Assembly (NCBI RefSeq): GCF_005166025.1
Contig: NZ_CP028923.1
Coordinates: 3,226,001-3,290,000, forward strand
Source: Mangrovivirga cuniculi
GTDB lineage: Bacteria > Bacteroidota > Bacteroidia > Cytophagales > Cyclobacteriaceae
DNA length: 64,000 nt
Reading direction: 5' to 3'
Shown here in pieces: positions 1 to 64,000 of the stretch; position 1 is the first letter of the stretch, and every line of letters begins with the position of its first letter. Below the pieces are notes generated by a model, which worked only from the letters and a program-made list of their open reading frames with translations, searched no databases and had not been told where the DNA came from. Made by a program: the position numbers and the translations under genes.

Positions 1-449
1 TAGAGCAAGTGAAATCTGAAATAGAAAACACTACTGCTTTAATTGAAGATAAAGAAGCGGACCTTCAGGAAAAAAAGAAAGAACTTGAGGCTTTAACTTC
101 TGAAAGTGAGGAAGACGAAAAGAAATTACTGAAAGACAGAGAAAAAGCAGTAAAAGATATTGAAGACAATCTATACCGTTACTATGAAAGATTACGTAAG
201 CACCTTACAAATGGTCTTGCTGTTGTAACTGTAAAGAATGGCGCTGCTCAAGGATGTAACATTGTAATTCCTCCGCAGAAAATTGCTGAAATCAGAGAAA
301 GAAAAAGATTGATCATCGACGAGCACAGTGGCAGAATCCTTGCAGGTGTTGATGATGATCCTGAATTCCAGTCTGATACCATCAAAAAACCTAAAAGAAG
401 AACAACTAAGAGAAAGACAAAAACAAAGACTACGAAGAAAAAGTCTTAA
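1..449 (+). CDS. C4-type zinc-ribbon family protein, C-terminal part (5' truncated by window)
   Basis: The reading frame is open from the first base, so the gene starts outside the window; the GTG at base 9 is probably an internal Val codon. The visible part is a charged coiled coil (about residues 1-60), then the family's C-terminal ribbon region with the hallmark IPPQ-x-x-x-x-IR and HSGRIL segments, then a Lys/Arg/Thr-rich tail. In this family a long coiled coil carries a CxxC...CxxC ribbon and is thought to bind nucleic acid. Here only one of the four expected cysteines remains (GCNIVIPPQ); the second pair reads as Asp and Ser (DEHSGRIL). The fold may persist without zinc. Family assignment is by motif memory. 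Confidence 0.75.
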   Translation, partial: EQVKSEIENTTALIEDKEADLQEKKKELEALTSESEEDEKKLLKDREKAVKDIEDNLYRYYERLRKHLTNGLAVVTVKNGAAQGCNIVIPPQKIAEIRERKRLIIDEHSGRILAGVDDDPEFQSDTIKKPKRRTTKRKTKTKTTKKKS

Positions 450-451
450 AA

Positions 452-1840
452 GTGTTTTTCAATTTTACCGATATTACAAAACAGGCATGCCTTATATGGT
501 TATGCCTGTTTTTTTTATTTAATTTCAATACCTTCTCTCAACCCTCAGATGCATTTTTTGATCTGAAAAAAGATCAACCAACAGAATATAAAAAACTATA
601 TTCTGAGGGTATCAAAGTTTTATTAAATCCACAAATAGATAAGGCAGAAGAAACAATTGAGGAAATTGAGGAATTCATCGATGCGCCTGGTACTTCAGAA
701 TATCTTAAATGCAGAGCATATCTGTTGATTTCAATGATAGAAGCCAGGTATGAAAATAATTTTTCGGCATTCAGGAATTTCAGAAAAGCTCATTCTATTT
801 ATAAGGAAAATAAAGATCTCGACGAAAAGTATGCTTTACCTGGAGGATTAATGCATCTAACCTTATCTTCAGTTCCTAAAAAATACGCATGGATATTAGA
901 TATTTTGGGACTTAACGGAAGTAAGGAAACTGGTATTAAACTCATTGATCAGGCTTCAGAAAATAAAGAAAGCTTTGAAGGCAGAGAAGCCAGGTTGATA
1001 TACCCATTAATAGCTAACTATTTTTTACAAGATCAGGCCTTAGCCAGGAAAAAGGCAGACCAGTTAAATCTGGAGTCTAATCTGGATCTTATTGTTTTCC
1101 TTATTAGTAATTCGAAAGCCAGAGGTGGAAATGCAATTGTTGCTAACATCAATAAATTTGATGATGAAGTATTTAAACTTTTCCCTCCCGCTTATTTTCT
1201 GATTGGTGAAACGTTTTTAAGAAAAGGTGATTATGCCATGGCAAGAAATCACCTTAACATATTCAGGAATAAGCAATCATCTAATGAATATTTATCCGCT
1301 GCTAATCTGAATATATTCCTTTCTTTTTATTTAAATAATCAAATCGATGAAGGAAAAAGATTTTTATCTACCGTTGATTATTATAGTGAAAAAACTGAAG
1401 CTGACAGATATGCAAATGAATATTTAAAAAATTTCGATTTTGATTCCGAAAATTATAAAATGATCTGGAAACTCAGGCTTGCTACTGATGGAGGTTTCGA
1501 CCGATTCGCCCAAAATATAATAGATAAAGATCCCGACTTTAAAAAAAGAGAACACCAGACGGAATGGATTTACAGAAAAGCCCGCTTTTTTCATAATACT
1601 GGTGATATAGAAAAGGCAAAAAATGACTATCTCTCTATCATCAGTCTTCAAAAAGACAATAATTGGTATTATGCCCCCAACTCCTGCATACAGTTAGCAC
1701 GAATATATTTGGAAGAAGACCATCCAGATAAGGCAAAGCTATACCTCAATAAAATAAAGTCTTACAACAATTATCCTTACCAGGAATCAATCGAATATGA
1801 AGCTAATCTAATATCCAGGGAAATTAAAAATGAACAATAA
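452..1840 (+). CDS. Exported TPR-like repeat protein, function unknown
   Basis: A 462-residue protein with a hydrophobic N-terminus (about residues 13-29, ending TFSQ), consistent with a Sec signal peptide. The rest is helical repeats. The clearest TPR-like pairs lie near the C-terminus (about 370-455), where units of the form 'A..F...GD.EKAK.DY' and 'LA.IYLEE..PDKAKLYL' are visible. The only start that keeps the signal peptide is GTG at 452, three bases after the preceding stop; the codons for the hydrophobic core overlap a strong terminator. It probably acts in the periplasm or at the outer membrane as a scaffold. I do not recognise a specific family. It converges end-to-end with the next gene. 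Confidence 0.75.
   Translation: MFFNFTDITKQACLIWLCLFFLFNFNTFSQPSDAFFDLKKDQPTEYKKLYSEGIKVLLNPQIDKAEETIEEIEEFIDAPGTSEYLKCRAYLLISMIEARYENNFSAFRNFRKAHSIYKENKDLDEKYALPGGLMHLTLSSVPKKYAWILDILGLNGSKETGIKLIDQASENKESFEGREARLIYPLIANYFLQDQALARKKADQLNLESNLDLIVFLISNSKARGGNAIVANINKFDDEVFKLFPPAYFLIGETFLRKGDYAMARNHLNIFRNKQSSNEYLSAANLNIFLSFYLNNQIDEGKRFLSTVDYYSEKTEADRYANEYLKNFDFDSENYKMIWKLRLATDGGFDRFAQNIIDKDPDFKKREHQTEWIYRKARFFHNTGDIEKAKNDYLSIISLQKDNNWYYAPNSCIQLARIYLEEDHPDKAKLYLNKIKSYNNYPYQESIEYEANLISREIKNEQ
478..518 (+). terminator. Rho-independent terminator overlapping the next gene's signal-peptide codons
   Basis: An 11-bp perfect stem (left arm 478-488, right arm 502-512) is followed by an uninterrupted T tract. 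It lies about 30 bases after the zinc-ribbon gene's stop. The GTG start of the TPR gene at 452 lies upstream of it, so the hairpin is inside that gene's signal-peptide codons. Confidence 0.7.
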
Positions 1841-2455
1841 TTAACTCTTAAGGTGCTCATAGTCATTACTTTTCAGTAATCTGAACCTCTTATTATGATA
1901 CAGCAACTTATATAATTGCAGATTTCCATGCTTAAAGATATCCATATAAGAAAGTGGGTAATTCAATAAATGGCTCAATAAAATCCGCATTGCTCTACCA
2001 TGAGTGCAAACAAGTATTTTAGTATGACTACTTTCTAAAACTTTATTAAATCCACGCGACATTCTTTCTCTTACTTCTTCAGGGCTTTCTCCTTTATCAA
2101 ATTTCAGGTGAGTATTTCCCTGATACCATTCTTTCATAAGATTAGCATAATCTGATTTATCTTCCAAAGAAACCTTTTTCCCCTCTTTTGAACCCCAATT
2201 AATTTCCCGTAGATCACTAACTATTTCGTGATCAATACCCAGATTTATAAATCCCGTTACTGATTCTATGGTTCTTACAAGATCAGAAGTATAAACTTTT
2301 TCAAACCCCTCATCTTTATAATGATCGAAAAATGCCTCCGCCTGGGCTATTCCAAGCTCATTTAATGAGGCATTTATCCCGCTACCCTGGACGATTCCAT
2401 TTTTATTATAATCAGTTTCGCCATGACGTATTATATAAATGGTTTTAGTGCTCAA
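1841..2455 (-). CDS. Histidine phosphatase family protein (phosphoglycerate mutase-like)
   Basis: A 204-residue cytosolic enzyme with the RHGETDYN signature near the N-terminus, which carries the phospho-acceptor His. It also has a LREINWGSKEG segment and the C-terminal CTHGRAMR motif with the second catalytic His. Length and motifs fit the small GpmB/CobC/PhoE-type branch; the substrate cannot be read from sequence. The start is a TTG; no ATG gives the complete RHGE strand. Its stop abuts the stop of the convergent TPR gene with no spacer. Its start lies about 40 bases from the likely start of the divergent menI. Confidence 0.85.
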   Translation of the reverse strand: MSTKTIYIIRHGETDYNKNGIVQGSGINASLNELGIAQAEAFFDHYKDEGFEKVYTSDLVRTIESVTGFINLGIDHEIVSDLREINWGSKEGKKVSLEDKSDYANLMKEWYQGNTHLKFDKGESPEEVRERMSRGFNKVLESSHTKILVCTHGRAMRILLSHLLNYPLSYMDIFKHGNLQLYKLLYHNKRFRLLKSNDYEHLKS

Positions 2456-2495
2456 TTTTTTTAATTATTTTTACTGCAAATTAAATCTTTATTTC

Positions 2496-2921
2496 TTGAC
2501 TGCTACATTTCACCCCGATATTAAAATCGCAGACCTGAATGAACAAATTCAGGATACGATGATTTCAACAATAGGTATTGAATTCACGCAAATTACTGAA
2601 TCATTTCTTGAAGGTAAAATGCCTGTAGACTCAAGAACCGTTCAACCTATGAGGCTTTTGCACGGAGGCGCATCTGTTACCTTAGCGGAAACATTGGGAA
2701 GTATGGCATCTCAACTCGTTACTGATCAAACAAAACAATATTGTGTAGGTTTAGAAATTAATGCTAATCATATCAGATCGGCTATTTCAGGATTTGTATA
2801 TGGTAGAGCTAAAGCCTTGCATATGGGAAGAAAAACCCATATTTGGTCAATTGAAATTAAAAATGAAGAAGAAAAATTAGTTTGTGTGAGCCGACTGACT
2901 GTTGCGGTGATCGATAAATAA
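2496..2921 (+). CDS. menI: 1,4-dihydroxy-2-naphthoyl-CoA hydrolase (hotdog thioesterase)
   Basis: A hotdog-fold thioesterase with the PaaI/MenI core: MPVDSRTVQP, LLHGGASVTLAETLGSMAS (including the catalytic Glu of AETLGS), and a GRKTHIW strand. The pattern matches E. coli MenI closely and the downstream gene is isochorismate synthase, so release of dihydroxynaphthoate from CoA in menaquinone synthesis is the likely role. The frame extends back to a GTG at 2439, but that would overlap the divergent phosphatase start and add a non-homologous hydrophobic stretch. TTG at 2496 gives 141 residues, the family length. ATG at 2559 would delete the first strand. It lies 2 bases before menF, a two-gene operon. 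Confidence 0.82.
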   Translation: MTATFHPDIKIADLNEQIQDTMISTIGIEFTQITESFLEGKMPVDSRTVQPMRLLHGGASVTLAETLGSMASQLVTDQTKQYCVGLEINANHIRSAISGFVYGRAKALHMGRKTHIWSIEIKNEEEKLVCVSRLTVAVIDK

Positions 2922-2923
2922 TT

Positions 2924-4117
2924 ATGGAACAAAAAGCGGAATTAGGTAAAGATCTGGAAATCGATAGAATTATTCATCTATCGCTCAACTATTGCATCGA
3001 AAATAACTATGGTTTAGCAGTTTATCGACTTCCGGCTTCGAAAACGATTCATCTGATTGCAAGTAAACATCACCAGATAGCTGATCATAATAACCTTAAT
3101 CAGCTTAAACCTGGCTATATCTCAGCACCTTTTTATGATGCCTTTGATAATTTAAAATATATACCGGCTGATCTTCATCTAACCTGCGAGCTTAAAAATG
3201 ATAAGTTTACATTAAATAATATTATTTCTGGAGAAGAAGAGTTAGAAGGATATCTATTTGATGAACCAAAAAAAGTCTTGTTAGAAGAGCTCCCATCTCC
3301 TTCAACTTTAATCTCTCAGGAAAAAGACAAAACTCAATATATTGAATATGTTAATCAATGTATCGAAGAGATTAAAGATGGAAGATTTAAAAAGGTAGTG
3401 CCATCCAGGGCTAAATACACTTCATTACCAGATAACTTTGATATTGCTGATTTATACTGTCGCCTGGAATCTTCTTTTCCCAATGGGATGATCAACTTAA
3501 TTTATTTACCTACTGAAGGTCTTTGGATCGGTGCAACGCCAGAAACATTAATAGAGGTAGATAACAGAGAAACATTTAAGACTATGTCTCTTGCAGGTAC
3601 TCAGAAAGCTCAGGAAGATATTGAACTAAAAAATGTACTCTGGAGAACGAAAGAAATAGAAGAACAAGCCCTGGTTAGTCGATACATTATAAACTGTCTG
3701 AAAAAAATAAGAGTACGCGAATTTGAAGAAGAAGGCCCTAAAACGATCAGGTCTGGAAACCTTTTCCACTTGATGACCGGGTTTAAGATTGATATGGAAA
3801 AAATCAATTTCCCCGAACTTGGCCAGGTAATGCTCGAATTACTTCATCCCACATCAGCTGTTTGCGGCATGCCCAAGGACGAGACTGAACAATTTATTTT
3901 GGACCACGAACCAATAAACAGAAAATTATTTGCAGGGTTCATGGGACCGGTAAACATCGATGGCAACACAAATATTTTTGTCAATTTAAGGTGTGCAAAA
4001 ATCTATAAAAAACATATCCTGACTTATGCTGGAGCAGGCGTAACAATCGATTCAGATCCTGAAAAAGAATTTGAGGAAACAGAATTAAAGTGTCAATCAA
4101 TCTTAAGACATTTATAA
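2924..4117 (+). CDS. menF: Isochorismate synthase
   Basis: A 397-residue chorismate-utilising enzyme converting chorismate to isochorismate, the first committed step of menaquinone synthesis. The C-terminal half has the family signatures: IGATPETLI, TMSLAGTQ, a HPTSAVCGMPK active-site segment, and a final YAGAGVTIDSDPEKE metal-binding region. The divergent N-terminal half is usual for the MenF/EntC/DhbC group. ATG start, with only 2 bases after menI, so the two are co-transcribed. The rest of the pathway (menD, menB, menE) is not in this window. Confidence 0.88.
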   Translation: MEQKAELGKDLEIDRIIHLSLNYCIENNYGLAVYRLPASKTIHLIASKHHQIADHNNLNQLKPGYISAPFYDAFDNLKYIPADLHLTCELKNDKFTLNNIISGEEELEGYLFDEPKKVLLEELPSPSTLISQEKDKTQYIEYVNQCIEEIKDGRFKKVVPSRAKYTSLPDNFDIADLYCRLESSFPNGMINLIYLPTEGLWIGATPETLIEVDNRETFKTMSLAGTQKAQEDIELKNVLWRTKEIEEQALVSRYIINCLKKIRVREFEEEGPKTIRSGNLFHLMTGFKIDMEKINFPELGQVMLELLHPTSAVCGMPKDETEQFILDHEPINRKLFAGFMGPVNIDGNTNIFVNLRCAKIYKKHILTYAGAGVTIDSDPEKEFEETELKCQSILRHL

Positions 4118-4145
4118 TATATCTTCAATCAACATCATTACAATT

Positions 4146-4172
4146 TAATTTTGGTAAATTGATATACATATG
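4146..4172 (+). promoter_or_regulatory. Candidate promoter plus left arm of an inverted repeat
   Basis: TAATTTTG at 4146-4153 matches the Bacteroidota -7 box (TAnnTTTG). It runs directly into a 20-base sequence (4153-4172) that recurs inverted at 4629-4646 beyond the end of the following gene. A further imperfect palindrome (ctaat...attag) lies at about 4173-4191. The arrangement looks like an autoregulatory operator; this is inference. Confidence 0.45.
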
Positions 4173-4208
4173 CTAATTTAATATACATTAGTAGCAATTC
4201 ACCATTTC

Positions 4209-4625
4209 ATGAAGGTTAGATTTTGTCCCCGTTGCGATTCTCCACAAACTGTTAAAAGCGGTTTCATTAATCAAAAACAACGCTATAAGTGCAAAAAATG
4301 CAACTATTATTTCACTGTTAACAAACTCGGCAAAAAGTTAGATAATGATAAAATAACTAAAGTTCTTCAACTTTATTTAGAGGGAATTTCTTATCGAGAA
4401 ATAGAAAGATTACTGGGAATCAGTCATGTCACGGCAATGAATCTCGTGAAAAAATTCAAAATTAAAAGGCCGGAATCACTGGAATACAGACCTACCTATA
4501 AGATACTCAACCACAATGAATTATTAGCATTTATAGCGGATAAACCAAATATTTCAAACAAAGGTTTAGTAATATCTACAATAGGAGACAAGTACATGAT
4601 TATTCAATGGAAGAAAATTTTGTAA
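4209..4625 (+). CDS. InsA-like zinc-ribbon/HTH protein, probably a domesticated transposase DNA-binding domain
   Basis: A 138-residue protein. Residues 6-35 form a C4 ribbon (CPRCDS ... YKCKKCNYYF) like the N-terminus of IS1 InsA and IS1595/ISL3-type transposases. Residues about 50-80 form a helix-turn-helix (LQLYLEGISYREIERLLGISHVTAMNLVKKF). The C-terminal 50 residues do not resemble a DDE catalytic domain. There is no partner InsB frame, so transposition is unlikely. It stands alone in front of the acetate-uptake locus and is bracketed by near-identical inverted sequences, which suggests a local transcription regulator. That role is inferred; an inert IS remnant is the alternative. Confidence 0.7.
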   Translation: MKVRFCPRCDSPQTVKSGFINQKQRYKCKKCNYYFTVNKLGKKLDNDKITKVLQLYLEGISYREIERLLGISHVTAMNLVKKFKIKRPESLEYRPTYKILNHNELLAFIADKPNISNKGLVISTIGDKYMIIQWKKIL

Positions 4626-4628
4626 TTT

Positions 4629-4646
4629 CCATATATATCAATTACC
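4629..4646 (-). repeat. Right arm of inverted repeat flanking the InsA-like gene
   Basis: The reverse complement (ggtaattgatatatatgg) matches the left copy at 4153-4172 (ggtaaattgatatacatatg) apart from one missing A and two changes near the end. It lies 3 bases after the InsA-like stop and about 95 bases before the porin-like gene. It could be a regulator binding site or a vestigial terminal repeat. Confidence 0.5.
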
Positions 4647-4740
4647 GAAAATATATATACTAAATAGCAGTTAGGAAGATATATTCTCTAATTCATAGGA
4701 GTGTTTGAACACTGATTATAACCAACTCAAATTAACTCGT

Positions 4741-6012
4741 ATGAAAAACTCGCTGTGTTTAATCCTTTCTGCAGTAATACTGGTGTTAACACACCCTTCA
4801 GGTATTGCCCAGGATAAAGATGAACAGGTTCAAACTGTCGATGACAGTTATAAACCTTTGAAAATTAACATAGATGAATCAGGTAAAAAATATATCAGAT
4901 TCATTATATGGAATCAATTCTGGCTTAATATGTCAGAAAATGCTAATGAGGAAACAACGATTCAACCCTTAATAAGGAGGTCAAGAATTCTTTCCTTTGC
5001 TCAAATATCTGATAGGTTCATGATTCTTACGCACTTTGGCCTTAACAACCTGACTGCTAACAACATGGGACCACTTGGGCAAGAAGCAAGTACTCAACTC
5101 TTTTTACATGGTGCCTGGGGAGAATTTAAAATCATCGATCAGATTGCCATTGGTGGAGGCCTTCACTATTGGAATGGATTATCTCGCATCACCTCTGCCT
5201 CTACCTTAAATTTTATGACCCTGGATAATTACAGGCAGGGATGGGCTCAATTAGGGCTCTCAGATCAGTTTGCAAGACATATGGGCGTTTACATAAAAGG
5301 TAGATTTGGTAAACTCAATTATCATTTTGCAATTAACGATCCAATAACCAACAATCTGGAAGAAGGTAGAACTCCAGGTATTGGCACTGCCGTTTACCAG
5401 GGTAAGGAGATTCAATCTCAAGCAAATGGCAACGACGCAAACACGGTATACCAGGGATATGTAGATTATCAATTTCTGGATCAGGAATCAAATAAGCTTC
5501 CTTACAGGGTAGGCTCCTATCTTGGAAAAAAAACTGTTTTTAATGTAGGTGCTGGATTTTTTTCTCATCCTAGCGGGTCGGTTTCCCAATCCCCCTCTTC
5601 ACCTACTGATTTTGTGTATCATGATGTAAATCACTTTGCTATCGATGCGTATTATGATGCTCCCGTTGCAAGGGGAGCAATTAATGCATACCTGGTTTAT
5701 TACAATTTTGACTATGGCCCGAATTACTCCTTTGGTCCTTATGGAACTGGTAGTTCTGTATATGGACAGGCAGGTTTTCTACTTCCAGATGTTTCTAATA
5801 AAATCAGGCTAATGCCTTACGTCGCATATAGCACAAGAAATTATGAAGCTTTCGAAGAACCAGGAAATACATTTCAGGTCGGTAGCAATATTTTCATTAC
5901 CGGTCATAATGCAAAACTTACATTCGAGTATAATTCAACAAGAGCCAATTTTACTGGTAATGAGCCCGACAGAACAGACAGGTTTGTAATCCAGGCTATG
6001 GTATTCTTATAA
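4741..6012 (+). CDS. Outer-membrane beta-barrel protein (porin-like) of the acetate locus
   Basis: A 423-residue protein with a clear signal peptide (MKNSLCLILSAVILVLTHPSGIAQ). Alternating aromatic/polar strands follow, and it ends in a barrel-closing strand with an aromatic near the end (RFVIQAMVFL). I chose ATG 4741 over the in-frame TTG at 4705 because the signal peptide begins there. It is 20 bases upstream of the DUF4212 subunit and the symporter, so it probably lets small carboxylates through the outer membrane. I cannot name the porin family; the substrate comes from context only. Confidence 0.75.
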   Translation: MKNSLCLILSAVILVLTHPSGIAQDKDEQVQTVDDSYKPLKINIDESGKKYIRFIIWNQFWLNMSENANEETTIQPLIRRSRILSFAQISDRFMILTHFGLNNLTANNMGPLGQEASTQLFLHGAWGEFKIIDQIAIGGGLHYWNGLSRITSASTLNFMTLDNYRQGWAQLGLSDQFARHMGVYIKGRFGKLNYHFAINDPITNNLEEGRTPGIGTAVYQGKEIQSQANGNDANTVYQGYVDYQFLDQESNKLPYRVGSYLGKKTVFNVGAGFFSHPSGSVSQSPSSPTDFVYHDVNHFAIDAYYDAPVARGAINAYLVYYNFDYGPNYSFGPYGTGSSVYGQAGFLLPDVSNKIRLMPYVAYSTRNYEAFEEPGNTFQVGSNIFITGHNAKLTFEYNSTRANFTGNEPDRTDRFVIQAMVFL

Positions 6013-6031
6013 TTTTTAACCCTAATAAATC

Positions 6032-6289
6032 ATGGAAAAAACAAATTTGGAAAAATACTGGTCCAGAAACCTGAGGTATCTGCTGATATTACTCTCTATC
6101 TGGTTCCTGGTATCATATGGATGCGGAATCTTATTTGCTGACGCACTGAACGAAATCAGAATCGGTGGATTTAAGCTTGGATTCTGGTTCGCTCAACAAG
6201 GATCGATTTATGTTTTCGTCATTCTCATTTTCGTATACGTGCGATTGATGAACAAACTCGATAAAAAACATGATGTTCACGAAGATTAA
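6032..6289 (+). CDS. DUF4212 small subunit of a sodium/solute symporter
   Basis: An 85-residue membrane protein with two transmembrane helices (about 13-35 and 50-72). The spacing and motifs are those of DUF4212: W-x-R-N-x-R near the start, FGFWFAQQGS-like FKLGFWFAQQGS in the middle. These proteins are almost always encoded directly before a VC_2705-type symporter, as here (11-base gap), and are presumed to be an accessory subunit in the inner membrane. Confidence 0.9.
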   Translation: MEKTNLEKYWSRNLRYLLILLSIWFLVSYGCGILFADALNEIRIGGFKLGFWFAQQGSIYVFVILIFVYVRLMNKLDKKHDVHED

Positions 6290-6300
6290 ATTAACGAATT

Positions 6301-7938
6301 ATGGATATTAAATTATTAACATATATTATCGTTGGTGTCACATTTGCTATTTATATAGGAATCGCCATTTGGAGCCGTGCAGGCTCGACAAAAGACTTTT
6401 ATGTTGCAGGAGGCGGAGTTTCTCCTCTGGCTAATGGTATGGCCACAGCAGCCGACTGGATGTCTGCGGCTTCCTTTATTTCGATGGCCGGATTAATTTC
6501 TTTTATGGGTTACGACGGGGCTGTTTACCTCATGGGCTGGACCGGAGGGTACGTCCTCCTCGCTCTTCTTCTCGCTCCTTATCTTAGGAAATTCGGAAAA
6601 TTCACAGTACCAGATTTCATCGGAGATCGTTATTATTCTCAAACTGCCAGGACAGTCGCTGTTATTTGTGCCCTTTTCGTATCATTCACCTATGTAGCAG
6701 GTCAAATGAGAGGAGTAGGTGTGGTTTTTAGTAGATTCCTGGAGGTAAATATAAACACCGGAGTAATAATAGGGATGATCATCGTTCTTTTCTACGCAGT
6801 TTTAGGGGGAATGAAAGGAATAACATATACTCAAGTTGCCCAGTATTGCGTGCTAATCTTTGCTTTTATGGTGCCGGCAATTTTTATTTCTATTCAAATG
6901 ACCGGAAACCCCATACCTCAAATAGGGTTTGGAGGTACATTAGAAAACGGAACATACCTTCTGGATAAGTTAGACGGACTTCATCAGGAGCTGGGATTTG
7001 CCGAATATACTGATGGGTCAAAATCTGTAATAGATGTCTTTGCCATTACAGCAGCATTGATGATTGGCACTGCTGGACTACCTCATGTAATTGTACGCTT
7101 CTTCACTGTACCCAAAGTAAAAGATGCTAGAATATCTGCTGGTTATGCTCTTGTCTTTATAGCAATACTCTACACCACCGCTCCGGCCATTGCAGCCTTT
7201 GCCAGAACAAATCTGATTGAAACGGTTAATAATTCATCATATGAAAAACTACCTGAATGGTTTAAGAACTGGGAAAACACATCTTTATTAGCATGGACTG
7301 ATAAAAACAATGATGGGATCATTCAATATCGACAGGGTGATGCTGTTAAAGGCAATCCTGAATTTGCTGGCGAAAGAGGAGAATATGGCCAGAGATTAGT
7401 TACTAATCCTGCTCCACAATCTGAAAATGAATTGTATGTGGACCGTGATATTATGGTTTTGGCAAATCCGGAAATAGCTAACCTTCCTAATTGGGTTATT
7501 GCACTTGTTGCCGCCGGCGGACTTGCAGCGGCTCTATCTACCGCAGCAGGATTGTTACTTGTTATTTCCACATCCATCGCTCACGATTTGATTAAAAAAC
7601 AAATAGCCCCGGATATTAGTGAGTCTAATGAACTTTGGGTCGCTCGTGGCGCTGCAACTGTAGCTGTTGTAGTAGCGGGGTACTTTGGAATTAATCCTCC
7701 AGACTTCGTCGCTGCAGTAGTTGCCCTGGCTTTTGGTCTGGCCGCAGCCTCTTTCTTCCCTGCAATTATCATGGGAATATTCTACAAAAGAATGAACATG
7801 CAGGGAGCTGTCGCTGGAATGATCATTGGCTTAGGTGTAATGATGTTTTATATACTTAAATTTAAATTTGGCCTGCTGGGAGGCGGTACAAAAGAAGATT
7901 GGTGGTTTGGAATAAGCCCGAAGGCTTTGGATTTATAG
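6301..7938 (+). CDS. actP: Cation/acetate-type symporter (SSS family), main part; 3' end frameshifted
   Basis: A large SLC5/SSS permease with about 13 helices, of the VC_2705/ActP branch that moves acetate and similar monocarboxylates with Na+. Visible family segments include DFYVAGGGVSPLANGMATAADWMSAASF near the N-terminus and the LAAALSTAAGLLLVISTSIAHDL region, with the usual insert between. The frame stops at TAG 7936-7938 after GISPKALDL, but homologous sequence continues in another frame to 8066. Restoring one C in the CCC run at 7917-7919 gives GISPEGFGFIAMIINF and a normal protein of 588 residues. The gene symbol is used in the broad family sense. Acetate is inferred from acs and the CrbS-like kinase nearby. 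Confidence 0.85.
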   Translation: MDIKLLTYIIVGVTFAIYIGIAIWSRAGSTKDFYVAGGGVSPLANGMATAADWMSAASFISMAGLISFMGYDGAVYLMGWTGGYVLLALLLAPYLRKFGKFTVPDFIGDRYYSQTARTVAVICALFVSFTYVAGQMRGVGVVFSRFLEVNINTGVIIGMIIVLFYAVLGGMKGITYTQVAQYCVLIFAFMVPAIFISIQMTGNPIPQIGFGGTLENGTYLLDKLDGLHQELGFAEYTDGSKSVIDVFAITAALMIGTAGLPHVIVRFFTVPKVKDARISAGYALVFIAILYTTAPAIAAFARTNLIETVNNSSYEKLPEWFKNWENTSLLAWTDKNNDGIIQYRQGDAVKGNPEFAGERGEYGQRLVTNPAPQSENELYVDRDIMVLANPEIANLPNWVIALVAAGGLAAALSTAAGLLLVISTSIAHDLIKKQIAPDISESNELWVARGAATVAVVVAGYFGINPPDFVAAVVALAFGLAAASFFPAIIMGIFYKRMNMQGAVAGMIIGLGVMMFYILKFKFGLLGGGTKEDWWFGISPKALDL

Positions 7939-8066
7939 CCATGATCATCAACTTTCTGGTATCCTTGATAGTATCTTCAATGACTCCCCCACCTCCTGCT
8001 GAGGTTCAACAGATAGTGGAAGATATAAGATACCCAAGAGGTGCTGGCGAGGCTACACATCACTAA
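7920..8066 (+). CDS. C-terminal remainder of the symporter in a shifted frame
   Basis: This frame encodes the last transmembrane helix (about MIINFLVSLIVSSMT) and the hydrophilic tail PPPPAEVQQIVEDIRYPRGAG, which is the typical end of VC_2705-family symporters. The ATG at 7941 is an internal Met, so this is not an independent 41-residue gene. It belongs to the gene starting at 6301. The stop is TAA 8064-8066, followed by a terminator. Confidence 0.85.
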   Translation, partial: EGFGFIAMIINFLVSLIVSSMTPPPPAEVQQIVEDIRYPRGAGEATHH

Positions 8067-8078
8067 ACAAATCTATTG

Positions 8079-8112
8079 AAGACCGAAACTAAATTTTTGT
8101 TTCGGTCTTTTC
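8079..8112 (+). terminator. Terminator after the symporter operon
   Basis: An 11-bp perfect stem (8079-8089 with 8099-8109) closes a short AT loop and is followed by TTTT. It starts 13 bases after the restored stop codon of the symporter. That spacing supports 8066, not 7938, as the gene's true end. Confidence 0.75.
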
Positions 8113-8128
8113 AGATTAAATTAATGGC

Positions 8129-8350
8129 ATGGAGAAAAACATCAGATTACATCAAAAATTAATCTTCATATTTACACTATGCTGGGTTTTATTCAGCTAT
8201 CCTGTAATATCGATCTTTAATTTGAACAAGCTGATTTTTAACATCCCCGTGCTTTACATTTATCTGTTCGTCCTTTGGCTGATAGCGATATGGTGGATAT
8301 ATATTCTGTCTAAAACGATTATGCGGAAAAACAGAAAAACTGACGAATGA
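8129..8350 (+). CDS. Small two-helix membrane protein paired with the sensor kinase
   Basis: A 73-residue protein with two hydrophobic helices (about 10-30 and 42-62) and a basic C-terminus. Its stop overlaps the start of the SLC5-type kinase by an ATGA junction, so translation is coupled. By analogy with the DUF4212 and DUF3311 small subunits that accompany SSS permeases, it may be an accessory subunit of the kinase's transporter-like domain. I do not recognise a named family. Confidence 0.7.
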   Translation: MEKNIRLHQKLIFIFTLCWVLFSYPVISIFNLNKLIFNIPVLYIYLFVLWLIAIWWIYILSKTIMRKNRKTDE

Positions 8351-11073
8351 AATACTGGGTGATCATAGTGAGCTTTATTTATATCGGGCTTTTATTTATA
8401 ATCGCTTTTTATGCAGAAAAAAAAGCAAGGAAGGGAAAAAGCCTGTTAAGAAACCCATATATATATGCGCTTTCCCTGGCTGTCTATTGTACAGCGTGGA
8501 CTTTTTACGGAAGCATTGGCCGGGCAGCTGAAAACGGGCCGGATTTTATGACAACATACCTCGGCCCTACTCTATTAGCCCCTTTATTATGGATTCTCCT
8601 GAGAAAAGTTATTAGAATTTGTAAAGTGCAACGGATCACTTCCATTGCAGATCTTGTTTCCTCACGATATGATATGGATGCTGGGTTAGGGAAACTTGTA
8701 ACAGTAATGTGTGTTCTGGGAATCATTCCTTATATGTCTATACAGATTAAAGCAATATCTGATAGCATAAATATAATTTCGGGCACAGGGATAATCAATA
8801 AAATACCTTTTTATAGTGATACTGCATTTTATGTTGCCATTGCAGTCGGTATTTTCAGTATTCTGTTTAGTACAGCTAAACTTGACACTACTGTAAACCA
8901 GGAAGGCTTAATTACTGCGGTAGCTTTTGAATCTCTCATTAAATTAGTAGCATTTATTGCCGGCGGCATATTTGTTTGCTATTTCGTCTTCGATGGAATG
9001 GGAGATATTTTCATTCAGGCCCGTGAGTCTGAAACCTTAAGAAACCTTATGACATTGGATACTTCTCAATCGGGTTATTTTAATTGGACAATAATGAATA
9101 TCCTGGCAATGTTTGCTTTTATGCTTTTACCAAGACAATTCCACGTTGCCGTGAAGGAAAATACAGATGAAAAGCATGTATTGAAGGCTATGTGGCTTTT
9201 CCCTTTGTATCTTTTAATCATAAACATTTTTGTATTGCCCGTGGCACTGGGAGGAAATATAATCTTTGAGAACACCACTGTAAAAGCTGATACTTACCTA
9301 TTAAATTTTCCACTCATTTATGGAAATGAAATTTTAGCACTATTCATTTATCTTGGTGGTTTTTCTGCTGCGACCGGTATGATTATCGTTTCTACTTCAG
9401 CTCTTTCAATAATGATATCTAACCACCTCATCATGCCTTTGCTCATTAAAAATTCAGAGGAAAAAACCATCAGAAAAACATCTATTGCTCCATTAGTAGT
9501 TTTTGGACGTAGGATAACTATTTTCCTGGTCATTATTATTGCATACGGCTATAACAGTATTGTAGGAGAAAGATTTAGTCTTGTATCTATAGGATTGATA
9601 AGTTTTGTGGCGGTAGCTCAGTTCGCTCCAGGTATTATAGGAGGAATATTGTGGAAATCAGCTAATAGAAAAGGAGTGAAATATGGTATGTGGGCAGGCT
9701 TTATAATATGGTCATATACTTTGGTTTTGCCTACAATTATTGAGGCGGGAATTTTGCCATATTCTATCATGACAGAAGGTCCTTTCGGCATCAAAATATT
9801 AAGACCATTTAATCTTTTCGGAATAGAAGACTTGAGTTATATTAACCATGGATTCTTATGGAGCATATCTTTCAACTCAATTATCTTCTTTGCATATTCA
9901 ATCTATTCTCCACAATCTGGTAAAGAAAGAAACAAGGCTGAGATATTTGTGGATATATTTAAATATTCGACAATAATCGAAAGTAGTATCGTATGGAAAG
10001 GCCGTGCTATGATCAAAGATCTCGAAGAAGTATTAGCACTTTTTCTCGGTAAACAAGAAGCAAATAAATCCCTGGCTCAATTTGCCACTGATAATAATAT
10101 AATTTATGACAAAAACAGCTCTGTAGATTTCAGATTAGTAAATCACGCCGAAAAAATTCTGACAGGAGCAGTAGGCTCATCATCTGCAAGAACGCTTATA
10201 TCCTCGGTAGTTAAGGAAGATGATATCATACTAGAGGACGTTTTGTTGATATTAAAAGAATCACAAGATCTAATTAAGCTGAATAATAAGCTAAAAATTA
10301 AATCCTTAGAATTAGAGGAAGCAACTCAAAGGTTAAAGGAAGCTAATAAAAAATTAAAGGTTTCCGATAAATTAAAAAATGAATTCATATCGACAGTAAC
10401 TCATGAAATGAGAACTCCTCTTACTTCTATAAGGGCATTTTCAGAAATAATTCAGGATCACGAAGACTTATCAAAAGAAGAAATTGATCAGTTTCTCAAA
10501 ACGATTACCCAGGAATCAATCAGAATGGAGAGATTAATATCCCAGGTGCTGGACCTTGAAAAATTCAAATCAGGAAAGAGAAAACTCAATAAAGAATCAA
10601 CAAATGTTAACACAATAATAAGGTCAGCACTTAAAAGCACTTCCTCTATCATTCGCGATAAAAAAATTAATATGGAGATGGATTTAACCGAAGAATTGCC
10701 TGAAGTGTTTGTTGACAGAGATATGATCTTACAGGTCATTATAAACCTGATTTCAAATGCCTCGAAGTTTCAACAGGGAAAGATGAGAGTCTCTTCTTCA
10801 TTAAAAGCTGGAAATATAATAATCGAGGTTTATGATAATGGTGAGGGAATTGATGAAAAATACCATAAATTGATATTCAGGTCTTTCTTTCAGGCAAGTG
10901 ATCAAAACATAAAAAAACCTGAAGGAAGTGGCCTTGGGCTTACAATATCGAAAAGAATTATTGAAGCTCATAAAGGCAGTATAATGGTAGAGAGCAGACC
11001 CGGAAAAGGTGCGAACTTTGTCATTTCTTTACCAGCAAATATTAAAAAACACAAAATTAAAGAATCAATATAA
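8347..11073 (+). CDS. SLC5-STAC sensor histidine kinase (CrbS/CbrA type)
   Basis: A 908-residue inner-membrane kinase. About residues 1-520 form a 12-13-helix sodium/solute symporter-like domain. About residues 560-620 contain a STAC-like linker (AEKILTGAVGSSSARTL). A coiled coil leads into HisKA with the H-box FISTVTHEMRTPLTSIRAF, and HATPase_c has N-box NLISNASKF and the DNGEGID and GSGLGLTIS glycine boxes. There is no PAS or receiver domain. CrbS/CbrA-type kinases switch on acs and related uptake genes; here acs is the second gene downstream and a response regulator follows after 2 bases, so acetate-responsive control is likely. Confidence 0.9.
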   Translation: MKYWVIIVSFIYIGLLFIIAFYAEKKARKGKSLLRNPYIYALSLAVYCTAWTFYGSIGRAAENGPDFMTTYLGPTLLAPLLWILLRKVIRICKVQRITSIADLVSSRYDMDAGLGKLVTVMCVLGIIPYMSIQIKAISDSINIISGTGIINKIPFYSDTAFYVAIAVGIFSILFSTAKLDTTVNQEGLITAVAFESLIKLVAFIAGGIFVCYFVFDGMGDIFIQARESETLRNLMTLDTSQSGYFNWTIMNILAMFAFMLLPRQFHVAVKENTDEKHVLKAMWLFPLYLLIINIFVLPVALGGNIIFENTTVKADTYLLNFPLIYGNEILALFIYLGGFSAATGMIIVSTSALSIMISNHLIMPLLIKNSEEKTIRKTSIAPLVVFGRRITIFLVIIIAYGYNSIVGERFSLVSIGLISFVAVAQFAPGIIGGILWKSANRKGVKYGMWAGFIIWSYTLVLPTIIEAGILPYSIMTEGPFGIKILRPFNLFGIEDLSYINHGFLWSISFNSIIFFAYSIYSPQSGKERNKAEIFVDIFKYSTIIESSIVWKGRAMIKDLEEVLALFLGKQEANKSLAQFATDNNIIYDKNSSVDFRLVNHAEKILTGAVGSSSARTLISSVVKEDDIILEDVLLILKESQDLIKLNNKLKIKSLELEEATQRLKEANKKLKVSDKLKNEFISTVTHEMRTPLTSIRAFSEIIQDHEDLSKEEIDQFLKTITQESIRMERLISQVLDLEKFKSGKRKLNKESTNVNTIIRSALKSTSSIIRDKKINMEMDLTEELPEVFVDRDMILQVIINLISNASKFQQGKMRVSSSLKAGNIIIEVYDNGEGIDEKYHKLIFRSFFQASDQNIKKPEGSGLGLTISKRIIEAHKGSIMVESRPGKGANFVISLPANIKKHKIKESI

Positions 11074-11075
11074 TA

Positions 11076-11441
11076 GTGAAGAAGAAAATTTTAATAGTTG
11101 ATGATGAACCAAACATTCTAATGTCGCTCGATTTTCTAATGAGAAGAAATGGATATGATGTGTTCGTTGCCCGTGATGGCAACGAAGCTTTAAGCATATT
11201 TCAGGATGAAAAACCAGATTTGATTATTCTGGATATTATGATGCCAAATATTGGTGGTTATGAAGTTTGCAGAGCAGTCAAATCTTCAGATAAAAAAACT
11301 AATACCCAAGTACTAATTCTAACAGCTAAGGATAAAGAAGAAGATATCAAAAGAGGTTATGAAGCTGGCGCTGATCATTATATGACTAAACCATTTTCCA
11401 CTAAAAACCTTGTTGCAAAAGTAAAAGAATTAATAAATTGA
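11076..11441 (+). CDS. Single-domain response regulator (CheY-like)
   Basis: A 121-residue receiver domain with KILIVDDEP (acidic pocket), LIILDIMMP (phospho-acceptor Asp), LTAKD (Thr switch) and the KPF Lys. There is no output domain, whereas CrbR and CbrB partners normally carry a DNA-binding domain. It starts with GTG 2 bases after the kinase stop and is surely its cognate partner. How the signal reaches DNA is not visible; an output protein elsewhere, or the InsA-like protein upstream, are possibilities. Confidence 0.92.
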   Translation: MKKKILIVDDEPNILMSLDFLMRRNGYDVFVARDGNEALSIFQDEKPDLIILDIMMPNIGGYEVCRAVKSSDKKTNTQVLILTAKDKEEDIKRGYEAGADHYMTKPFSTKNLVAKVKELIN

Positions 11442-11468
11442 TTAACTAATAAAAACCAAATAACAACC

Positions 11469-13358
11469 ATGAGAATCCAAACTTTAAGCGGTTACATTCA
11501 TGAATACCAGAAAAGCATCATCAATCCGGAGCAATTCTGGGCCAGAATAGCTGATGAATTTTACTGGAAAAAACCGTGGTCTAAAACTTTAAATTGGAAT
11601 TTCGATGAACCAAAGATCGAATGGTTTGTCGATGGTAAACTAAACATTACTGAAAATATTCTGGACAGGCATCTTTACACAATGAAAGACCGTCCAGCTA
11701 TAATCTGGGAACCTAACGACCCAAATGAGGATAATCGTATATTAACCTATAAAGACCTATACGAACAAGTCTGTCAGTTTTCAAGTGCCATGAAAGCGCA
11801 GGGCATACAAAAAGGAGACAGGGTAATCATCTATATGCCAATGGTGCCTGAAGCAGCAATTGCTATGTTGGCATGCGCTCGAATAGGTGCAGTTCACTCT
11901 GTTGTTTTTGCCGGTTTCAGCTCTTCATCACTGGCTGACAGAATTAATGATTGCCAAGCCAAAATGGTTCTTACTTCTGATGGAAACTTCCGTGGCTCAA
12001 AAAAAATACCCGTTAAGGATGTAGTTGATGAGGCATTGGAAAAAACTTCTTCCATAGAAAAAGTGATTGTTTATAAACGAACCGAACAGGAGGTAAAATG
12101 GAATGATGATATTGATATCTGGTGGCATGATGCGATAGACGGGCAGCCAAAAGAGTGTGAAGCTGAAGAAATGGATGCAGAGGATATGCTCTTCATTTTG
12201 TACACTTCAGGTTCAACAGGTAAACCCAAAGGTGTAGTTCATACTTGTGGTGGTTACATGGTCTGGACGGCATTTACCTTTCAAAATGTCTTTCAATATA
12301 TGCAGGGAGATACTTACTGGTGTACTGCCGATGTCGGATGGATAACCGGCCATTCTTATATTGTTTATGGTCCATTATTATCAGGAGCAACCTCTTTAAT
12401 GTTTGAAGGAGTACCAACATGGCCTGATGCAGGACGCTTCTGGGAAATTGTAGATAAATATAAAGTTAACCAATTCTACACTGCCCCTACTGCTATAAGA
12501 GCGTTGCAGGCACACGGACTGGATCCGGTAAAAAAACACAAACTGGATTCTTTAAAAGTAATTGGAACTGTTGGTGAGCCGATTAATGAAGAAGCCTGGA
12601 ACTGGTATCACACGCATATAGGTAAAACCAGCTGCCCGATTGTAGACACGTGGTGGCAAACAGAAACAGGGGGAATTATGATCTCTCCTATTGCCGGAAT
12701 AACCCCTAACAAACCGAGTTACGCTACTTTACCTCTTCCTGGCGTTCAACCTGTCATTGTGGATAACGATGGAAATGAGCTAAAAGGTAATGGCGTTGAG
12801 GGTAATTTATGTATAAAATATCCATGGCCGGGAATGCTTAGAACAACCTATGGAGATCATGAACGATGTAAACAAACCTATTTCAGTTCTTTTAAAGGTA
12901 TGTACTTCACCGGTGATGGGGTAAAAAGAGACCATGACGGCTATTATAGAATTTTAGGACGTGTCGATGATGTCATTAACGTTTCCGGGCACAGAATGGG
13001 AACAGCTGAAGTTGAAAATGCAATTAATGAACATCCAAGGGTAGTAGAATCAGCTGTTGTTGGTTACCCTCATGATATTAAAGGGCAGGGAATCTATGCA
13101 TACGTAATCGCCGACCTGTCTACGAGGACAGAGGAAAACCTCACTAATGAAATTCGTGATATGGTGGCAAATATTATCGGACCGATCGCAAAACCGGATA
13201 AGATCCAAATCGTTCCCGGTTTACCTAAAACAAGAAGTGGTAAAATTATGAGGAGGATTCTAAGGAAAATAGCTGAAGGAAATACAGATAACTTTGGTGA
13301 CACATCTACTTTGCTTGATCCTTCTGTAGTTGAAAAAATAATCGAAGACAGAAAGTAA
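11469..13358 (+). CDS. acs: Acetyl-CoA synthetase (AMP-forming)
   Basis: A 629-residue acyl-adenylate enzyme that activates acetate with ATP and CoA. The P-loop-like motif is YTSGSTGKPKGVVH, followed by the acetate-pocket Trp region WWQTETGG, the hinge-domain GRVDDVINVSGHRMGTAEVE, and the acetylation-site segment PKTRSGKIMRRILRK near the C-terminus. Length and motifs are those of canonical Acs. It follows the kinase/regulator pair by 27 bases and is probably the main regulatory target as well as a co-transcribed neighbour. A terminator follows. Confidence 0.96.
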   Translation: MRIQTLSGYIHEYQKSIINPEQFWARIADEFYWKKPWSKTLNWNFDEPKIEWFVDGKLNITENILDRHLYTMKDRPAIIWEPNDPNEDNRILTYKDLYEQVCQFSSAMKAQGIQKGDRVIIYMPMVPEAAIAMLACARIGAVHSVVFAGFSSSSLADRINDCQAKMVLTSDGNFRGSKKIPVKDVVDEALEKTSSIEKVIVYKRTEQEVKWNDDIDIWWHDAIDGQPKECEAEEMDAEDMLFILYTSGSTGKPKGVVHTCGGYMVWTAFTFQNVFQYMQGDTYWCTADVGWITGHSYIVYGPLLSGATSLMFEGVPTWPDAGRFWEIVDKYKVNQFYTAPTAIRALQAHGLDPVKKHKLDSLKVIGTVGEPINEEAWNWYHTHIGKTSCPIVDTWWQTETGGIMISPIAGITPNKPSYATLPLPGVQPVIVDNDGNELKGNGVEGNLCIKYPWPGMLRTTYGDHERCKQTYFSSFKGMYFTGDGVKRDHDGYYRILGRVDDVINVSGHRMGTAEVENAINEHPRVVESAVVGYPHDIKGQGIYAYVIADLSTRTEENLTNEIRDMVANIIGPIAKPDKIQIVPGLPKTRSGKIMRRILRKIAEGNTDNFGDTSTLLDPSVVEKIIEDRK

Positions 13359-13364
13359 CTTATT

Positions 13365-13392
13365 AAAAAGCAGGGAAACCTGCTTTTTTTTT
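13365..13392 (+). terminator. Terminator whose T tract abuts the next start codon
   Basis: A 10-bp stem with a GAAA tetraloop (13365-13374 with 13379-13388) is followed by T's up to 13392. The ATG of the next gene is at 13393. Transcription through this point must be partial, or the downstream gene has its own promoter inside acs. Confidence 0.75.
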
Positions 13393-15315
13393 ATGAAACC
13401 TAAAAACCCTGCTGTACTTAGAGTTGCAGAATTTATGAGCAACTATGCACCATTTTCTTTAATACCTAAAGAAAATGTAGAATTTTTTGCCCAACACACA
13501 GAAATTATATATCTGAAAAAGAATTCCTCAGTTTTTAAGAAAGGTGAGCCTGCAACTGGTTATTTATATCTTCTAGAAAAAGGATCCGTCAATATTTATA
13601 CTGAGGAAGATAAACTGTCTGATACCTGTGCCGAGGGAGATATCTTCGGTGTGCGGTCCGTACTTTCAGGGAACAATTTCGTCCTTACAGCTAAAACGCA
13701 GGAAGAATCCTTTATTTATGCAATTCCGGGATCCCTTATAAATGATGAACTTAAGCAAAACGCAGAGCTGGCAGCTTTTTTTGCCTCGGGACTTGCAGGT
13801 GGCTCAACTATTATTCGGAGTAACTTTTCAGGTTCTCAGCATGGTTTATTTGATGAGTTAAATAAATCAAAACCATCGCATTTATTTAGAATACAAGATT
13901 TACTGGAACTAAGAGTGAAAAATGATCTGATTTCCGTGGATCCACAACAAACTATTAAGGAAGTGGCTGAAATCATGCTGAACAAAAAAGTCGGTTCGGT
14001 AATTGTGACAAATAAAGACTTATCTCCCGCTGGGATATTTACTGATCATGATTTCAGAAATGTAGTAGCCAGTGCAATTTCAGTTGATTCCAGGATTGAG
14101 ACAGTCATGTCCTCCCCTGTAGTAACTATAAAAGCTGAGAAAATGGTCTCAGACCTACAACAGTTAATGCTTGAAAAAGGATTCCATCACGTTGCAATAA
14201 CAGAAGATGGAACGATTAATAGTAAGGTAAAGACCGTGATATCACAAAAGGATTTAATGCTTTTTGAAGGAGATAAACCAGATGTAATTCTAAGAAATAT
14301 CAAAATCGTAGAATCGATTGAGCAATTAAAAAATATTTCAGAGAACGTTTCTAACCTTTCACATCATTACGTTAAAGCAGAATTCCCTATAGATCAGGTT
14401 AGTAAAATAATCACCACATTAAATGATGAATTAACAAAAAAAGCAATAGAATTAGCTTTAGAAGAAACTGAGGATGTTCCTGATAAAAAATATTGGTGCT
14501 GGTTTTCATTAGGTTCTCTTGGAAGAAAAGAACAATTAATAAAAACCGATCAGGACAATGCCTTAATATTCAAGGACTCTATATCCGAAATAGAAGCCAG
14601 GGCTTTAAAAAATTTTGCTAAAAAGGCAGTAGAAAATTTATTTCAGATTGGATTTGAATATTGTCCTGCAAATATGATGGCCTCAAATCCAAAATGGAAT
14701 AAAAGTGAATCAGAATGGAATGATATTTTTAGATCCTGGATCAAGACTCCTGTTCAGGACGCTTTGTTACATTCTACTATATTTTTTGATTTTCGACCCA
14801 TCTATGGTGAAAATGATTTAATAGAAATTTTATACAATAATATAAACGGGTTGATTGAAAGAAATGAATCATTCTTAAACCATTTGGCAGGAAATGCTTT
14901 AAGAAACCCTCCCCCACTAAGCTTCTTCAGAAAATTTATAATTGAAAAATCCGGCGAACATAAAGAAATGTTTGACATAAAAGCTAGGGCTCTAATGCCA
15001 TTAGTCGATGCAGCCAGGGTTCTGGCCTTTTCTTCCTTTCAAAATAAAGCAACAAATACCAAAGAAAGATTTGAAATAGCCGCTGAAATGGATAAAAAAA
15101 ATGCAAAATTATTAAATGGTGCGGGAGAAGCGCACGGATTCCTGCTCAAACTAAGGGCTGAATTTGGACACAAAAATCAGGATAGTGGAAGGTATATTAA
15201 TCCTGATCAACTTAATCAGTTTGAAAGAACAGCTTTAAAAGATTGTTTTAAGATAATTAATGAAATTCAACGTATACTGGAAGTGAGGTATAACCTTGGT
15301 TTTCTGGCTAAATAA
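13393..15315 (+). CDS. cNMP-binding/CBS/DUF294 putative nucleotidyltransferase
   Basis: A 640-residue cytosolic protein. A cyclic-nucleotide-binding-like domain (about 20-130) is followed by a CBS pair (about 170-290), the DUF294 nucleotidyltransferase with GSLGRKEQLIKTDQDN (about 375-392), and the substrate-binding DUF294_C helical domain. The architecture is conserved beside DUF4212/SSS symporters and DnaQ-like exonucleases in many bacteria, so a role in controlling acetate uptake is likely; by analogy with GlnD the transferase could modify a partner protein. ATG 13393 fits the family N-terminus although it directly abuts a terminator. It runs to within 2 bases of the next gene. Confidence 0.88.
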   Translation: MKPKNPAVLRVAEFMSNYAPFSLIPKENVEFFAQHTEIIYLKKNSSVFKKGEPATGYLYLLEKGSVNIYTEEDKLSDTCAEGDIFGVRSVLSGNNFVLTAKTQEESFIYAIPGSLINDELKQNAELAAFFASGLAGGSTIIRSNFSGSQHGLFDELNKSKPSHLFRIQDLLELRVKNDLISVDPQQTIKEVAEIMLNKKVGSVIVTNKDLSPAGIFTDHDFRNVVASAISVDSRIETVMSSPVVTIKAEKMVSDLQQLMLEKGFHHVAITEDGTINSKVKTVISQKDLMLFEGDKPDVILRNIKIVESIEQLKNISENVSNLSHHYVKAEFPIDQVSKIITTLNDELTKKAIELALEETEDVPDKKYWCWFSLGSLGRKEQLIKTDQDNALIFKDSISEIEARALKNFAKKAVENLFQIGFEYCPANMMASNPKWNKSESEWNDIFRSWIKTPVQDALLHSTIFFDFRPIYGENDLIEILYNNINGLIERNESFLNHLAGNALRNPPPLSFFRKFIIEKSGEHKEMFDIKARALMPLVDAARVLAFSSFQNKATNTKERFEIAAEMDKKNAKLLNGAGEAHGFLLKLRAEFGHKNQDSGRYINPDQLNQFERTALKDCFKIINEIQRILEVRYNLGFLAK

Positions 15316-15317
15316 AT

Positions 15318-15959
15318 ATGTGGTCCTTTTTTAAAAATTTATTAGAAAAAAAAGAATTAAAGAATATTGAGAAGGAGGCTTCTGATTACCTGGATCTTTT
15401 TAAAGACAGAAGACCGGTTCCACCCAGTCAATTTATTGTACTTGATACAGAAACCACGGGACTCAATACGGGCACCGACAAAATTTTAAGCTTTGGGGGA
15501 ATCAGGATAAACAGAGATCGGATAAATGTTGGAGACTCACTTTATCTTTACATTATTTCTGATGAAGAATCTGAAAATAAAAAGCAATCAGCAATTGTTC
15601 ATGGAATAAGTAAAAACGAAATAAATCAGTATGGAATTCCTGAAAAGGAAGCTGCTATTGAAATAATAAATTTCATTTCAAATTATACCATTATTGCTCA
15701 TCATGCTTCATTTGATATTGCTATGCTCAATAAGTTAATTTTTAATAACCTGGGTATAAAAATTCAAAACAAAGTAATTGATACTGTTGAATTAGCTTTA
15801 AAAAAAGATTTCGGTAGAGTTCATAATATAGATTACAACCCCTACATGTATAGTCTGGATGTCCTGCTAAAGAAATATAGCATAAGGCCTTATGATAGAC
15901 ATAATGCCTTAGGAGACTCTCTTTTAACAGCAAGACTATTTATGAAATTAACATCATAA
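15318..15959 (+). CDS. DnaQ-like 3'-5' exonuclease (DEDDh)
   Basis: A 213-residue exonuclease-fold protein. Exo I is VLDTETTGL (about 40), Exo II IIAHHASFDIAML (about 130), and Exo III HNALGDSLLTA (about 195) with the His and Asp of the DEDDh class. The short N-terminal helical segment is typical of the PolC/epsilon-like proteins found next to DUF294 proteins rather than replicative DnaQ. It lies 2 bases after the DUF294 gene and is translationally linked. Its substrate in this context is unknown; it may be RNA or a nucleotide signal. Confidence 0.88.
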   Translation: MWSFFKNLLEKKELKNIEKEASDYLDLFKDRRPVPPSQFIVLDTETTGLNTGTDKILSFGGIRINRDRINVGDSLYLYIISDEESENKKQSAIVHGISKNEINQYGIPEKEAAIEIINFISNYTIIAHHASFDIAMLNKLIFNNLGIKIQNKVIDTVELALKKDFGRVHNIDYNPYMYSLDVLLKKYSIRPYDRHNALGDSLLTARLFMKLTS

Positions 15960-16045
15960 TAATTATTCATACTCATAAAAAACAGTCCACGATCTAATTT
16001 TTGGCCTGATTATTGGTAAATTATTTACAATAAAATTTTAAGCCT

Positions 16046-16591
16046 ATGAAAACTACAATAAAACTATTTATTCCAGTATTATTTTTAATTATCAGTGCTT
16101 GTGAAGGTCCACGAGGACCAGTAGGACCTCCCGGCCCGCAAGGACCTGCCGGTCAGGACGGAAGCGGTACTCTTGCCCAGGTATTTGAAACGCAGCCAGC
16201 AGACTTTATCGAAAGTGAGCAGTGGGCAATATTTTTTGATATTCCGGAAGATTTTGAAATATTCGAATCAGATATTATCGCTGCTTATATCCTTTGGGAA
16301 ACAGATAATGGGTTAGATATATGGAGACCATTACCTCAGTATGTGTTCGAAACTCAACCTAGTTTCGCATATAATTTTGACTACACTTTAGCTGATGTTC
16401 GGTTTTTTCTCGATGCTGAAAATCTTTCTAATTTAAATAATCTTCCTCCTGGATATCTAAATGGCCAAATATTTAGGTTTGTTGTTATCCCTGCTGAATT
16501 TGCTTCAGCCAGAATGGATTTAACCAATTATGAAGAGGTAACTAAAATGCTTAATCTGGATGAAGATGATGTAATCAAAATCAAAAAATAA
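16046..16591 (+). CDS. Lipoprotein with a short collagen-like Gly-X-Y stretch
   Basis: A 181-residue protein with a lipoprotein signal peptide (LFLIISAC, lipobox Cys about 19). Directly after the lipidated Cys is a run of about seven Gly-X-Y triplets (GPRGPVGPPGPQGPAGQDG). A 130-residue globular domain with no family I recognise follows. In Bacteroidota such proline-rich collagen-like linkers commonly follow the lipobox in surface lipoproteins. They may act as a spacer or trimerise. It is monocistronic, flanked by a terminator on the right. Confidence 0.8.
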   Translation: MKTTIKLFIPVLFLIISACEGPRGPVGPPGPQGPAGQDGSGTLAQVFETQPADFIESEQWAIFFDIPEDFEIFESDIIAAYILWETDNGLDIWRPLPQYVFETQPSFAYNFDYTLADVRFFLDAENLSNLNNLPPGYLNGQIFRFVVIPAEFASARMDLTNYEEVTKMLNLDEDDVIKIKK

Positions 16592-16602
16592 GTTTCAAAA
16601 AT

Positions 16603-16640
16603 AAAAAAAGGGTAATCCAAAATTCAGGATTACCCTTTTA
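16603..16640. terminator. Bidirectional terminator between convergent genes
   Basis: A 13-bp perfect stem (16606-16618 with 16627-16639) is bordered by A's on the left and T's on the right, so it works in both directions. It serves the collagen-like lipoprotein (plus) and dps (minus). Confidence 0.8.
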
Positions 16641-16657
16641 TTCTATAGAATTAAAGA

Positions 16658-17158
16658 TTATTTCATGGCAAAAGATGTAAGCATCCAATGCCTCTTCTCG
16701 AAGTATTTTATCATTTCATTAAACATTCTTTCTCCTGCCAGGTCGCCAATCTCGATTGACTCGTTAACGGCATCGACAAAATAACCTAACATTATTTCCA
16801 TATCGTGGAGTATATCTGCCAGCATTTCATCAGAAGAAAGATCTGTTCCAGTTTCTTTAATCTCCGAAACTTTAAGATAATCTTTCAATAAACTCATCGG
16901 TTTTTTACCATAAACCCTAATTCTTTCAGCGATATCATCTATATCGATGATTGCCTGATCATAGAGTTCCTCGAACTTTTCATGGAGATCGAAAAAATCT
17001 TCTCCAGTTACATTCCAATGGTAATTTCTGAGCTTCTGATAGTACACATGGTAATTAGCAAGGGCTGAGTTCATGGATTTCACCATTTCATCAGCTTCAG
17101 TGCTGTCATACCCTAATTTTTTGTATACTTTCTTTTCAGTAATTTCTTCACTTTTCAT
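16658..17158 (-). CDS. dps: Dps-family DNA-protecting ferritin-like protein
   Basis: A 166-residue four-helix-bundle protein with the Dps ferroxidase signature: LRNYHWNVTGEDFFDLHEKFEELYD (His, Asp and Glu ligands spread over helix A/B) and IDDIAERIR. Dps forms dodecamers that oxidise and store iron and shield DNA in stress. ATG 17158 is preferred; a GTG two codons upstream is in frame. It is the last gene of a five-gene minus-strand stress operon and ends at a bidirectional terminator. Confidence 0.9.
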   Translation of the reverse strand: MKSEEITEKKVYKKLGYDSTEADEMVKSMNSALANYHVYYQKLRNYHWNVTGEDFFDLHEKFEELYDQAIIDIDDIAERIRVYGKKPMSLLKDYLKVSEIKETGTDLSSDEMLADILHDMEIMLGYFVDAVNESIEIGDLAGERMFNEMIKYFEKRHWMLTSFAMK

Positions 17159-17189
17159 CAACACTTAGATTTTTGAATTTTAAAAATTC

Positions 17190-17420
17190 TTAACTTTTTA
17201 TTGATTTCTTAGCCGTATCGACTAAATCTTTTGTTGAGCTGGCTAGTTCATCAAGTTTGCCATTAAAAGATGACATTGCTTTATCTCTGTAGCCTTCAGC
17301 TTCTTTCGCAAGTTTTTTTCTAGTTTTATCACCGGCTTCAGGTGCTAAAAGTAGTCCTGCGGCTGCACCAGCCATAGCTCCTACAATAAATCCTGCTACT
17401 AATTTTACATTTTCGTCCAT
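17190..17420 (-). CDS. YtxH-domain membrane-anchored stress protein
   Basis: A 76-residue protein whose N-terminus has one Gly/Ala-rich helix (VAGFIVGAMAGAAAGLLLAPEAG) followed by the typical TRKKLAKEA basic segment and an amphipathic tail. This is the YtxH/gas-vesicle-GvpP-like signature. Such proteins are small, membrane-associated, and usually induced by general stress. It sits between the universal stress protein and dps genes on the same strand. Confidence 0.9.
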   Translation of the reverse strand: MDENVKLVAGFIVGAMAGAAAGLLLAPEAGDKTRKKLAKEAEGYRDKAMSSFNGKLDELASSTKDLVDTAKKSIKS

Positions 17421-17450
17421 AGTGTAATTAAATTTTAGGTTTCAAATAAT

Positions 17451-18308
17451 TTATTGGTGAATAACATTTGGAACTGCCATAATATATTGACTGGCATCTT
17501 CCAAAACTTCCTCGGTTGTTGTACTTAAAAAGAACCGGGATAAATAATTATGGTGATTCGATAACAATACTATTGTATCTACCTTTAATTCTTTAGCTGC
17601 AAGGGCAATACCCTTCGCTGTGTCTTTATGATAATAACTAACGATCCTGCAGTTGTTTAAGTCATGATCGTGGGCAAACCTCTGAAGTTTTTCTTCCATT
17701 TCCTTCTCAGATTTATCCGGATCATCATAAATGTGAATCAGGTAAATTTCCATTCCGAATGAATCAGCAAAATCTTTTGCTTTCATAATAACTTCACGAT
17801 CGTGATTGTTTAGATCATATGTTAACATGATTCGCTGAAACTTCTTATCGGGTAAATTTTCTTTCACTATCAATACAGGACAATGCCCATATTCTACTGC
17901 TCTTTCAGCGTGGTTCCCTTTAAACTTCTCGACAAATGTTCGCTCGGCACTTGAACCCATCACGATCATATCAATATCGTAATTCTTACATATATGTTCT
18001 ATACCTGCGCGGAAACCATTTTCATTTAGCAGAGAAACAATCTTAATTCCTTCATCAGCATACGAATCAATCATTTCATTCATACGCCTGTTGCTTGATC
18101 TAATCATTTCAGCTTTATAGCGATCTGCTTCCGTCATGCCCCCCTGGTGAAGTGAGGTATCTCCAGTTACTGTAAATGAATCTGTAGATGAAGGAAAAAA
18201 GTGCACCAGATAGATTTCAGCCTGATGCTTTTTAGCTATTCTAACAGCTGCATCAAGTCCTCTCCTGGCTATTTTCGTGAAATTAGTGGGTACAAGTATG
18301 CGTTTCAT
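17451..18308 (-). CDS. Tandem universal stress protein
   Basis: A 285-residue protein with two UspA domains (about 1-145 and 150-285). The first starts KRILVPTNFT and ends with the nucleotide-binding pattern VMGSSAERTFVEKFKGNHAERAVEYGHCPVLIV. The second is degenerate: TIVLLSNHHNYLSRFFLSTTTEEVLEDA lacks the G-x2-G-x9-G glycines. ATP binding is therefore plausible only in the first half. It is the third gene of the stress operon. Confidence 0.9.
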   Translation of the reverse strand: MKRILVPTNFTKIARRGLDAAVRIAKKHQAEIYLVHFFPSSTDSFTVTGDTSLHQGGMTEADRYKAEMIRSSNRRMNEMIDSYADEGIKIVSLLNENGFRAGIEHICKNYDIDMIVMGSSAERTFVEKFKGNHAERAVEYGHCPVLIVKENLPDKKFQRIMLTYDLNNHDREVIMKAKDFADSFGMEIYLIHIYDDPDKSEKEMEEKLQRFAHDHDLNNCRIVSYYHKDTAKGIALAAKELKVDTIVLLSNHHNYLSRFFLSTTTEEVLEDASQYIMAVPNVIHQ

Positions 18309-18347
18309 ATGATTAATATTTTAGATTAATAATCAATTTTTACTTTA

Positions 18348-18806
18348 TTACGGCCAACTAAAATGAGTTAACCTTTCTTTAGTAATTTCTATCTCCTGAT
18401 TAACATGGGCTTTTATAGCATCTAATTCTTCTATCAATCCATCTTCGGAATCAACCCCTACCTCTTTGCGACATTTACTGATCGTTTCATCTAAAACTTC
18501 GTCAGCTCGAATAACATGCTTTAAGAGAGTTGGAGTATTTTTTTCAATAAATAGATCACTGATAGTTATCTCTAAATTTTCATACCATGAGTCAAGATCA
18601 AAATTTGTAGATGACGTTACTTTCATCCCTCTGTCATCTAAATATTTTTTTAATCGAATAGCATATTCATCTCTTTCCTTAGACAATTCCTTCAAATCTT
18701 TTCTCAAAGAAGGATTATGCGCAGATTCTGCAGCTTTCTCATAGATTGATTTGGAATGGCAAATTGCTGAATATACTTCTTTTATTGATTTTTCTTTTGA
18801 TGTCAT
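18348..18806 (-). CDS. PA2169-type four-helix-bundle stress protein (DUF2383)
   Basis: A 152-residue all-helical protein with the DUF2383/PA2169 pattern (ICHSKSIYEKAAESAHNPSLRKDL, LKKYLDDRG, HVNQEIEITKERL). The family is ferritin-like in fold and often sits with Dps and universal stress genes. Its start overlaps the stop of the preceding ArsC-like gene by four bases (ATGA), so the two are translationally coupled. Confidence 0.8.
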   Translation of the reverse strand: MTSKEKSIKEVYSAICHSKSIYEKAAESAHNPSLRKDLKELSKERDEYAIRLKKYLDDRGMKVTSSTNFDLDSWYENLEITISDLFIEKNTPTLLKHVIRADEVLDETISKCRKEVGVDSEDGLIEELDAIKAHVNQEIEITKERLTHFSWP

Positions 18807-19189
18807 TTTGTCTCTGTTTTAAAATATTTTTCTCTGAATTCTAAAAGTCTTGAAGGTGTATCAACAATGAAGCTTTCATTATTTGATAAAACTATCGGTG
18901 TCTTTAATAATTCACTCTTTTCAGATAACACTTTTAACCAGTCATCTTTTGAAAGATCAACACCCTCATATTCATTTTTAAAAAGATCTGAGTCTCTATC
19001 GACAATATCATTTATCTCTATTCCCAGTTCATCGACAATTTCTTTTATCATTCTGGGAGTTAATTTAGTTTCATCGAGATTTACCTCTTGAACGGCGTTA
19101 GGGGTTAATTTTGCATACCCCATCGCTTTTTTATCGAAAGACTTTTTATGATGTGTGATTAACTTAATCTCTTTACTGTGCTTCTCCAT
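18803..19189 (-). CDS. ArsC/Spx-like thioredoxin-fold protein lacking cysteine
   Basis: A 128-residue protein (starting MEKHSKEIK) with the ArsC-family order of secondary structure: LITHHKKSFDKKAMGYAK in place of the catalytic loop, LTPRMIKEIVDELG, DLSKDDWLKVLSEKSELLKTPIVL with the family cis-Pro region, and a C-terminal helix. There is no cysteine anywhere, so it cannot be an arsenate reductase or redox switch. Spx-like partner binding is possible. An ATG eight codons upstream (19213) is also in frame. First gene of the stress operon. Confidence 0.65.
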   Translation of the reverse strand: MEKHSKEIKLITHHKKSFDKKAMGYAKLTPNAVQEVNLDETKLTPRMIKEIVDELGIEINDIVDRDSDLFKNEYEGVDLSKDDWLKVLSEKSELLKTPIVLSNNESFIVDTPSRLLEFREKYFKTETK

Positions 19190-19428
19190 AAAAATTTTTT
19201 TATACCATACCATATGTAAAAATCATTCCATCTACTTATAAGGCGTTTTTAACCATTTTTTCATGGTTTTTGTAGTAATTGTGGGGATTTTTTTACACAT
19301 TATATGTAGAAAAACAGTCTGTTAGATTAACTCTTTTGACTAATAATCTTAAAAGAAAGCTTCAATTCCCTTCGGAATGAAGTTTGAACATTACTAAATA
19401 AATTTTTTAACACATAAACAGAGCTGTA

Positions 19429-19787
19429 ATGGATATAAGGAGAAGTGTTTTAGTGGTGGATGATGAGCAGGATATATGTCTTTTGTTATCTGCAATGTTA
19501 AAAAAGAAGGTTTTAGAGTTACAGTTGCTAACTCACATAAAACTGCAGAAAAAATAATAGATGAGATTGATAATGACTCAATTGCTTTTATAGATATTAA
19601 TTTACCAGATGGGAATGGATATGTATTAGCAAACAAATTGAAAAGTAAAAACCAGGATTCTACAGTATATTTAATAAGTGCAAGAGAAATACCTGGGGAC
19701 TTAGAACTAAGAAATTCAATGGCAGATGGCTTTATACCAAAGCCATTTTCCAAAAAAGAAATTTTTGAAGTGGTTAATGAAAATTAA
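19429..19787 (+). CDS. Single-domain response regulator, frameshifted
   Basis: ATG 19429 begins MDIRRSVLVVDDEQDICLLLSAML, a receiver N-terminus with the acidic pair. The continuation (GFRVTVANSHKTAEK..., AFIDINLPDGNG with the phospho-Asp, YLISAREIP, PKPFSKKE) is one frame off. One extra A in the run 19500-19505 restores a 119-residue receiver. Without this only a 103-residue fragment from 19476 would be called. It lies 36 bases before a sigma-54 activator and is divergent from the stress operon. Confidence 0.8.
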
Positions 19788-19823
19788 AGATTTTATTAAA
19801 ATTTAAATATCCCTCAATATTAT

Positions 19824-21251
19824 ATGGCCAACGAATCAATATTAATTGTTGATGATGAACAGGATTTATGCACTATACTTACATCTTTTTTAGAGAAGAA
19901 AGGATTTAATTGCCATGCTTGTCATAATGCAGCCGAAGCTGTAGAATATTCAAAATCAAATCACATTGATCTTGCTTTAATTGATCTCAGATTACCTGAT
20001 GAGGATGGAATAACTTTAATGAAAAAAATAAAAATTTTTCATCCGGATATTGCCGTTCTTATTATTACTGGTTACTCTGATGTAAAAACAGCTGTGAGTG
20101 CAATAAGGCTTGGTGCTTCTGATTATGTTTCAAAACCGTTATATACTGACGAAATATATCAATCAGTCAAACAAGCGCTGGAAAAGAAAAAAGAAATTCC
20201 TGCCACAAAAAACAAAGAACCAAAGAAAGGCTCTAACTCTACTAGTTCTAAAAAGTCTAAAAACAAAAAGACTCCTAATGAACCCACCATTAATAAGGAT
20301 TATGTCCTTGGTTCTTCTGAGTATTCTAAAACAGTTTTTGACCACATAAAACTCGTTGCTCCGACAGACCTAAGTGTAATAATTAACGGCGAAACCGGTA
20401 CAGGTAAAGAAGTTGCAGCCAGGCTTATCCATCAAAACAGTAAGCGAAAAGATAAAAGTTTTGTCGCAATTGATTGCGGTGCTCTACCTGAAGAGCTGGC
20501 GGGATCCGAATTATTCGGTCATATTAAAGGGGCATTCACCGGTGCCTTAAAGGATAAAATGGGTTCATTCGAAGTTGCCGATGGAGGAACCCTCTTTCTT
20601 GATGAAATCGGAAATCTCTCATATGAAAACCAGGTAAAGCTTCTCAGGGCTATACAAGAAGGAGAAATAAAAAGACTCGGAAGTAATGACAAAATTAATG
20701 TTGACGTTAGAATTATCGTCGCTACCAACGAGGATCTTTCAAAATTGATATCTGATGATGGTTTTAGAGAAGATCTATATCACAGGTTAAATGAATTCAC
20801 TGTTACGATGGCTCCGATTAGAGAACGAAAGGATGACATCCCCGAATTTGCAGAGTTTTTTCTTCAACAGGCAAATGAAGCGCTAAATAAAGAAGTAAAG
20901 GGAATAAGTAACAAGGCAATGAAAGCTTTAACCAGATATGAATGGCATGGAAATTTGCGTGAAATGAAAAATGTAATTAAAAGGGCTGTTTTACTGTGCA
21001 ATGATGAAGAAATTCATGAAAAACACCTTCCGCAAATGGTTGTCGAATATATCCCCGATCCGCCGGAAGAAAATTTCATGAATAATCTTCCCCTGGATTT
21101 AAAAGCTGCTGCTATGGAAGCTGAAAAGAGTGTTATCATCCAAGCTCTAAGAAAAGTGGGATATAATAAATCAAAAGCGGCTGACCTTTTAAATATAGAT
21201 AGAAAAACCCTTTATAATAAACTAAAGAACTTTAATCTTGCCACAGATTGA
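19824..21251 (+). CDS. Sigma-54-dependent response regulator (NtrC family)
   Basis: A 475-residue regulator. An N-terminal receiver (ILIVDDEQDL, LALIDLRLPDEDG, KP Lys at about 100-112) is followed by an unusually Lys/Ser/Thr-rich linker (about 118-155). The AAA+ domain has Walker A GETGTGKE, GAFTGA (sigma-54 contact), Walker B GGTLFLDEIGN and the arginine-finger region. A C-terminal Fis-type HTH (NKSKAADLLNIDRKTLYNKLK) ends it. It lies 3 bases before its cognate kinase. The divergent stress operon is the obvious candidate target, but I could not find a clear -24/-12 promoter there. Confidence 0.93.
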   Translation: MANESILIVDDEQDLCTILTSFLEKKGFNCHACHNAAEAVEYSKSNHIDLALIDLRLPDEDGITLMKKIKIFHPDIAVLIITGYSDVKTAVSAIRLGASDYVSKPLYTDEIYQSVKQALEKKKEIPATKNKEPKKGSNSTSSKKSKNKKTPNEPTINKDYVLGSSEYSKTVFDHIKLVAPTDLSVIINGETGTGKEVAARLIHQNSKRKDKSFVAIDCGALPEELAGSELFGHIKGAFTGALKDKMGSFEVADGGTLFLDEIGNLSYENQVKLLRAIQEGEIKRLGSNDKINVDVRIIVATNEDLSKLISDDGFREDLYHRLNEFTVTMAPIRERKDDIPEFAEFFLQQANEALNKEVKGISNKAMKALTRYEWHGNLREMKNVIKRAVLLCNDEEIHEKHLPQMVVEYIPDPPEENFMNNLPLDLKAAAMEAEKSVIIQALRKVGYNKSKAADLLNIDRKTLYNKLKNFNLATD

Positions 21252-21254
21252 TAT

Positions 21255-22616
21255 ATGAAACACCAAAACTTTACCTGCCTGCTAATTTTAAAAGAAAAAG
21301 ACAATTCAATTATAGATAACTGGGCGGAACATGAAAACATTAAATTAACAACTGACTCCAATCAAAAATATGATTTTTATATATCTGATCATTTTCTGGA
21401 TCCTATAATTAAAAACCAAATAGAAAAACCAGGATTATTAATTGGTAACTATCGAAATAATAAACTTTCAGAAAAGCAATTCGAAGTACAACATGAAGAT
21501 TTGAATCAATCTTTATTGAAGATTTTTATTTCAAAAATTTCTGATGAAATCGATTATAGATCAAAAATACAGGAGGAAGAGGTATTATATAAAAATCTTT
21601 TCCATGAATCACTCGATCCAATTCTTATAGCTGATATTGAGGGAAATATAAAATTAGTTAATAAAGCATTTAAAGAACTTTTCGGTCCGGGAGCTAAACC
21701 GGGCAAGATCAAATTTGAAGACCTTTTCCCACCTAGTATTGTCAGTAAAGTGATTAACGCCATCAAAGTAGGATTACCCATTGATAAAATGGCAGTCGCG
21801 GCTGAATTTGAAAGCCTTAAAATGGAAGGATTATTAAACGTGGTCCCAATCAAGGATAATATGAAAAACATTACAGGATTTCATGCCCTGTTTCATGATT
21901 CTACTATTGCAAAAAAAGCCGAAAAAATTATAAACAGAGCAAAAAAACTATCTATGACGAGTAGAATGGCCAGAGCAATGGCTCATGAAATCAGGAACCC
22001 GATTACCAACGTTAACCTTGCCCTGGAACAATTAATTGAGTCAAATCAAAATCATGATGATGAGTTTGAGCTCTACACTAACATGATTCAAAGAAATACA
22101 AACAGGATAAATTTATTGATCGACAAACTGTTGAAATCGTCAAATCCTGAAAAGATTGATTCTACAGAACTAATTAATCCGGAACAAACTATCATCAATG
22201 CTTTTGACACGATTAAGGACAGAGTTCAACTTAAAAATATAGTTTGTGGAATAGACCTCGATCCTGAAAGTCAAACAAAGCGAATTAAAGGTAATGAAGA
22301 ACGACTTGAGATGGCTTTCACTAATTTATTATTAAACGCCATTGAGGCTATCGAACATACTGAAGGAAAAGTTGGTATTTCTTGTGATGTCTTTGACAGC
22401 AAATTCTTCATTATTCTGGAAGATAACGGAAAAGGCATGACAACAGAAGAACAAGAACATATCTTCGACCCTTTCTATACAAACAAAAGTTCAGGTGTTG
22501 GACTTGGTATGACTACTGTGCATACCATAATACAGGAACACAACGGTTCGATAGACCTTAATAGTGATTATGGAAAAGGGACGAAGTTTGTTATCAGTTT
22601 TCCTGTTGCCAATTGA
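21255..22616 (+). CDS. PAS-containing sensor histidine kinase (NtrB-like)
   Basis: A 453-residue cytosolic kinase without transmembrane helices. An N-terminal divergent region (1-110) is followed by a PAS domain (about 112-230), HisKA with MARAMAHEIRNPITNVNLAL, and HATPase_c with N-box NLLLNAIEAIEH, G1 DNGKGM and GVGLGMTTV. The soluble layout resembles NtrB-type kinases that drive sigma-54 activators, and the activator gene is 3 bases upstream. It converges with the NDH-2 gene with a 2-base gap. Confidence 0.9.
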   Translation: MKHQNFTCLLILKEKDNSIIDNWAEHENIKLTTDSNQKYDFYISDHFLDPIIKNQIEKPGLLIGNYRNNKLSEKQFEVQHEDLNQSLLKIFISKISDEIDYRSKIQEEEVLYKNLFHESLDPILIADIEGNIKLVNKAFKELFGPGAKPGKIKFEDLFPPSIVSKVINAIKVGLPIDKMAVAAEFESLKMEGLLNVVPIKDNMKNITGFHALFHDSTIAKKAEKIINRAKKLSMTSRMARAMAHEIRNPITNVNLALEQLIESNQNHDDEFELYTNMIQRNTNRINLLIDKLLKSSNPEKIDSTELINPEQTIINAFDTIKDRVQLKNIVCGIDLDPESQTKRIKGNEERLEMAFTNLLLNAIEAIEHTEGKVGISCDVFDSKFFIILEDNGKGMTTEEQEHIFDPFYTNKSSGVGLGMTTVHTIIQEHNGSIDLNSDYGKGTKFVISFPVAN

Positions 22617-22618
22617 TT

Positions 22619-23989
22619 TTATTGCAGTGATTTTTCAATCAGCTCATCAGTTTCTTCCCAGTTTTTCTGTGCAGGCCTGATTATTAACCTGATGCCTCTG
22701 TCGTAATTCAAATAACTCCACATCCAGTTAACAAAAACTACCATTTTATTCCTGAAACCGATCAAATACATTAAATGAACAAACATCCAGGTTATCCACC
22801 CCATAAATCCGGATAACTTAATATCTAACGGAAGATCTGCCACCGCTTTATTTCTTCCTACGGTAGCCATTGTGCCTTTATCCAGGTAATTGAAAGGACT
22901 GATCTTTTTATTTTTTGCAAGTCTGTTAAATGTTTTACCCAGGTATTCTCCTTGTTGAATAGCAACCGGGGCTACCCCTGGAAGTCCTTTGGGGAATTGC
23001 TCAGTTACCTGGTAAGCAACATCGCCAAGTGCATAAATATTGTCATAAGTAGATTGTCCTTCAGAAGTGTAAACCCTGTTAAATTCATCTACATGGAATC
23101 GACCTTTAAATTGATCAGCCTCAATCCCTTCTATGATATTAGGCATTACTCCTGCTGCCCAGATAACTGTATCAGCATAAATTTCCTCACCGTTATCTAA
23201 CACAGCTTTTTTACCATCATAATCTTTCATAAATGTTTCCAGCCTTACATCTACTCCTAAGGTCTCAAGATATTTTTTAGAAGATTCTGATGAAGATTCA
23301 GTCATTGCAGGCAATAATCTTTCAAGCCCTTCCAGCAAATAGACCTTCATTCTTCTGAAATCAATCTCCGGATAATCATGAGGTAAAACGTGATTCTTCA
23401 TTTCAGCAAGTGCTCCGGCCATCTCTACTCCGGTAGGACCACCTCCCACCACCACAAAAGTGAGTAATTTATCTACTTCGTCCGTTCCCCGACGCAATTC
23501 TGCCTTCTCAAATAATTGAAATAATTGAGACCTTAACTCTAAGGCATGAACAACTTGCTTAAGCGGAAAAGCATGCTTTTCGATATTTTCATTACCGAAA
23601 TAATTAGTCTTGGCTCCGGTGGCAACTACTAAATAATCATATTTTATAGAACCGAGTAATGTATATACCCGACGCTCCTTTGTATCTACTTTCTGAACCT
23701 TCAGCATTCTGAAATAAAGATCTTTTTTGGTCTTGCATATTTTTCTTAACGGACCACAAACACTATCAGGCTCCAGGCCCGCTGTAGCGACCTGATAAAG
23801 TAGAGGTTGGAAAGTATGATAATTATACCGGTCAAAAAGTACAATCTGATATTCTTTAGAATTTATCTTATCTACGAAATTTATCCCGGCAAATCCTCCG
23901 CCGATCACTACAATTCGCTTTTTATGAGTAGATGGTACTGAAAGACTGTTTTTTTCGAAATGATCTTTCTCTCGATTAGATTGATTCAT
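22619..23989 (-). CDS. ndh: Type II NADH dehydrogenase (NDH-2)
   Basis: A 456-residue FAD enzyme passing electrons from NADH to menaquinone without proton pumping. The N-terminal FAD-binding motif is VVIGGGFAGINFVDKI, the NADH-binding motif VVGGGPTGVEMAGALAEM (about 180), and the second FAD motif IYALGDVAY (about 310). The C-terminal third has hydrophobic and amphipathic helices (FMGWITWMFVHLMYLIGF) that bind the membrane in this family. Monocistronic, with its own leader of about 125 bases after the upstream gene's terminator. Confidence 0.9.
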   Translation of the reverse strand: MNQSNREKDHFEKNSLSVPSTHKKRIVVIGGGFAGINFVDKINSKEYQIVLFDRYNYHTFQPLLYQVATAGLEPDSVCGPLRKICKTKKDLYFRMLKVQKVDTKERRVYTLLGSIKYDYLVVATGAKTNYFGNENIEKHAFPLKQVVHALELRSQLFQLFEKAELRRGTDEVDKLLTFVVVGGGPTGVEMAGALAEMKNHVLPHDYPEIDFRRMKVYLLEGLERLLPAMTESSSESSKKYLETLGVDVRLETFMKDYDGKKAVLDNGEEIYADTVIWAAGVMPNIIEGIEADQFKGRFHVDEFNRVYTSEGQSTYDNIYALGDVAYQVTEQFPKGLPGVAPVAIQQGEYLGKTFNRLAKNKKISPFNYLDKGTMATVGRNKAVADLPLDIKLSGFMGWITWMFVHLMYLIGFRNKMVVFVNWMWSYLNYDRGIRLIIRPAQKNWEETDELIEKSLQ

Positions 23990-24056
23990 AGATAAGTTTT
24001 TAAATTAAATCTTTAATTATAAACGTAGTCACTACAATCATGTTCAAGTTAAAATA

Positions 24057-24083
24057 AAAAAACCGGCTTTTGCCGGCTTTTTC
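24057..24083 (-). terminator. Terminator of the minus-strand lipoprotein gene
   Basis: On the minus strand a GCCGGC/GCCGGT hairpin with an AAAA loop is followed by seven T's. It lies just downstream of the lipoprotein stop (24115) and separates that gene from ndh. Confidence 0.75.
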
Positions 24084-24114
24084 ATAATAGAATAAAATTC
24101 TTGTTTCTGACTCT

Positions 24115-24978
24115 TTAGTTTATTGTTATCTCTCCACTCCAATTGTCAGCATTAATAAAAACTTTAGAATCACATTCTCCCTGTCCATAGTCAACAACAA
24201 AATCTTTCATTTCATTATTAGCTCTGACTCTGGAAATGGTTTTTATACCGGAAACAGGAAAATACTTTCCGTTAGGCTGACACCCCTTAACGAAAACAAC
24301 CGGAGTTTCAGAAGAAGCCTGAATATTGTATGAAGTCCCTAATCGATTTACACCTTCTGCTGTTCCGTAAATTTTCATTTCAAGATTATTGAAATCGTAA
24401 ATTCTATATCTGGTTGAAGTTCGAGTAGCTACTTTCCCATCCTGAAAAATTAGTTTCCCACCAGTCAACGATATTTTAAAAGTTGGAACTGCTCCATCAG
24501 TTATATTTTCCACTACTCTGGTGCCTTCCACCTTTACGTCATTAACATAGTATTGGTCCACAGTGGTAGTAATTACAGACCCGGTTTCCCAGTATCTCCC
24601 TGTATAGGATATATTCACTATACCTTTTCTCACCCGGCCATATGGACCTACACACCCATCAGTTCCAAAATCAATAGAAAAGAATCCCTCTCCTGTTTCA
24701 GTATTGTGTTCCCAGGTAACTTGGGCACACTTTAGAGTAGTTTGATCCTTATCAGTAGCTACTACCCTGCCATTATCAGGTCCCATTCCATTAATGTCAA
24801 AGGCATCATAAATCACCTGGTCAAGATCCATGTATTGCTCCTCAAAATCACTTTCTGCCGAGAGAGCTAATTCCTGGTCGGTAGAATCCACATTTTCATT
24901 GTCCTCGCATGCTGTAAAAGTTACAGCTAGTACAGTTGTTAAAAAAAGTAATTGAAGTTTTCGCGTGTTAAGTTTCAT
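24115..24978 (-). CDS. Lipoprotein of unknown function
   Basis: A 287-residue protein with a lipoprotein signal peptide (LLFLTTVLAVTFTACEDNE, Cys about 24) and an acidic linker. The following beta-rich domain has pairs of strands that look like repeated units (WEHNTETGEGFFSIDFGTDGC, VNISYTGRYWETGSVI). Bacteroidota genomes carry many such proteins with no assigned role. Probably outer-membrane anchored. Single gene with its own terminator. Confidence 0.8.
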   Translation of the reverse strand: MKLNTRKLQLLFLTTVLAVTFTACEDNENVDSTDQELALSAESDFEEQYMDLDQVIYDAFDINGMGPDNGRVVATDKDQTTLKCAQVTWEHNTETGEGFFSIDFGTDGCVGPYGRVRKGIVNISYTGRYWETGSVITTTVDQYYVNDVKVEGTRVVENITDGAVPTFKISLTGGKLIFQDGKVATRTSTRYRIYDFNNLEMKIYGTAEGVNRLGTSYNIQASSETPVVFVKGCQPNGKYFPVSGIKTISRVRANNEMKDFVVDYGQGECDSKVFINADNWSGEITIN

Positions 24979-25238
24979 AATAAAAGTTTTTTGTTCTTTT
25001 GTTCTTAGAGCATGATCAATTAAAAAGGTTTAATCCGTTGTGAATTTTATTCCAAAAAAAATCAGAAAGTAATCAGGATGCTTCAATACGAACACTCGTT
25101 TTATTGTCAAAATAATATTTGCCCATATCAATTTTAAACAATATGAAAATTCTCTATTCTTTTATATTACTCATATTATCAATAAATCAATTTTCGTTTA
25201 GTAACTTATTATTACTATCATACCAGATAAATAATTTC

Positions 25239-25246
25239 TATTTTTG
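25239..25246 (+). promoter_or_regulatory. -7 box upstream of the serB-serA fusion
   Basis: TATTTTTG matches the Bacteroidota -7 consensus TAnnTTTG and lies 33 bases before the GTG start, giving a leader of about 25 bases. No clear -33 box. The rest of the 300-base gap (24979-25278) is AT-rich; a 61-codon frame there (25119-25304) is not convincing. Confidence 0.5.
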
Positions 25247-25278
25247 TACGTCCAGTAAAAAAGATAAATATTTAACCT

Positions 25279-27162
25279 GTGAAGAATTTTGTAATCGACT
25301 TTGATAGTACTTTTACTAAAGTAGAAGGACTCGATCTTCTAGTAGAGATAGCTCTTAAAAATCATGAAAATAAAGAAAGTGTTGTTAAGAAAGTCAAAGA
25401 CATCACTGATAAAGGAATGAGTGGTCAGCTTGGTTTTGAAGATTCTCTCAAGCAAAGAATAGCTCTACTGAAAGCAGATAAAAAAGATGTAAAAGATCTA
25501 TCAGAAAGGTTGAAAAATGAGGTTTCTAAGAGCTTTAGAAGAAACCAGGAATTCTTTGACAAATATGCTGACAATATCTACATTGTCAGCAGTGGATTTA
25601 AAGACTTTATTATTCCTGTTGTAGAAGAAATGGGAGTTAAACCAGAGCATGTTTATGCAAATGAGTTTAAATATGATGAGAATGGAAATATCATCGGTTT
25701 TGATGAAACCAATGAATTGGCCAAAGACAATGGGAAAGTTAATTTGCTTAAAAACCTTAAAATAAAAGGAGACATCTATGTCATCGGAGACGGATATACC
25801 GATTATGAAATCAAAGCCTCGGGACTCGCAAATAAATTTTATGCATTTACTGAAAATGTTCAACGGGGAAATGTATTAGAAAAAGCCGATCACATTGCTC
25901 CCAGTTTAGATGAAATACTTTATTTAAATAACATGAATACAGCGATTAGTTACCCTAAAAACAGGATCAACGTTCTCCTTTTAGAAAATATTCATCAGGA
26001 TGCTGTCGAAAGCATGAAAGAAGAAGGATATAACGTAGAAGTTTATCCCGCAGGTCTGGATGAAGATGAGCTATGTGAGAAGATTAAAAATGTCTCAATA
26101 TTAGGTATCAGGTCTAAAACACACGTAACCAGAAGGGTACTGGAAAATGCTAACAGGCTGATCGCCGTGGGTGCATTTTGTATTGGCACCAATCAAATAG
26201 ATCTTGAAGCATGCCTTGAAAAAGGAGTAGCCGTGTTTAATGCTCCTTATAGCAACACGAGGTCTGTGGTTGAGCTTGCTCTTGGTGAGATTATTATGCT
26301 CATGAGAAATATTCCGGATAAGAATATAGCTATGCATAATAAGAAATGGAATAAATCTGCTAGCGGTAGTTATGAAATAAGAGGAAAAAAACTGGGAATA
26401 ATTGGTTACGGAAATATAGGTGCTCAACTTTCAATTCTTGCGGAAGGTGCCGGGATGGATGTTTACTATTATGATATCGTGGAAAAGCTTGCCCTTGGAA
26501 ACGCAACCAAATGCAATAGTCTAAATGAATTATTAAACAAAGCAGATGTAATTTCATTGCATGTTGACGGCCGACCTGAGAATAAAAACATCATTGGAGA
26601 CAAGGAATTCAATCAGATGAAAGATGGGGTGGTATTCCTTAATCTAAGCAGAGGCCAGGTAGTAGATATACCTGCATTGGCAAGAAATCTTAAATCAGGT
26701 AAAATCAGAGGTGCTGGAGTTGATGTTTTTCCGGAGGAACCAAAAAGCAATGAAGAACCTTTTAAATCAGATTTGCTTGGTCTTCAGAATTTGATCCTTA
26801 CCCCACATATTGGAGGTAGCACACTGGAAGCACAGGAAAATATTGCTGATTTTGTTCCCAATAAAATTATGCAATACATAAATACTGGTAGTACAACGAA
26901 TAGTGTCAACTTCCCGAATTTACAATTGCCTACACTTGAAAACGCACATCGTTTAATTCATATCCACCGTAACAAACCTGGTATTTTAGCAAAAATGAAC
27001 AACGTGCTTCTTGAACATGACATCAATATTGTAGGGCAATACTTAAAAACGAATGAACAAATTGGTTATGTAATCACCGATATAGACAAACAATACGATA
27101 AGGATGTAATAAAGGCCTTAAAAGCCATTGAGGGAACAGTAAAATTCCGGGTTTTATATTAA
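25279..27162 (+). CDS. Fused phosphoserine phosphatase / D-3-phosphoglycerate dehydrogenase
   Basis: A 627-residue two-enzyme fusion. Residues 1-220 are a SerB-type HAD phosphatase with DFDSTFT (nucleophile), SSGF and GDGYTDYEIK. Residues about 232-540 are a SerA-type dehydrogenase with GIRSKTHV, the NAD-binding GYGNIGAQ, LNLSRGQVVD and the catalytic PHIGGSTLEAQ His. Residues about 550-627 are an ACT domain (HRNKPGILAKMNNVL), likely for serine feedback. It catalyses the first and last steps of serine synthesis; serC, the middle step, is the next plus-strand gene. All catalytic motifs look intact. GTG start at 25279 places the nucleophile Asp at residue 7, as usual. Confidence 0.92.
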   Translation: MKNFVIDFDSTFTKVEGLDLLVEIALKNHENKESVVKKVKDITDKGMSGQLGFEDSLKQRIALLKADKKDVKDLSERLKNEVSKSFRRNQEFFDKYADNIYIVSSGFKDFIIPVVEEMGVKPEHVYANEFKYDENGNIIGFDETNELAKDNGKVNLLKNLKIKGDIYVIGDGYTDYEIKASGLANKFYAFTENVQRGNVLEKADHIAPSLDEILYLNNMNTAISYPKNRINVLLLENIHQDAVESMKEEGYNVEVYPAGLDEDELCEKIKNVSILGIRSKTHVTRRVLENANRLIAVGAFCIGTNQIDLEACLEKGVAVFNAPYSNTRSVVELALGEIIMLMRNIPDKNIAMHNKKWNKSASGSYEIRGKKLGIIGYGNIGAQLSILAEGAGMDVYYYDIVEKLALGNATKCNSLNELLNKADVISLHVDGRPENKNIIGDKEFNQMKDGVVFLNLSRGQVVDIPALARNLKSGKIRGAGVDVFPEEPKSNEEPFKSDLLGLQNLILTPHIGGSTLEAQENIADFVPNKIMQYINTGSTTNSVNFPNLQLPTLENAHRLIHIHRNKPGILAKMNNVLLEHDINIVGQYLKTNEQIGYVITDIDKQYDKDVIKALKAIEGTVKFRVLY

Positions 27163-27166
27163 GAAA

Positions 27167-27350
27167 GACACCGGGGAAAGTTGCAGACCTTGCTAAATTA
27201 GCAGGATTTGGGCTATCCCTTTCCGGTCAACCTTCCACTGTTAACTTCTGAACTAACAGAAGACCTACAAAGTAGGTTGAGGCCCGGTTTCGCGGTGGGA
27301 TTCACCCGGTATTGTTAATAGTGTTCAAAGTCGCAAAACGTCCCGATGCC
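27167..27350 (-). ncRNA. Structured RNA, candidate 6S-like RNA
   Basis: On the minus strand the ends pair as 5' GGCATCGGG with CCCGGTGTC 3', a 9-bp closing stem containing two G-U pairs. On the plus strand these would be A-C mismatches, so the RNA is on the minus strand. The inner stem is GTT..GC-GAC with GTC-GC-AAC. Next comes an AT-rich unpaired 5' strand, opposite a 3' strand holding a small hairpin (TGCTAA/TTAGCA). The irregular terminal arm includes TCAACC/GGTTGA and CTGTTA/TAACAG. Closing stem, asymmetric bubble with a 3'-side hairpin, long apical arm and a length of about 184 nt are the 6S RNA plan. Transcription from the TAACTTTG box would begin exactly at the first G. 6S identity is inference; a structured RNA is well supported. 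Confidence 0.6.
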
Positions 27351-27357
27351 TTATATG

Positions 27358-27365
27358 CAAAGTTA
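27358..27365 (-). promoter_or_regulatory. -7 box for the structured RNA
   Basis: TAACTTTG on the minus strand is an exact TAnnTTTG match, ending 7 bases before the first paired G of the RNA at 27350. No convincing -33 TTG is seen 19 bases upstream. Confidence 0.5.
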
Positions 27366-27438
27366 GGAAGAAAAATATTAACGGCATGATTTGTAGCTTT
27401 CAAATTATTTTCGACTTTTGTTCAAAATTTGATCGGAT

Positions 27439-28518
27439 ATGCATCAACTATATTTTACACCAGGACCATCAGCATTATACCCAACAGTCAATCTGCATTT
27501 AAAAGATGCATTGAGTAAAGGATATCTGTCTGCTTCGCACAGGTCTGCTGCATTTAAAGATATATACAAGGAGACTGAAAATAATTTAAGAACCTTATTA
27601 TCGCTACCAGATAATTTTTCAATATTATTTACTTCTTCTGCTAATGAAGCATGGGAAAGACTGATCCAGAATACAGTAGAAAACAAATCTCTCCATCTGG
27701 TAAATGGCGCTTTTAGTAAGCGATTTGCTGATATAGCTTCTGCTTACAATAAGGATGCAATAGTTTATTCAGCAAAGGAAGGCGAGGTTGTTCATGTCGA
27801 TGAAATAAAAGAAGATCAAGAGGTCGAACTTATAGCTATCACTCACAACGAAACTTCCACGGGTGTTTCCCAACCTCTTGAAGATATTAAGAAACTTAGA
27901 AATAAATTTCCGGATGCATTAATAACTGTTGATGCTGTTTCATCTTTACCTATAGTCGATCTTCCTTATGATTTAATAGATTCTGCTTACTTTTCGGTAC
28001 AAAAATGTTTTGGGCTTCCTGCCGGCCTTGGAGTTTGGATAGTAAATCAAAACTGTATCGAAAAAGCAGAAAAACTGGAAAACAAGGGGATAATTACCGG
28101 TTCATATCATAGGCTACTGGCTATGTATAAAAAGGGAAAAGATTTCCAAAACGTGGAAACACCAAATGTTTTGGGTATCTATTTATTGGGCAAAGTTGCC
28201 GGAGATATGTTAACTAAAGGCATAGGACAAATCAGAAACGAAACGATATATAAAGCGGGCGTTTTATATTATGGTTTACAAACGCATCCTTTACTTAATC
28301 CTTTTGTAAATGATGAAAAAATTCGTTCCCAAACTGTATGTGTCTTTAACACCAACGGAGAGTCGGAAAGAATTATCAATGAATTAAAGAAAAAACATAT
28401 GGTTATTGGAAGTGGTTATGGTAGCTTTAAAAGTAATCATATAAGAATTGCTAACTTTCCTGCTACCGGTAAGGAGCAGATAGAAATGCTGGCAGATAAA
28501 ATAAATGAAATACAATAA
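27439..28518 (+). CDS. serC: Phosphoserine aminotransferase (class V)
   Basis: A 359-residue PLP enzyme converting 3-phosphohydroxypyruvate to phosphoserine. The N-terminus LYFTPGPSALYP, the HRSAAF region, TVDAVSSLP and the Schiff-base Lys in SVQKCFGLPAG are seen. It completes the serine pathway with the upstream SerB-SerA fusion. The leader between them holds an antisense-strand RNA gene, so serC probably has its own promoter; TATTTTCG at 27406-27413 resembles a -7 box. It is followed after 16 bases by a universal stress protein. Confidence 0.9.
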   Translation: MHQLYFTPGPSALYPTVNLHLKDALSKGYLSASHRSAAFKDIYKETENNLRTLLSLPDNFSILFTSSANEAWERLIQNTVENKSLHLVNGAFSKRFADIASAYNKDAIVYSAKEGEVVHVDEIKEDQEVELIAITHNETSTGVSQPLEDIKKLRNKFPDALITVDAVSSLPIVDLPYDLIDSAYFSVQKCFGLPAGLGVWIVNQNCIEKAEKLENKGIITGSYHRLLAMYKKGKDFQNVETPNVLGIYLLGKVAGDMLTKGIGQIRNETIYKAGVLYYGLQTHPLLNPFVNDEKIRSQTVCVFNTNGESERIINELKKKHMVIGSGYGSFKSNHIRIANFPATGKEQIEMLADKINEIQ

Positions 28519-28534
28519 AGTATAGATTTGCTAT

Positions 28535-29470
28535 ATGTATAAAATAAATAAAGTTTTAGTTGGTTTAGACCTTTCAAAACTTGACGAAACATTGATCGAT
28601 TACTCGGACTATTTCATGAGACTAAATGATGCCGAGGAGCTTAAATTCGTTAAAATAACTCCTGTCATTGCTGTGCCAGATGAAATAAAGAAAGAATTTC
28701 CTGACATGGTAAAAAAGGCTATAAGCGATAAAAAAGCCCAGATGAAGGAGGAAATTACCGGGAGAATTGGTGCAAAGCCTCCATTCAAACTATCATATGA
28801 GGTTTCAAAAGGACAGAAAGCCAAAAGATTACTAAGGTATTCACATTCTGGTGATACTGACCTGATTATAGTTGGAAGAAAGAAAAAGAGAGAAGGTTCA
28901 GGTATAATGGTAAATCGCCTGGCTAGAAGAGCAGACTGTAGTCTACTTATTATCCCTGAGGGCACTAAACCAAAAATAAACAAGATTCATGTCCCGATAG
29001 ACTTTTCAAATAATGCCCAGGACGCATTAGAAGAAAGTATTCAGATAGCGTCAATGATAAAGAGTCACGAAGGCAGGGACATCGAAATTGTTTGTCAAAA
29101 TGTGTATTCAGTTCCATCAGGTTATCATTATAGCGGAAAATCTTATGAGGAGTTTTCTGAAATAATGCGTTCAAATGCTAAAAAGGATTTCACGAATTTC
29201 CTTAAGAAAATAGATACAAAAGATGCAAACATCAGGGCTATCTACTCACTTGACACTAACGAAAACCCAATTGAGGATATATACAATTTGGCAAAAGGAA
29301 TTCAGGCCGACCTGGTAGTCTTTGGTGCCAAAGGTCGCACAGCTTTGCCTTCATTATTTATAGGAAGCATGGCAGAAAGATTAATACAGTTCTTAAAAGA
29401 TGTTCCTGTAATGGTAGTTCGTCGAAAAGGCACAAACGCAGGAATACTGGAATCTTTAAGGGAATTTTAA
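28535..29470 (+). CDS. Tandem universal stress protein
   Basis: A 311-residue protein with two UspA-like domains (about 1-145 and 150-305). The C-terminal domain has the ATP-binding pattern FGAKGRTALPSLFIGSMAERL with the G-x2-G-x9-GS spacing nearly kept. The N-terminal domain is degenerate (VGRKKKREGSGIMVNRLARRA). It is unrelated in sequence detail to the one in the stress operon and stands alone between serC and an ECF sigma gene. Confidence 0.87.
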   Translation: MYKINKVLVGLDLSKLDETLIDYSDYFMRLNDAEELKFVKITPVIAVPDEIKKEFPDMVKKAISDKKAQMKEEITGRIGAKPPFKLSYEVSKGQKAKRLLRYSHSGDTDLIIVGRKKKREGSGIMVNRLARRADCSLLIIPEGTKPKINKIHVPIDFSNNAQDALEESIQIASMIKSHEGRDIEIVCQNVYSVPSGYHYSGKSYEEFSEIMRSNAKKDFTNFLKKIDTKDANIRAIYSLDTNENPIEDIYNLAKGIQADLVVFGAKGRTALPSLFIGSMAERLIQFLKDVPVMVVRRKGTNAGILESLREF

Positions 29471-29541
29471 TTATTTCTCGGTCAGATTAAACCTTTATCA
29501 ACTTTTGATATCTAAACCTTAGATACAAAATTATTTTTTGA

Positions 29542-30069
29542 GTGGAAGAAGCATTGACCAAAAAAAATCTGACCGATAACGAATTCACTTCTATCCTTAA
29601 AGAATATAAGGAAAGAGTTTATTGGCACATAAGAAAAATGGTCATAGATCACGATGATGCTGATGATATAACTCAGGAAACATTTATTAAGGTTTATGAA
29701 AACTTAGATAAATTCAGGGGAGATTCAGATTTGTTCACCTGGATATACCGAATCGCAACAAATGAGTGTTTGAAATTTCTCAGGAAGAAAAAAAGAACCA
29801 GCTTATTTTCTTTTTCAAGTTTGGAAAGCGAACTGGAGAATTCATTAACATCTTCAGCTTACATTGATGGTACTGAAATCGAAATAAAACTTCAGAAAGC
29901 ATTATTAAAACTTCCTGACAAACAAAGGTTGATTTTTAATATGAAGTATTTCGATGATTTATCATATGAGGAAATATCTTCGATAACCGAAACCTCTGTC
30001 GGAGGATTAAAAGCTTCATATCACCATGCTGTGAAGAAAATAAAAAAATATATTTCATTACCTGATTAA
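29542..30069 (+). CDS. ECF RNA polymerase sigma factor
   Basis: A 175-residue sigma-70 family factor with region 2 (VYWHIRKMVIDHDDADDITQETFIKVYENLDKFRGDSDLFTWIYRIATNEC) and region 4 (LLKLPDKQRLIFNMKYFDDLSYEEISSITETSVGGLKASYHHAVKKI). GTG start at 29542. It is the first gene of a three-gene unit with a putative membrane regulator and a Spy-like periplasmic protein, the usual layout of an envelope-stress ECF system. Confidence 0.93.
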   Translation: MEEALTKKNLTDNEFTSILKEYKERVYWHIRKMVIDHDDADDITQETFIKVYENLDKFRGDSDLFTWIYRIATNECLKFLRKKKRTSLFSFSSLESELENSLTSSAYIDGTEIEIKLQKALLKLPDKQRLIFNMKYFDDLSYEEISSITETSVGGLKASYHHAVKKIKKYISLPD

Positions 30070-30107
30070 ACCTTTAAGAGTTTAAAGCATCAAATAAAAA
30101 AAGGGAT

Positions 30108-30521
30108 ATGGGAAATACATCGAAAAAACATCCTTTTAAAGTACCTGAAAATTATTTCGGTGACCTGGAAAGTCAAATTAAATCAAAGGTCGAAAATAAA
30201 GATGGGGCGATTAAAATTAAATCCATTAGAACGGATTTATTTAAAGTGGCAGCATCTGTTTTATTTATCATGGCTATTGGAATTGTACTTTATAATACAA
30301 CAAATGATGATCAGGTTCAGGTTGCTGAAAACACAGAAGTAAAAGAAATTCTTAAAGAGATACCTGATGAGGCTATAATTAAATACCTGGCCGAGTCAAA
30401 TATGGAAATAGAAGAACTGATAGAATTTGCTGCCACTAAAAACATTAATGATGCAGAATTAGATGACAAAAGTGATATTGAAGAGGAGATATTAAAAGAT
30501 TATATTGATAATTACCTTTAA
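30108..30521 (+). CDS. Single-pass membrane protein, probable anti-sigma regulator
   Basis: A 137-residue protein with an N-terminal cytosolic segment (HPFKVPENYFGDLESQI), one transmembrane helix (about 45-62) and an acidic periplasmic tail with amphipathic helices. The position directly after an ECF sigma gene and the topology fit an anti-sigma factor. It lacks the HxxxCxxC zinc motif of classical ZAS proteins. The function is inferred from context. Confidence 0.7.
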   Translation: MGNTSKKHPFKVPENYFGDLESQIKSKVENKDGAIKIKSIRTDLFKVAASVLFIMAIGIVLYNTTNDDQVQVAENTEVKEILKEIPDEAIIKYLAESNMEIEELIEFAATKNINDAELDDKSDIEEEILKDYIDNYL

Positions 30522-30526
30522 TAAAT

Positions 30527-30970
30527 ATGAAAAGATCTATAATATTTTTTGGATTGCTAATGCTGGTTTTTGTAGCCAGCGCACAATCAGGTCCGGCAAA
30601 AGAAAGGATAGAAAGTGCTCGTATAGCTTACATAACTAAGAAAGTAGAGCTAACCCCCGACCAGGCTCAGCAATTCTGGCCGATATACAATGAATTTTTG
30701 GCCAAACGAGCAGAGATGAGAAATGAACTCAGGGAAATGAGAGGAAGTAAACGATTAAAAGAGATGTCAGAGAAAGAGCAAACAGCTATTTTAAATAAAA
30801 GCCTCGAAATCAAGGAAAGGGAAGCAAAACTGGAAAAAGATTACAGCAAAAAATTACTTAAAATAATATCTCCTGCTCAATTGATATCATTGCAACAGGC
30901 TGAGAGGGAATTTAAAGAACTATTGCTGGAAAGAATCGGAGACAGAGCAAATAAAAGAAGGCGTAATTAA
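30527..30970 (+). CDS. Spy/CpxP-like periplasmic protein
   Basis: A 147-residue protein with a signal peptide (MKRSIIFFGLLMLVFVASAQ) and a basic all-helical body. Its LTPDQAQQFWPIYNEFLAKRAEMR segment is the Bacteroidota form of the Spy/CpxP LTxxQ motif. Such proteins act as periplasmic chaperones or stress sensors. It is 5 bases after the putative anti-sigma gene, and a terminator follows. Confidence 0.8.
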   Translation: MKRSIIFFGLLMLVFVASAQSGPAKERIESARIAYITKKVELTPDQAQQFWPIYNEFLAKRAEMRNELREMRGSKRLKEMSEKEQTAILNKSLEIKEREAKLEKDYSKKLLKIISPAQLISLQQAEREFKELLLERIGDRANKRRRN

Positions 30971-30995
30971 ACTGTTTTTACACAATGAAATATTC

Positions 30996-31022
30996 AAACC
31001 TGGCTTTTTAGTCAGGTTTTTT
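30996..31022 (+). terminator. Terminator of the first ECF unit
   Basis: A 7-bp stem (AAACCTG with CAGGTTT) followed by a T tract, 25 bases after the Spy-like stop. The remaining sequence to 31201 is AT-rich and presumably holds the next promoter. Confidence 0.65.
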
Positions 31023-31201
31023 AATTTTTCTAATAAAATATAACGTTTAAATTATATGAGCCTTCTTTATATAGTTTCATTTCTAAGTTCTTTATCGTAG
31101 TTTAGAGACTGCAAAAAAAATTAACCATTTTTTTTACATTTTTTTGTAATTACTGGGTTACATTTTATTTTCAACACGTATAAACCATTGAAGCGCTTTA
31201 G

Positions 31202-31741
31202 ATGAAGGATCAAGAGATTCTTGAAAGAATAAGTAAAGGTGATGAAACTGCCCTGGATTATCTGTACAAAAAATACTACAGAATGATGTCCAGGATAGTC
31301 ATTACAAATAGTGGTACTGAAGAAGAAGCAAAAGATATCTATCAGGAGGCTTTGATAGTATTTTGGCAAAAAGTCGTCAGTGGAAATCTGGTGCTAACTT
31401 CAAAAATTAGTACTTTTCTATACAGCATCTGTTTGAATCTATGGCGTAAAGAGCTTGATCGGAAAAGTAGATTAAGCAGAGAAGAAAAAGATAATCCTGA
31501 GTCAATGGATTTTGAACAGGAAGAACGGTTGAGAATAATCACAGAATGTATCAACGAATTAGGCGATACATGTAAAAAAATATTGACATACTTTTATTTC
31601 GATGGGATGTCAATGCAAAATATAGCTTTAAACTTAGGCCTGGCAAATACTGACACAGCAAAAACAAAAAAGTACAAGTGTAAAAAAAGGTTAGACGAAC
31701 TGGTGAAATCTAAATATTCTGCCGGTGACTTTTTAGACTAA
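31202..31741 (+). CDS. ECF RNA polymerase sigma factor
   Basis: A 179-residue sigma factor. Region 2 is LYKKYYRMMSRIV...EEAKDIYQEALIVFWQKV and region 4 CKKILTYFYFDGMSMQNIALNLGLANTDTAKTKKYKCKKRL. It is quite different from the ECF factor 1.2 kb upstream, so the two units are not a recent duplication. It is followed after 5 bases by its probable anti-sigma gene. Confidence 0.9.
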   Translation: MKDQEILERISKGDETALDYLYKKYYRMMSRIVITNSGTEEEAKDIYQEALIVFWQKVVSGNLVLTSKISTFLYSICLNLWRKELDRKSRLSREEKDNPESMDFEQEERLRIITECINELGDTCKKILTYFYFDGMSMQNIALNLGLANTDTAKTKKYKCKKRLDELVKSKYSAGDFLD

Positions 31742-31746
31742 GAATT

Positions 31747-32661
31747 ATGAACTTAAACGAATCAAATATCATCGATGATTACCTAATGGGTAATTTGTCT
31801 GCAGCTGACCGAATGGCCTTCGAAAAGAAAATGGCAGCTGATCCGGAGCTACAAAATCAGGTATCCGTTCAAAAAGATATTATAAAAGGTCTTGAGCAAG
31901 TCAGGACACAACAGCTTAAAGCTCGTTTAAATAAAATCCCGGTATCGTCTTCTGCGTGGTATCAAACCACTTCCGGAAAAGTTGCTCTGGGTGTTTCTCT
32001 TTTAGTGGCTATGCTATTAGGCGCACTACTTTTTAATATGGGAGATAATGAAAATATTACTTCCTCAGACCCGGTAGTTATAAATGATCAAATTGTTGGA
32101 GATCCGAAAGAATCCAATGAACTTACTACTAAAGAGGAGGAAAAGACAGATATAACAACTGATGAGGTTGAAACTGAAACTCCTCAATTAGCTGAAGGAA
32201 ATGAGAAAGAAAGAAAAGAAGAAATTATTCAAAAACCAGTAATAAAACCTGAAGCTGATAAATCAGAATCTTTGATTACCGAAAAAGCTGAGAATGAAAT
32301 CTCAGAAACTGAGGATCAATCTATCGTTGAATCTGAAAATACTGCTTCAGAAATTACTGAAGCACCTTCTGAAACATCAAGCTATAATCCTTACAGATTA
32401 ATTGAAATTGAAACTACAAAAGGAAGTCGCTTTGGTTTTCACTACAGGTTTTACGAAAACAAACTTTCACTTTATGGTGATTTTGGTGGTGAAAGACCTT
32501 ATGAAATTCTTGAAATCAATAATGATAATATCAGAGGATTATTTCTTTATTACGAAGGACAATTCTTTGAACTGGACACTACTCAAAATGCAGTTCCACT
32601 CAAGCCGCTCGACAACACAGAAGTTGTGCAGGATCTGATGGAAATCAAAAATCAAAAATAA
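31747..32661 (+). CDS. Membrane protein, probable anti-sigma factor with acidic periplasmic region
   Basis: A 304-residue protein. The first 60 residues (IDDYLMGNLSAADRMAFEKKMAADPEL) match the N-terminal 'zinc-finger-like' helix pair of Bacteroidota anti-sigma factors, without cysteines. One transmembrane helix lies at about 78-100. A long Glu/Thr-rich low-complexity periplasmic segment (about 110-215) leads to a C-terminal beta-rich domain of about 80 residues. It is co-transcribed with the ECF gene and its UUCG-loop terminator lies just after. Confidence 0.75.
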   Translation: MNLNESNIIDDYLMGNLSAADRMAFEKKMAADPELQNQVSVQKDIIKGLEQVRTQQLKARLNKIPVSSSAWYQTTSGKVALGVSLLVAMLLGALLFNMGDNENITSSDPVVINDQIVGDPKESNELTTKEEEKTDITTDEVETETPQLAEGNEKERKEEIIQKPVIKPEADKSESLITEKAENEISETEDQSIVESENTASEITEAPSETSSYNPYRLIEIETTKGSRFGFHYRFYENKLSLYGDFGGERPYEILEINNDNIRGLFLYYEGQFFELDTTQNAVPLKPLDNTEVVQDLMEIKNQK

Positions 32662-32664
32662 TTC

Positions 32665-32690
32665 AAGGGACTCTTCGGAGTCCTTTTTTA
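32665..32690 (+). terminator. Terminator with UUCG tetraloop
   Basis: GGACTC-TTCG-GAGTCC hairpin flanked by AAG/TT and followed by T's, 4 bases after the anti-sigma stop. Confidence 0.85.
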
Positions 32691-32742
32691 TTTGTTCTTT
32701 TTAATACTTTTTAACCTCCCATAGTCTAGGAACTCTCAATTC

Positions 32743-33684
32743 ATGATGCTAGATTTACATTTTAACTGGAACAACAATTCGATATATGAGTGGAAAAAGC
32801 TCAAATACAAAAAGAAAAAGAAACTGGGAGCATTTCCTTTCCTTAGTATTATTACCTCAAACACATTAGCATTGACAGCAATCGGACTTTTTGCTTCAAT
32901 GATTTTGTTTGGTAATTACTTCGCTACTGTAGTCAAGGAAAATTTCGAAATTCAAGTCATTCTTGAAAGGGATGTATCGGATAACGATAAAAGAAAGATT
33001 CTTAAAACCCTCGAATCAAAACCTTTCATTGCTGAAAAAGAAGATACTCTAAGAATTAATTTTATAAGTAAGGAACAGGCTGCAGAGAAATTAACAGCTG
33101 AAATTGGTGAGGATTTTGTTAACATCCTTAACAATAATCCTCTTAGAGATAGTTATCAGATCCATATCAGTGAAGAATTTCAAAGCGAGCAAAAGCTGAA
33201 AGAAATAAAATCAAATTTAGAGGAAATTTCAGGCATTCACGAGGTTAGTTATGTTCCAAACCTACTGGAAGAAATCAATGAAAATATTTACAAAATCAGT
33301 ACAGTTTTTTTGGCTATTACTTTATTAATGCTGATCATCTTTATTTTACTGATCAATAATACCATAAAGCTGGCTCTATTCAGCCAAAGATTTCTCATCA
33401 GATCAATGCAATTAGTTGGAGCAACTAAAAACTTTATTCAAAAACCATTCTTAGGACGGGCGTTTGCTTATGGATTGGTTTCAGCACTCCTTGCGTCAGG
33501 TCTTATTTATGCAATTATCTACGGATTAAATTCTCAGTTTGCTCAAATTAATCTTGAACCCTTTTATGATGGGTTGCTTATAGTGACCGGAATATTAATT
33601 GCAGCTGGTTGCCTGGGATGTGTTTTAAGCACATGGTTTGCTGTAAATAAATATCTTAAACTTTCACTGGACGAATTATATTAA
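32743..33684 (+). CDS. ftsX: Cell-division permease-like protein FtsX
   Basis: A 313-residue membrane protein: helix about 35-60, large extracytoplasmic domain with EIQVILERDVSD and FISKEQAAEKL (the FtsX_ECD), then three helices (about 185-210, 235-260, 275-300). With FtsE it couples division to cell-wall hydrolysis. The 5' end is uncertain. The open frame begins MMLDLHFNWNNN, which does not look like FtsX, whereas ATG 32786 in another frame gives MSGKSSNTKRK and would join the FtsX frame (KKLGAFPF) if one A were missing from the A-rich tract near 32811-32823; that product would be 299 residues. First gene of the ftsX-DUF3098-uppP-truB-ribF block. Confidence 0.88.
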   Translation: MMLDLHFNWNNNSIYEWKKLKYKKKKKLGAFPFLSIITSNTLALTAIGLFASMILFGNYFATVVKENFEIQVILERDVSDNDKRKILKTLESKPFIAEKEDTLRINFISKEQAAEKLTAEIGEDFVNILNNNPLRDSYQIHISEEFQSEQKLKEIKSNLEEISGIHEVSYVPNLLEEINENIYKISTVFLAITLLMLIIFILLINNTIKLALFSQRFLIRSMQLVGATKNFIQKPFLGRAFAYGLVSALLASGLIYAIIYGLNSQFAQINLEPFYDGLLIVTGILIAAGCLGCVLSTWFAVNKYLKLSLDELY

Positions 33685-33686
33685 TA

Positions 33687-33911
33687 ATGAAAAATAACAA
33701 CTCACTTCCTTTCGATAAAGCAAATTATATCTTATTGATTGCCGGAATTTTAATAATTGCCGCAGGATTTTACATTATGACTTTAGATACTGAACCATAT
33801 GGTTTTGGCACCTTAGGTCTGACTGTTGGTCCACTAACTGTTTTAGTTGGATTTGCTGTCGAGTTTGCAGCAATTTTTTATAAGCAAAAAAATACTTCTA
33901 AAGATCAGTAA
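33687..33911 (+). CDS. DUF3098 small membrane protein
   Basis: A 74-residue protein with two hydrophobic helices (about 14-32 and 42-66) and the NYILLIAGILIIAAGFYIM start typical of DUF3098. This family is found between ftsX and uppP in many Bacteroidota, as here (2 bases after ftsX, 7 before uppP). Role unknown, presumably in the envelope. Confidence 0.9.
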   Translation: MKNNNSLPFDKANYILLIAGILIIAAGFYIMTLDTEPYGFGTLGLTVGPLTVLVGFAVEFAAIFYKQKNTSKDQ

Positions 33912-33918
33912 GTAAAAA

Positions 33919-34725
33919 ATGACCATAATTGAAGCGCTGATCCTTGGTATTATCCAGGGTTTAACCGAATTTCTCCCCGTAAGTAGTAGCGGACATATTG
34001 AGTTGGGAAAAGTTTTATTAGGAGTTAAGGCTAAAGATAATCTTCTGTTTAGTATTCTCGTTCATGGAGCTACAGCTTTGAGTACAATAGTAGTATTCAA
34101 AAATGATATTTTTCAAATACTTAAAAACGGATTCCGGTTTCCTCTCAACAATTATTCACGGTTTATAATTTACATTTTAATATCTATTATACCGGTAATG
34201 ATCGTTGGCCTTTATTTTGAAAAAGAAATTGAGGCATTTTTTACCGGAAATGCCCTATTGGTTGGAGGAATGTTATTACTTACCGGGCTGCTTTTATTAT
34301 TTGCTTCTTTCACCGGGAACCCCGAAGGTGACCTCTCCCCTTTTAAAGCCTTTATTATCGGTATAGCTCAGGCCATCGCTATATTACCCGGGATATCCAG
34401 ATCGGGAGCAACGATTGGAACTGCATTACTTCTAAAAGTAAACCGGGAACAAGCTGCCCGATTCAGTTTTTTAATGGTGCTTATACCTATTCTTGGTGCT
34501 GCTTTTTTAAAATCGCTGGACCTCTTCTTTTCAGAAGAATCGATAAGTATTTCGGAAGTCAACATAACTGCAATGATTGTCGGATCAATTGCTGCTTTTT
34601 TTTCGGGATTACTCGCCTGCAAGTGGATGATTAAGATTGTCAAAAAAGGAAAGTTGATATTCTTCGCTGTTTACTGCTTCATTGTCGGTTCACTCGCAAT
34701 CATTGGCGCTTTTATTCAATCTTGA
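33919..34725 (+). CDS. uppP: Undecaprenyl-diphosphatase
   Basis: A 268-residue integral membrane enzyme (BacA/UppP) that recycles undecaprenyl diphosphate for cell-wall synthesis. Motif 1 is GLTEFLPVSSSGH near residue 15, and motif 2 is LPGISRSGATIGTALLL near 160; both carry the catalytic residues. About eight helices; length usual. Confidence 0.95.
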   Translation: MTIIEALILGIIQGLTEFLPVSSSGHIELGKVLLGVKAKDNLLFSILVHGATALSTIVVFKNDIFQILKNGFRFPLNNYSRFIIYILISIIPVMIVGLYFEKEIEAFFTGNALLVGGMLLLTGLLLLFASFTGNPEGDLSPFKAFIIGIAQAIAILPGISRSGATIGTALLLKVNREQAARFSFLMVLIPILGAAFLKSLDLFFSEESISISEVNITAMIVGSIAAFFSGLLACKWMIKIVKKGKLIFFAVYCFIVGSLAIIGAFIQS

Positions 34726-34785
34726 TATTATTAAAGTCTTCTTTTTAGTATTTTCGCACGAGATAAAATTTAAAATTTCTTTTAA

Positions 34786-35526
34786 GTGAGAAAAGCTATC
34801 CCTACTCCATATTTTGACGATGGTCAGGTAATTTGTATTGATAAACCATATGAATGGACTTCCTTCGATGTTATAAAAAAAATCAGGTTTGGCCTGAAGA
34901 TCAAAAAAGTTGGCCATGCTGGTACCCTTGATCCTTTAGCAACAGGATTACTGGTGATATGCACCGGAAAGAAAACCAAAGAAATAGAAAAATACCAGGC
35001 CGAAGAAAAAGAATACATCTGCGATATGGTCCTGGGTAAAACTACTCCTAGTGTGGATCTGGAAACTGACTTCGACTCTGAAACTACGACTGACCATCTC
35101 TCAATTGAAAAAATAATTGAGATAGTTAATTCCTTTAAAGGTGAAATAGACCAGGTTCCTCCTATATTTTCTGCAATTAAAGTAGATGGGGAAAGAGTTT
35201 ATGAAAAAGCCAGAAAAGGTGAAAGTGTAGAATTAAAATCCAGGAAGGTAACTATCAGGGAGATTGAAGTAATTAAATTAAATAATCCTGATATTCAGAT
35301 ACGAATTGTTTGCTCAAAAGGCACTTATATTCGAAGCCTGGTAAGAGATATTGGAGAAAAACTTGATGTTGGTGCTTATATGAAAGGCCTGGTTAGAACC
35401 CGGATAGGCAACTTCACTTTAGATGAAGCAGTTTCTCCTGAAAAATATGTTGAAAAAAATAAATCAAGAGTAAACTTCCCTGATAAAAATAGCTTTATGG
35501 ATACGATATCAAGGTATTACAACTAA
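34786..35526 (+). CDS. truB: tRNA pseudouridine(55) synthase
   Basis: A 246-residue enzyme with the TruB catalytic motif HAGTLDPLATGLLVICTG (Asp nucleophile) near residue 45, preceded by KPYEWTSFDV. The RIVCSKGTYIRSLVRDIG segment that binds RNA is also present. It starts with GTG at 34786, supported by alignment of the KPxxxTS region. It is 40 bases from ribF. Confidence 0.95.
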   Translation: MRKAIPTPYFDDGQVICIDKPYEWTSFDVIKKIRFGLKIKKVGHAGTLDPLATGLLVICTGKKTKEIEKYQAEEKEYICDMVLGKTTPSVDLETDFDSETTTDHLSIEKIIEIVNSFKGEIDQVPPIFSAIKVDGERVYEKARKGESVELKSRKVTIREIEVIKLNNPDIQIRIVCSKGTYIRSLVRDIGEKLDVGAYMKGLVRTRIGNFTLDEAVSPEKYVEKNKSRVNFPDKNSFMDTISRYYN

Positions 35527-35566
35527 GGCTTATTAAATTGAACTTTTTAAACCCAAATTACCGTTT

Positions 35567-36496
35567 ATGAAAATATATGAAGGTCTGACCAAATTTACCC
35601 CACCTGACTTTCCTGTTGTAACCAGCGGTACTTTTGATGGTGTTCATAGAGGTCACCAGAAAATAATTGAAAGAATCAAAACCATTGCCGATAAGAATAA
35701 TGGCGAAACAGTTCTGATTACATATTGGCCTCACCCACGATTCGTGCTAAACCCGGATGACGATTCCCTTAAGCTACTCAACACTTTTGAAGAAAAAGCA
35801 TCTTTACTCGAAGAAATGGGTATTGATCATTTGATAAAATTCACTTTTGATAAAAAATTCAGTAGCCAGACTTCTGAGGAATTCATCAAGAATATTTTGA
35901 TCGATGGGTTAAAGACAAAGAAACTGGTGATCGGGTATGACCATAGATTTGGTAAAAACCGGGAAGGTAGCTTTGAACATCTAAAAGAAAATGCAGGTAA
36001 ATATGGGTTTGAAGTTGAAGAAATACCCGAGCAGGATGTTAACAATGTTGCTGTTTCCTCAACTAAAATAAGAAAAGCCTTAGACGAAGGAAAGGTTGAG
36101 GTAGCCAGAGAATATCTCGGTAAAGACTATAGTATAACCGGTTTTGTAGGAGAAGGGGAAAAAAGAGGACGGGAACTAGGTTTTCCGACTGCTAATATCA
36201 CAATACCTGAGAAATTTAAAGAGATCCCGGCTAATGGTGTGTATGGAGTTCATGTAAATACAAGGGGTAAATCATATAAAGGGATGATGAACATAGGTGT
36301 TAAACCTACCTTTAGCGGAAAACAGAGAAGCATTGAAGTTCATCTATTTGATTTTGACGATAATATTTATGGAGAAAAAGTGACTGTTTACTTTGATAAC
36401 TTCGTCCGAAAAGAAAAGAAATTCAATAATACTGAAGAGCTGATCTCACAGCTTCAAAAAGACAAGCAGGTTGTACTTAACCGATTAAATCAGTAA
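35567..36496 (+). CDS. ribF: Bifunctional riboflavin kinase / FAD synthetase
   Basis: A 309-residue enzyme making FMN and then FAD. The N-terminal FAD-synthetase domain has GTFDGVHRGHQ and the SSTKIRKAL region. The C-terminal riboflavin-kinase domain has GRELGFPTANI, NGVYGVHV and a terminal LRxE-like segment. The truB-ribF pair is conserved widely. Confidence 0.95.
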   Translation: MKIYEGLTKFTPPDFPVVTSGTFDGVHRGHQKIIERIKTIADKNNGETVLITYWPHPRFVLNPDDDSLKLLNTFEEKASLLEEMGIDHLIKFTFDKKFSSQTSEEFIKNILIDGLKTKKLVIGYDHRFGKNREGSFEHLKENAGKYGFEVEEIPEQDVNNVAVSSTKIRKALDEGKVEVAREYLGKDYSITGFVGEGEKRGRELGFPTANITIPEKFKEIPANGVYGVHVNTRGKSYKGMMNIGVKPTFSGKQRSIEVHLFDFDDNIYGEKVTVYFDNFVRKEKKFNNTEELISQLQKDKQVVLNRLNQ

Positions 36497-36529
36497 TTTC
36501 GACTGCAACATTTAACCCGATAATAAAAC

Positions 36530-37225
36530 ATGATAAACAAAGTTGTAAAAGACGCCATTAAAGCGACCGAAGATATAAAAGACGGATCTGTTTTAATGCT
36601 TGGGGGATTTGGCCTCTGCGGAATTCCGGAAAATGGTATTCAGGCTCTGTTAGATATGAAAATAAAAGACCTGACATGTATATCCAATAATGCCGGAGTT
36701 GATGATTTTGGAATAGGCTTACTTCTTCAGGAGAAACAAGTGAAAAAAATGATCAGCAGCTATGTTGGAGAAAATGCTGAATTTGAAAGGCAATTATTAT
36801 CCGGTGAGCTGGAAGTTGATCTTATCCCTCAGGGAACTCTCGCTGAAAGAATCAGAGCTGGTGGCGCAGGAATCCCTGCCTTTTTCACTCCTGCCGGATA
36901 TGGCACTGAAATAGAGGAAGGAAAAGAAACCCGGGAATTTGATGGTAAAATGTACTTGATGGAAAGATGGTTGAAAGCGGACTTTTCTCTTGTGAAAGCA
37001 TGGAAAGGCGATACAGCTGGAAATTTGATTTTTAAAGGCACAGCAAGAAACTTCAACCCGATGATGGCTGCAGCTGGAAATATAACTATTGCAGAAGTAG
37101 AAGAATTAGTTCCGGCTGGTGAACTTGATCCTAATGAGATTCATACACCCGGGATTTATGTTCAGCGAATTTTTGAAGGAAAAAATTACGAAAAGAGAAT
37201 TGAACAAAGAACAGTTCGTAGCTAA
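36530..37225 (+). CDS. scoA: 3-oxoacid CoA-transferase subunit A
   Basis: A 231-residue subunit of the family I CoA-transferase that moves CoA between succinate and acetoacetate. The N-terminal [13 protein letters not shown] glycine motif, [12 protein letters not shown] and the [17 protein letters not shown] region match the family. Subunit B follows after 26 bases. It links ketone or fatty-acid products to the TCA cycle. Confidence 0.93.
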
Positions 37226-37251
37226 TCCACCATCAACTAAAAGAACACAAT

Positions 37252-37914
37252 ATGTCACTAGATAAAATAGGTATAGCCAAAAGAATATCTAAAGAAATAG
37301 AAAATGGTATGTATATAAACCTGGGTATAGGCATTCCTACCCTTGTAGCAAATTACATTCCTGATAACTTAGAAGTGGTTTTACAATCAGAAAACGGTCT
37401 ATTAGGAATTGGCCCCTTCCCTACTGAGGATAAAGTAGATGCAGACCTGATCAATGCTGGTAAGCAAACAGTAAGTATGCTTCCGGGTTCTGTTTTATTT
37501 AACTCATCAGAAAGTTTTGCAATGATCCGGGGTGGCCATGTTCACCTTACAATCCTTGGTGCAATGGAAGTATCTGAAAATGGAGACATTGCAAATTGGA
37601 AAATCCCAGGTAAAATGGTAAAAGGTATGGGAGGTGCGATGGACCTTGTGGCTTCTGCCGAAAACATAATTGTTGCCATGCAGCATACCAGCAAATCAGG
37701 AAAGTCAAAATTATTGAAAGAATGCTCACTACCTATTACAGGGATCAGATGTGTAAATAAAATTGTTACCAATCTGGCTGTAATGGATGTGCATCCTGAA
37801 GGAGGCTTTATATTAAGAGAAAGAGCCCCGGGAGTAAGCGTTGATGAAATAAAAGAGGCCACCGAAGGAAGACTTATAGTTGAAGGGGATATTCCCGAAA
37901 TGAAAATTGATTAA
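37252..37914 (+). CDS. scoB: 3-oxoacid CoA-transferase subunit B
   Basis: A 220-residue subunit with INLGIGIPTLVANY and the catalytic Glu in LQSENGLLGIGPFP (about residue 49), then GGAMDLV. It pairs with subunit A upstream. The stop is immediately followed by a GC-rich terminator. Confidence 0.93.
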   Translation: MSLDKIGIAKRISKEIENGMYINLGIGIPTLVANYIPDNLEVVLQSENGLLGIGPFPTEDKVDADLINAGKQTVSMLPGSVLFNSSESFAMIRGGHVHLTILGAMEVSENGDIANWKIPGKMVKGMGGAMDLVASAENIIVAMQHTSKSGKSKLLKECSLPITGIRCVNKIVTNLAVMDVHPEGGFILRERAPGVSVDEIKEATEGRLIVEGDIPEMKID

Positions 37915-37915
37915 A

Positions 37916-37941
37916 AACAAGCCCGCTTTTGCGGGTTTTTT
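37916..37941 (+). terminator. Terminator of scoAB
   Basis: CCCGC-TTTT-GCGGG hairpin with a T6 tract, 7 bases after the scoB stop. Confidence 0.85.
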
Positions 37942-38026
37942 AGTTTTTATAGTAGAATTCATTCTTGTTGTTACTACTTTTGCAATGGTAATATTACACT
38001 CAGAAACCTGATAGAATACAAGGATA

Positions 38027-38365
38027 ATGAAAAAATCATCTATAAAATTCAACGTCATTCTTGATGACGAAAATGTTCCTGAAAAAATTGAATGGACAGC
38101 TGACGATAAGCCGGGAGGTGGGCTTGACGAAACTAACGCAATAAGTGTATCTGTATGGGATCAAAGCCAGAACAACACCCTCAGAATCGATCTTTGGAAT
38201 AAAGAAATGCCGGTTAATGAAATGAAAAAATTTTATATCGATATTATCGGAGGACTGGCTCAAAGTCTACTTACCTCAACTGCAGATGAATATATGACCA
38301 ATGAAATGAATAGTCTCTGCGACAGATTGATAGAACACGTCAGGAAAGAATCTCAGGGGAAATAA
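38027..38365 (+). CDS. gldC: Gliding motility protein GldC
   Basis: A 112-residue cytosolic protein matching GldC in length and pattern: IKFNVILDDENVPEKIEWTADD, AISVSVWDQSQNNTLRIDLW and a C-terminal LCDRLIEHVRKE helix. GldC is associated with the Bacteroidota gliding/type IX machinery, though its role is accessory. Monocistronic and closed by a terminator 3 bases after its stop. It supports a gliding Bacteroidota host. Confidence 0.9.
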   Translation: MKKSSIKFNVILDDENVPEKIEWTADDKPGGGLDETNAISVSVWDQSQNNTLRIDLWNKEMPVNEMKKFYIDIIGGLAQSLLTSTADEYMTNEMNSLCDRLIEHVRKESQGK

Positions 38366-38367
38366 TT

Positions 38368-38393
38368 AAAAGCAGCATGCGCTGCTTTTTTTT
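38368..38393 (+). terminator. Terminator of gldC
   Basis: AAAGCAGC-ATGC-GCTGCTTT hairpin followed by T8. Confidence 0.85.
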
Positions 38394-38477
38394 ATCCTTT
38401 AAAACAAATAATAAACCGCTAAAAGTATTTTAAATGAAAATTAAGCGTTTTATTTTAGGATTAAATTTTTAATATAT

Positions 38478-38485
38478 TATTTTTG
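38478..38485 (+). promoter_or_regulatory. -7 box for the TonB receptor operon
   Basis: TATTTTTG matches TAnnTTTG. It predicts a leader of about 145 bases before the receptor's ATG. The rest of the gap 38394-38636 is AT-rich with no evident gene. Confidence 0.45.
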
Positions 38486-38636
38486 ACAGAATAATAGTAG
38501 GCATGCCTACTAAATAACCCAACGATAAATAACCAATTTTTGAAAACTTATATGATCTTTCGATTATTTTAACTTGAATGACAATTAATTAAAATTTTAA
38601 CTAAACCTTAACCAGAATCCTTAAATACAAATAAAC

Positions 38637-41618
38637 ATGACATCTATGCAAAAGATTCTTAAGCGGGGTCTTGGCATGCTGGTGCTGTTCTTTATCACCT
38701 CAGCCATAGCATTTGCCCAGGACAAGACAACTATCACAGGTACGGTAACCGATGAATCCGGTGAGCCACTTTACGGTGTGAACGTAGTTGTAAAAGGAAA
38801 AGTTATCGGAACTATAACCCAGGCTGATGGTTCTTACGAACTAACTGTTAATGCCGCTCCCCCGATGACACTTATTTATTCGATGGTTGGATTTACTTCA
38901 CAAGAAAGAGAAGTAACCGAAAACAACCAGTCAATCGATGTAGAACTTGGCGAGCAAAGCCTGGTAGGTAATGAAGTGGTAGTTTCTGCATCCAGAGTAG
39001 AAGAAACTATTCTTGAGTCACCGGTCTCTATTGAGAAAATGGATGTCCTTGCGGTGCAAAACACATCTTCTGATGACTATTACAAAGCAATCGGTAATCT
39101 TAAAGGTGTCGATATGACTACTTCCAGTGTTAACTTCCAGATTGTTAACACTCGTGGATTCAACTCTACTGGTAATGTTAGATTCGTACAGCTTATAGAT
39201 GGAATGGATACTCAGGCACCGGCACTTAACTTCCCGATCGGTAGTTTGAATGGACCTTCTGTACTTGATGTTGAAAGTGTGGAATTACTACCGGGTGCAG
39301 CATCTGCACTATACGGACCCAATGCTTTTAACGGTATCCTATTAATTAATTCAAAAAATCCATTTGATTACCAGGGGCTTAGTGCTTTCGCTAAAGTTGG
39401 CGTAAACCATATTGGCGGTACTTCTAGCCTGAATTCATTCGGTAATGAAATAGGTCCAGGTCAGGCACAACCAATGTATGAAGGAGCTCTTCGATATGCG
39501 AAAGCATTTAATAATAGATTTGCATTTAAGGTAACTGCGTCATTCTCAAAAGCAGAAGACTGGTGGGGAACTGACATGAGAGATAATACACCTCAGTTTC
39601 AACCATCCGGTTTCGAACCTTATACCGGTGGCGACCTGGGCTCACAGGAAGATCTAAACACTTTATATCCTTTCTTTTACGAAAATCCTGGTGCAGACTT
39701 AATTCATGCTTTCGGAGATGAAGTACAAATTAGCCTTCCACTGGTAGGTCTTAGTTCAACTTTCCAGCAGTTACTACAATCAAACGGCTTGTCTGATTAC
39801 GCTGGTGATATTCCTAACCAAACTGTTTCAAGAACACCATATCTGGAAAAAGATCTTGTCGATTATGGAGCTGAAAACCTAAAATTAGGAGCTTCACTTA
39901 ATTATAGAATTACTGATGAGCTAGAGGCTTCTTACCAGTTTAATTACGGATCAGGTACTACTGTTTATACTGGTGCTCAAAGATACTCTCTGGCTAACTT
40001 TAATATTCAACAACACAGATTACAGTTAGAATCGGATAATTTTTATGTTCGTGGATATACAACAATCGAACAATCCGGAGATTCTTATATAGCTGATCTT
40101 ACAGGGGTACTGGTTAACGATAACTGGAATCCAAATTCTCAATGGTTTGCACAATATACTTTAGGCTACCTGGGATATTTAGCCGGAAATGGAATCGCTC
40201 CTGGAACTTCTACTGTCGACCAAAGACAGGCCGCTCACCTTGCAGGACGTCAAACTGCTGATCAAAACAGAATTGCTCCTGGAACTAATCAGTTTGAAAC
40301 AGTCGCTAACAGAGCTAAATCAGAGTCAATCCCTAGAGGATCAAAATTTGATGATGCAACAGCTATGTATATGGCTGAAGGAATGTACGACTTCACTAAA
40401 GACATTAATGATGCATTTAATCTTCAGGCTGGTTTCCAATATAGACTTTATGATTTAGAATCTAATGGTACTATCTTTCCTGACACAGTCGGAAACGATA
40501 TTACAATCCAGGAAGTTGGAGCTTTCGTTCAGGCAGGTAAAAGGATCTTTAACGAAAAAGTTAAACTTACCGGTAGTTTAAGATGGGATAAAAACGAAAA
40601 CTTTAACTCTCAGCTTAACCCAAGAATATCAGCTGTTTGGACTTTTGCTGAAAACAACAATTTCAGAGCTTCTTTCCAGACTGGTTTCAGAAACCCAACT
40701 ACTCAGGGACAACACATTGACCTTAACGTAGTTTCTGCGAGACTCTTAGGTGGATTACCACAGTATGCTGAAGCAAGAAACATATATGATAATGCATATA
40801 CCCTTAATTCAGTAGATACATATATTACAGAAATCACTGAGGCTATTGGAGAAAATCCTGAGTTGGGTGGTGCTGTAATTGCAAGACCTGACTTACTTGA
40901 CATTTTAGAGCCAGCAGATTTTGATCCTGTAAAACCTGAAGAAATCAAGGCTTTTGAAGTGGGTTATAAAGGAATAATCGGAAAGTATATATATGTCGAT
41001 TTTGCTTATTACTACAATATCTATAACAACTTCATTGTACAGCGATTATTAAGAAAAGCTGCTGGTGAAATTGACTTTACTACAAATGAGATCACTGAGC
41101 AAAATATCAGAAACGCACAGACTCTTTTAAGCCCGAACACTACTCCTGGAGAAGAAAACACCTTCCAGACTTATACAAATGTAGATAGAGAAATTACTGC
41201 TCAAGGTATGGCTCTGGGTGTAGATTATAATTTCAACAGAGGCTATACTTTATCGGCTAACTATAATTGGAACAAGCTTAGTGAGGATCTTGGGGAAGAG
41301 TTTGTCGAAGGATTTAATACTCCTGAACACAAATACAATGTTTCTTTCAGCAACAGAAAAGTTACAGACAAACTTGGATTCAACGTTACTTACAGATGGC
41401 AGGAAGCATTTATGTGGAACTCATCATTCGCTAATCAGGAAGTACCAGCAGTAGGAACATTAGATGCTCAGGTAAGCCTGAAACTTAAAAGCATGAAATC
41501 AACCTTAAAATTTGGAGGTTCTAATATCCTTAATGAGCGATATGTGATGAATGCAGGTGGACCAACTCTTGGAGCCATCTATTATCTATCAATCACTTTT
41601 GATGAATTGATGAACTAA
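38637..41618 (+). CDS. TonB-dependent receptor with carboxypeptidase-regulatory-like domain
   Basis: A 993-residue outer-membrane transporter. The signal peptide ends near AIAFAQ (residue 27). A CarboxypepD_reg-like domain follows (about 31-112: ITGTVTDESGEPLYGVNVVVKG). The plug is at about 120-250 (VVVSASRVEETILESPVSIEKM, VELLPGAASALYGPNAFNGIL), with a 22-strand barrel to the end, closing with YYLSITFDELMN. It is not the SusC type: the partner is an SGNH-hydrolase lipoprotein rather than SusD. The substrate is unknown. The two genes are 13 bases apart and share a terminator. Confidence 0.92.
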   Translation: MTSMQKILKRGLGMLVLFFITSAIAFAQDKTTITGTVTDESGEPLYGVNVVVKGKVIGTITQADGSYELTVNAAPPMTLIYSMVGFTSQEREVTENNQSIDVELGEQSLVGNEVVVSASRVEETILESPVSIEKMDVLAVQNTSSDDYYKAIGNLKGVDMTTSSVNFQIVNTRGFNSTGNVRFVQLIDGMDTQAPALNFPIGSLNGPSVLDVESVELLPGAASALYGPNAFNGILLINSKNPFDYQGLSAFAKVGVNHIGGTSSLNSFGNEIGPGQAQPMYEGALRYAKAFNNRFAFKVTASFSKAEDWWGTDMRDNTPQFQPSGFEPYTGGDLGSQEDLNTLYPFFYENPGADLIHAFGDEVQISLPLVGLSSTFQQLLQSNGLSDYAGDIPNQTVSRTPYLEKDLVDYGAENLKLGASLNYRITDELEASYQFNYGSGTTVYTGAQRYSLANFNIQQHRLQLESDNFYVRGYTTIEQSGDSYIADLTGVLVNDNWNPNSQWFAQYTLGYLGYLAGNGIAPGTSTVDQRQAAHLAGRQTADQNRIAPGTNQFETVANRAKSESIPRGSKFDDATAMYMAEGMYDFTKDINDAFNLQAGFQYRLYDLESNGTIFPDTVGNDITIQEVGAFVQAGKRIFNEKVKLTGSLRWDKNENFNSQLNPRISAVWTFAENNNFRASFQTGFRNPTTQGQHIDLNVVSARLLGGLPQYAEARNIYDNAYTLNSVDTYITEITEAIGENPELGGAVIARPDLLDILEPADFDPVKPEEIKAFEVGYKGIIGKYIYVDFAYYYNIYNNFIVQRLLRKAAGEIDFTTNEITEQNIRNAQTLLSPNTTPGEENTFQTYTNVDREITAQGMALGVDYNFNRGYTLSANYNWNKLSEDLGEEFVEGFNTPEHKYNVSFSNRKVTDKLGFNVTYRWQEAFMWNSSFANQEVPAVGTLDAQVSLKLKSMKSTLKFGGSNILNERYVMNAGGPTLGAIYYLSITFDELMN

Positions 41619-41631
41619 AATCTGAATAACC

Positions 41632-43164
41632 ATGAAAAATATTAAATTTTCTATATATACAATTCTAAGTGCATGGATGTTATTTTCATGTACCTATGAC
41701 TTCCCTGAGTCTACAGAACCTCAGGAACCTACATCCGGTGAAGCAGACTTTTCGAAAGTCGTTGCCATTGGTAATTCTCTTACCGCTGGTTATATGGACG
41801 GTGCGCTTTATCTAAGCGGCCAGCAAAACAGCTACGTCGCAATAATGGCTGAGCAAATGCAGGATGGTTACGGAGGAGGAGATTTCAATATTCCTCTGGT
41901 CAATAGTGACCATATTTCCGGAAAATTAATTCTGGCAAATCAACCTGGTGGATCACCGGCTCCTACTCCTATTGATTTCATTCCAAATTATCCTTATGAA
42001 ATTCAACAAATAGGACCTTATGATGGAGATATTTCCGCATTAAATAATTTCGGAATTCCGGGTGTGACGATCCAAACAGCTCAGACGCCTGCGTTAGGTA
42101 CTCCTGGAAACGCCTTATTTAATGGATTATATGCAAGAATAGCTTCTTCTCCGGGGTCTTCTACGTTATTGGGAGATGCTGCTGCAGCTATGAGTGATGG
42201 TGGTACTTTTCTTGTATTTTGGTTAGGTAACAACGATGTATTGGGTTATGCTACAGGCGGAGCTTCAAACGAAACTATTCTGACCGATGATGCTGTTTTC
42301 CAGGGCGCATTTAACAATGCATTGAATACTATGTTAAGTGCTAATCCTGAGGCTAAAGGAATCGTTGCCAATATCCCTTATGTTATTGACATCCCTTATT
42401 TCACAGCAATACCTTATAATTCAATAGGATTTACCTCAGATGATGAAGCAACTATTGGCGCATTAAATAATGCATTTGAGAATTTTAATAACCTAATGGA
42501 TTTACTATCACAAAATCCTGAGCTTGCTCCATATCAATTACAATCGAGAAAAGTTTCCTATGAAGTAGGAGAAAACCCAATTCTTATTGCAGATGAAGAT
42601 TTATTGGATCTGGGTCCTATTTTTGATCAATTGCAGCAAAATGGTGATATCGATCAAAATACCAGACAGGCATTGATCCCTTATGAACAATCCAGACCTG
42701 CAACATCAGATGACCTTTTCACATTAACTTCTGGTGCGGTATTAGGAACATTAGCTAATCCAAATAATCCTCAATCTATTATTGGTGTAGTGGTACCATT
42801 GTCAGACCAATATGCATTAACTCCTGAGGAAAAAGCAGTAATTAAAGAGAAAGTAGATACTTTCAACGGAGTAATAAATGCTGCAGTGAACGATAATAGT
42901 GACAGACTGGTTCTGGCAGATGTGAATGCTCAATTGACTCTACTCCGAACTTCTGGAGTTAACATTAATGGATCCTCATTAAATGCTACTTTTGTTCCTC
43001 CTAATGGTGGATTTTCAGTTGATGGAGTTCATCCGAACCAGAGAGGTCATGCGTGGTTAGCCAATTACATGATCGATCGAATAAACTCTAAATTTGGATC
43101 GAATATTGAAAAAATAAATCCAAATGATTACTCAGGTAATTCATTACCTTTCGTGATTCAATAA
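41632..43164 (+). CDS. SGNH/GDSL-hydrolase lipoprotein partnered with the TonB receptor
   Basis: A 510-residue lipoprotein (lipobox LFSC, Cys about 20). Block I is VVAIGNSLTAGYMDG, in which the usual GDS is GNS with the Ser nucleophile kept. Block III is FWLGNNDVLGYA and block V VDGVHPNQRGHAWLANYMI with the catalytic Asp-x-x-His. The length is roughly twice a minimal SGNH domain, with insertions. It is probably an outer-membrane-anchored esterase working on the ligand imported by the adjacent receptor. The enzyme activity is likely; the substrate is unknown. Confidence 0.88.
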   Translation: MKNIKFSIYTILSAWMLFSCTYDFPESTEPQEPTSGEADFSKVVAIGNSLTAGYMDGALYLSGQQNSYVAIMAEQMQDGYGGGDFNIPLVNSDHISGKLILANQPGGSPAPTPIDFIPNYPYEIQQIGPYDGDISALNNFGIPGVTIQTAQTPALGTPGNALFNGLYARIASSPGSSTLLGDAAAAMSDGGTFLVFWLGNNDVLGYATGGASNETILTDDAVFQGAFNNALNTMLSANPEAKGIVANIPYVIDIPYFTAIPYNSIGFTSDDEATIGALNNAFENFNNLMDLLSQNPELAPYQLQSRKVSYEVGENPILIADEDLLDLGPIFDQLQQNGDIDQNTRQALIPYEQSRPATSDDLFTLTSGAVLGTLANPNNPQSIIGVVVPLSDQYALTPEEKAVIKEKVDTFNGVINAAVNDNSDRLVLADVNAQLTLLRTSGVNINGSSLNATFVPPNGGFSVDGVHPNQRGHAWLANYMIDRINSKFGSNIEKINPNDYSGNSLPFVIQ

Positions 43165-43188
43165 AGTAATCAACAACCTGATATATGT

Positions 43189-43219
43189 AAAAGCCCCGGC
43201 AAATTGTCGGGGCTTTTTA
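43189..43219 (+). terminator. Terminator of the TonB receptor operon
   Basis: A GC-rich stem AAAAGCCCCG with CGGGGCTTTT closed by a short AT loop, followed by T's. Confidence 0.85.
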
Positions 43220-43268
43220 TTTATTTAATATTATCAAAATTTATAACTTGCTTTAAAATTGATCACCA

Positions 43269-43763
43269 ATGATAAAGAAAAACACTTTTATTATAACTGC
43301 ACTTTTACTCGGCCTGATTATACTTACTAACTTTTTTCAAATCAATTTCAACAGAGGAGTTATCAGTCAATTAATTAACAGCAACGACAGTCTCTCAGTG
43401 GTAGTAAAGGATTTATCCGATAAGAAAGGATTTAATGTACATGTAAACATGCAAGCACTACAAAGACGGCAATACCTTTTAAATACGTCTTTAAGAGAAG
43501 AAAAATGGGAATTATCAAAATATCATTATGAGCGTCTTACAGAGTTGTTCACGCAATTTGAAAGAGCTAATTATGTGACCGACGGAAAAAATGTTAGTGA
43601 ACTAACAAGAGAACTTGTCGACACACCGTTAAAGAATATTTCAGAATCTATAAACTCAAATGATAAGCAATCAGCTCTTGATGGGTCTGTTTCTCTTGAA
43701 AGATCGTGTAATGCCTGCCACTCATTATCGGGCATGGATTATCTTAATGAATTAAATAATTAA
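43269..43763 (+). CDS. Small membrane-anchored protein with one c-type heme motif
   Basis: A 164-residue protein with an N-terminal hydrophobic helix (about 7-25, anchor or uncleaved signal), a helical body and a C-terminal CNACH motif (about residue 151). A single CxxCH at the C-terminal end of a helical domain recalls cytochrome c-prime-like four-helix bundles, but I cannot assign the family. The stop overlaps the stop region of the convergent membrane-protein gene by 4 bases. Confidence 0.7.
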   Translation: MIKKNTFIITALLLGLIILTNFFQINFNRGVISQLINSNDSLSVVVKDLSDKKGFNVHVNMQALQRRQYLLNTSLREEKWELSKYHYERLTELFTQFERANYVTDGKNVSELTRELVDTPLKNISESINSNDKQSALDGSVSLERSCNACHSLSGMDYLNELNN

Positions 43764-44134
43764 CCATGCTTTTCAAGATCACGATATTTCTTTAACTCAT
43801 AAAATAATACCAGCTGTAATACAAAAGAAGCCAATAAACCAAAAAATAATTTTACTCGTCCCAGCATAACCTCATTTCTATCTATATTGGGAGAGACTCC
43901 ATCATCAGACAACCAATAAATTACATCCGGAAGGATAAAACCTGCACATATTAGTGTTATAATTATCCCTGCAATAATCAATACTCCTTTAAACTGACCT
44001 TTTATTACAAGTACCGAAATGATACAAGGGTAAAGAAAACAAAGAGACCACCAATTACTAACCGGTAGCACGAAGACAAGGCCTCCCAGTATTATCAATA
44101 TTAAACAAATAAAATATAAAAAGTATTTAATCAT
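43760..44134 (-). CDS. Integral membrane protein of unknown function
   Basis: A 124-residue protein with four predicted helices (about 4-22, 28-44, 50-68, 92-112) and a short hydrophilic loop before the last. I do not recognise a family. It ends within the last codons of the convergent heme-motif gene. Just upstream lie the minus-strand tRNA-Glu genes. Confidence 0.65.
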   Translation of the reverse strand: MIKYFLYFICLILIILGGLVFVLPVSNWWSLCFLYPCIISVLVIKGQFKGVLIIAGIIITLICAGFILPDVIYWLSDDGVSPNIDRNEVMLGRVKLFFGLLASFVLQLVLFYELKKYRDLEKHG

Positions 44135-44241
44135 ACGATTAACCTATTCCTCATCTACTTAATTTAAGTATTAAAGCTCATAACAAAAATAGTAGCCGTC
44201 ATTGAAAACGGATAAATCAATTCCAAATTATAGTTTAGACC

Positions 44242-44275
44242 AAAAAAAAAACGTCGGAGAATTCCGACGTTTTTG
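44242..44275 (-). terminator. Terminator after the proximal tRNA-Glu
   Basis: AACGTCGGA/TCCGACGTT hairpin adjacent to the tRNA 3' end, with a long T tract on the minus strand (A run 44242-44250 on plus). Confidence 0.85.
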
Positions 44276-44347
44276 TAGCCCGTAGGGGATTCGAACCCCT
44301 GCTACCAGGATGAAAACCTGGCGTCCTAACCCCTAGACGAACGGGCC
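44276..44347 (-). tRNA. tRNA-Glu (anticodon TTC)
   Basis: A 72-nt cloverleaf on the minus strand, starting GGCCCGT and ending ACGGGCT plus discriminator A; a G1-U72 pair closes the acceptor. The anticodon stem CCAGG/CCTGG encloses TTTTCAT, giving anticodon TTC. The T arm holds GGTTCGAATCC. No CCA is encoded. It is identical to the copy 259 bases away. Confidence 0.97.
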
Positions 44348-44363
44348 GTGCTAAAAGGTGATG

Positions 44364-44393
44364 CAAATATAATGACTCAATTTAATTTTTCAA
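44364..44393 (-). promoter_or_regulatory. Promoter of the proximal tRNA-Glu
   Basis: On the minus strand: TTG, 19 bases, then TATATTTG. This is an exact match to the Bacteroidota TTG-N19-TAnnTTTG promoter, ending 16 bases before the mature tRNA. Confidence 0.8.
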
Positions 44394-44497
44394 CACCCTG
44401 GCAAAATATTTTCTACTATCCCTCCTTCATCATAACGTTACTACCTGATTGTTAAGGAGAAAAATTTTTTATGCTCCAGAAAAAAATTAATAAAAAA

Positions 44498-44529
44498 AAT
44501 CCCTTGCTCTAAAAAGAACAAGGGATTTA
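44498..44529 (-). terminator. Terminator after the distal tRNA-Glu
   Basis: A 10-bp stem AAATCCCTTG with CAAGGGATTT, followed on the minus strand by a T tract. It lies between the two tRNA genes, so each is its own transcription unit. Confidence 0.85.
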
Positions 44530-44534
44530 CTCAG

Positions 44535-44606
44535 TAGCCCGTAGGGGATTCGAACCCCTGCTACCAGGATGAAAACCTGGCGTCCTAACCCCTAGACGAA
44601 CGGGCC
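44535..44606 (-). tRNA. tRNA-Glu (anticodon TTC), second copy
   Basis: Same 72-nt sequence as the copy at 44276-44347, with the same G1-U72 closure and anticodon TTC. The identity extends to a 97-bp direct repeat (44275-44371 and 44534-44630) that covers the tRNA and the -7 box. Confidence 0.97.
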
Positions 44607-44622
44607 GTGCTAAAAGGTGATG

Positions 44623-44652
44623 CAAATATAGATTATCATTTTAAATTTTCAA
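44623..44652 (-). promoter_or_regulatory. Promoter of the distal tRNA-Glu
   Basis: Minus-strand TTG-N19-TATATTTG, again with exact 19-base spacing. The spacer sequence differs from the proximal copy while the boxes are kept. Confidence 0.8.
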
Positions 44653-45940
<1,288 letters not shown>

Positions 45941-45960
45941 TTTAAATTACTGAATAAATT

Positions 45961-45992
45961 AAAAAGCTTTCCGGATAACCGGAAAGCTTTTT
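45961..45992. terminator. Bidirectional terminator after gapA
   Basis: A perfect 14-bp stem AAAAAGCTTTCCGG with CCGGAAAGCTTTTT around an ATAA loop. It can also serve the convergent DUF4920 gene. Confidence 0.9.
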
Positions 45993-46014
45993 TTATATAA
46001 TAAAATATAGATTT

Positions 46015-46530
46015 TTACATTAAGATGACTCCATCAGCCACCAATGAATATACTATTTCATCCCCTTTAATCTTTTCAATATCTTCTTCCGCTTTACCCT
46101 CATCCATAGCATAGTGCTTTCTCATATCTTCAGATTGCACTTCCTTTTTTAAAACACCTTTTACAATTACCATTCTGCCCTCGATATTTTTAGGTACAAA
46201 AAAACTGTAATCTTTAAATGTCACTCGTAATGGTTTAACCTGTCCCGGAATGTCCAGGGTCATCCAGCAACCTTTTTTCTTACAAACACTGGATACCTCA
46301 CCGGTAACTTTTACAATTGTACTATCTTTTCCCTCCAGTAAATCCTCTGGAGAGGATAACTCTGAAGACCCTGATTTAGTAATTTCCTGGCCATAAAATG
46401 AATAATCTTTTGGAGTATTCTCTACATTCTCTGAATCCGCCTGATCAGATTCACTTTTTTCCTTATTTGAATTGCAAGAAATGGTAATAAAACCGGTAAC
46501 AAAAACTAAAAACAATAACCTTTTTTTCAT
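46015..46530 (-). CDS. DUF4920 lipoprotein
   Basis: A 171-residue lipoprotein (signal LLFLVFVTGFITISC, Cys about 19) with an acidic linker and the DUF4920 OB-like domain (about 45-171). It has KVTGEVSSVCKKKGCWMTL, whose CKKKGCWM cysteine pair could bind metal or form a disulfide, and YSFFVP. Periplasmic; function unknown. Confidence 0.82.
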   Translation of the reverse strand: MKKRLLFLVFVTGFITISCNSNKEKSESDQADSENVENTPKDYSFYGQEITKSGSSELSSPEDLLEGKDSTIVKVTGEVSSVCKKKGCWMTLDIPGQVKPLRVTFKDYSFFVPKNIEGRMVIVKGVLKKEVQSEDMRKHYAMDEGKAEEDIEKIKGDEIVYSLVADGVILM

Positions 46531-46638
46531 TTTATAAATGATTTTGAATTTCTAATACTGAACTTTGACGTATGATTATGCAATTGTAAATTTATTTACA
46601 CCTTTGATCATACTTATAGTTTAAAAATACTTATTCCA

Positions 46639-47883
46639 TTGGAAAATTTTTCGCTTTTAGAATTAAATCATAAAATAAAAACAATATTAAATGATAACCT
46701 GGAATCAAGTTACTGGGTTGTTGCTGAAATAGCTGAACTAAGAACCAACTATAAAGGTCATTGCTACCTGGAACTGGTAGATAAAGATGAAGATCAGGTT
46801 CTGGCTAAAAACAGGGCGACTATCTGGGCTTACACATTTCGAGGACTCAATGCCTGGTTTTTAAAAATCACGGGCTCTGAATTAGCCCAGGGAATGAAAG
46901 TTTTGTGCAAAGTCAAAGTTACTTTCCATGAAGTATATGGAATGTCTTTAAACATAACTGATATTGATCCAAAGTTTACCCTGGGTGAAAGAGCAGCTAA
47001 AAAGCAGGAAATTCTTCAACAGCTTGAAGAAGACGGGGTCATTAATATGAACAAAGAAATCCCACTACCTGTTGTACCTCAAAAAATTGCCATCGTCAGT
47101 AGTGAAACTGCAGCAGGATATCAGGATTTCATAAGTCAGTTGCATTCTAACCGGTTTGGATATAAGTTTCATACTACTCTTTTTAATTCTGTAATGCAGG
47201 GAAATCAAGCTCCTGAAAGCATCATCACAGCTCTTCACAGTATCCATGCCTCTTCTAAAGATTTTGATCTGGCAGTGATTATAAGAGGTGGTGGAGCACA
47301 ACTGGATCTTGAATGTTTCGACAATTACGAAGTTGCAATGCATACAGCCCAATTTCCCATTCCTGTTTTAACCGGTATAGGTCATGAAAGAGATGAAACT
47401 ATTACTGACCTGGTTGCCAACACTGCCCTAAAGACACCAACTGCTGTTGCTGAATTTCTAATCAGTGGAATTTATAGCTTTGAAGAAAAATTATTCAATG
47501 CTCAAAATACATTATCTGACAAATCCAGAGTCTTTATCCAGTCAGCTCTTGAAAAACTAAATTTTTATACTCATAATATTCAAAAAGCATCTGAAAATCT
47601 CATAAAAGAACATTATTATTCTTTAAATGACTTTAGAAATAAAATTGAGTTTAATACCAGAAATATTATAAAAAAAGAATCAGATTTTCTTAATTCTAGT
47701 GAGAAATTACTCTCAAGCATGAACCCGAAAAAGGTGATTGAACGTGGGTATACTTATACGGAGATTAATGGTGAAAACCTCAATAAGACTAATCAAATAG
47801 ATAAAGGATCAAAAATCAGAACAATAACCAAGAAATTTGATATCCTAAGTACCATCGATAAAATAGAGAAAAATGCCAAATAA
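46639..47883 (+). CDS. xseA: Exodeoxyribonuclease VII large subunit
   Basis: A 414-residue nuclease subunit. The N-terminal OB-fold (about 5-100) is followed by the catalytic domain with IVSSETAAGYQDF, GGGAQLDLECFDNYEVA and GIGHERDETITDLVANTALKTPTAVAEF, then a coiled coil. It acts on single-stranded DNA with XseB in repair. The start is TTG at 46639, supported by the OB-fold alignment. Its end overlaps xseB by 11 bases. Confidence 0.94.
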   Translation: MENFSLLELNHKIKTILNDNLESSYWVVAEIAELRTNYKGHCYLELVDKDEDQVLAKNRATIWAYTFRGLNAWFLKITGSELAQGMKVLCKVKVTFHEVYGMSLNITDIDPKFTLGERAAKKQEILQQLEEDGVINMNKEIPLPVVPQKIAIVSSETAAGYQDFISQLHSNRFGYKFHTTLFNSVMQGNQAPESIITALHSIHASSKDFDLAVIIRGGGAQLDLECFDNYEVAMHTAQFPIPVLTGIGHERDETITDLVANTALKTPTAVAEFLISGIYSFEEKLFNAQNTLSDKSRVFIQSALEKLNFYTHNIQKASENLIKEHYYSLNDFRNKIEFNTRNIIKKESDFLNSSEKLLSSMNPKKVIERGYTYTEINGENLNKTNQIDKGSKIRTITKKFDILSTIDKIEKNAK

Positions 47884-48076
47884 AAAGAAATTGAGTTACA
47901 AAGAGTCAATTGACAAATTGACATCCATTCTGGAGAAACTGGAAAACCAGGAAGGTGATATTGATGAATTGATGAAAGATGTGGATGAGGCAACAATGAT
48001 CATTAAGCAGTGTAGAGAGAAACTAAGAGGAACAGAAGAGCAATTATCCAGTAAATTTGATGAAATCGATAATTAA
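47873..48076 (+). CDS. xseB: Exodeoxyribonuclease VII small subunit
   Basis: A 67-residue helical protein with the XseB pattern LSYKESIDKLTSILEKLENQEGDIDELMKDVDEA. It overlaps xseA by 11 bases. A terminator lies about 90 bases on. Confidence 0.93.
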   Translation: MPNKKKLSYKESIDKLTSILEKLENQEGDIDELMKDVDEATMIIKQCREKLRGTEEQLSSKFDEIDN

Positions 48077-48166
48077 ATAATCAAAAATTGTTATTTTCTT
48101 ATTATAAAACACCATTAAATACAATTAAACAACCTTTTCTCATACAAGATTATAAATTCAACAAAT

Positions 48167-48194
48167 AACACACTTAAATAAGTGTGTTTTTTTT
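48167..48194 (+). terminator. Terminator of xseAB
   Basis: AACACACT/AGTGTGTT hairpin and a T8 tract. Confidence 0.8.
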
Positions 48195-48290
48195 ATATAT
48201 CTGAATAAGTCAAAATATTAATTAACATTATCTTAATTCCACTATAAGATCATGTAATAAAAACCTGTTTTAAGCAAATTTTCGCTCATA

Positions 48291-48320
48291 TTTCGGTAGA
48301 TTAGAAGGCTCATATTTTTG
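48291..48320 (+). promoter_or_regulatory. Promoter of gltBD
   Basis: TTT at 48291, 19 bases, then TATTTTTG at 48313-48320. The -7 box is exact and the -33 box near (TTT instead of TTG). The leader to ATG 48336 is only about 10 bases. Confidence 0.6.
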
Positions 48321-48335
48321 AATAACAGGTAAAGA

Positions 48336-49277
48336 ATGAACATAGCACAGGAATTTAAAGATAACTGCGGCTTCGGTATGATGTCGCAAATTAAGAATAT
48401 TGCGTCCAGACAAATGGTTGATGACTCGATCGAAGCATTAAAAAGAATGATGCATCGAGGAGCTATTGCAGCTGATGGAAAAAGTGGGGACGGATGTGGA
48501 TTCCTGTTTTCAATGCCACATAAATTTATGAGAAAAATAGCCTCAGTAAATGGCTTCGATCTCCCTTCGAGATATGCTGTGGCAATGACCTTTTATACTG
48601 ACGATGAACAAAAAATAATCTTCGAAGAAGCCTGTAAAAGAAATGATCTAAAAATACTTTTTACCAGATCTGTCCCTACTGAAGAAGCTAACCTTGGAGA
48701 GCAGGCTAAAAAAATAATGCCAGAAATTGTCCAGACCTTTGTCATTCCCAATTCGCCAATGGCACAAAGAAGGTTTGAAGCATTGTTATACCTGACAAGA
48801 AAAGATGTTGAATCTGAAATTGAGGACATCAATTTTACAATAGCTTCCTTTTCTGATAAAATGATTTCCTATAAAGGACTTCTTTTACCTACGTTGATCG
48901 ATGAATTTTACACTGACCTTAAGGATAAGGATTTTGAAGTGAGTTTTGCTGTATTTCATCAGCGATTCAGCACGAATACAATGCCCAGGTGGCCTTTAGC
49001 ACAACCTTTTAGATGTGTAGCCCACAATGGAGAAATCAATTCCATAAAAGCCAACAGGTATAATGTCAGGGTTAATATGGAAAACATGGCTGGAAATATT
49101 TTTGACGATGAAGAAATGAAAAGGCTAATGCCAATTCTTCAAAAAGAAACCAGTGATAGTGCCTCATTTGATAATTATTTTGAATTTCTTATCCAGAATG
49201 GTGTTGATTTTTTCAAAGCAGTTCGTTCAATGGTCCCCCTCCTTTTCAAAATGCACCACACCTCGATGCCGGATTAA
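48336..49277 (+). CDS. gltB: Glutamate synthase large subunit, N-terminal part (frameshifted)
   Basis: The glutaminase (class II amidotransferase) domain of GltB: the nucleophile Cys in NCGFGMM after a short propeptide, ADGKSGDGCGFLF, FHQRFSTNTMPRWPLAQPFRCVAHNGEINSI. The frame ends at 49277 in a non-homologous tail after MVP. One extra C in the C run at 49235-49239 restores MVPPPFQNAPHLDAGLRAFYEY and joins the next segment. The whole gene would encode 1474 residues, normal for GltB. Confidence 0.9.
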   Translation: MNIAQEFKDNCGFGMMSQIKNIASRQMVDDSIEALKRMMHRGAIAADGKSGDGCGFLFSMPHKFMRKIASVNGFDLPSRYAVAMTFYTDDEQKIIFEEACKRNDLKILFTRSVPTEEANLGEQAKKIMPEIVQTFVIPNSPMAQRRFEALLYLTRKDVESEIEDINFTIASFSDKMISYKGLLLPTLIDEFYTDLKDKDFEVSFAVFHQRFSTNTMPRWPLAQPFRCVAHNGEINSIKANRYNVRVNMENMAGNIFDDEEMKRLMPILQKETSDSASFDNYFEFLIQNGVDFFKAVRSMVPLLFKMHHTSMPD

Positions 49278-52200
49278 GAGCATTTTACGAATACACTGCC
49301 TGTAATTTTGAGGCATGGGATGGTCCAGCTGCATTGAATATAACCAATGGAAGGTACGTAGGCACTGTATTAGATAGAAACGGCCTCAGACCTGCTAAAT
49401 ATATCATAACTCATGATGATCGTCTGATTATCGCCAGTGAATATGGAATTATTGATCTCGAATCGGAAAATATAAAGGAACAGGGTAAATTAACTTCCGG
49501 ACAAATGATTGCTGCAGACCTGAAGTTTGGCAAGATTTACAAAAATCATGAGATCAATGAATATATCACCAACACCATTCCTTATGAAAAATGGCTAAAT
49601 GAAAGCTCTTCTTATTTAATGGAGCACACTGAAAATAATTTCAGTGATTTTTCCGACTTAAGGCATCCCAACCTTGTGGAAATGCAACGCTACCACAATT
49701 ACACCAATGAGGTTATGTCTTCTATCATCGAACCGATGATCAAAAATGGTAAGGAAGAAACTGGCTCCATGGGAGATGACACTCCGGCTGCCTGCTTTAG
49801 TGATCACCAAAGAAATTTTACTGATTTTTTCAGACAGAAGTTTGCTCAGGTAACTAATCCGCCAATTGATCCACTACGTGAAAAGATCGTCATGTCAACG
49901 GCAGTATCTTTCGGAAGCAGAAATAATGTTTTAAAAGAAACACCGCATCATTCTCACAGATTAATCTCCATGTCACCGATAATGTCCAAAGAAAAAATGG
50001 ACATACTTACTTCGTTTGGTGATGAAAGCCATGAATTATATGATCCTCACTATAAATATGAATCCTTCGAAACTTGCTTTACTGGTGATCTTAAAGACTC
50101 CCTGGTTACATTAGGAGACAAAATAATCAAATCAGTAAAAGATGATGGAGTCAGGCAAATTATTTTAGATGACAGATGTCTGAGTGAAGAAAATATGCTT
50201 ATGCCAATGCCATTGGTTGTAGGTTATTTAAACACGCTATTTCTAAAAGAGGGAATCAGAAGTAAAGTTAACTTTATTGCTATATCGGGTGAGGTATTAG
50301 ATTCTCACTCTGCAGCCGTACTTCTTGGATTTGGGGCAACAGCAGTATATCCTTACCTTCTTTATGCTTCTGCATTATCTGTTATAGAAAGACAGAAAGA
50401 TTGCAGACATAACGCAAGAAAGATCGGATTAAAAAAGGTTCAGACATCGGTTAATAATGGCCTTTTAAAGATCATGTCGAAAATGGGGATCAGTACTGTA
50501 GAAAGTTATATTAATGCTGCTCTATTTGATGTGATCGGTTTATCAGAAGAAATAACTGAAGAGTGTTTCCCGGATGCATCGGTGATTATACCAGGCCTGA
50601 ATTACCTGGACATTGAGCATCGATTAAGAAAAGCACATAAAAATGCTTATATCAGCCATTACAGAAAGAAACTCTATCCGCTGGAAGTAGGCAGTTTCTA
50701 TAAATACATGGACAAAGGAGAGTACCATGACTTTTCTCCGGATGTAGTACACCATGTACATAAATTCGCAAGGTCGGGTAAGCCGGTTGACTATGATGAA
50801 TACAAGAACAGGATCAACAACAGAGGTTTAAAAATGATCCGGGATTTCTTTGAATTCAATCCGGATAAAGAAAAAATTGAAATCGATAAAGTCGAACCGA
50901 TTGAAGAAATAACCAGGAGATTTACTTCAGCAGCCATGAGCCTTGGATCTATCTCCCCTGAAGCTCATGAGGCAATCGCCGAGGCGATGAACACTCTTCA
51001 TGCAAAATCTAATTCAGGAGAAGGTGGAGAAGATAAAGCGAGATATAACACCATTAAAAACAGTAGCATAAAACAAGTTGCCTCAGGTAGGTTTGGTGTT
51101 ACACCGGCTTACCTAAGGAGTGCATCAGAGATACAGATCAAAATTGCCCAGGGAGCTAAACCTGGCGAAGGCGGTCAGCTTCCAGGCTCCAAAGTCACAC
51201 CTTTGATAGCAACCCTAAGATATACTATACCCGGTGTAACCCTTATATCTCCTCCCCCACATCACGATATATATTCAATTGAAGATCTTGCACAACTTAT
51301 TTTTGACCTAAAGCAGGTTAATCCTAAGGCGAGGGTAAGTGTGAAATTAGTTTCAACTGCAGGTGTAGGAACAATTGCATGTGGAGTGGCTAAAGCGTAT
51401 GCTGACAGAATTGTGATCTCCGGAGCGGATGGTGGTACAGGAGCAGCTCAGCTTGGAAGCATAAAGTTTGCCGGTAATCCGTGGGAACCTGGCCTGGCTG
51501 ACGCACATCAATCTCTAAAAGCTAATAATCTGCGCCAAAATGTTCAGCTAGTTACTGATGGAGGGCTAAAAACCGGTCTTGATGTTGTAAAAGCTGCTAT
51601 TCTTGGTGCTGAAGTTTATGGTTTTGGTACTGCATTACTATCAACTGTAGGTTGTAAAATCTTGCGTGTCTGCCATCTTAATAAATGCAGTGTCGGTATC
51701 GCAACTCAGAATGAATTACTCAGAAAATATTATGTAGGAACAGTTGAAGGTGTTATTAATTATCTCAAAGCTGTTGCTCAGGAAGTGAGGGAAATCCTTG
51801 CTGAACTGGGATATAAAAAGCTCGATGATATAATTGGAAGAACTGAACTATTAAAAGTTGTAAATGATGAGCTGGCCCTAAAGTTTAATTTTGACAAATT
51901 ACTCCGAAGAGTTGAGGGATGCAACACCTGTCAAAAAGGCTTCAATGAACCCTATGATAAAAACGAATTTGAAAAGTCTATTTATAAAGAGGTTGCAGAA
52001 TTAATAGAAAATAATTCAGGACCTGTCACCCTTCAAAAAGAGATAAGAAATACTAACAGAAGTTTTGGAGCATATATCAGTGGTTTTATTGCTGAGAAAC
52101 ATGGCGATATTGGAATGCCAAAATACTCCATCAATTTTGATCTGAAAGGAACGGCGGGTCAGTCGTTTGGAGCCTTCTTAATGAATGGTATGAGCTTAAA

Positions 52201-52759
52201 CCTGCTGGGTAGCGCGAATGACTATGTCGGAAAAGGGATGCGAGGCGGACAAATCATTGTTAAACCTCATAATCCTGAACAATTACTAAATCTTGCCGGA
52301 AACACTTGTCTTTATGGGGCTACCGGAGGTAAATTATTTGTAAGCGGATCTGTGGGTGAGCGTTTTGCGGTCAGAAATAGTGGAGCCCTGGCAGTAGTCG
52401 AAGGAACGGGTGATCACGCCTGTGAATACATGACCGGAGGAACAGTGGTTATCCTGGGTAATACGGGAATAAACTTCGGTGCCGGTATGACTGGAGGTGT
52501 AGCATTTGTTTATGACAAAGAACATGCTTTTATGGACAAAATGAATCATCAGCTAATTCATGCTCAGAGAATTGATACCGATGAAAATGACGAAGCAAGA
52601 TATTATCTTAAAAGCATCCTTAGTAGTTATTTAAGGAAAACCGCTAGTCCAAGAGCAGAAAAAATACTCGAAAATTACCGTGAGGAACTAAGGTATTTCT
52701 ACATGGTAAAATCAAAAGACATGAATAACGTTCCATTGAACCCATTTGATGGTAACTAA
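49238..52759 (+). CDS. gltB: Glutamate synthase large subunit, central and C-terminal parts (frameshifted continuation)
   Basis: This frame continues GltB; the first ATG-like codon an automated caller would use is at 49334, but homology starts at the frameshift. It covers the central domain, the FMN-binding synthase domain (SNSGEGGEDKARY, KPGEGGQLPGSKV, SGADGGTGAAQLGS), the 3Fe-4S cysteines in CKILRVCHLNKC, and the C-terminal beta-helix domain rich in glycine turns (GATGGKLFVSGSVGERFAVRNSGA). It transfers the ammonia from glutamine to 2-oxoglutarate with electrons from GltD. Confidence 0.92.
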   Translation, partial: PPFQNAPHLDAGLRAFYEYTACNFEAWDGPAALNITNGRYVGTVLDRNGLRPAKYIITHDDRLIIASEYGIIDLESENIKEQGKLTSGQMIAADLKFGKIYKNHEINEYITNTIPYEKWLNESSSYLMEHTENNFSDFSDLRHPNLVEMQRYHNYTNEVMSSIIEPMIKNGKEETGSMGDDTPAACFSDHQRNFTDFFRQKFAQVTNPPIDPLREKIVMSTAVSFGSRNNVLKETPHHSHRLISMSPIMSKEKMDILTSFGDESHELYDPHYKYESFETCFTGDLKDSLVTLGDKIIKSVKDDGVRQIILDDRCLSEENMLMPMPLVVGYLNTLFLKEGIRSKVNFIAISGEVLDSHSAAVLLGFGATAVYPYLLYASALSVIERQKDCRHNARKIGLKKVQTSVNNGLLKIMSKMGISTVESYINAALFDVIGLSEEITEECFPDASVIIPGLNYLDIEHRLRKAHKNAYISHYRKKLYPLEVGSFYKYMDKGEYHDFSPDVVHHVHKFARSGKPVDYDEYKNRINNRGLKMIRDFFEFNPDKEKIEIDKVEPIEEITRRFTSAAMSLGSISPEAHEAIAEAMNTLHAKSNSGEGGEDKARYNTIKNSSIKQVASGRFGVTPAYLRSASEIQIKIAQGAKPGEGGQLPGSKVTPLIATLRYTIPGVTLISPPPHHDIYSIEDLAQLIFDLKQVNPKARVSVKLVSTAGVGTIACGVAKAYADRIVISGADGGTGAAQLGSIKFAGNPWEPGLADAHQSLKANNLRQNVQLVTDGGLKTGLDVVKAAILGAEVYGFGTALLSTVGCKILRVCHLNKCSVGIATQNELLRKYYVGTVEGVINYLKAVAQEVREILAELGYKKLDDIIGRTELLKVVNDELALKFNFDKLLRRVEGCNTCQKGFNEPYDKNEFEKSIYKEVAELIENNSGPVTLQKEIRNTNRSFGAYISGFIAEKHGDIGMPKYSINFDLKGTAGQSFGAFLMNGMSLNLLGSANDYVGKGMRGGQIIVKPHNPEQLLNLAGNTCLYGATGGKLFVSGSVGERFAVRNSGALAVVEGTGDHACEYMTGGTVVILGNTGINFGAGMTGGVAFVYDKEHAFMDKMNHQLIHAQRIDTDENDEARYYLKSILSSYLRKTASPRAEKILENYREELRYFYMVKSKDMNNVPLNPFDGN

Positions 52760-52780
52760 GAAATTAAAAAGGAGGAGAAA

Positions 52781-54205
52781 TTGCAGGAATTCACAAAGAT
52801 AGAAAGAATCAATCCAAAGGTTAAACCCGGTGATGAAAGGGTTAACAACTTTGATGAAATATACGAAATCTATTCTGAGGAAGAAGCTGGTACACAAGCT
52901 GACCGATGTATTCAGTGTGGCAATCCTTATTGTAGTTCTACAGGCTGCCCATTGAGCAACAATATTCCTCAGTGGCTAAAGTATATTGCTGAGAAGGACC
53001 TTGAACTTGCTTTTGAGATAAGTAATGAAACTTCACCGTTTCCTGAAATCCTTGGTAGAATTTGTCCACAAGACAGGTTATGTGAGGGAGCTTGTACTTT
53101 AGATGATGGCTTTGGAGCGATAACAATAGGTTCAATCGAGGTTAGTATAACGGAAAAAGGATTCGAAAAGGGTATGAAACCCGAATATCCGGGAATAACC
53201 TCTGATAAAAAAGTAGCAATAATCGGCTCAGGTCCTGCAGGTATATCGTGTGCTACCTTTTTGCTAAGAGCCGGAATCAAACCTGTTATTTTTGAAAAAG
53301 CAGATAAAGCAGGTGGGCTTCTTACTTATGGAATTCCAGGATTCAAACTAGAAAAGGAAGTAGTAGACAAAAGAATGGATCAGCTTTATCAAGCAGGTCT
53401 GGAAATTAATTTGAATACTGAAATTGGTAAGGATGTATCATTTGAAAAGTTAAAAGAAGAATACGACGCCATTTTTATAGGGATAGGGGCCATGGAAGGC
53501 AGACTTTTAAATTATGAGGGGTACAGTGCGAATAATGTATTTATGGCTGTTCCTTTTCTGACCAATATCCAAAAGAAAATTTTCGACCAACAATATGATA
53601 AGAAATACTCTGTCAAAGGAAAGAATGTAATGGTCATAGGTGGTGGAGACACTGCGATGGACTGTGTTAGAACTTCGATAAGAGAAAATGCGACTAGTGT
53701 TCGCTGTGTATATCGAAGAGACGAGGAAAATATGCCCGGCAGTGCTAAGGAAGTTCAATCAGCCAAAGAAGAAGGCGTAGAATTTATCTGGCAAATGCAG
53801 CCGAAAGGATTTGTGGCAGATGACAGAGGGTATATTATTGGTGTCAAATTCATTAAGACAAAGTTAATGCCATCTCCAGAGGGCGGACGTATGCAGGTAA
53901 TTGAGGAAGAAGGCACTGAGGAAATCAAATATGCAGATGTGATTATTCTTGCTTTGGGCTTTAACAATGAGAAGCTTACCTTTTTAGAAGAAAATAATAT
54001 AAAAACCAATAAATGGAATGCAATTGAGGTCACAGACAAATGTGAAACTAATGTAGAAGGGGTCTTTGCAGGTGGTGATGGTAGCAGAGGTGCTGACCTG
54101 GTAGTTAACGCCGCTCTTGATGGTCGTGAAGCTGCTTTTGCAATTATGGATTATATATACGAGAATGAAAATAAGGAAAATAAAGCGCGATCATTCCCCG
54201 GCTAA
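52781..54205 (+). CDS. gltD: Glutamate synthase small subunit
   Basis: A 474-residue subunit that passes electrons from NAD(P)H to GltB. N-terminal Fe-S cysteines are in CIQCGNPYCSSTGCPLSN and CPQDRLCEGAC. FAD motif IIGSGPAGISCA and NAD(P) motif VIGGGDTAMDCVR follow, then GVFAGGDGSRGADLVV. The start is TTG at 52781, decided by a strong Shine-Dalgarno (AAGGAGGAG, about 5 bases before). Such a strong site is uncommon in Bacteroidota. It is 21 bases after gltB. Confidence 0.93.
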   Translation: MQEFTKIERINPKVKPGDERVNNFDEIYEIYSEEEAGTQADRCIQCGNPYCSSTGCPLSNNIPQWLKYIAEKDLELAFEISNETSPFPEILGRICPQDRLCEGACTLDDGFGAITIGSIEVSITEKGFEKGMKPEYPGITSDKKVAIIGSGPAGISCATFLLRAGIKPVIFEKADKAGGLLTYGIPGFKLEKEVVDKRMDQLYQAGLEINLNTEIGKDVSFEKLKEEYDAIFIGIGAMEGRLLNYEGYSANNVFMAVPFLTNIQKKIFDQQYDKKYSVKGKNVMVIGGGDTAMDCVRTSIRENATSVRCVYRRDEENMPGSAKEVQSAKEEGVEFIWQMQPKGFVADDRGYIIGVKFIKTKLMPSPEGGRMQVIEEEGTEEIKYADVIILALGFNNEKLTFLEENNIKTNKWNAIEVTDKCETNVEGVFAGGDGSRGADLVVNAALDGREAAFAIMDYIYENENKENKARSFPG

Positions 54206-54233
54206 CCCAAACATGAAATAAAAGCCGATCGCG

Positions 54234-54264
54234 AGGCTGTTTGATTTCCAAACAGCCTATTTTT
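54234..54264 (+). terminator. Terminator of gltBD
   Basis: AGGCTGTTT/AAACAGCCT hairpin with a following T-rich tract, 28 bases after the gltD stop. Confidence 0.8.
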
Positions 54265-54270
54265 ATGCAT

Positions 54271-54303
54271 AAAAAAACCTCTGTGAAATTTACAGAGGTT
54301 TAA
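54271..54303 (-). terminator. Terminator of the DUF6089 gene
   Basis: AACCTCTGT/ACAGAGGTT hairpin with a T7 tract on the minus strand, just after the stop at 54323. Confidence 0.8.
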
Positions 54304-54322
54304 CTTATAAATCATAAATATC

Positions 54323-55234
54323 TTAGTTCCCGAATAGCCTGTTAAAAAATCCTCTTTTATTTCTTCCTCCAAAGCTTCCAGGATAATTTGTTCTATTTTT
54401 ATAATTGCCACGCTGGGATTTAGCTTTATTCCTGTTGATACCAAGATAATATTGCAATTTCAACTGAATAAACATATAGCCATCATTTTCACTGGGATTC
54501 CCTCTGATATGGCCTTCTTCCCAGGCAGGCTGACCAAACAATGGTCTTCTATCTGCAAGTAATTTATCAATGGGATCAGCAAAGTTTGATTGATCTATAT
54601 ATTGTGTACTTACATCATCAATATAATCGGTCGTTGTTATTCTCCATCCGGCCTCTGCCATCAGACTCAAATTATAGGTGATTTTGGCAGTAACACCTAG
54701 TCCTCCATTAAAATTAGCATGAATTGGAGAGTAACCAACACCTTCAGTCTCAACTGGCCTTAATGCATACCACTGTCCATCAATTTCAGATTTTGGATTA
54801 CTGTAAAATGCGCCAATACCTCCAAAAGCATAGAGATTAACTGGTGGTCTGATATAATATGATAGTCCATTATTAAAGAAATAAACTACAGCCTGAACAT
54901 TTAACTCAAAATTATCAGCTCTGAAGCTTAAATATCTTTCCCTAATAGAAGTTTCATTTTTACTATCCCTGTCATCCCCCGACAATCTGAAATAAGTTAA
55001 TTCAGAACGTAGTGAAAGATGCTGATTGATCTTATACATCCCTCCTACTGAGATGTTAATATTATCGTCGATCCAACGACCTTCTTTCATATCTCCATAA
55101 TAGGTGCTAACTCCACCTCCGAACGTTACCTGCCATGGTCTGTCTCTACGAAGCCCATAGAAACTTTGAGCATCTAATTCGATAGCGATAAATGATATGA
55201 AAAGAATAAATAATAAGACCCTTTTTATTTGCAT
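54323..55234 (-). CDS. Outer-membrane beta-barrel protein (DUF6089 type)
   Basis: A 303-residue protein beginning MQIKRVLLFILFISFIAIELDAQ, a clear signal peptide. The OmpA-like small barrel opens with WQVTFGGGVSTYYGDM and has YAFGGIGAFYSNPK and FNGGLGVTAKITYN strands. The C-terminal tail after the last strand is basic (NKAKSQRGNYKNRT...GRNKRGFFNRLFGN). A TTG 35 codons upstream is in frame but would bury the signal peptide. These proteins are common and uncharacterised in Bacteroidota. Confidence 0.82.
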   Translation of the reverse strand: MQIKRVLLFILFISFIAIELDAQSFYGLRRDRPWQVTFGGGVSTYYGDMKEGRWIDDNINISVGGMYKINQHLSLRSELTYFRLSGDDRDSKNETSIRERYLSFRADNFELNVQAVVYFFNNGLSYYIRPPVNLYAFGGIGAFYSNPKSEIDGQWYALRPVETEGVGYSPIHANFNGGLGVTAKITYNLSLMAEAGWRITTTDYIDDVSTQYIDQSNFADPIDKLLADRRPLFGQPAWEEGHIRGNPSENDGYMFIQLKLQYYLGINRNKAKSQRGNYKNRTNYPGSFGGRNKRGFFNRLFGN

Positions 55235-55479
55235 AATAATTGTTCTGCAGGTTTTAGGTAAAAATATGAATTCTACTAGCCTATTCATAGCAATTAAACA
55301 AAAAATTATGAAAACATAACGTATGTTTTCGATAAACAATTAAAATATTAATAAGTTCAGATACTTTTATTAATACAGATATAATATAGTCTCCTAATTC
55401 CTTTAATTTAAAAATTGAAATAGTACAAAAATATCTTACTTCAAAATCAGACTTAACTAAGTAATATAACAATAAAAAA

Positions 55480-55509
55480 AGAGGTCTTCAAAAAATTTGA
55501 AGACCTCTG
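55480..55509 (-). terminator. Terminator after tRNA-Arg
   Basis: AGAGGTCTTCA/TGAAGACCTCT perfect stem with a T7 tract on the minus strand, directly after the tRNA 3' end. Confidence 0.88.
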
Positions 55510-55582
55510 TGCACCCGGAAGGATTCGAACCCTCAACCCCAGAGCCGAAATCTGGTATTCTATCCAGTTGAACTACGGGTGC
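55510..55582 (-). tRNA. tRNA-Arg (anticodon TCG)
   Basis: A 73-nt cloverleaf: acceptor GCACCCG/CGGGTGC plus discriminator A. The anticodon stem CCAGA/TCTGG encloses TTTCGGC, so the anticodon is TCG. The T arm holds GGTTCGAATCC. No CCA is encoded. It lies 16 bases downstream of sucC on the same strand and is probably on the same transcript. Confidence 0.95.
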
Positions 55583-55598
55583 TTAAATATTACTTATC

Positions 55599-55805
55599 TT
55601 ATGATAATACTTCTTTTACTTTTGCAGCAGCATCTTTAAGAACGATTGCTGAAGATACTTTCAATCCAGAATCTTCAATAATCTTCGCTCCTTCTTCTGC
55701 ATTCGTACCTTGCAGTCTTACAATGATTGGAACGTCGATATCTCCAATCTTTTTATATGCTTCAACTACACCATTAGCCACTCTGTCGCATCTTACAATA
55801 CCACC
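55599..55805 (-). CDS. sucC: Succinyl-CoA ligase beta subunit, C-terminal part (frameshifted)
   Basis: Encodes the end of SucC: after the frameshift the frame reads FGGIVRCDRVANGVVEAYKKIG, then VPIIVRLQGTNAEEGAKIIEDSG and a short helical tail. Automated callers would report only a 60-residue frame from 55781. It should be joined to the segment starting at 56809. Confidence 0.88.
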   Translation of the reverse strand, partial: GGIVRCDRVANGVVEAYKKIGDIDVPIIVRLQGTNAEEGAKIIEDSGLKVSSAIVLKDAAAKVKEVLS

Positions 55806-56809
55806 AAAATGTTAATTAGTATAGCTTTTACATTTGGATCCTGAAGAATAATTCTGAATCCGGCTTCAACTGTTTCAGCATTTGCTCCACCTCCAACATC
55901 AAGGAAGTTTGCCGGCTCACCACCTGAAAGCTTGATAATATCCATTGTTGCCATTGCAAGACCGGCACCATTAACCATACAGCCAACATTACCATCAAGC
56001 TTCACATAGTTCAATCCGGCAGCATTAGCTTCAACCTCTAATGGATCTTCTTCAGTGATATCTCTGAATTCTGCAAGATCCTTGTGACGGAATAATGCAT
56101 TATCATCAAGATTAACCTTTGCATCAACGGCAAGAATTTTATTATCTGAAGTTTTAAGAACAGGGTTGATCTCAAACATCGAAGAATCAGTTTCTTCGTA
56201 TGCTTTGTAAAGCGACATGATGAATTTCACCATTTCTTTAAAAGCATTGCCTTCAAGTCCGAGTGCAAAAGCAATTTTTCTTGCCTGGAAACCCTGAAGT
56301 CCAGCTGCAGGATCTACCCATTCTTTAAATATCTTATCCGGTGTTTCTTCTGCGACATCTTCAATGTCCATTCCACCTTCGGTAGATGCCATAATTACAT
56401 TGCATCCTTTCGCTCTGTCAAGTAAAACTGAAAGATAAAATTCTTTTGGCTCTGATTCGCCCGGATAATATACATCCTGTGCAACCAACACCTTGTGAAC
56501 TTTTTTACCTTCCTCACCAGTCTGATGAGTAACCAATGTACCACCAAGGATACCTTTAGCTTTTTCTGGTACTTCATCAAGGCTTTTAGCCAGAACTACT
56601 CCGTTAGAGTCAGTTTCCTGTACTTTACCTTTACCTCTACCACCTGCGTGGATCTGAGCTTTAATAACGAACCATTCGGTGCCTGTTTCAGCTTTAAGTT
56701 CTTTAGCTGCTGTCAATGCTCTGTCAGCTGACTCTACAACTAAACCTTCCTGAATTCGACAACCGTACTTTTTTAATATGGATTTTGCCTGATATTCGTG
56801 AATGTTCAT
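55793..56809 (-). CDS. sucC: Succinyl-CoA ligase (ADP-forming) beta subunit, main part (frameshifted)
   Basis: ATP-grasp subunit of the TCA-cycle enzyme. It starts MNIHEYQAKSILKKYG and has VIKAQIHAGGRGKG, FEINPVLKT (metal ligands) and GNVGCMVNGAGLAMATMDIIKLSGGEPANFLDVGGGA. The frame ends AILINILVVL where the family has AILINIFGGIVRCD. One extra A (plus strand) in the run 55806-55809 restores it. The joined protein is 403 residues, the normal length. The alpha subunit sucD is not in the window. Confidence 0.92.
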   Translation of the reverse strand: MNIHEYQAKSILKKYGCRIQEGLVVESADRALTAAKELKAETGTEWFVIKAQIHAGGRGKGKVQETDSNGVVLAKSLDEVPEKAKGILGGTLVTHQTGEEGKKVHKVLVAQDVYYPGESEPKEFYLSVLLDRAKGCNVIMASTEGGMDIEDVAEETPDKIFKEWVDPAAGLQGFQARKIAFALGLEGNAFKEMVKFIMSLYKAYEETDSSMFEINPVLKTSDNKILAVDAKVNLDDNALFRHKDLAEFRDITEEDPLEVEANAAGLNYVKLDGNVGCMVNGAGLAMATMDIIKLSGGEPANFLDVGGGANAETVEAGFRIILQDPNVKAILINILVVL

Positions 56810-57040
56810 GTCTCAAAATTTTGCACGAATCTAGCCCTTTTAAGATTATATTTCAAGCAGGATAAACTTTTTTATATTTTATGCAATCGATGGAATAGAA
56901 TCTTTTGCGAGTATTTTCAAGCTATTATCATTAAATGATTCTTAGCTTTTGATTGAAAATGAGGTATTTCTACCAATATAGAAGCATAATACGATTACAT
57001 ATCGACTATTTTTTTATTAAAATTCATATCTTGCGCCAGT

Positions 57041-57693
57041 ATGCTGCAAGCTGAACAAATCAAAAGAAATATGGTACCCTTGAGGTACTTAAAGGAATAG
57101 ATATTACTGTAAAATCTAACGAGGTAGTTTCCATTGTGGGAGCTTCCGGAGCAGGAAAAAGCACCCTCCTTCATATTTTGGGTACTCTAGACACTGCAGA
57201 TTCCGGTAGAGTGACCATGCAAAACAAGGAAATCAATAAGCTCAATAAAAAAGCAATGGCCAGGTTCAGAAACGAAAATATTGGGTTCATTTTTCAGTTT
57301 CACAATCTGATGCCAGAATTTACTGCGCTCGAAAATATCTGTATACCAGCTTTCATTAATGGAAAAAAGAGTAAGCAGGAAACTGAAAATGCAGCAAAAG
57401 AATTAATGCTAAAGCTAAACCTTAAAGACAGGTTTCATCATAAACCTTCACAAATGAGTGGTGGTGAGCAGCAAAGAGTGGCTGTAGCCAGGGCATTAAT
57501 CAATGAACCAAAAATTGTTTTTGCTGATGAGCCTTCAGGAAACCTGGACTCTAAAAATGCTGCAGAATTACACCGCCTGTTTTTCGACCTGAGGGATGAA
57601 TTTGGAAGAGCTTTTGTGATTGTTACACATAATAATGAATTAGCATCAATGGCCGATCGATGCCTTGAAATGAAGGATGGTCTTATAGTGTAA
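57041..57693 (+). CDS. lolD: LolD-type ABC transporter ATP-binding protein (frameshifted near the start)
   Basis: ATG 57041 begins MLQAEQIKR; a missing A in 57062-57069 puts the next part (YGTLEVLKGIDITVKSNEVVSIVGASGAGKST) in another frame. Automated callers would begin at GTG 57136. The rest is intact: Walker A GASGAGKST, FIFQFHNLMPEFTALENI, signature MSGGEQQRVAVARAL, Walker B IVFADEPSGNLD. Restored length is 217 residues, usual for LolD. LolCDE-type complexes release lipoproteins from the inner membrane. MacB/FtsE relatives are alternatives. It overlaps the convergent peroxiredoxin by 11 bases. Confidence 0.82.
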
Positions 57694-58147
57694 CTTCAAG
57701 TTCTGCTATAATTCTTTTCATTTCTTCGATATGCTTTTCAGCTCCGAACATATTTTCATAGGAATACCTGATCACATGATCGTGATCAAGTAGGTAAGTT
57801 ATGCGTCTAGTCATATTCAGAAAAGGAACCTTCGCCCTGTACATCTTCGAAACCTTTCCAGTCTCATCAGCAAGCAGATCAAAAGGAAGATCAAATTTAT
57901 TTTTAAAATGTATATGAGTAACCAATTCATCCCGGCTTATACCATACACAGGGATTTCAACAGAACTGAAATATTCAAACTCATCCCTGAATGAACAAGC
58001 CTCTTTTGTACACCCGGGGGTGAAGTCTTTAGGGTAGAAAAATAAAATACATGGCTTTCCTTTTAAGGTCTCTTCCAGAGAAAATAAATTTCCCGCTGTA
58101 GATGCTAAACTAAATACCGGTGCTTTCGTTCCTTGTTTTAATGGCAT
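57683..58147 (-). CDS. Peroxiredoxin (Bcp/PrxQ or AhpE-like)
   Basis: A 154-residue thioredoxin-fold peroxidase. The peroxidatic Cys is in DFTPGCTKEACSF with a second Cys five residues on, the PrxQ arrangement for an intramolecular disulfide. The start MPLKQGTKAPVFSLAS is typical. It is divergent from the EamA transporter, 33 bases apart, and its 3' end overlaps lolD. Confidence 0.9.
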   Translation of the reverse strand: MPLKQGTKAPVFSLASTAGNLFSLEETLKGKPCILFFYPKDFTPGCTKEACSFRDEFEYFSSVEIPVYGISRDELVTHIHFKNKFDLPFDLLADETGKVSKMYRAKVPFLNMTRRITYLLDHDHVIRYSYENMFGAEKHIEEMKRIIAELEVTL

Positions 58148-58180
58148 TTTTAACAGACGCTAAAATCTTTAACAATCAAT

Positions 58181-59053
58181 ATGTATTTATCTAAGGGAGT
58201 ACGTTTTATGTTACTGTCAGGCATTTGCTTTTCATTAATGAATGTACTCGTCAAGTACCTTACTAACATACCTGCAACAGAAATAATTGTTTTCCGGTCC
58301 CTCATTTCTTTTATTTTAAGTGCGATGATCCTGCGAAGGCAAAAGGTATCTGTCTGGGGTAACAATAAAAAGTTACTCATTGGCAGAGGTCTTGCCGGAG
58401 CGATCGCATTAACAATTTATTTCTATACTTTACAACGCATTCCACTGGCAACTGCTGTCACTTTGCAGTTCCTTGCTCCTGTTTTCACTGCGATTTTGGG
58501 CATTTTTATTGTAAAAGAAAAGCTTAGCCCCTGGCAATTTTTATTTTTCATGGTTTCTTTTGCCGGAATACTAATAATTAAAGGGTTTGATGAACGAATT
58601 TCAACAGAACTTCTCGTTCTTGGTATACTTTCTGCATTTTTTGCAGGACTGGCCTACAACATTGTTCGTAAGCTAAACACCTCTGAACATCCTTTGGTAA
58701 TTGTTTTCTATTTCCCACTCGTAACATTGCCTTTAGTTTCCATCTATTCAGCATTTCACTGGGTAACTCCTCAAGGCATAGAATGGCTCCTCCTTCTGGG
58801 CGTCGGAGTACTAACTCAAATTGCCCAATACTACATGACTAGAGCATTTCAGGAAGAATCTATTGCAAAGGTAGCAGGATTAAAATATCTGGGTATAATT
58901 TATGGCCTTGGATTTGGATATCTTATTTTTGATGAAACATTCAATTTTTACACCTATGTTGGTATGGGAGTTGTATTAGTGGGCGTAATTTTGAATGTCT
59001 GGTTTAAAACATGGTCAGATAAAAGAAAAATAGCCACTCAAAAGAGTGAATAG
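58181..59053 (+). CDS. EamA/DMT-family transporter
   Basis: A 290-residue membrane protein with ten helices in two EamA repeats (about 5-135 and 145-275). The first has FRSLISFILSAMILRR and the RIPLATAVTLQFLAPVFTAILG motif. The family exports or takes up small metabolites; the substrate cannot be told from sequence. A single gene, 78 bases before yebC. Confidence 0.88.
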   Translation: MYLSKGVRFMLLSGICFSLMNVLVKYLTNIPATEIIVFRSLISFILSAMILRRQKVSVWGNNKKLLIGRGLAGAIALTIYFYTLQRIPLATAVTLQFLAPVFTAILGIFIVKEKLSPWQFLFFMVSFAGILIIKGFDERISTELLVLGILSAFFAGLAYNIVRKLNTSEHPLVIVFYFPLVTLPLVSIYSAFHWVTPQGIEWLLLLGVGVLTQIAQYYMTRAFQEESIAKVAGLKYLGIIYGLGFGYLIFDETFNFYTYVGMGVVLVGVILNVWFKTWSDKRKIATQKSE

Positions 59054-59107
59054 AAAGCTTGTATCAACAAGGATTTTTTCAGGCTTTTATTTAAGAAATG
59101 ATATAAT

Positions 59108-59115
59108 TATTTTTG
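59108..59115 (+). promoter_or_regulatory. -7 box of yebC
   Basis: TATTTTTG, an exact TAnnTTTG match, 16 bases before the ATG. Confidence 0.5.
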
Positions 59116-59131
59116 TAAAAAAGAGTTTTTT

Positions 59132-59878
59132 ATGGCAGGACACAGTAAATGGGCGAACATAAAGCGCAGGAAAGGTGCACAAGACGCCAAGAGAGGAAAG
59201 ATATTTACCAAACTAATCAAGGAGATCCACATTGCAGTAAAAGAGGGTGGAAGTCCTGATCCGGATGCTAATCCTCGTTTGAGACTGGCAGTTCAAAATG
59301 CTAAGGGTGTAAATATGCCCAAAGACAATATTGAAAGAGCTATCAAGAAAGCTGCCGGGGAAGATGCTACTGAATATACAGAACATACTTACGAAGGATA
59401 CGCACCGCATGGTATCGCAGTTTTTGTTGAAACGATGACCGATAACCTTAACAGAACAGTCGCAGCTGTAAGGGCTGCCTTCACCAAATACGGTGGTTCA
59501 TTAGGCACAAATGGTTCTTTGGATTTTATATTTGATAGAAAGGGTGTGTTTATATTTAAGAAACCGGAAGGAATGGATAAAGAATCTCTTGAACTTGAAG
59601 TAATCGATGCCGGTGCAGAAGAAGTCGAAGAACATGATGAATTCATTACTGTTTATACTGCAATGGAAGACTTTGGATCCATGCAATCGAAACTTGAAGA
59701 ACTGGAGATAGAAACTGAGACTTCAGAACTTCAAAGAATTCCAAAAACGACTACCGAACTGGGTGATGAAGATCTTCAAAGCGTATGGAAACTAATTGAA
59801 GCATTAGAAGATGACGACGATGTTCAAAAGGTATATCACAACCTGGATATAAATGAATCTCAATACGAATTAATATAG
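59132..59878 (+). CDS. yebC: YebC/PmpR-family protein (TACO1-like)
   Basis: A 248-residue protein starting with the diagnostic MAGHSKWANIKRRKGAQDAKRGKIFTKL. GYAPHGIAVFVETMTDNLNRT follows, and the family C-terminus. Long annotated as a transcription regulator; members also act as translation factors at difficult peptide motifs. Monocistronic with a terminator. Confidence 0.95.
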   Translation: MAGHSKWANIKRRKGAQDAKRGKIFTKLIKEIHIAVKEGGSPDPDANPRLRLAVQNAKGVNMPKDNIERAIKKAAGEDATEYTEHTYEGYAPHGIAVFVETMTDNLNRTVAAVRAAFTKYGGSLGTNGSLDFIFDRKGVFIFKKPEGMDKESLELEVIDAGAEEVEEHDEFITVYTAMEDFGSMQSKLEELEIETETSELQRIPKTTTELGDEDLQSVWKLIEALEDDDDVQKVYHNLDINESQYELI

Positions 59879-59888
59879 TTTAACATCT

Positions 59889-59926
59889 TAAAAAAAGCAC
59901 TGGTATAACACTTGTGCTTTTTTTTC
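59889..59926 (+). terminator. Terminator of yebC
   Basis: AAAAAGCAC/GTGCTTTTT stem around a 13-base loop, with a T8 tract. Confidence 0.75.
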
Positions 59927-60007
59927 GTTAATTACACACCCATCAGCCAGCCATCATAATAATTTACCATTTTTAAAAATTGTCAGGTTCACTAGAACCC
60001 GGGATAA

Positions 60008-60015
60008 TATATTTG
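60008..60015 (+). promoter_or_regulatory. -7 box of the M1 peptidase gene
   Basis: TATATTTG, an exact TAnnTTTG match, 26 bases before ATG 60042. Confidence 0.5.
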
Positions 60016-60041
60016 TGTGAAAAACCCAATTACTAATATTG

Positions 60042-61880
60042 ATGAAATACTTTAATAAACTTTTACTATTCATTTTTGTGCTGTCGCCATTAACATCAAT
60101 GGCTCAAAAACCAGGATACTGGCAGCAAGAAGCTGATTATTCAATGGAAATTGATATGGATGTTGAAAAAAATCAGTTTACTGGAAATCAGACTCTAGAG
60201 TACACCAACAACTCTCCTGATACTCTGACCAGGGTATTTTACCATTTATACTTTAACGCATTCCAACCTGGTAGCCAGATGGATGTGCGTTCATTAAATA
60301 TTCAGGATCCGGATCGTAGAGTTCAGGATAGAATTTCAAAATTGTCAGAAAAAGAAATTGGTTATCATAAAATCAATGAATTAAAACAAAACGGCAATAA
60401 ACTTAAATATCAAATTGAAGGTACTGTTCTTGAGGTAATCCTTGACGAGCCTATTCTACCGGGTCAGACAAGCACTTTCGATATGAAATTTGAATCTCAA
60501 GTCCCACTTCAGATCAGAAGATCAGGAAGAGACAGCAAAGAAGGAATCAGATATAGCATGTCTCAATGGTATCCTAAAATGGCCGAGTACGACCAGGATG
60601 GCTGGCATCCCGATCCATATATAGGTAGAGAATTCCATGGAGTATGGTCTGACTTTGATGTAAAAATCACTATTGACAAGGATTATGTCCTTGGAGGTTC
60701 AGGAAATGTTGTAAATGGCAATGAAGTTGGCTTTGGCTATGAAGATGAAGGAGCAAAAGTATCTTCAAAAGGCAAAACAAAAACATGGCATTTCAAAGCA
60801 GAAAAAGTCCACGATTTCATGTGGGCAGCTGATCCGGATTACGTTCATAAAACGCTAACCACTGATTTTGGATTAACTCTTCATTTCCTTTACCAGGATG
60901 AAATAGATAGCGTGAAAAATAATTGGGAAAAGCTCCCTGAATTTACTGCAAAGGCTTTTGAAGTGATGAACGAAAACTTCGGAGTTTATCCTTATGACGT
61001 TTTCAGTGTAATTCAAGGTGGTGATGGAGGTATGGAATATGCGACTTCTACGTTGATCACCGGTCGTCGTACTTTTGGTTCTCTTATCGGAGTTACGGTT
61101 CATGAATTAGTACATAGCTGGTACCAGGGTGTTTTGGCAACTAATGAAAGTCTTTACCCATGGATGGACGAAGGATTTACTACTTTTGCTTCTGACCTGG
61201 TAATGTCTGAATTGTTTAATAAAAACGGACAACCTTTAGCAGGAAGCTACAGAGGGTATTTGTATCTGGCTAAATCAGAAGCTAATGAGCCAATGTCAAC
61301 TCATGGTGATCATTACGAAACGAATACTGCTTATGGTATAAACTCTTACAGCAAGGGAGCCATATTTTTAAATCAATTAAAATATATCGTAGGTGAAGAG
61401 AATTTCTGGAATGGTATGAAAAGATATTTCAATACCTGGAAATTTAAGCACCCAACACCATGGGATTTCATCAGAATAATGGAAAAGGAATCCGGTTTCG
61501 TTCTTGATTGGTATCTACACGATATGCTCTTCACAACCAAAGTAATTGATTATGCTGTAGAAGGAGTAAATGAAAAAAATGGAAATGCAGAGGTAATCCT
61601 TACCAGAAAAGGAACAGCAATTATGCCTGTTGAATTTACCGTAACATTAAAAGATGGAAAAGAAGAACAATATTATGTTCCTCTGGCTGTTATGCGTGGT
61701 GCAAAAGATTTCAACAATGACGATGTCACTATATTACCTGACTGGGGCTGGACCCATCCTACTTATACAGTTGAATTGGATATTGCTCCTCAAAACATCC
61801 TCAAAATTGAAATTGACAGAGACAATTACATGGCCGACATCAATCGGAATAATAATACATTCACAAAATCAAATCAATAA
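60042..61880 (+). CDS. M1-family metallopeptidase, exported
   Basis: A 612-residue aminopeptidase-type enzyme with a signal peptide (MKYFNKLLLFIFVLSPLTSMAQ). The M1 exopeptidase-like motif is GGMEYATS, and zinc is bound by HELVHSW...NESLYPWMDEG (HExxH-x18-E, about residues 350-375). ATG 60042 is preferred to the TTG one codon earlier. It lacks the large ERAP-like C-terminal domain, as is usual in Bacteroidota secreted M1 enzymes. Probably cleaves peptides in the periplasm or outside. Confidence 0.92.
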   Translation: MKYFNKLLLFIFVLSPLTSMAQKPGYWQQEADYSMEIDMDVEKNQFTGNQTLEYTNNSPDTLTRVFYHLYFNAFQPGSQMDVRSLNIQDPDRRVQDRISKLSEKEIGYHKINELKQNGNKLKYQIEGTVLEVILDEPILPGQTSTFDMKFESQVPLQIRRSGRDSKEGIRYSMSQWYPKMAEYDQDGWHPDPYIGREFHGVWSDFDVKITIDKDYVLGGSGNVVNGNEVGFGYEDEGAKVSSKGKTKTWHFKAEKVHDFMWAADPDYVHKTLTTDFGLTLHFLYQDEIDSVKNNWEKLPEFTAKAFEVMNENFGVYPYDVFSVIQGGDGGMEYATSTLITGRRTFGSLIGVTVHELVHSWYQGVLATNESLYPWMDEGFTTFASDLVMSELFNKNGQPLAGSYRGYLYLAKSEANEPMSTHGDHYETNTAYGINSYSKGAIFLNQLKYIVGEENFWNGMKRYFNTWKFKHPTPWDFIRIMEKESGFVLDWYLHDMLFTTKVIDYAVEGVNEKNGNAEVILTRKGTAIMPVEFTVTLKDGKEEQYYVPLAVMRGAKDFNNDDVTILPDWGWTHPTYTVELDIAPQNILKIEIDRDNYMADINRNNNTFTKSNQ

Positions 61881-61883
61881 ATT

Positions 61884-61910
61884 AAAGGCGTCTAAAAGGC
61901 GCCTTTTTTA
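61884..61910 (+). terminator. Terminator of the M1 peptidase gene
   Basis: AAAGGCG/CGCCTTT stem and T tract, 3 bases after the stop. Confidence 0.78.
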
Positions 61911-61979
61911 TTTTGCTTTTAAATTTTAAAAGCAATACAAATAATTCACATCACCTATATTTAGGTAAGCTAATTTTAA

Positions 61980-64000
<2,021 letters not shown>

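Follow-up and report, generated by a model that had tools for sequence, protein, structure and literature searches.

When the downstream helix of Escherichia coli 6S RNA is opened, a hairpin forms in the 3' strand of its central bubble and contributes to release of the RNA (PMC8876501). For the Bacteroidota, Rfam holds the families 6S-Flavo (RF01685; Weinberg et al. 2010, PMC2864571) and Bacteroidales-1 (RF01693), the latter labelled '6S-Bacteroidales RNA suggested'. A 6S RNA and its product RNAs have been seen by dRNA-seq in Bacteroides thetaiotaomicron (PMC7366714), and we infer that this RNA is a member of RF01693. For the Cytophagales (Algoriphagus, Echinicola, Belliella, Roseivirga and others), Rfam has no 6S RNA above threshold, a gap that is filled by the homologs described here. 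A 2014 survey by Wehner et al. may already list Cytophagales 6S RNAs. In the Bacteroidota the primary sigma factor is unusual, and promoters carry a -7 box, TAnnTTTG, instead of the classical -10/-35 pair.

We analysed a stretch of 64,000 nucleotides from Mangrovivirga cuniculi (contig NZ_CP028923.1, positions 3,226,001 to 3,290,000; hereafter the window), the minus strand of which contains a real and conserved structured RNA gene of about 190 nt at positions 27352-27161. In our judgement this RNA is very probably the 6S RNA of M. cuniculi, of a Cytophagales type. An initial annotation had placed a 184-nt structured RNA at 27167-27350 on the same strand; the RNA itself stands, and its natural ends lie nearer to 27352 and 27161. 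The predicted 6S RNA gene thus measures about 192 nt (27161..27352, minus strand), as judged from homology, covariation and promoter position, its putative ends being set by the geometry of the TAnnTTTG box, the closing stem and the U-rich end. The minus strand folds with an energy of -62.2 kcal/mol (z -3.2, with 0 of 200 shuffles as good), and folding of the plus strand is weaker (-56.6, z -2.05). The longest open reading frame within 27167-27350 encodes 36 aa on either strand, in agreement with the earlier statement that no protein frame covers the RNA.

The RNA has the shape of a rod, in which the closing stem (P1/P2) leads through an AT-rich central bubble to an apical arm with two small terminal hairpins; all features below are on the minus strand. 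P1 is formed by the 5' strand AAGGCAUCGGG (27342..27352), supported by cognate-stem scores in homologs, and the 3' strand CCCGGUGUCUU (27165..27175), which runs into the U-rich RNA 3' end (27166-27161), and this end overlaps the stop codon of serA. As first described, GGCAUCGGG and CCCGGUGUC pair into a closing stem of 9 bp that includes two G-U pairs; two more A-U pairs extend it to 11 bp. Helix P2, the equivalent of the downstream duplex, pairs GACUUUG (27326..27332) with CAAGGUC (27186..27192) and shows double changes at 7 of its 7 pairs; its 3' strand is partly shared with an alternative hairpin. The 5' strand of the central bubble, AACACUAUUAACAAUACC (27308..27325), is the expected template of the product RNA by analogy with other 6S RNAs (PMC8876501), synthesis being predicted to begin opposite bubble positions 3-5 (window sequence GUGUUCAAAGUC...), and the 3' strand, AAAUCCUGCUAAUUUAG (27193..27209), contains the conserved motif AAAnCnUG. 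On the arm side of the bubble, helix P3 pairs GGGU (27304..27307) with GCCC (27213-27210). In the homolog alignments the apex consists of the near-invariant motif GGCCUCA (27278..27284), hairpin 1 (ACCUACUUUGUAGGU, 27263..27277; double changes at 5 of 5 helix pairs), hairpin 2 (CUUCUGUUAGUUCAGAAG, 27245..27262; double changes at 3 of 4 pairs) and the near-invariant motif AACAGUGGA (27234..27242), of which CAGUGGA also occurs in a Bacteroidales-1 RNA. Of the 6S-like layout proposed initially, the closing stem, AT-rich bubble and arm are present; its small 3'-bubble hairpin is missing from the lowest-energy full-length fold and forms on opening of P2.

Five nucleotides upstream of the 11-bp stem lies TAACTTTG (27358..27365), an exact Bacteroidota -7 promoter box (TAnnTTTG); its distance of 7 nt to the first stem G agrees with the initial annotation. 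In Flavobacterium psychrophilum this box occupies -12 to -5 (PMC9723704), a geometry that would put the start of the window RNA at 27353-27351. In 40 of 76 homologs an exact TAnnTTTG precedes the closing stem with 0-12 nt in between, compared to 0.9% of shuffled 20-nt stretches, and TTTT is found at or just past the 3' end of the closing stem in 60 of the 76.

Support for the fold came from an alignment of 53 homologs, which was fitted to a covariance model and in that respect favours the structure; the margins are nonetheless large. Standard pairs occupy 93.9% of the cells (72.7% when shuffled). Covariation scores 0.614 in the alignment, 0.215 after shuffling and no more than 0.163 when the partners are slid. 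Both sides have changed at 28 of the 32 pairs, so that the compensatory changes which the initial annotation had proposed to look for are overwhelming, and 0 of 500 shuffles reached any of the observed covariation measures. P2 has even been exchanged as a whole, from GACUUUG/CAAGGUC in the window to CAAACCU/AGGUUUG in most homologs and GUUAACC/GGUUAAC in L027, and the second pair of P3 shows a G-C to A-U exchange in 19 of the 53 sequences. The closing stem, which is outside the model, scored 26.6 for cognate strands in the homologs, 17.4 for non-cognate strands and 14.9 for shuffled ones. Overlapping reading frames of up to 36 aa could speak for a short protein gene. This reading, like that of a chance fold, is refuted by the covariation: the changes compensate pair by pair, hairpin lengths vary, homologs extend across orders and no shuffle attains the observed values, leaving both a negligible probability.

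The same alignment identifies the coding strand. Read on the minus strand, it contains 155 G-U cells and 20 A-C cells, which indicates that the RNA is the minus strand and bears out across homologs the argument first made from the two G-U pairs of the closing stem. The gene lies between a fused SerB-like/SerA protein (25279-27162, plus strand) and a SerC-like aminotransferase (27439-28518, plus strand). Since the RNA sits between serA and serC in the genus and in many relatives, and the plus strand also folds to some extent, one might suppose that it acts in cis on serC from the plus strand, as a leader RNA or an attenuator, or that it regulates serA/serC in antisense. Such a role is highly improbable, given that G-U over A-C cells (155:20) favour the minus strand, that promoter and U-rich end are both on that strand, and that homologs persist without adjacent serA, serC or both; a plus-strand element is rejected on the G-U asymmetry and the covariation. 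Among the homolog loci, 21 have serA downstream in antisense, and the upstream antisense neighbour is serC in 27 and usp in 37, with 0 cases of the opposite orientation where these neighbours are present. As the RNA is kept where serA or serC is not adjacent, it is not an element of a serine operon.

With regard to the neighbouring genes themselves, the 'serA' frame (25279-27162, plus strand) encodes an N-terminal HAD phosphatase (SerB-like), a 3-phosphoglycerate dehydrogenase and an ACT domain, and the fusion together with the adjoining SerC places the serine pathway in two adjacent genes. In E. coli K-12, too, about 1 kb separates ssrS (6S RNA) from serA (L273, 3055983-3058410), an interval that contains fau and sibC; the recurrence of 6S-serA proximity in two phyla is probably a coincidence. 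Elsewhere in the window, two minus-strand tRNA genes (44276-44347 and 44535-44606), about 260 bases apart, have identical Rfam scores and are possibly a recent duplication.

The distribution of the RNA was examined at several levels of sensitivity. BLASTN retrieved six relatives, four of them from other genera. Their common motif, GGCCTCANCC...CAGTGGA...TTG, was matched once in each of 37 genomes out of 196 from the family, compared to 0 matches for the reversed control. A covariance model made from 12 homologs (R1) matched 30 of 194 genomes of the order, always as a single copy; all 16 matched members from the family of M. cuniculi are among them. Its successor, built on 53 sequences and searched with more sensitive filters (R2), matched 24 genomes out of the 25 sampled from this family (Cyclobacteriaceae), again with one copy each. 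Named carriers include Algoriphagus, Echinicola, Belliella, Roseivirga, Marinigracilibium and Mangrovivirga. Matches of the DNA pattern in six unrelated MAGs (L151, L171, L177, L178, L187 and L191) have no R2 match and are attributed to chance; six further pattern matches, in Flavobacteriales, Bacteroidales and other Bacteroidetes records, are real as judged by R2, and none was found in virus contigs. R2 also matched 6S-like RNAs outside the class and within the phylum (L101, L102, L103, L108, L109 and L110, with matches starting at 1501), which have an apex with GGCCUCAUCC and ACAGUGGAAGU and an altered bubble.

The Rfam 6S models were searched as had been recommended. RF00013 (general 6S) gave no match over the whole genome with E up to 10, and RF01693 likewise gave no match over the window's genome; Rfam files the 6S RNAs of Bacteroidota in families separate from RF00013. 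RF01685 pointed to the right place and strand with 20.1 bits (E 4.8), to be read against a gathering threshold of 85 that was set on the Rfam seed; two other sites in the genome score equally high, so this match alone is not evidence. Support for the 6S identity comes instead from relatives, in the form of reciprocal matches between covariance models and the two 6S families of the Bacteroidota. R1, which was built without flavobacterial sequences, coincided with RF01685 at 16 of 17 loci with 27.9-39.9 bits, the next best score in 53 kb being 13.5, and R2 found RF01685 places genome-wide with E from 7e-7 to 3e-4. RF01693 and R2 coincide at G591, with 166.6 bits (over the cut-off) for the former and a genome-wide E of 6e-5 for the latter, and also at four weaker loci (G386, G583, G596 and G574); at G386 a single place (C1:875190) is matched by RF01685, RF01693 and R2 alike. 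One further locus, L041, was found from both sides in the homology test. When 20 homolog loci were scanned with all of Rfam, 11 of the 14 sub-threshold matches were to RF01685 or RF01693 and lay on this RNA. What had been a guess on the earlier evidence is thus now supported by reciprocal matches to RF01685 and RF01693. The RNA also has the traits of a 6S RNA: a closing stem, a large central bubble and a long apical arm, each with covariation, as well as a predicted length of about 192 nt (about 180-200 in 6S RNAs), its own promoter box and, as is usual, a single gene per genome.

The bubble deserves separate consideration. In the homologs it measures 15-21 x 15-18 nt (about 17 x 17) with 70-75% AT, between P2 and P3/arm; the 5' strand is 15-21 nt long with 75% AT, and the 3' strand opens with AAAnCnUG in 45 of 53 sequences. 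Mimicry of the sigma-A -7 box by the sequence of the 3' bubble is unsupported, as the best copy of TAnnTTTG there agrees at 3.85 of 6 positions and in shuffles at 3.70, which is no better. The SM5-type box TAnnTTGY gave 4.47 versus 3.88 when shuffled, a lead only, as two motifs were tried on related sequences. For the Bacteroidota a -7-box match is not an established requirement, so its absence is not decisive for 6S membership. The lack of a sigma-A box copy, together with the better conservation of the apical motifs GGCCUCA and AACAGUGGA compared to the bubble, could also suggest a conserved small RNA of 6S descent that has taken on another job in the Cytophagales, e.g. by binding another protein through its near-invariant apex. 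We give this only a slim chance: the RNA has kept the size of its bubble and the AAAnCnUG motif as well as P2 and the alternative hairpin, and a Bacteroidales-1 locus, a 6S RNA by Rfam's suggestion, likewise has GGCC, the two hairpins and CAGUGGA. Within the preferred 6S reading, a tentative and rather doubtful idea is that in Bacteroidota outside the Flavobacteriia the clade-specific apex (GGCCUCA, two hairpins, AACAGUGGA), being more conserved than the bubble, might contact RNA polymerase or a dedicated partner, unlike proteobacterial 6S RNA, and replace mimicry of the -7 box at the sequence level.

In the 3' bubble, the conserved AAAUCYU is complementary to the 3' strand of P2. Folded alone, the 3' bubble and P2 3' strand form hairpins with a mean z of -1.56 across homologs (-3.15 in the window, -4.97 in L027, -4.14 in L032 and -3.29 in L029). 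Blocking the P2 5' strand of the window RNA in folding, as a product RNA would, yields the alternative hairpin CCUGCUA-AUU-UAGC-A-AGG at 27205-27188 (27188..27205), which excludes P2. Several sequences with a changed P2 have rebuilt this hairpin from other pairs, and in about one third of the homologs it is weak or absent. These computations indicate a predicted bistable pairing between P2 and the 3' bubble, and together with the E. coli 6S hairpin they lead us to propose the same release logic for the window RNA.

Transcription of the RNA would start from a minus-strand housekeeping promoter of its own. By analogy with other 6S RNAs, its bubble and arms would mimic an open promoter, such that the holoenzyme with the primary sigma factor binds RNA and not DNA. 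On return of nucleotides, polymerase would use the 5' bubble strand as the template for a short product RNA, thereby unwinding P2; the freed P2 3' strand could then pair with AAAUCYU of the 3' bubble into a hairpin incompatible with P2, helping to eject the RNA. Polymerase binding, product RNA and release are thus putative activities of the window RNA.

The homologs bridge the separately filed families 6S-Flavo and Bacteroidales-1, and a single Bacteroidota 6S model could consequently replace both. Given the unusual primary sigma factor and promoter of this phylum, a well-aligned 6S family makes open-promoter mimicry testable for that enzyme, together with the predicted switch between P2 and the 3' bubble and the part played by the conserved apex.

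With 6S-Flavo the window-type RNA has in common P2, P3, AACA beside P2, AAAnCnUG in the 3' bubble and GCC/GGA at the apex, whereas 6S-Flavo has a short apex lacking the two-hairpin module and a core of about 110 nt instead of 147 nt. Bacteroidales-1 shares the closing stem, P2, a bubble with CAAAUCUUGU and an apex of GGCC, two hairpins and CAGUGGA; its bubble carries the same CUCAAAUCUUGU, but the sequence has otherwise diverged. The 6S RNAs of E. coli and B. subtilis (RF00013) have the same rod of closing stem, central bubble and apical arm, encoded by one small gene with its own promoter, and that of E. coli forms a 3'-bubble hairpin upon opening of the downstream helix (PMC8876501), as is predicted for the window RNA; in contrast to these, a bifurcated apex and a TAnnTTTG -7 box belong to the window RNA.
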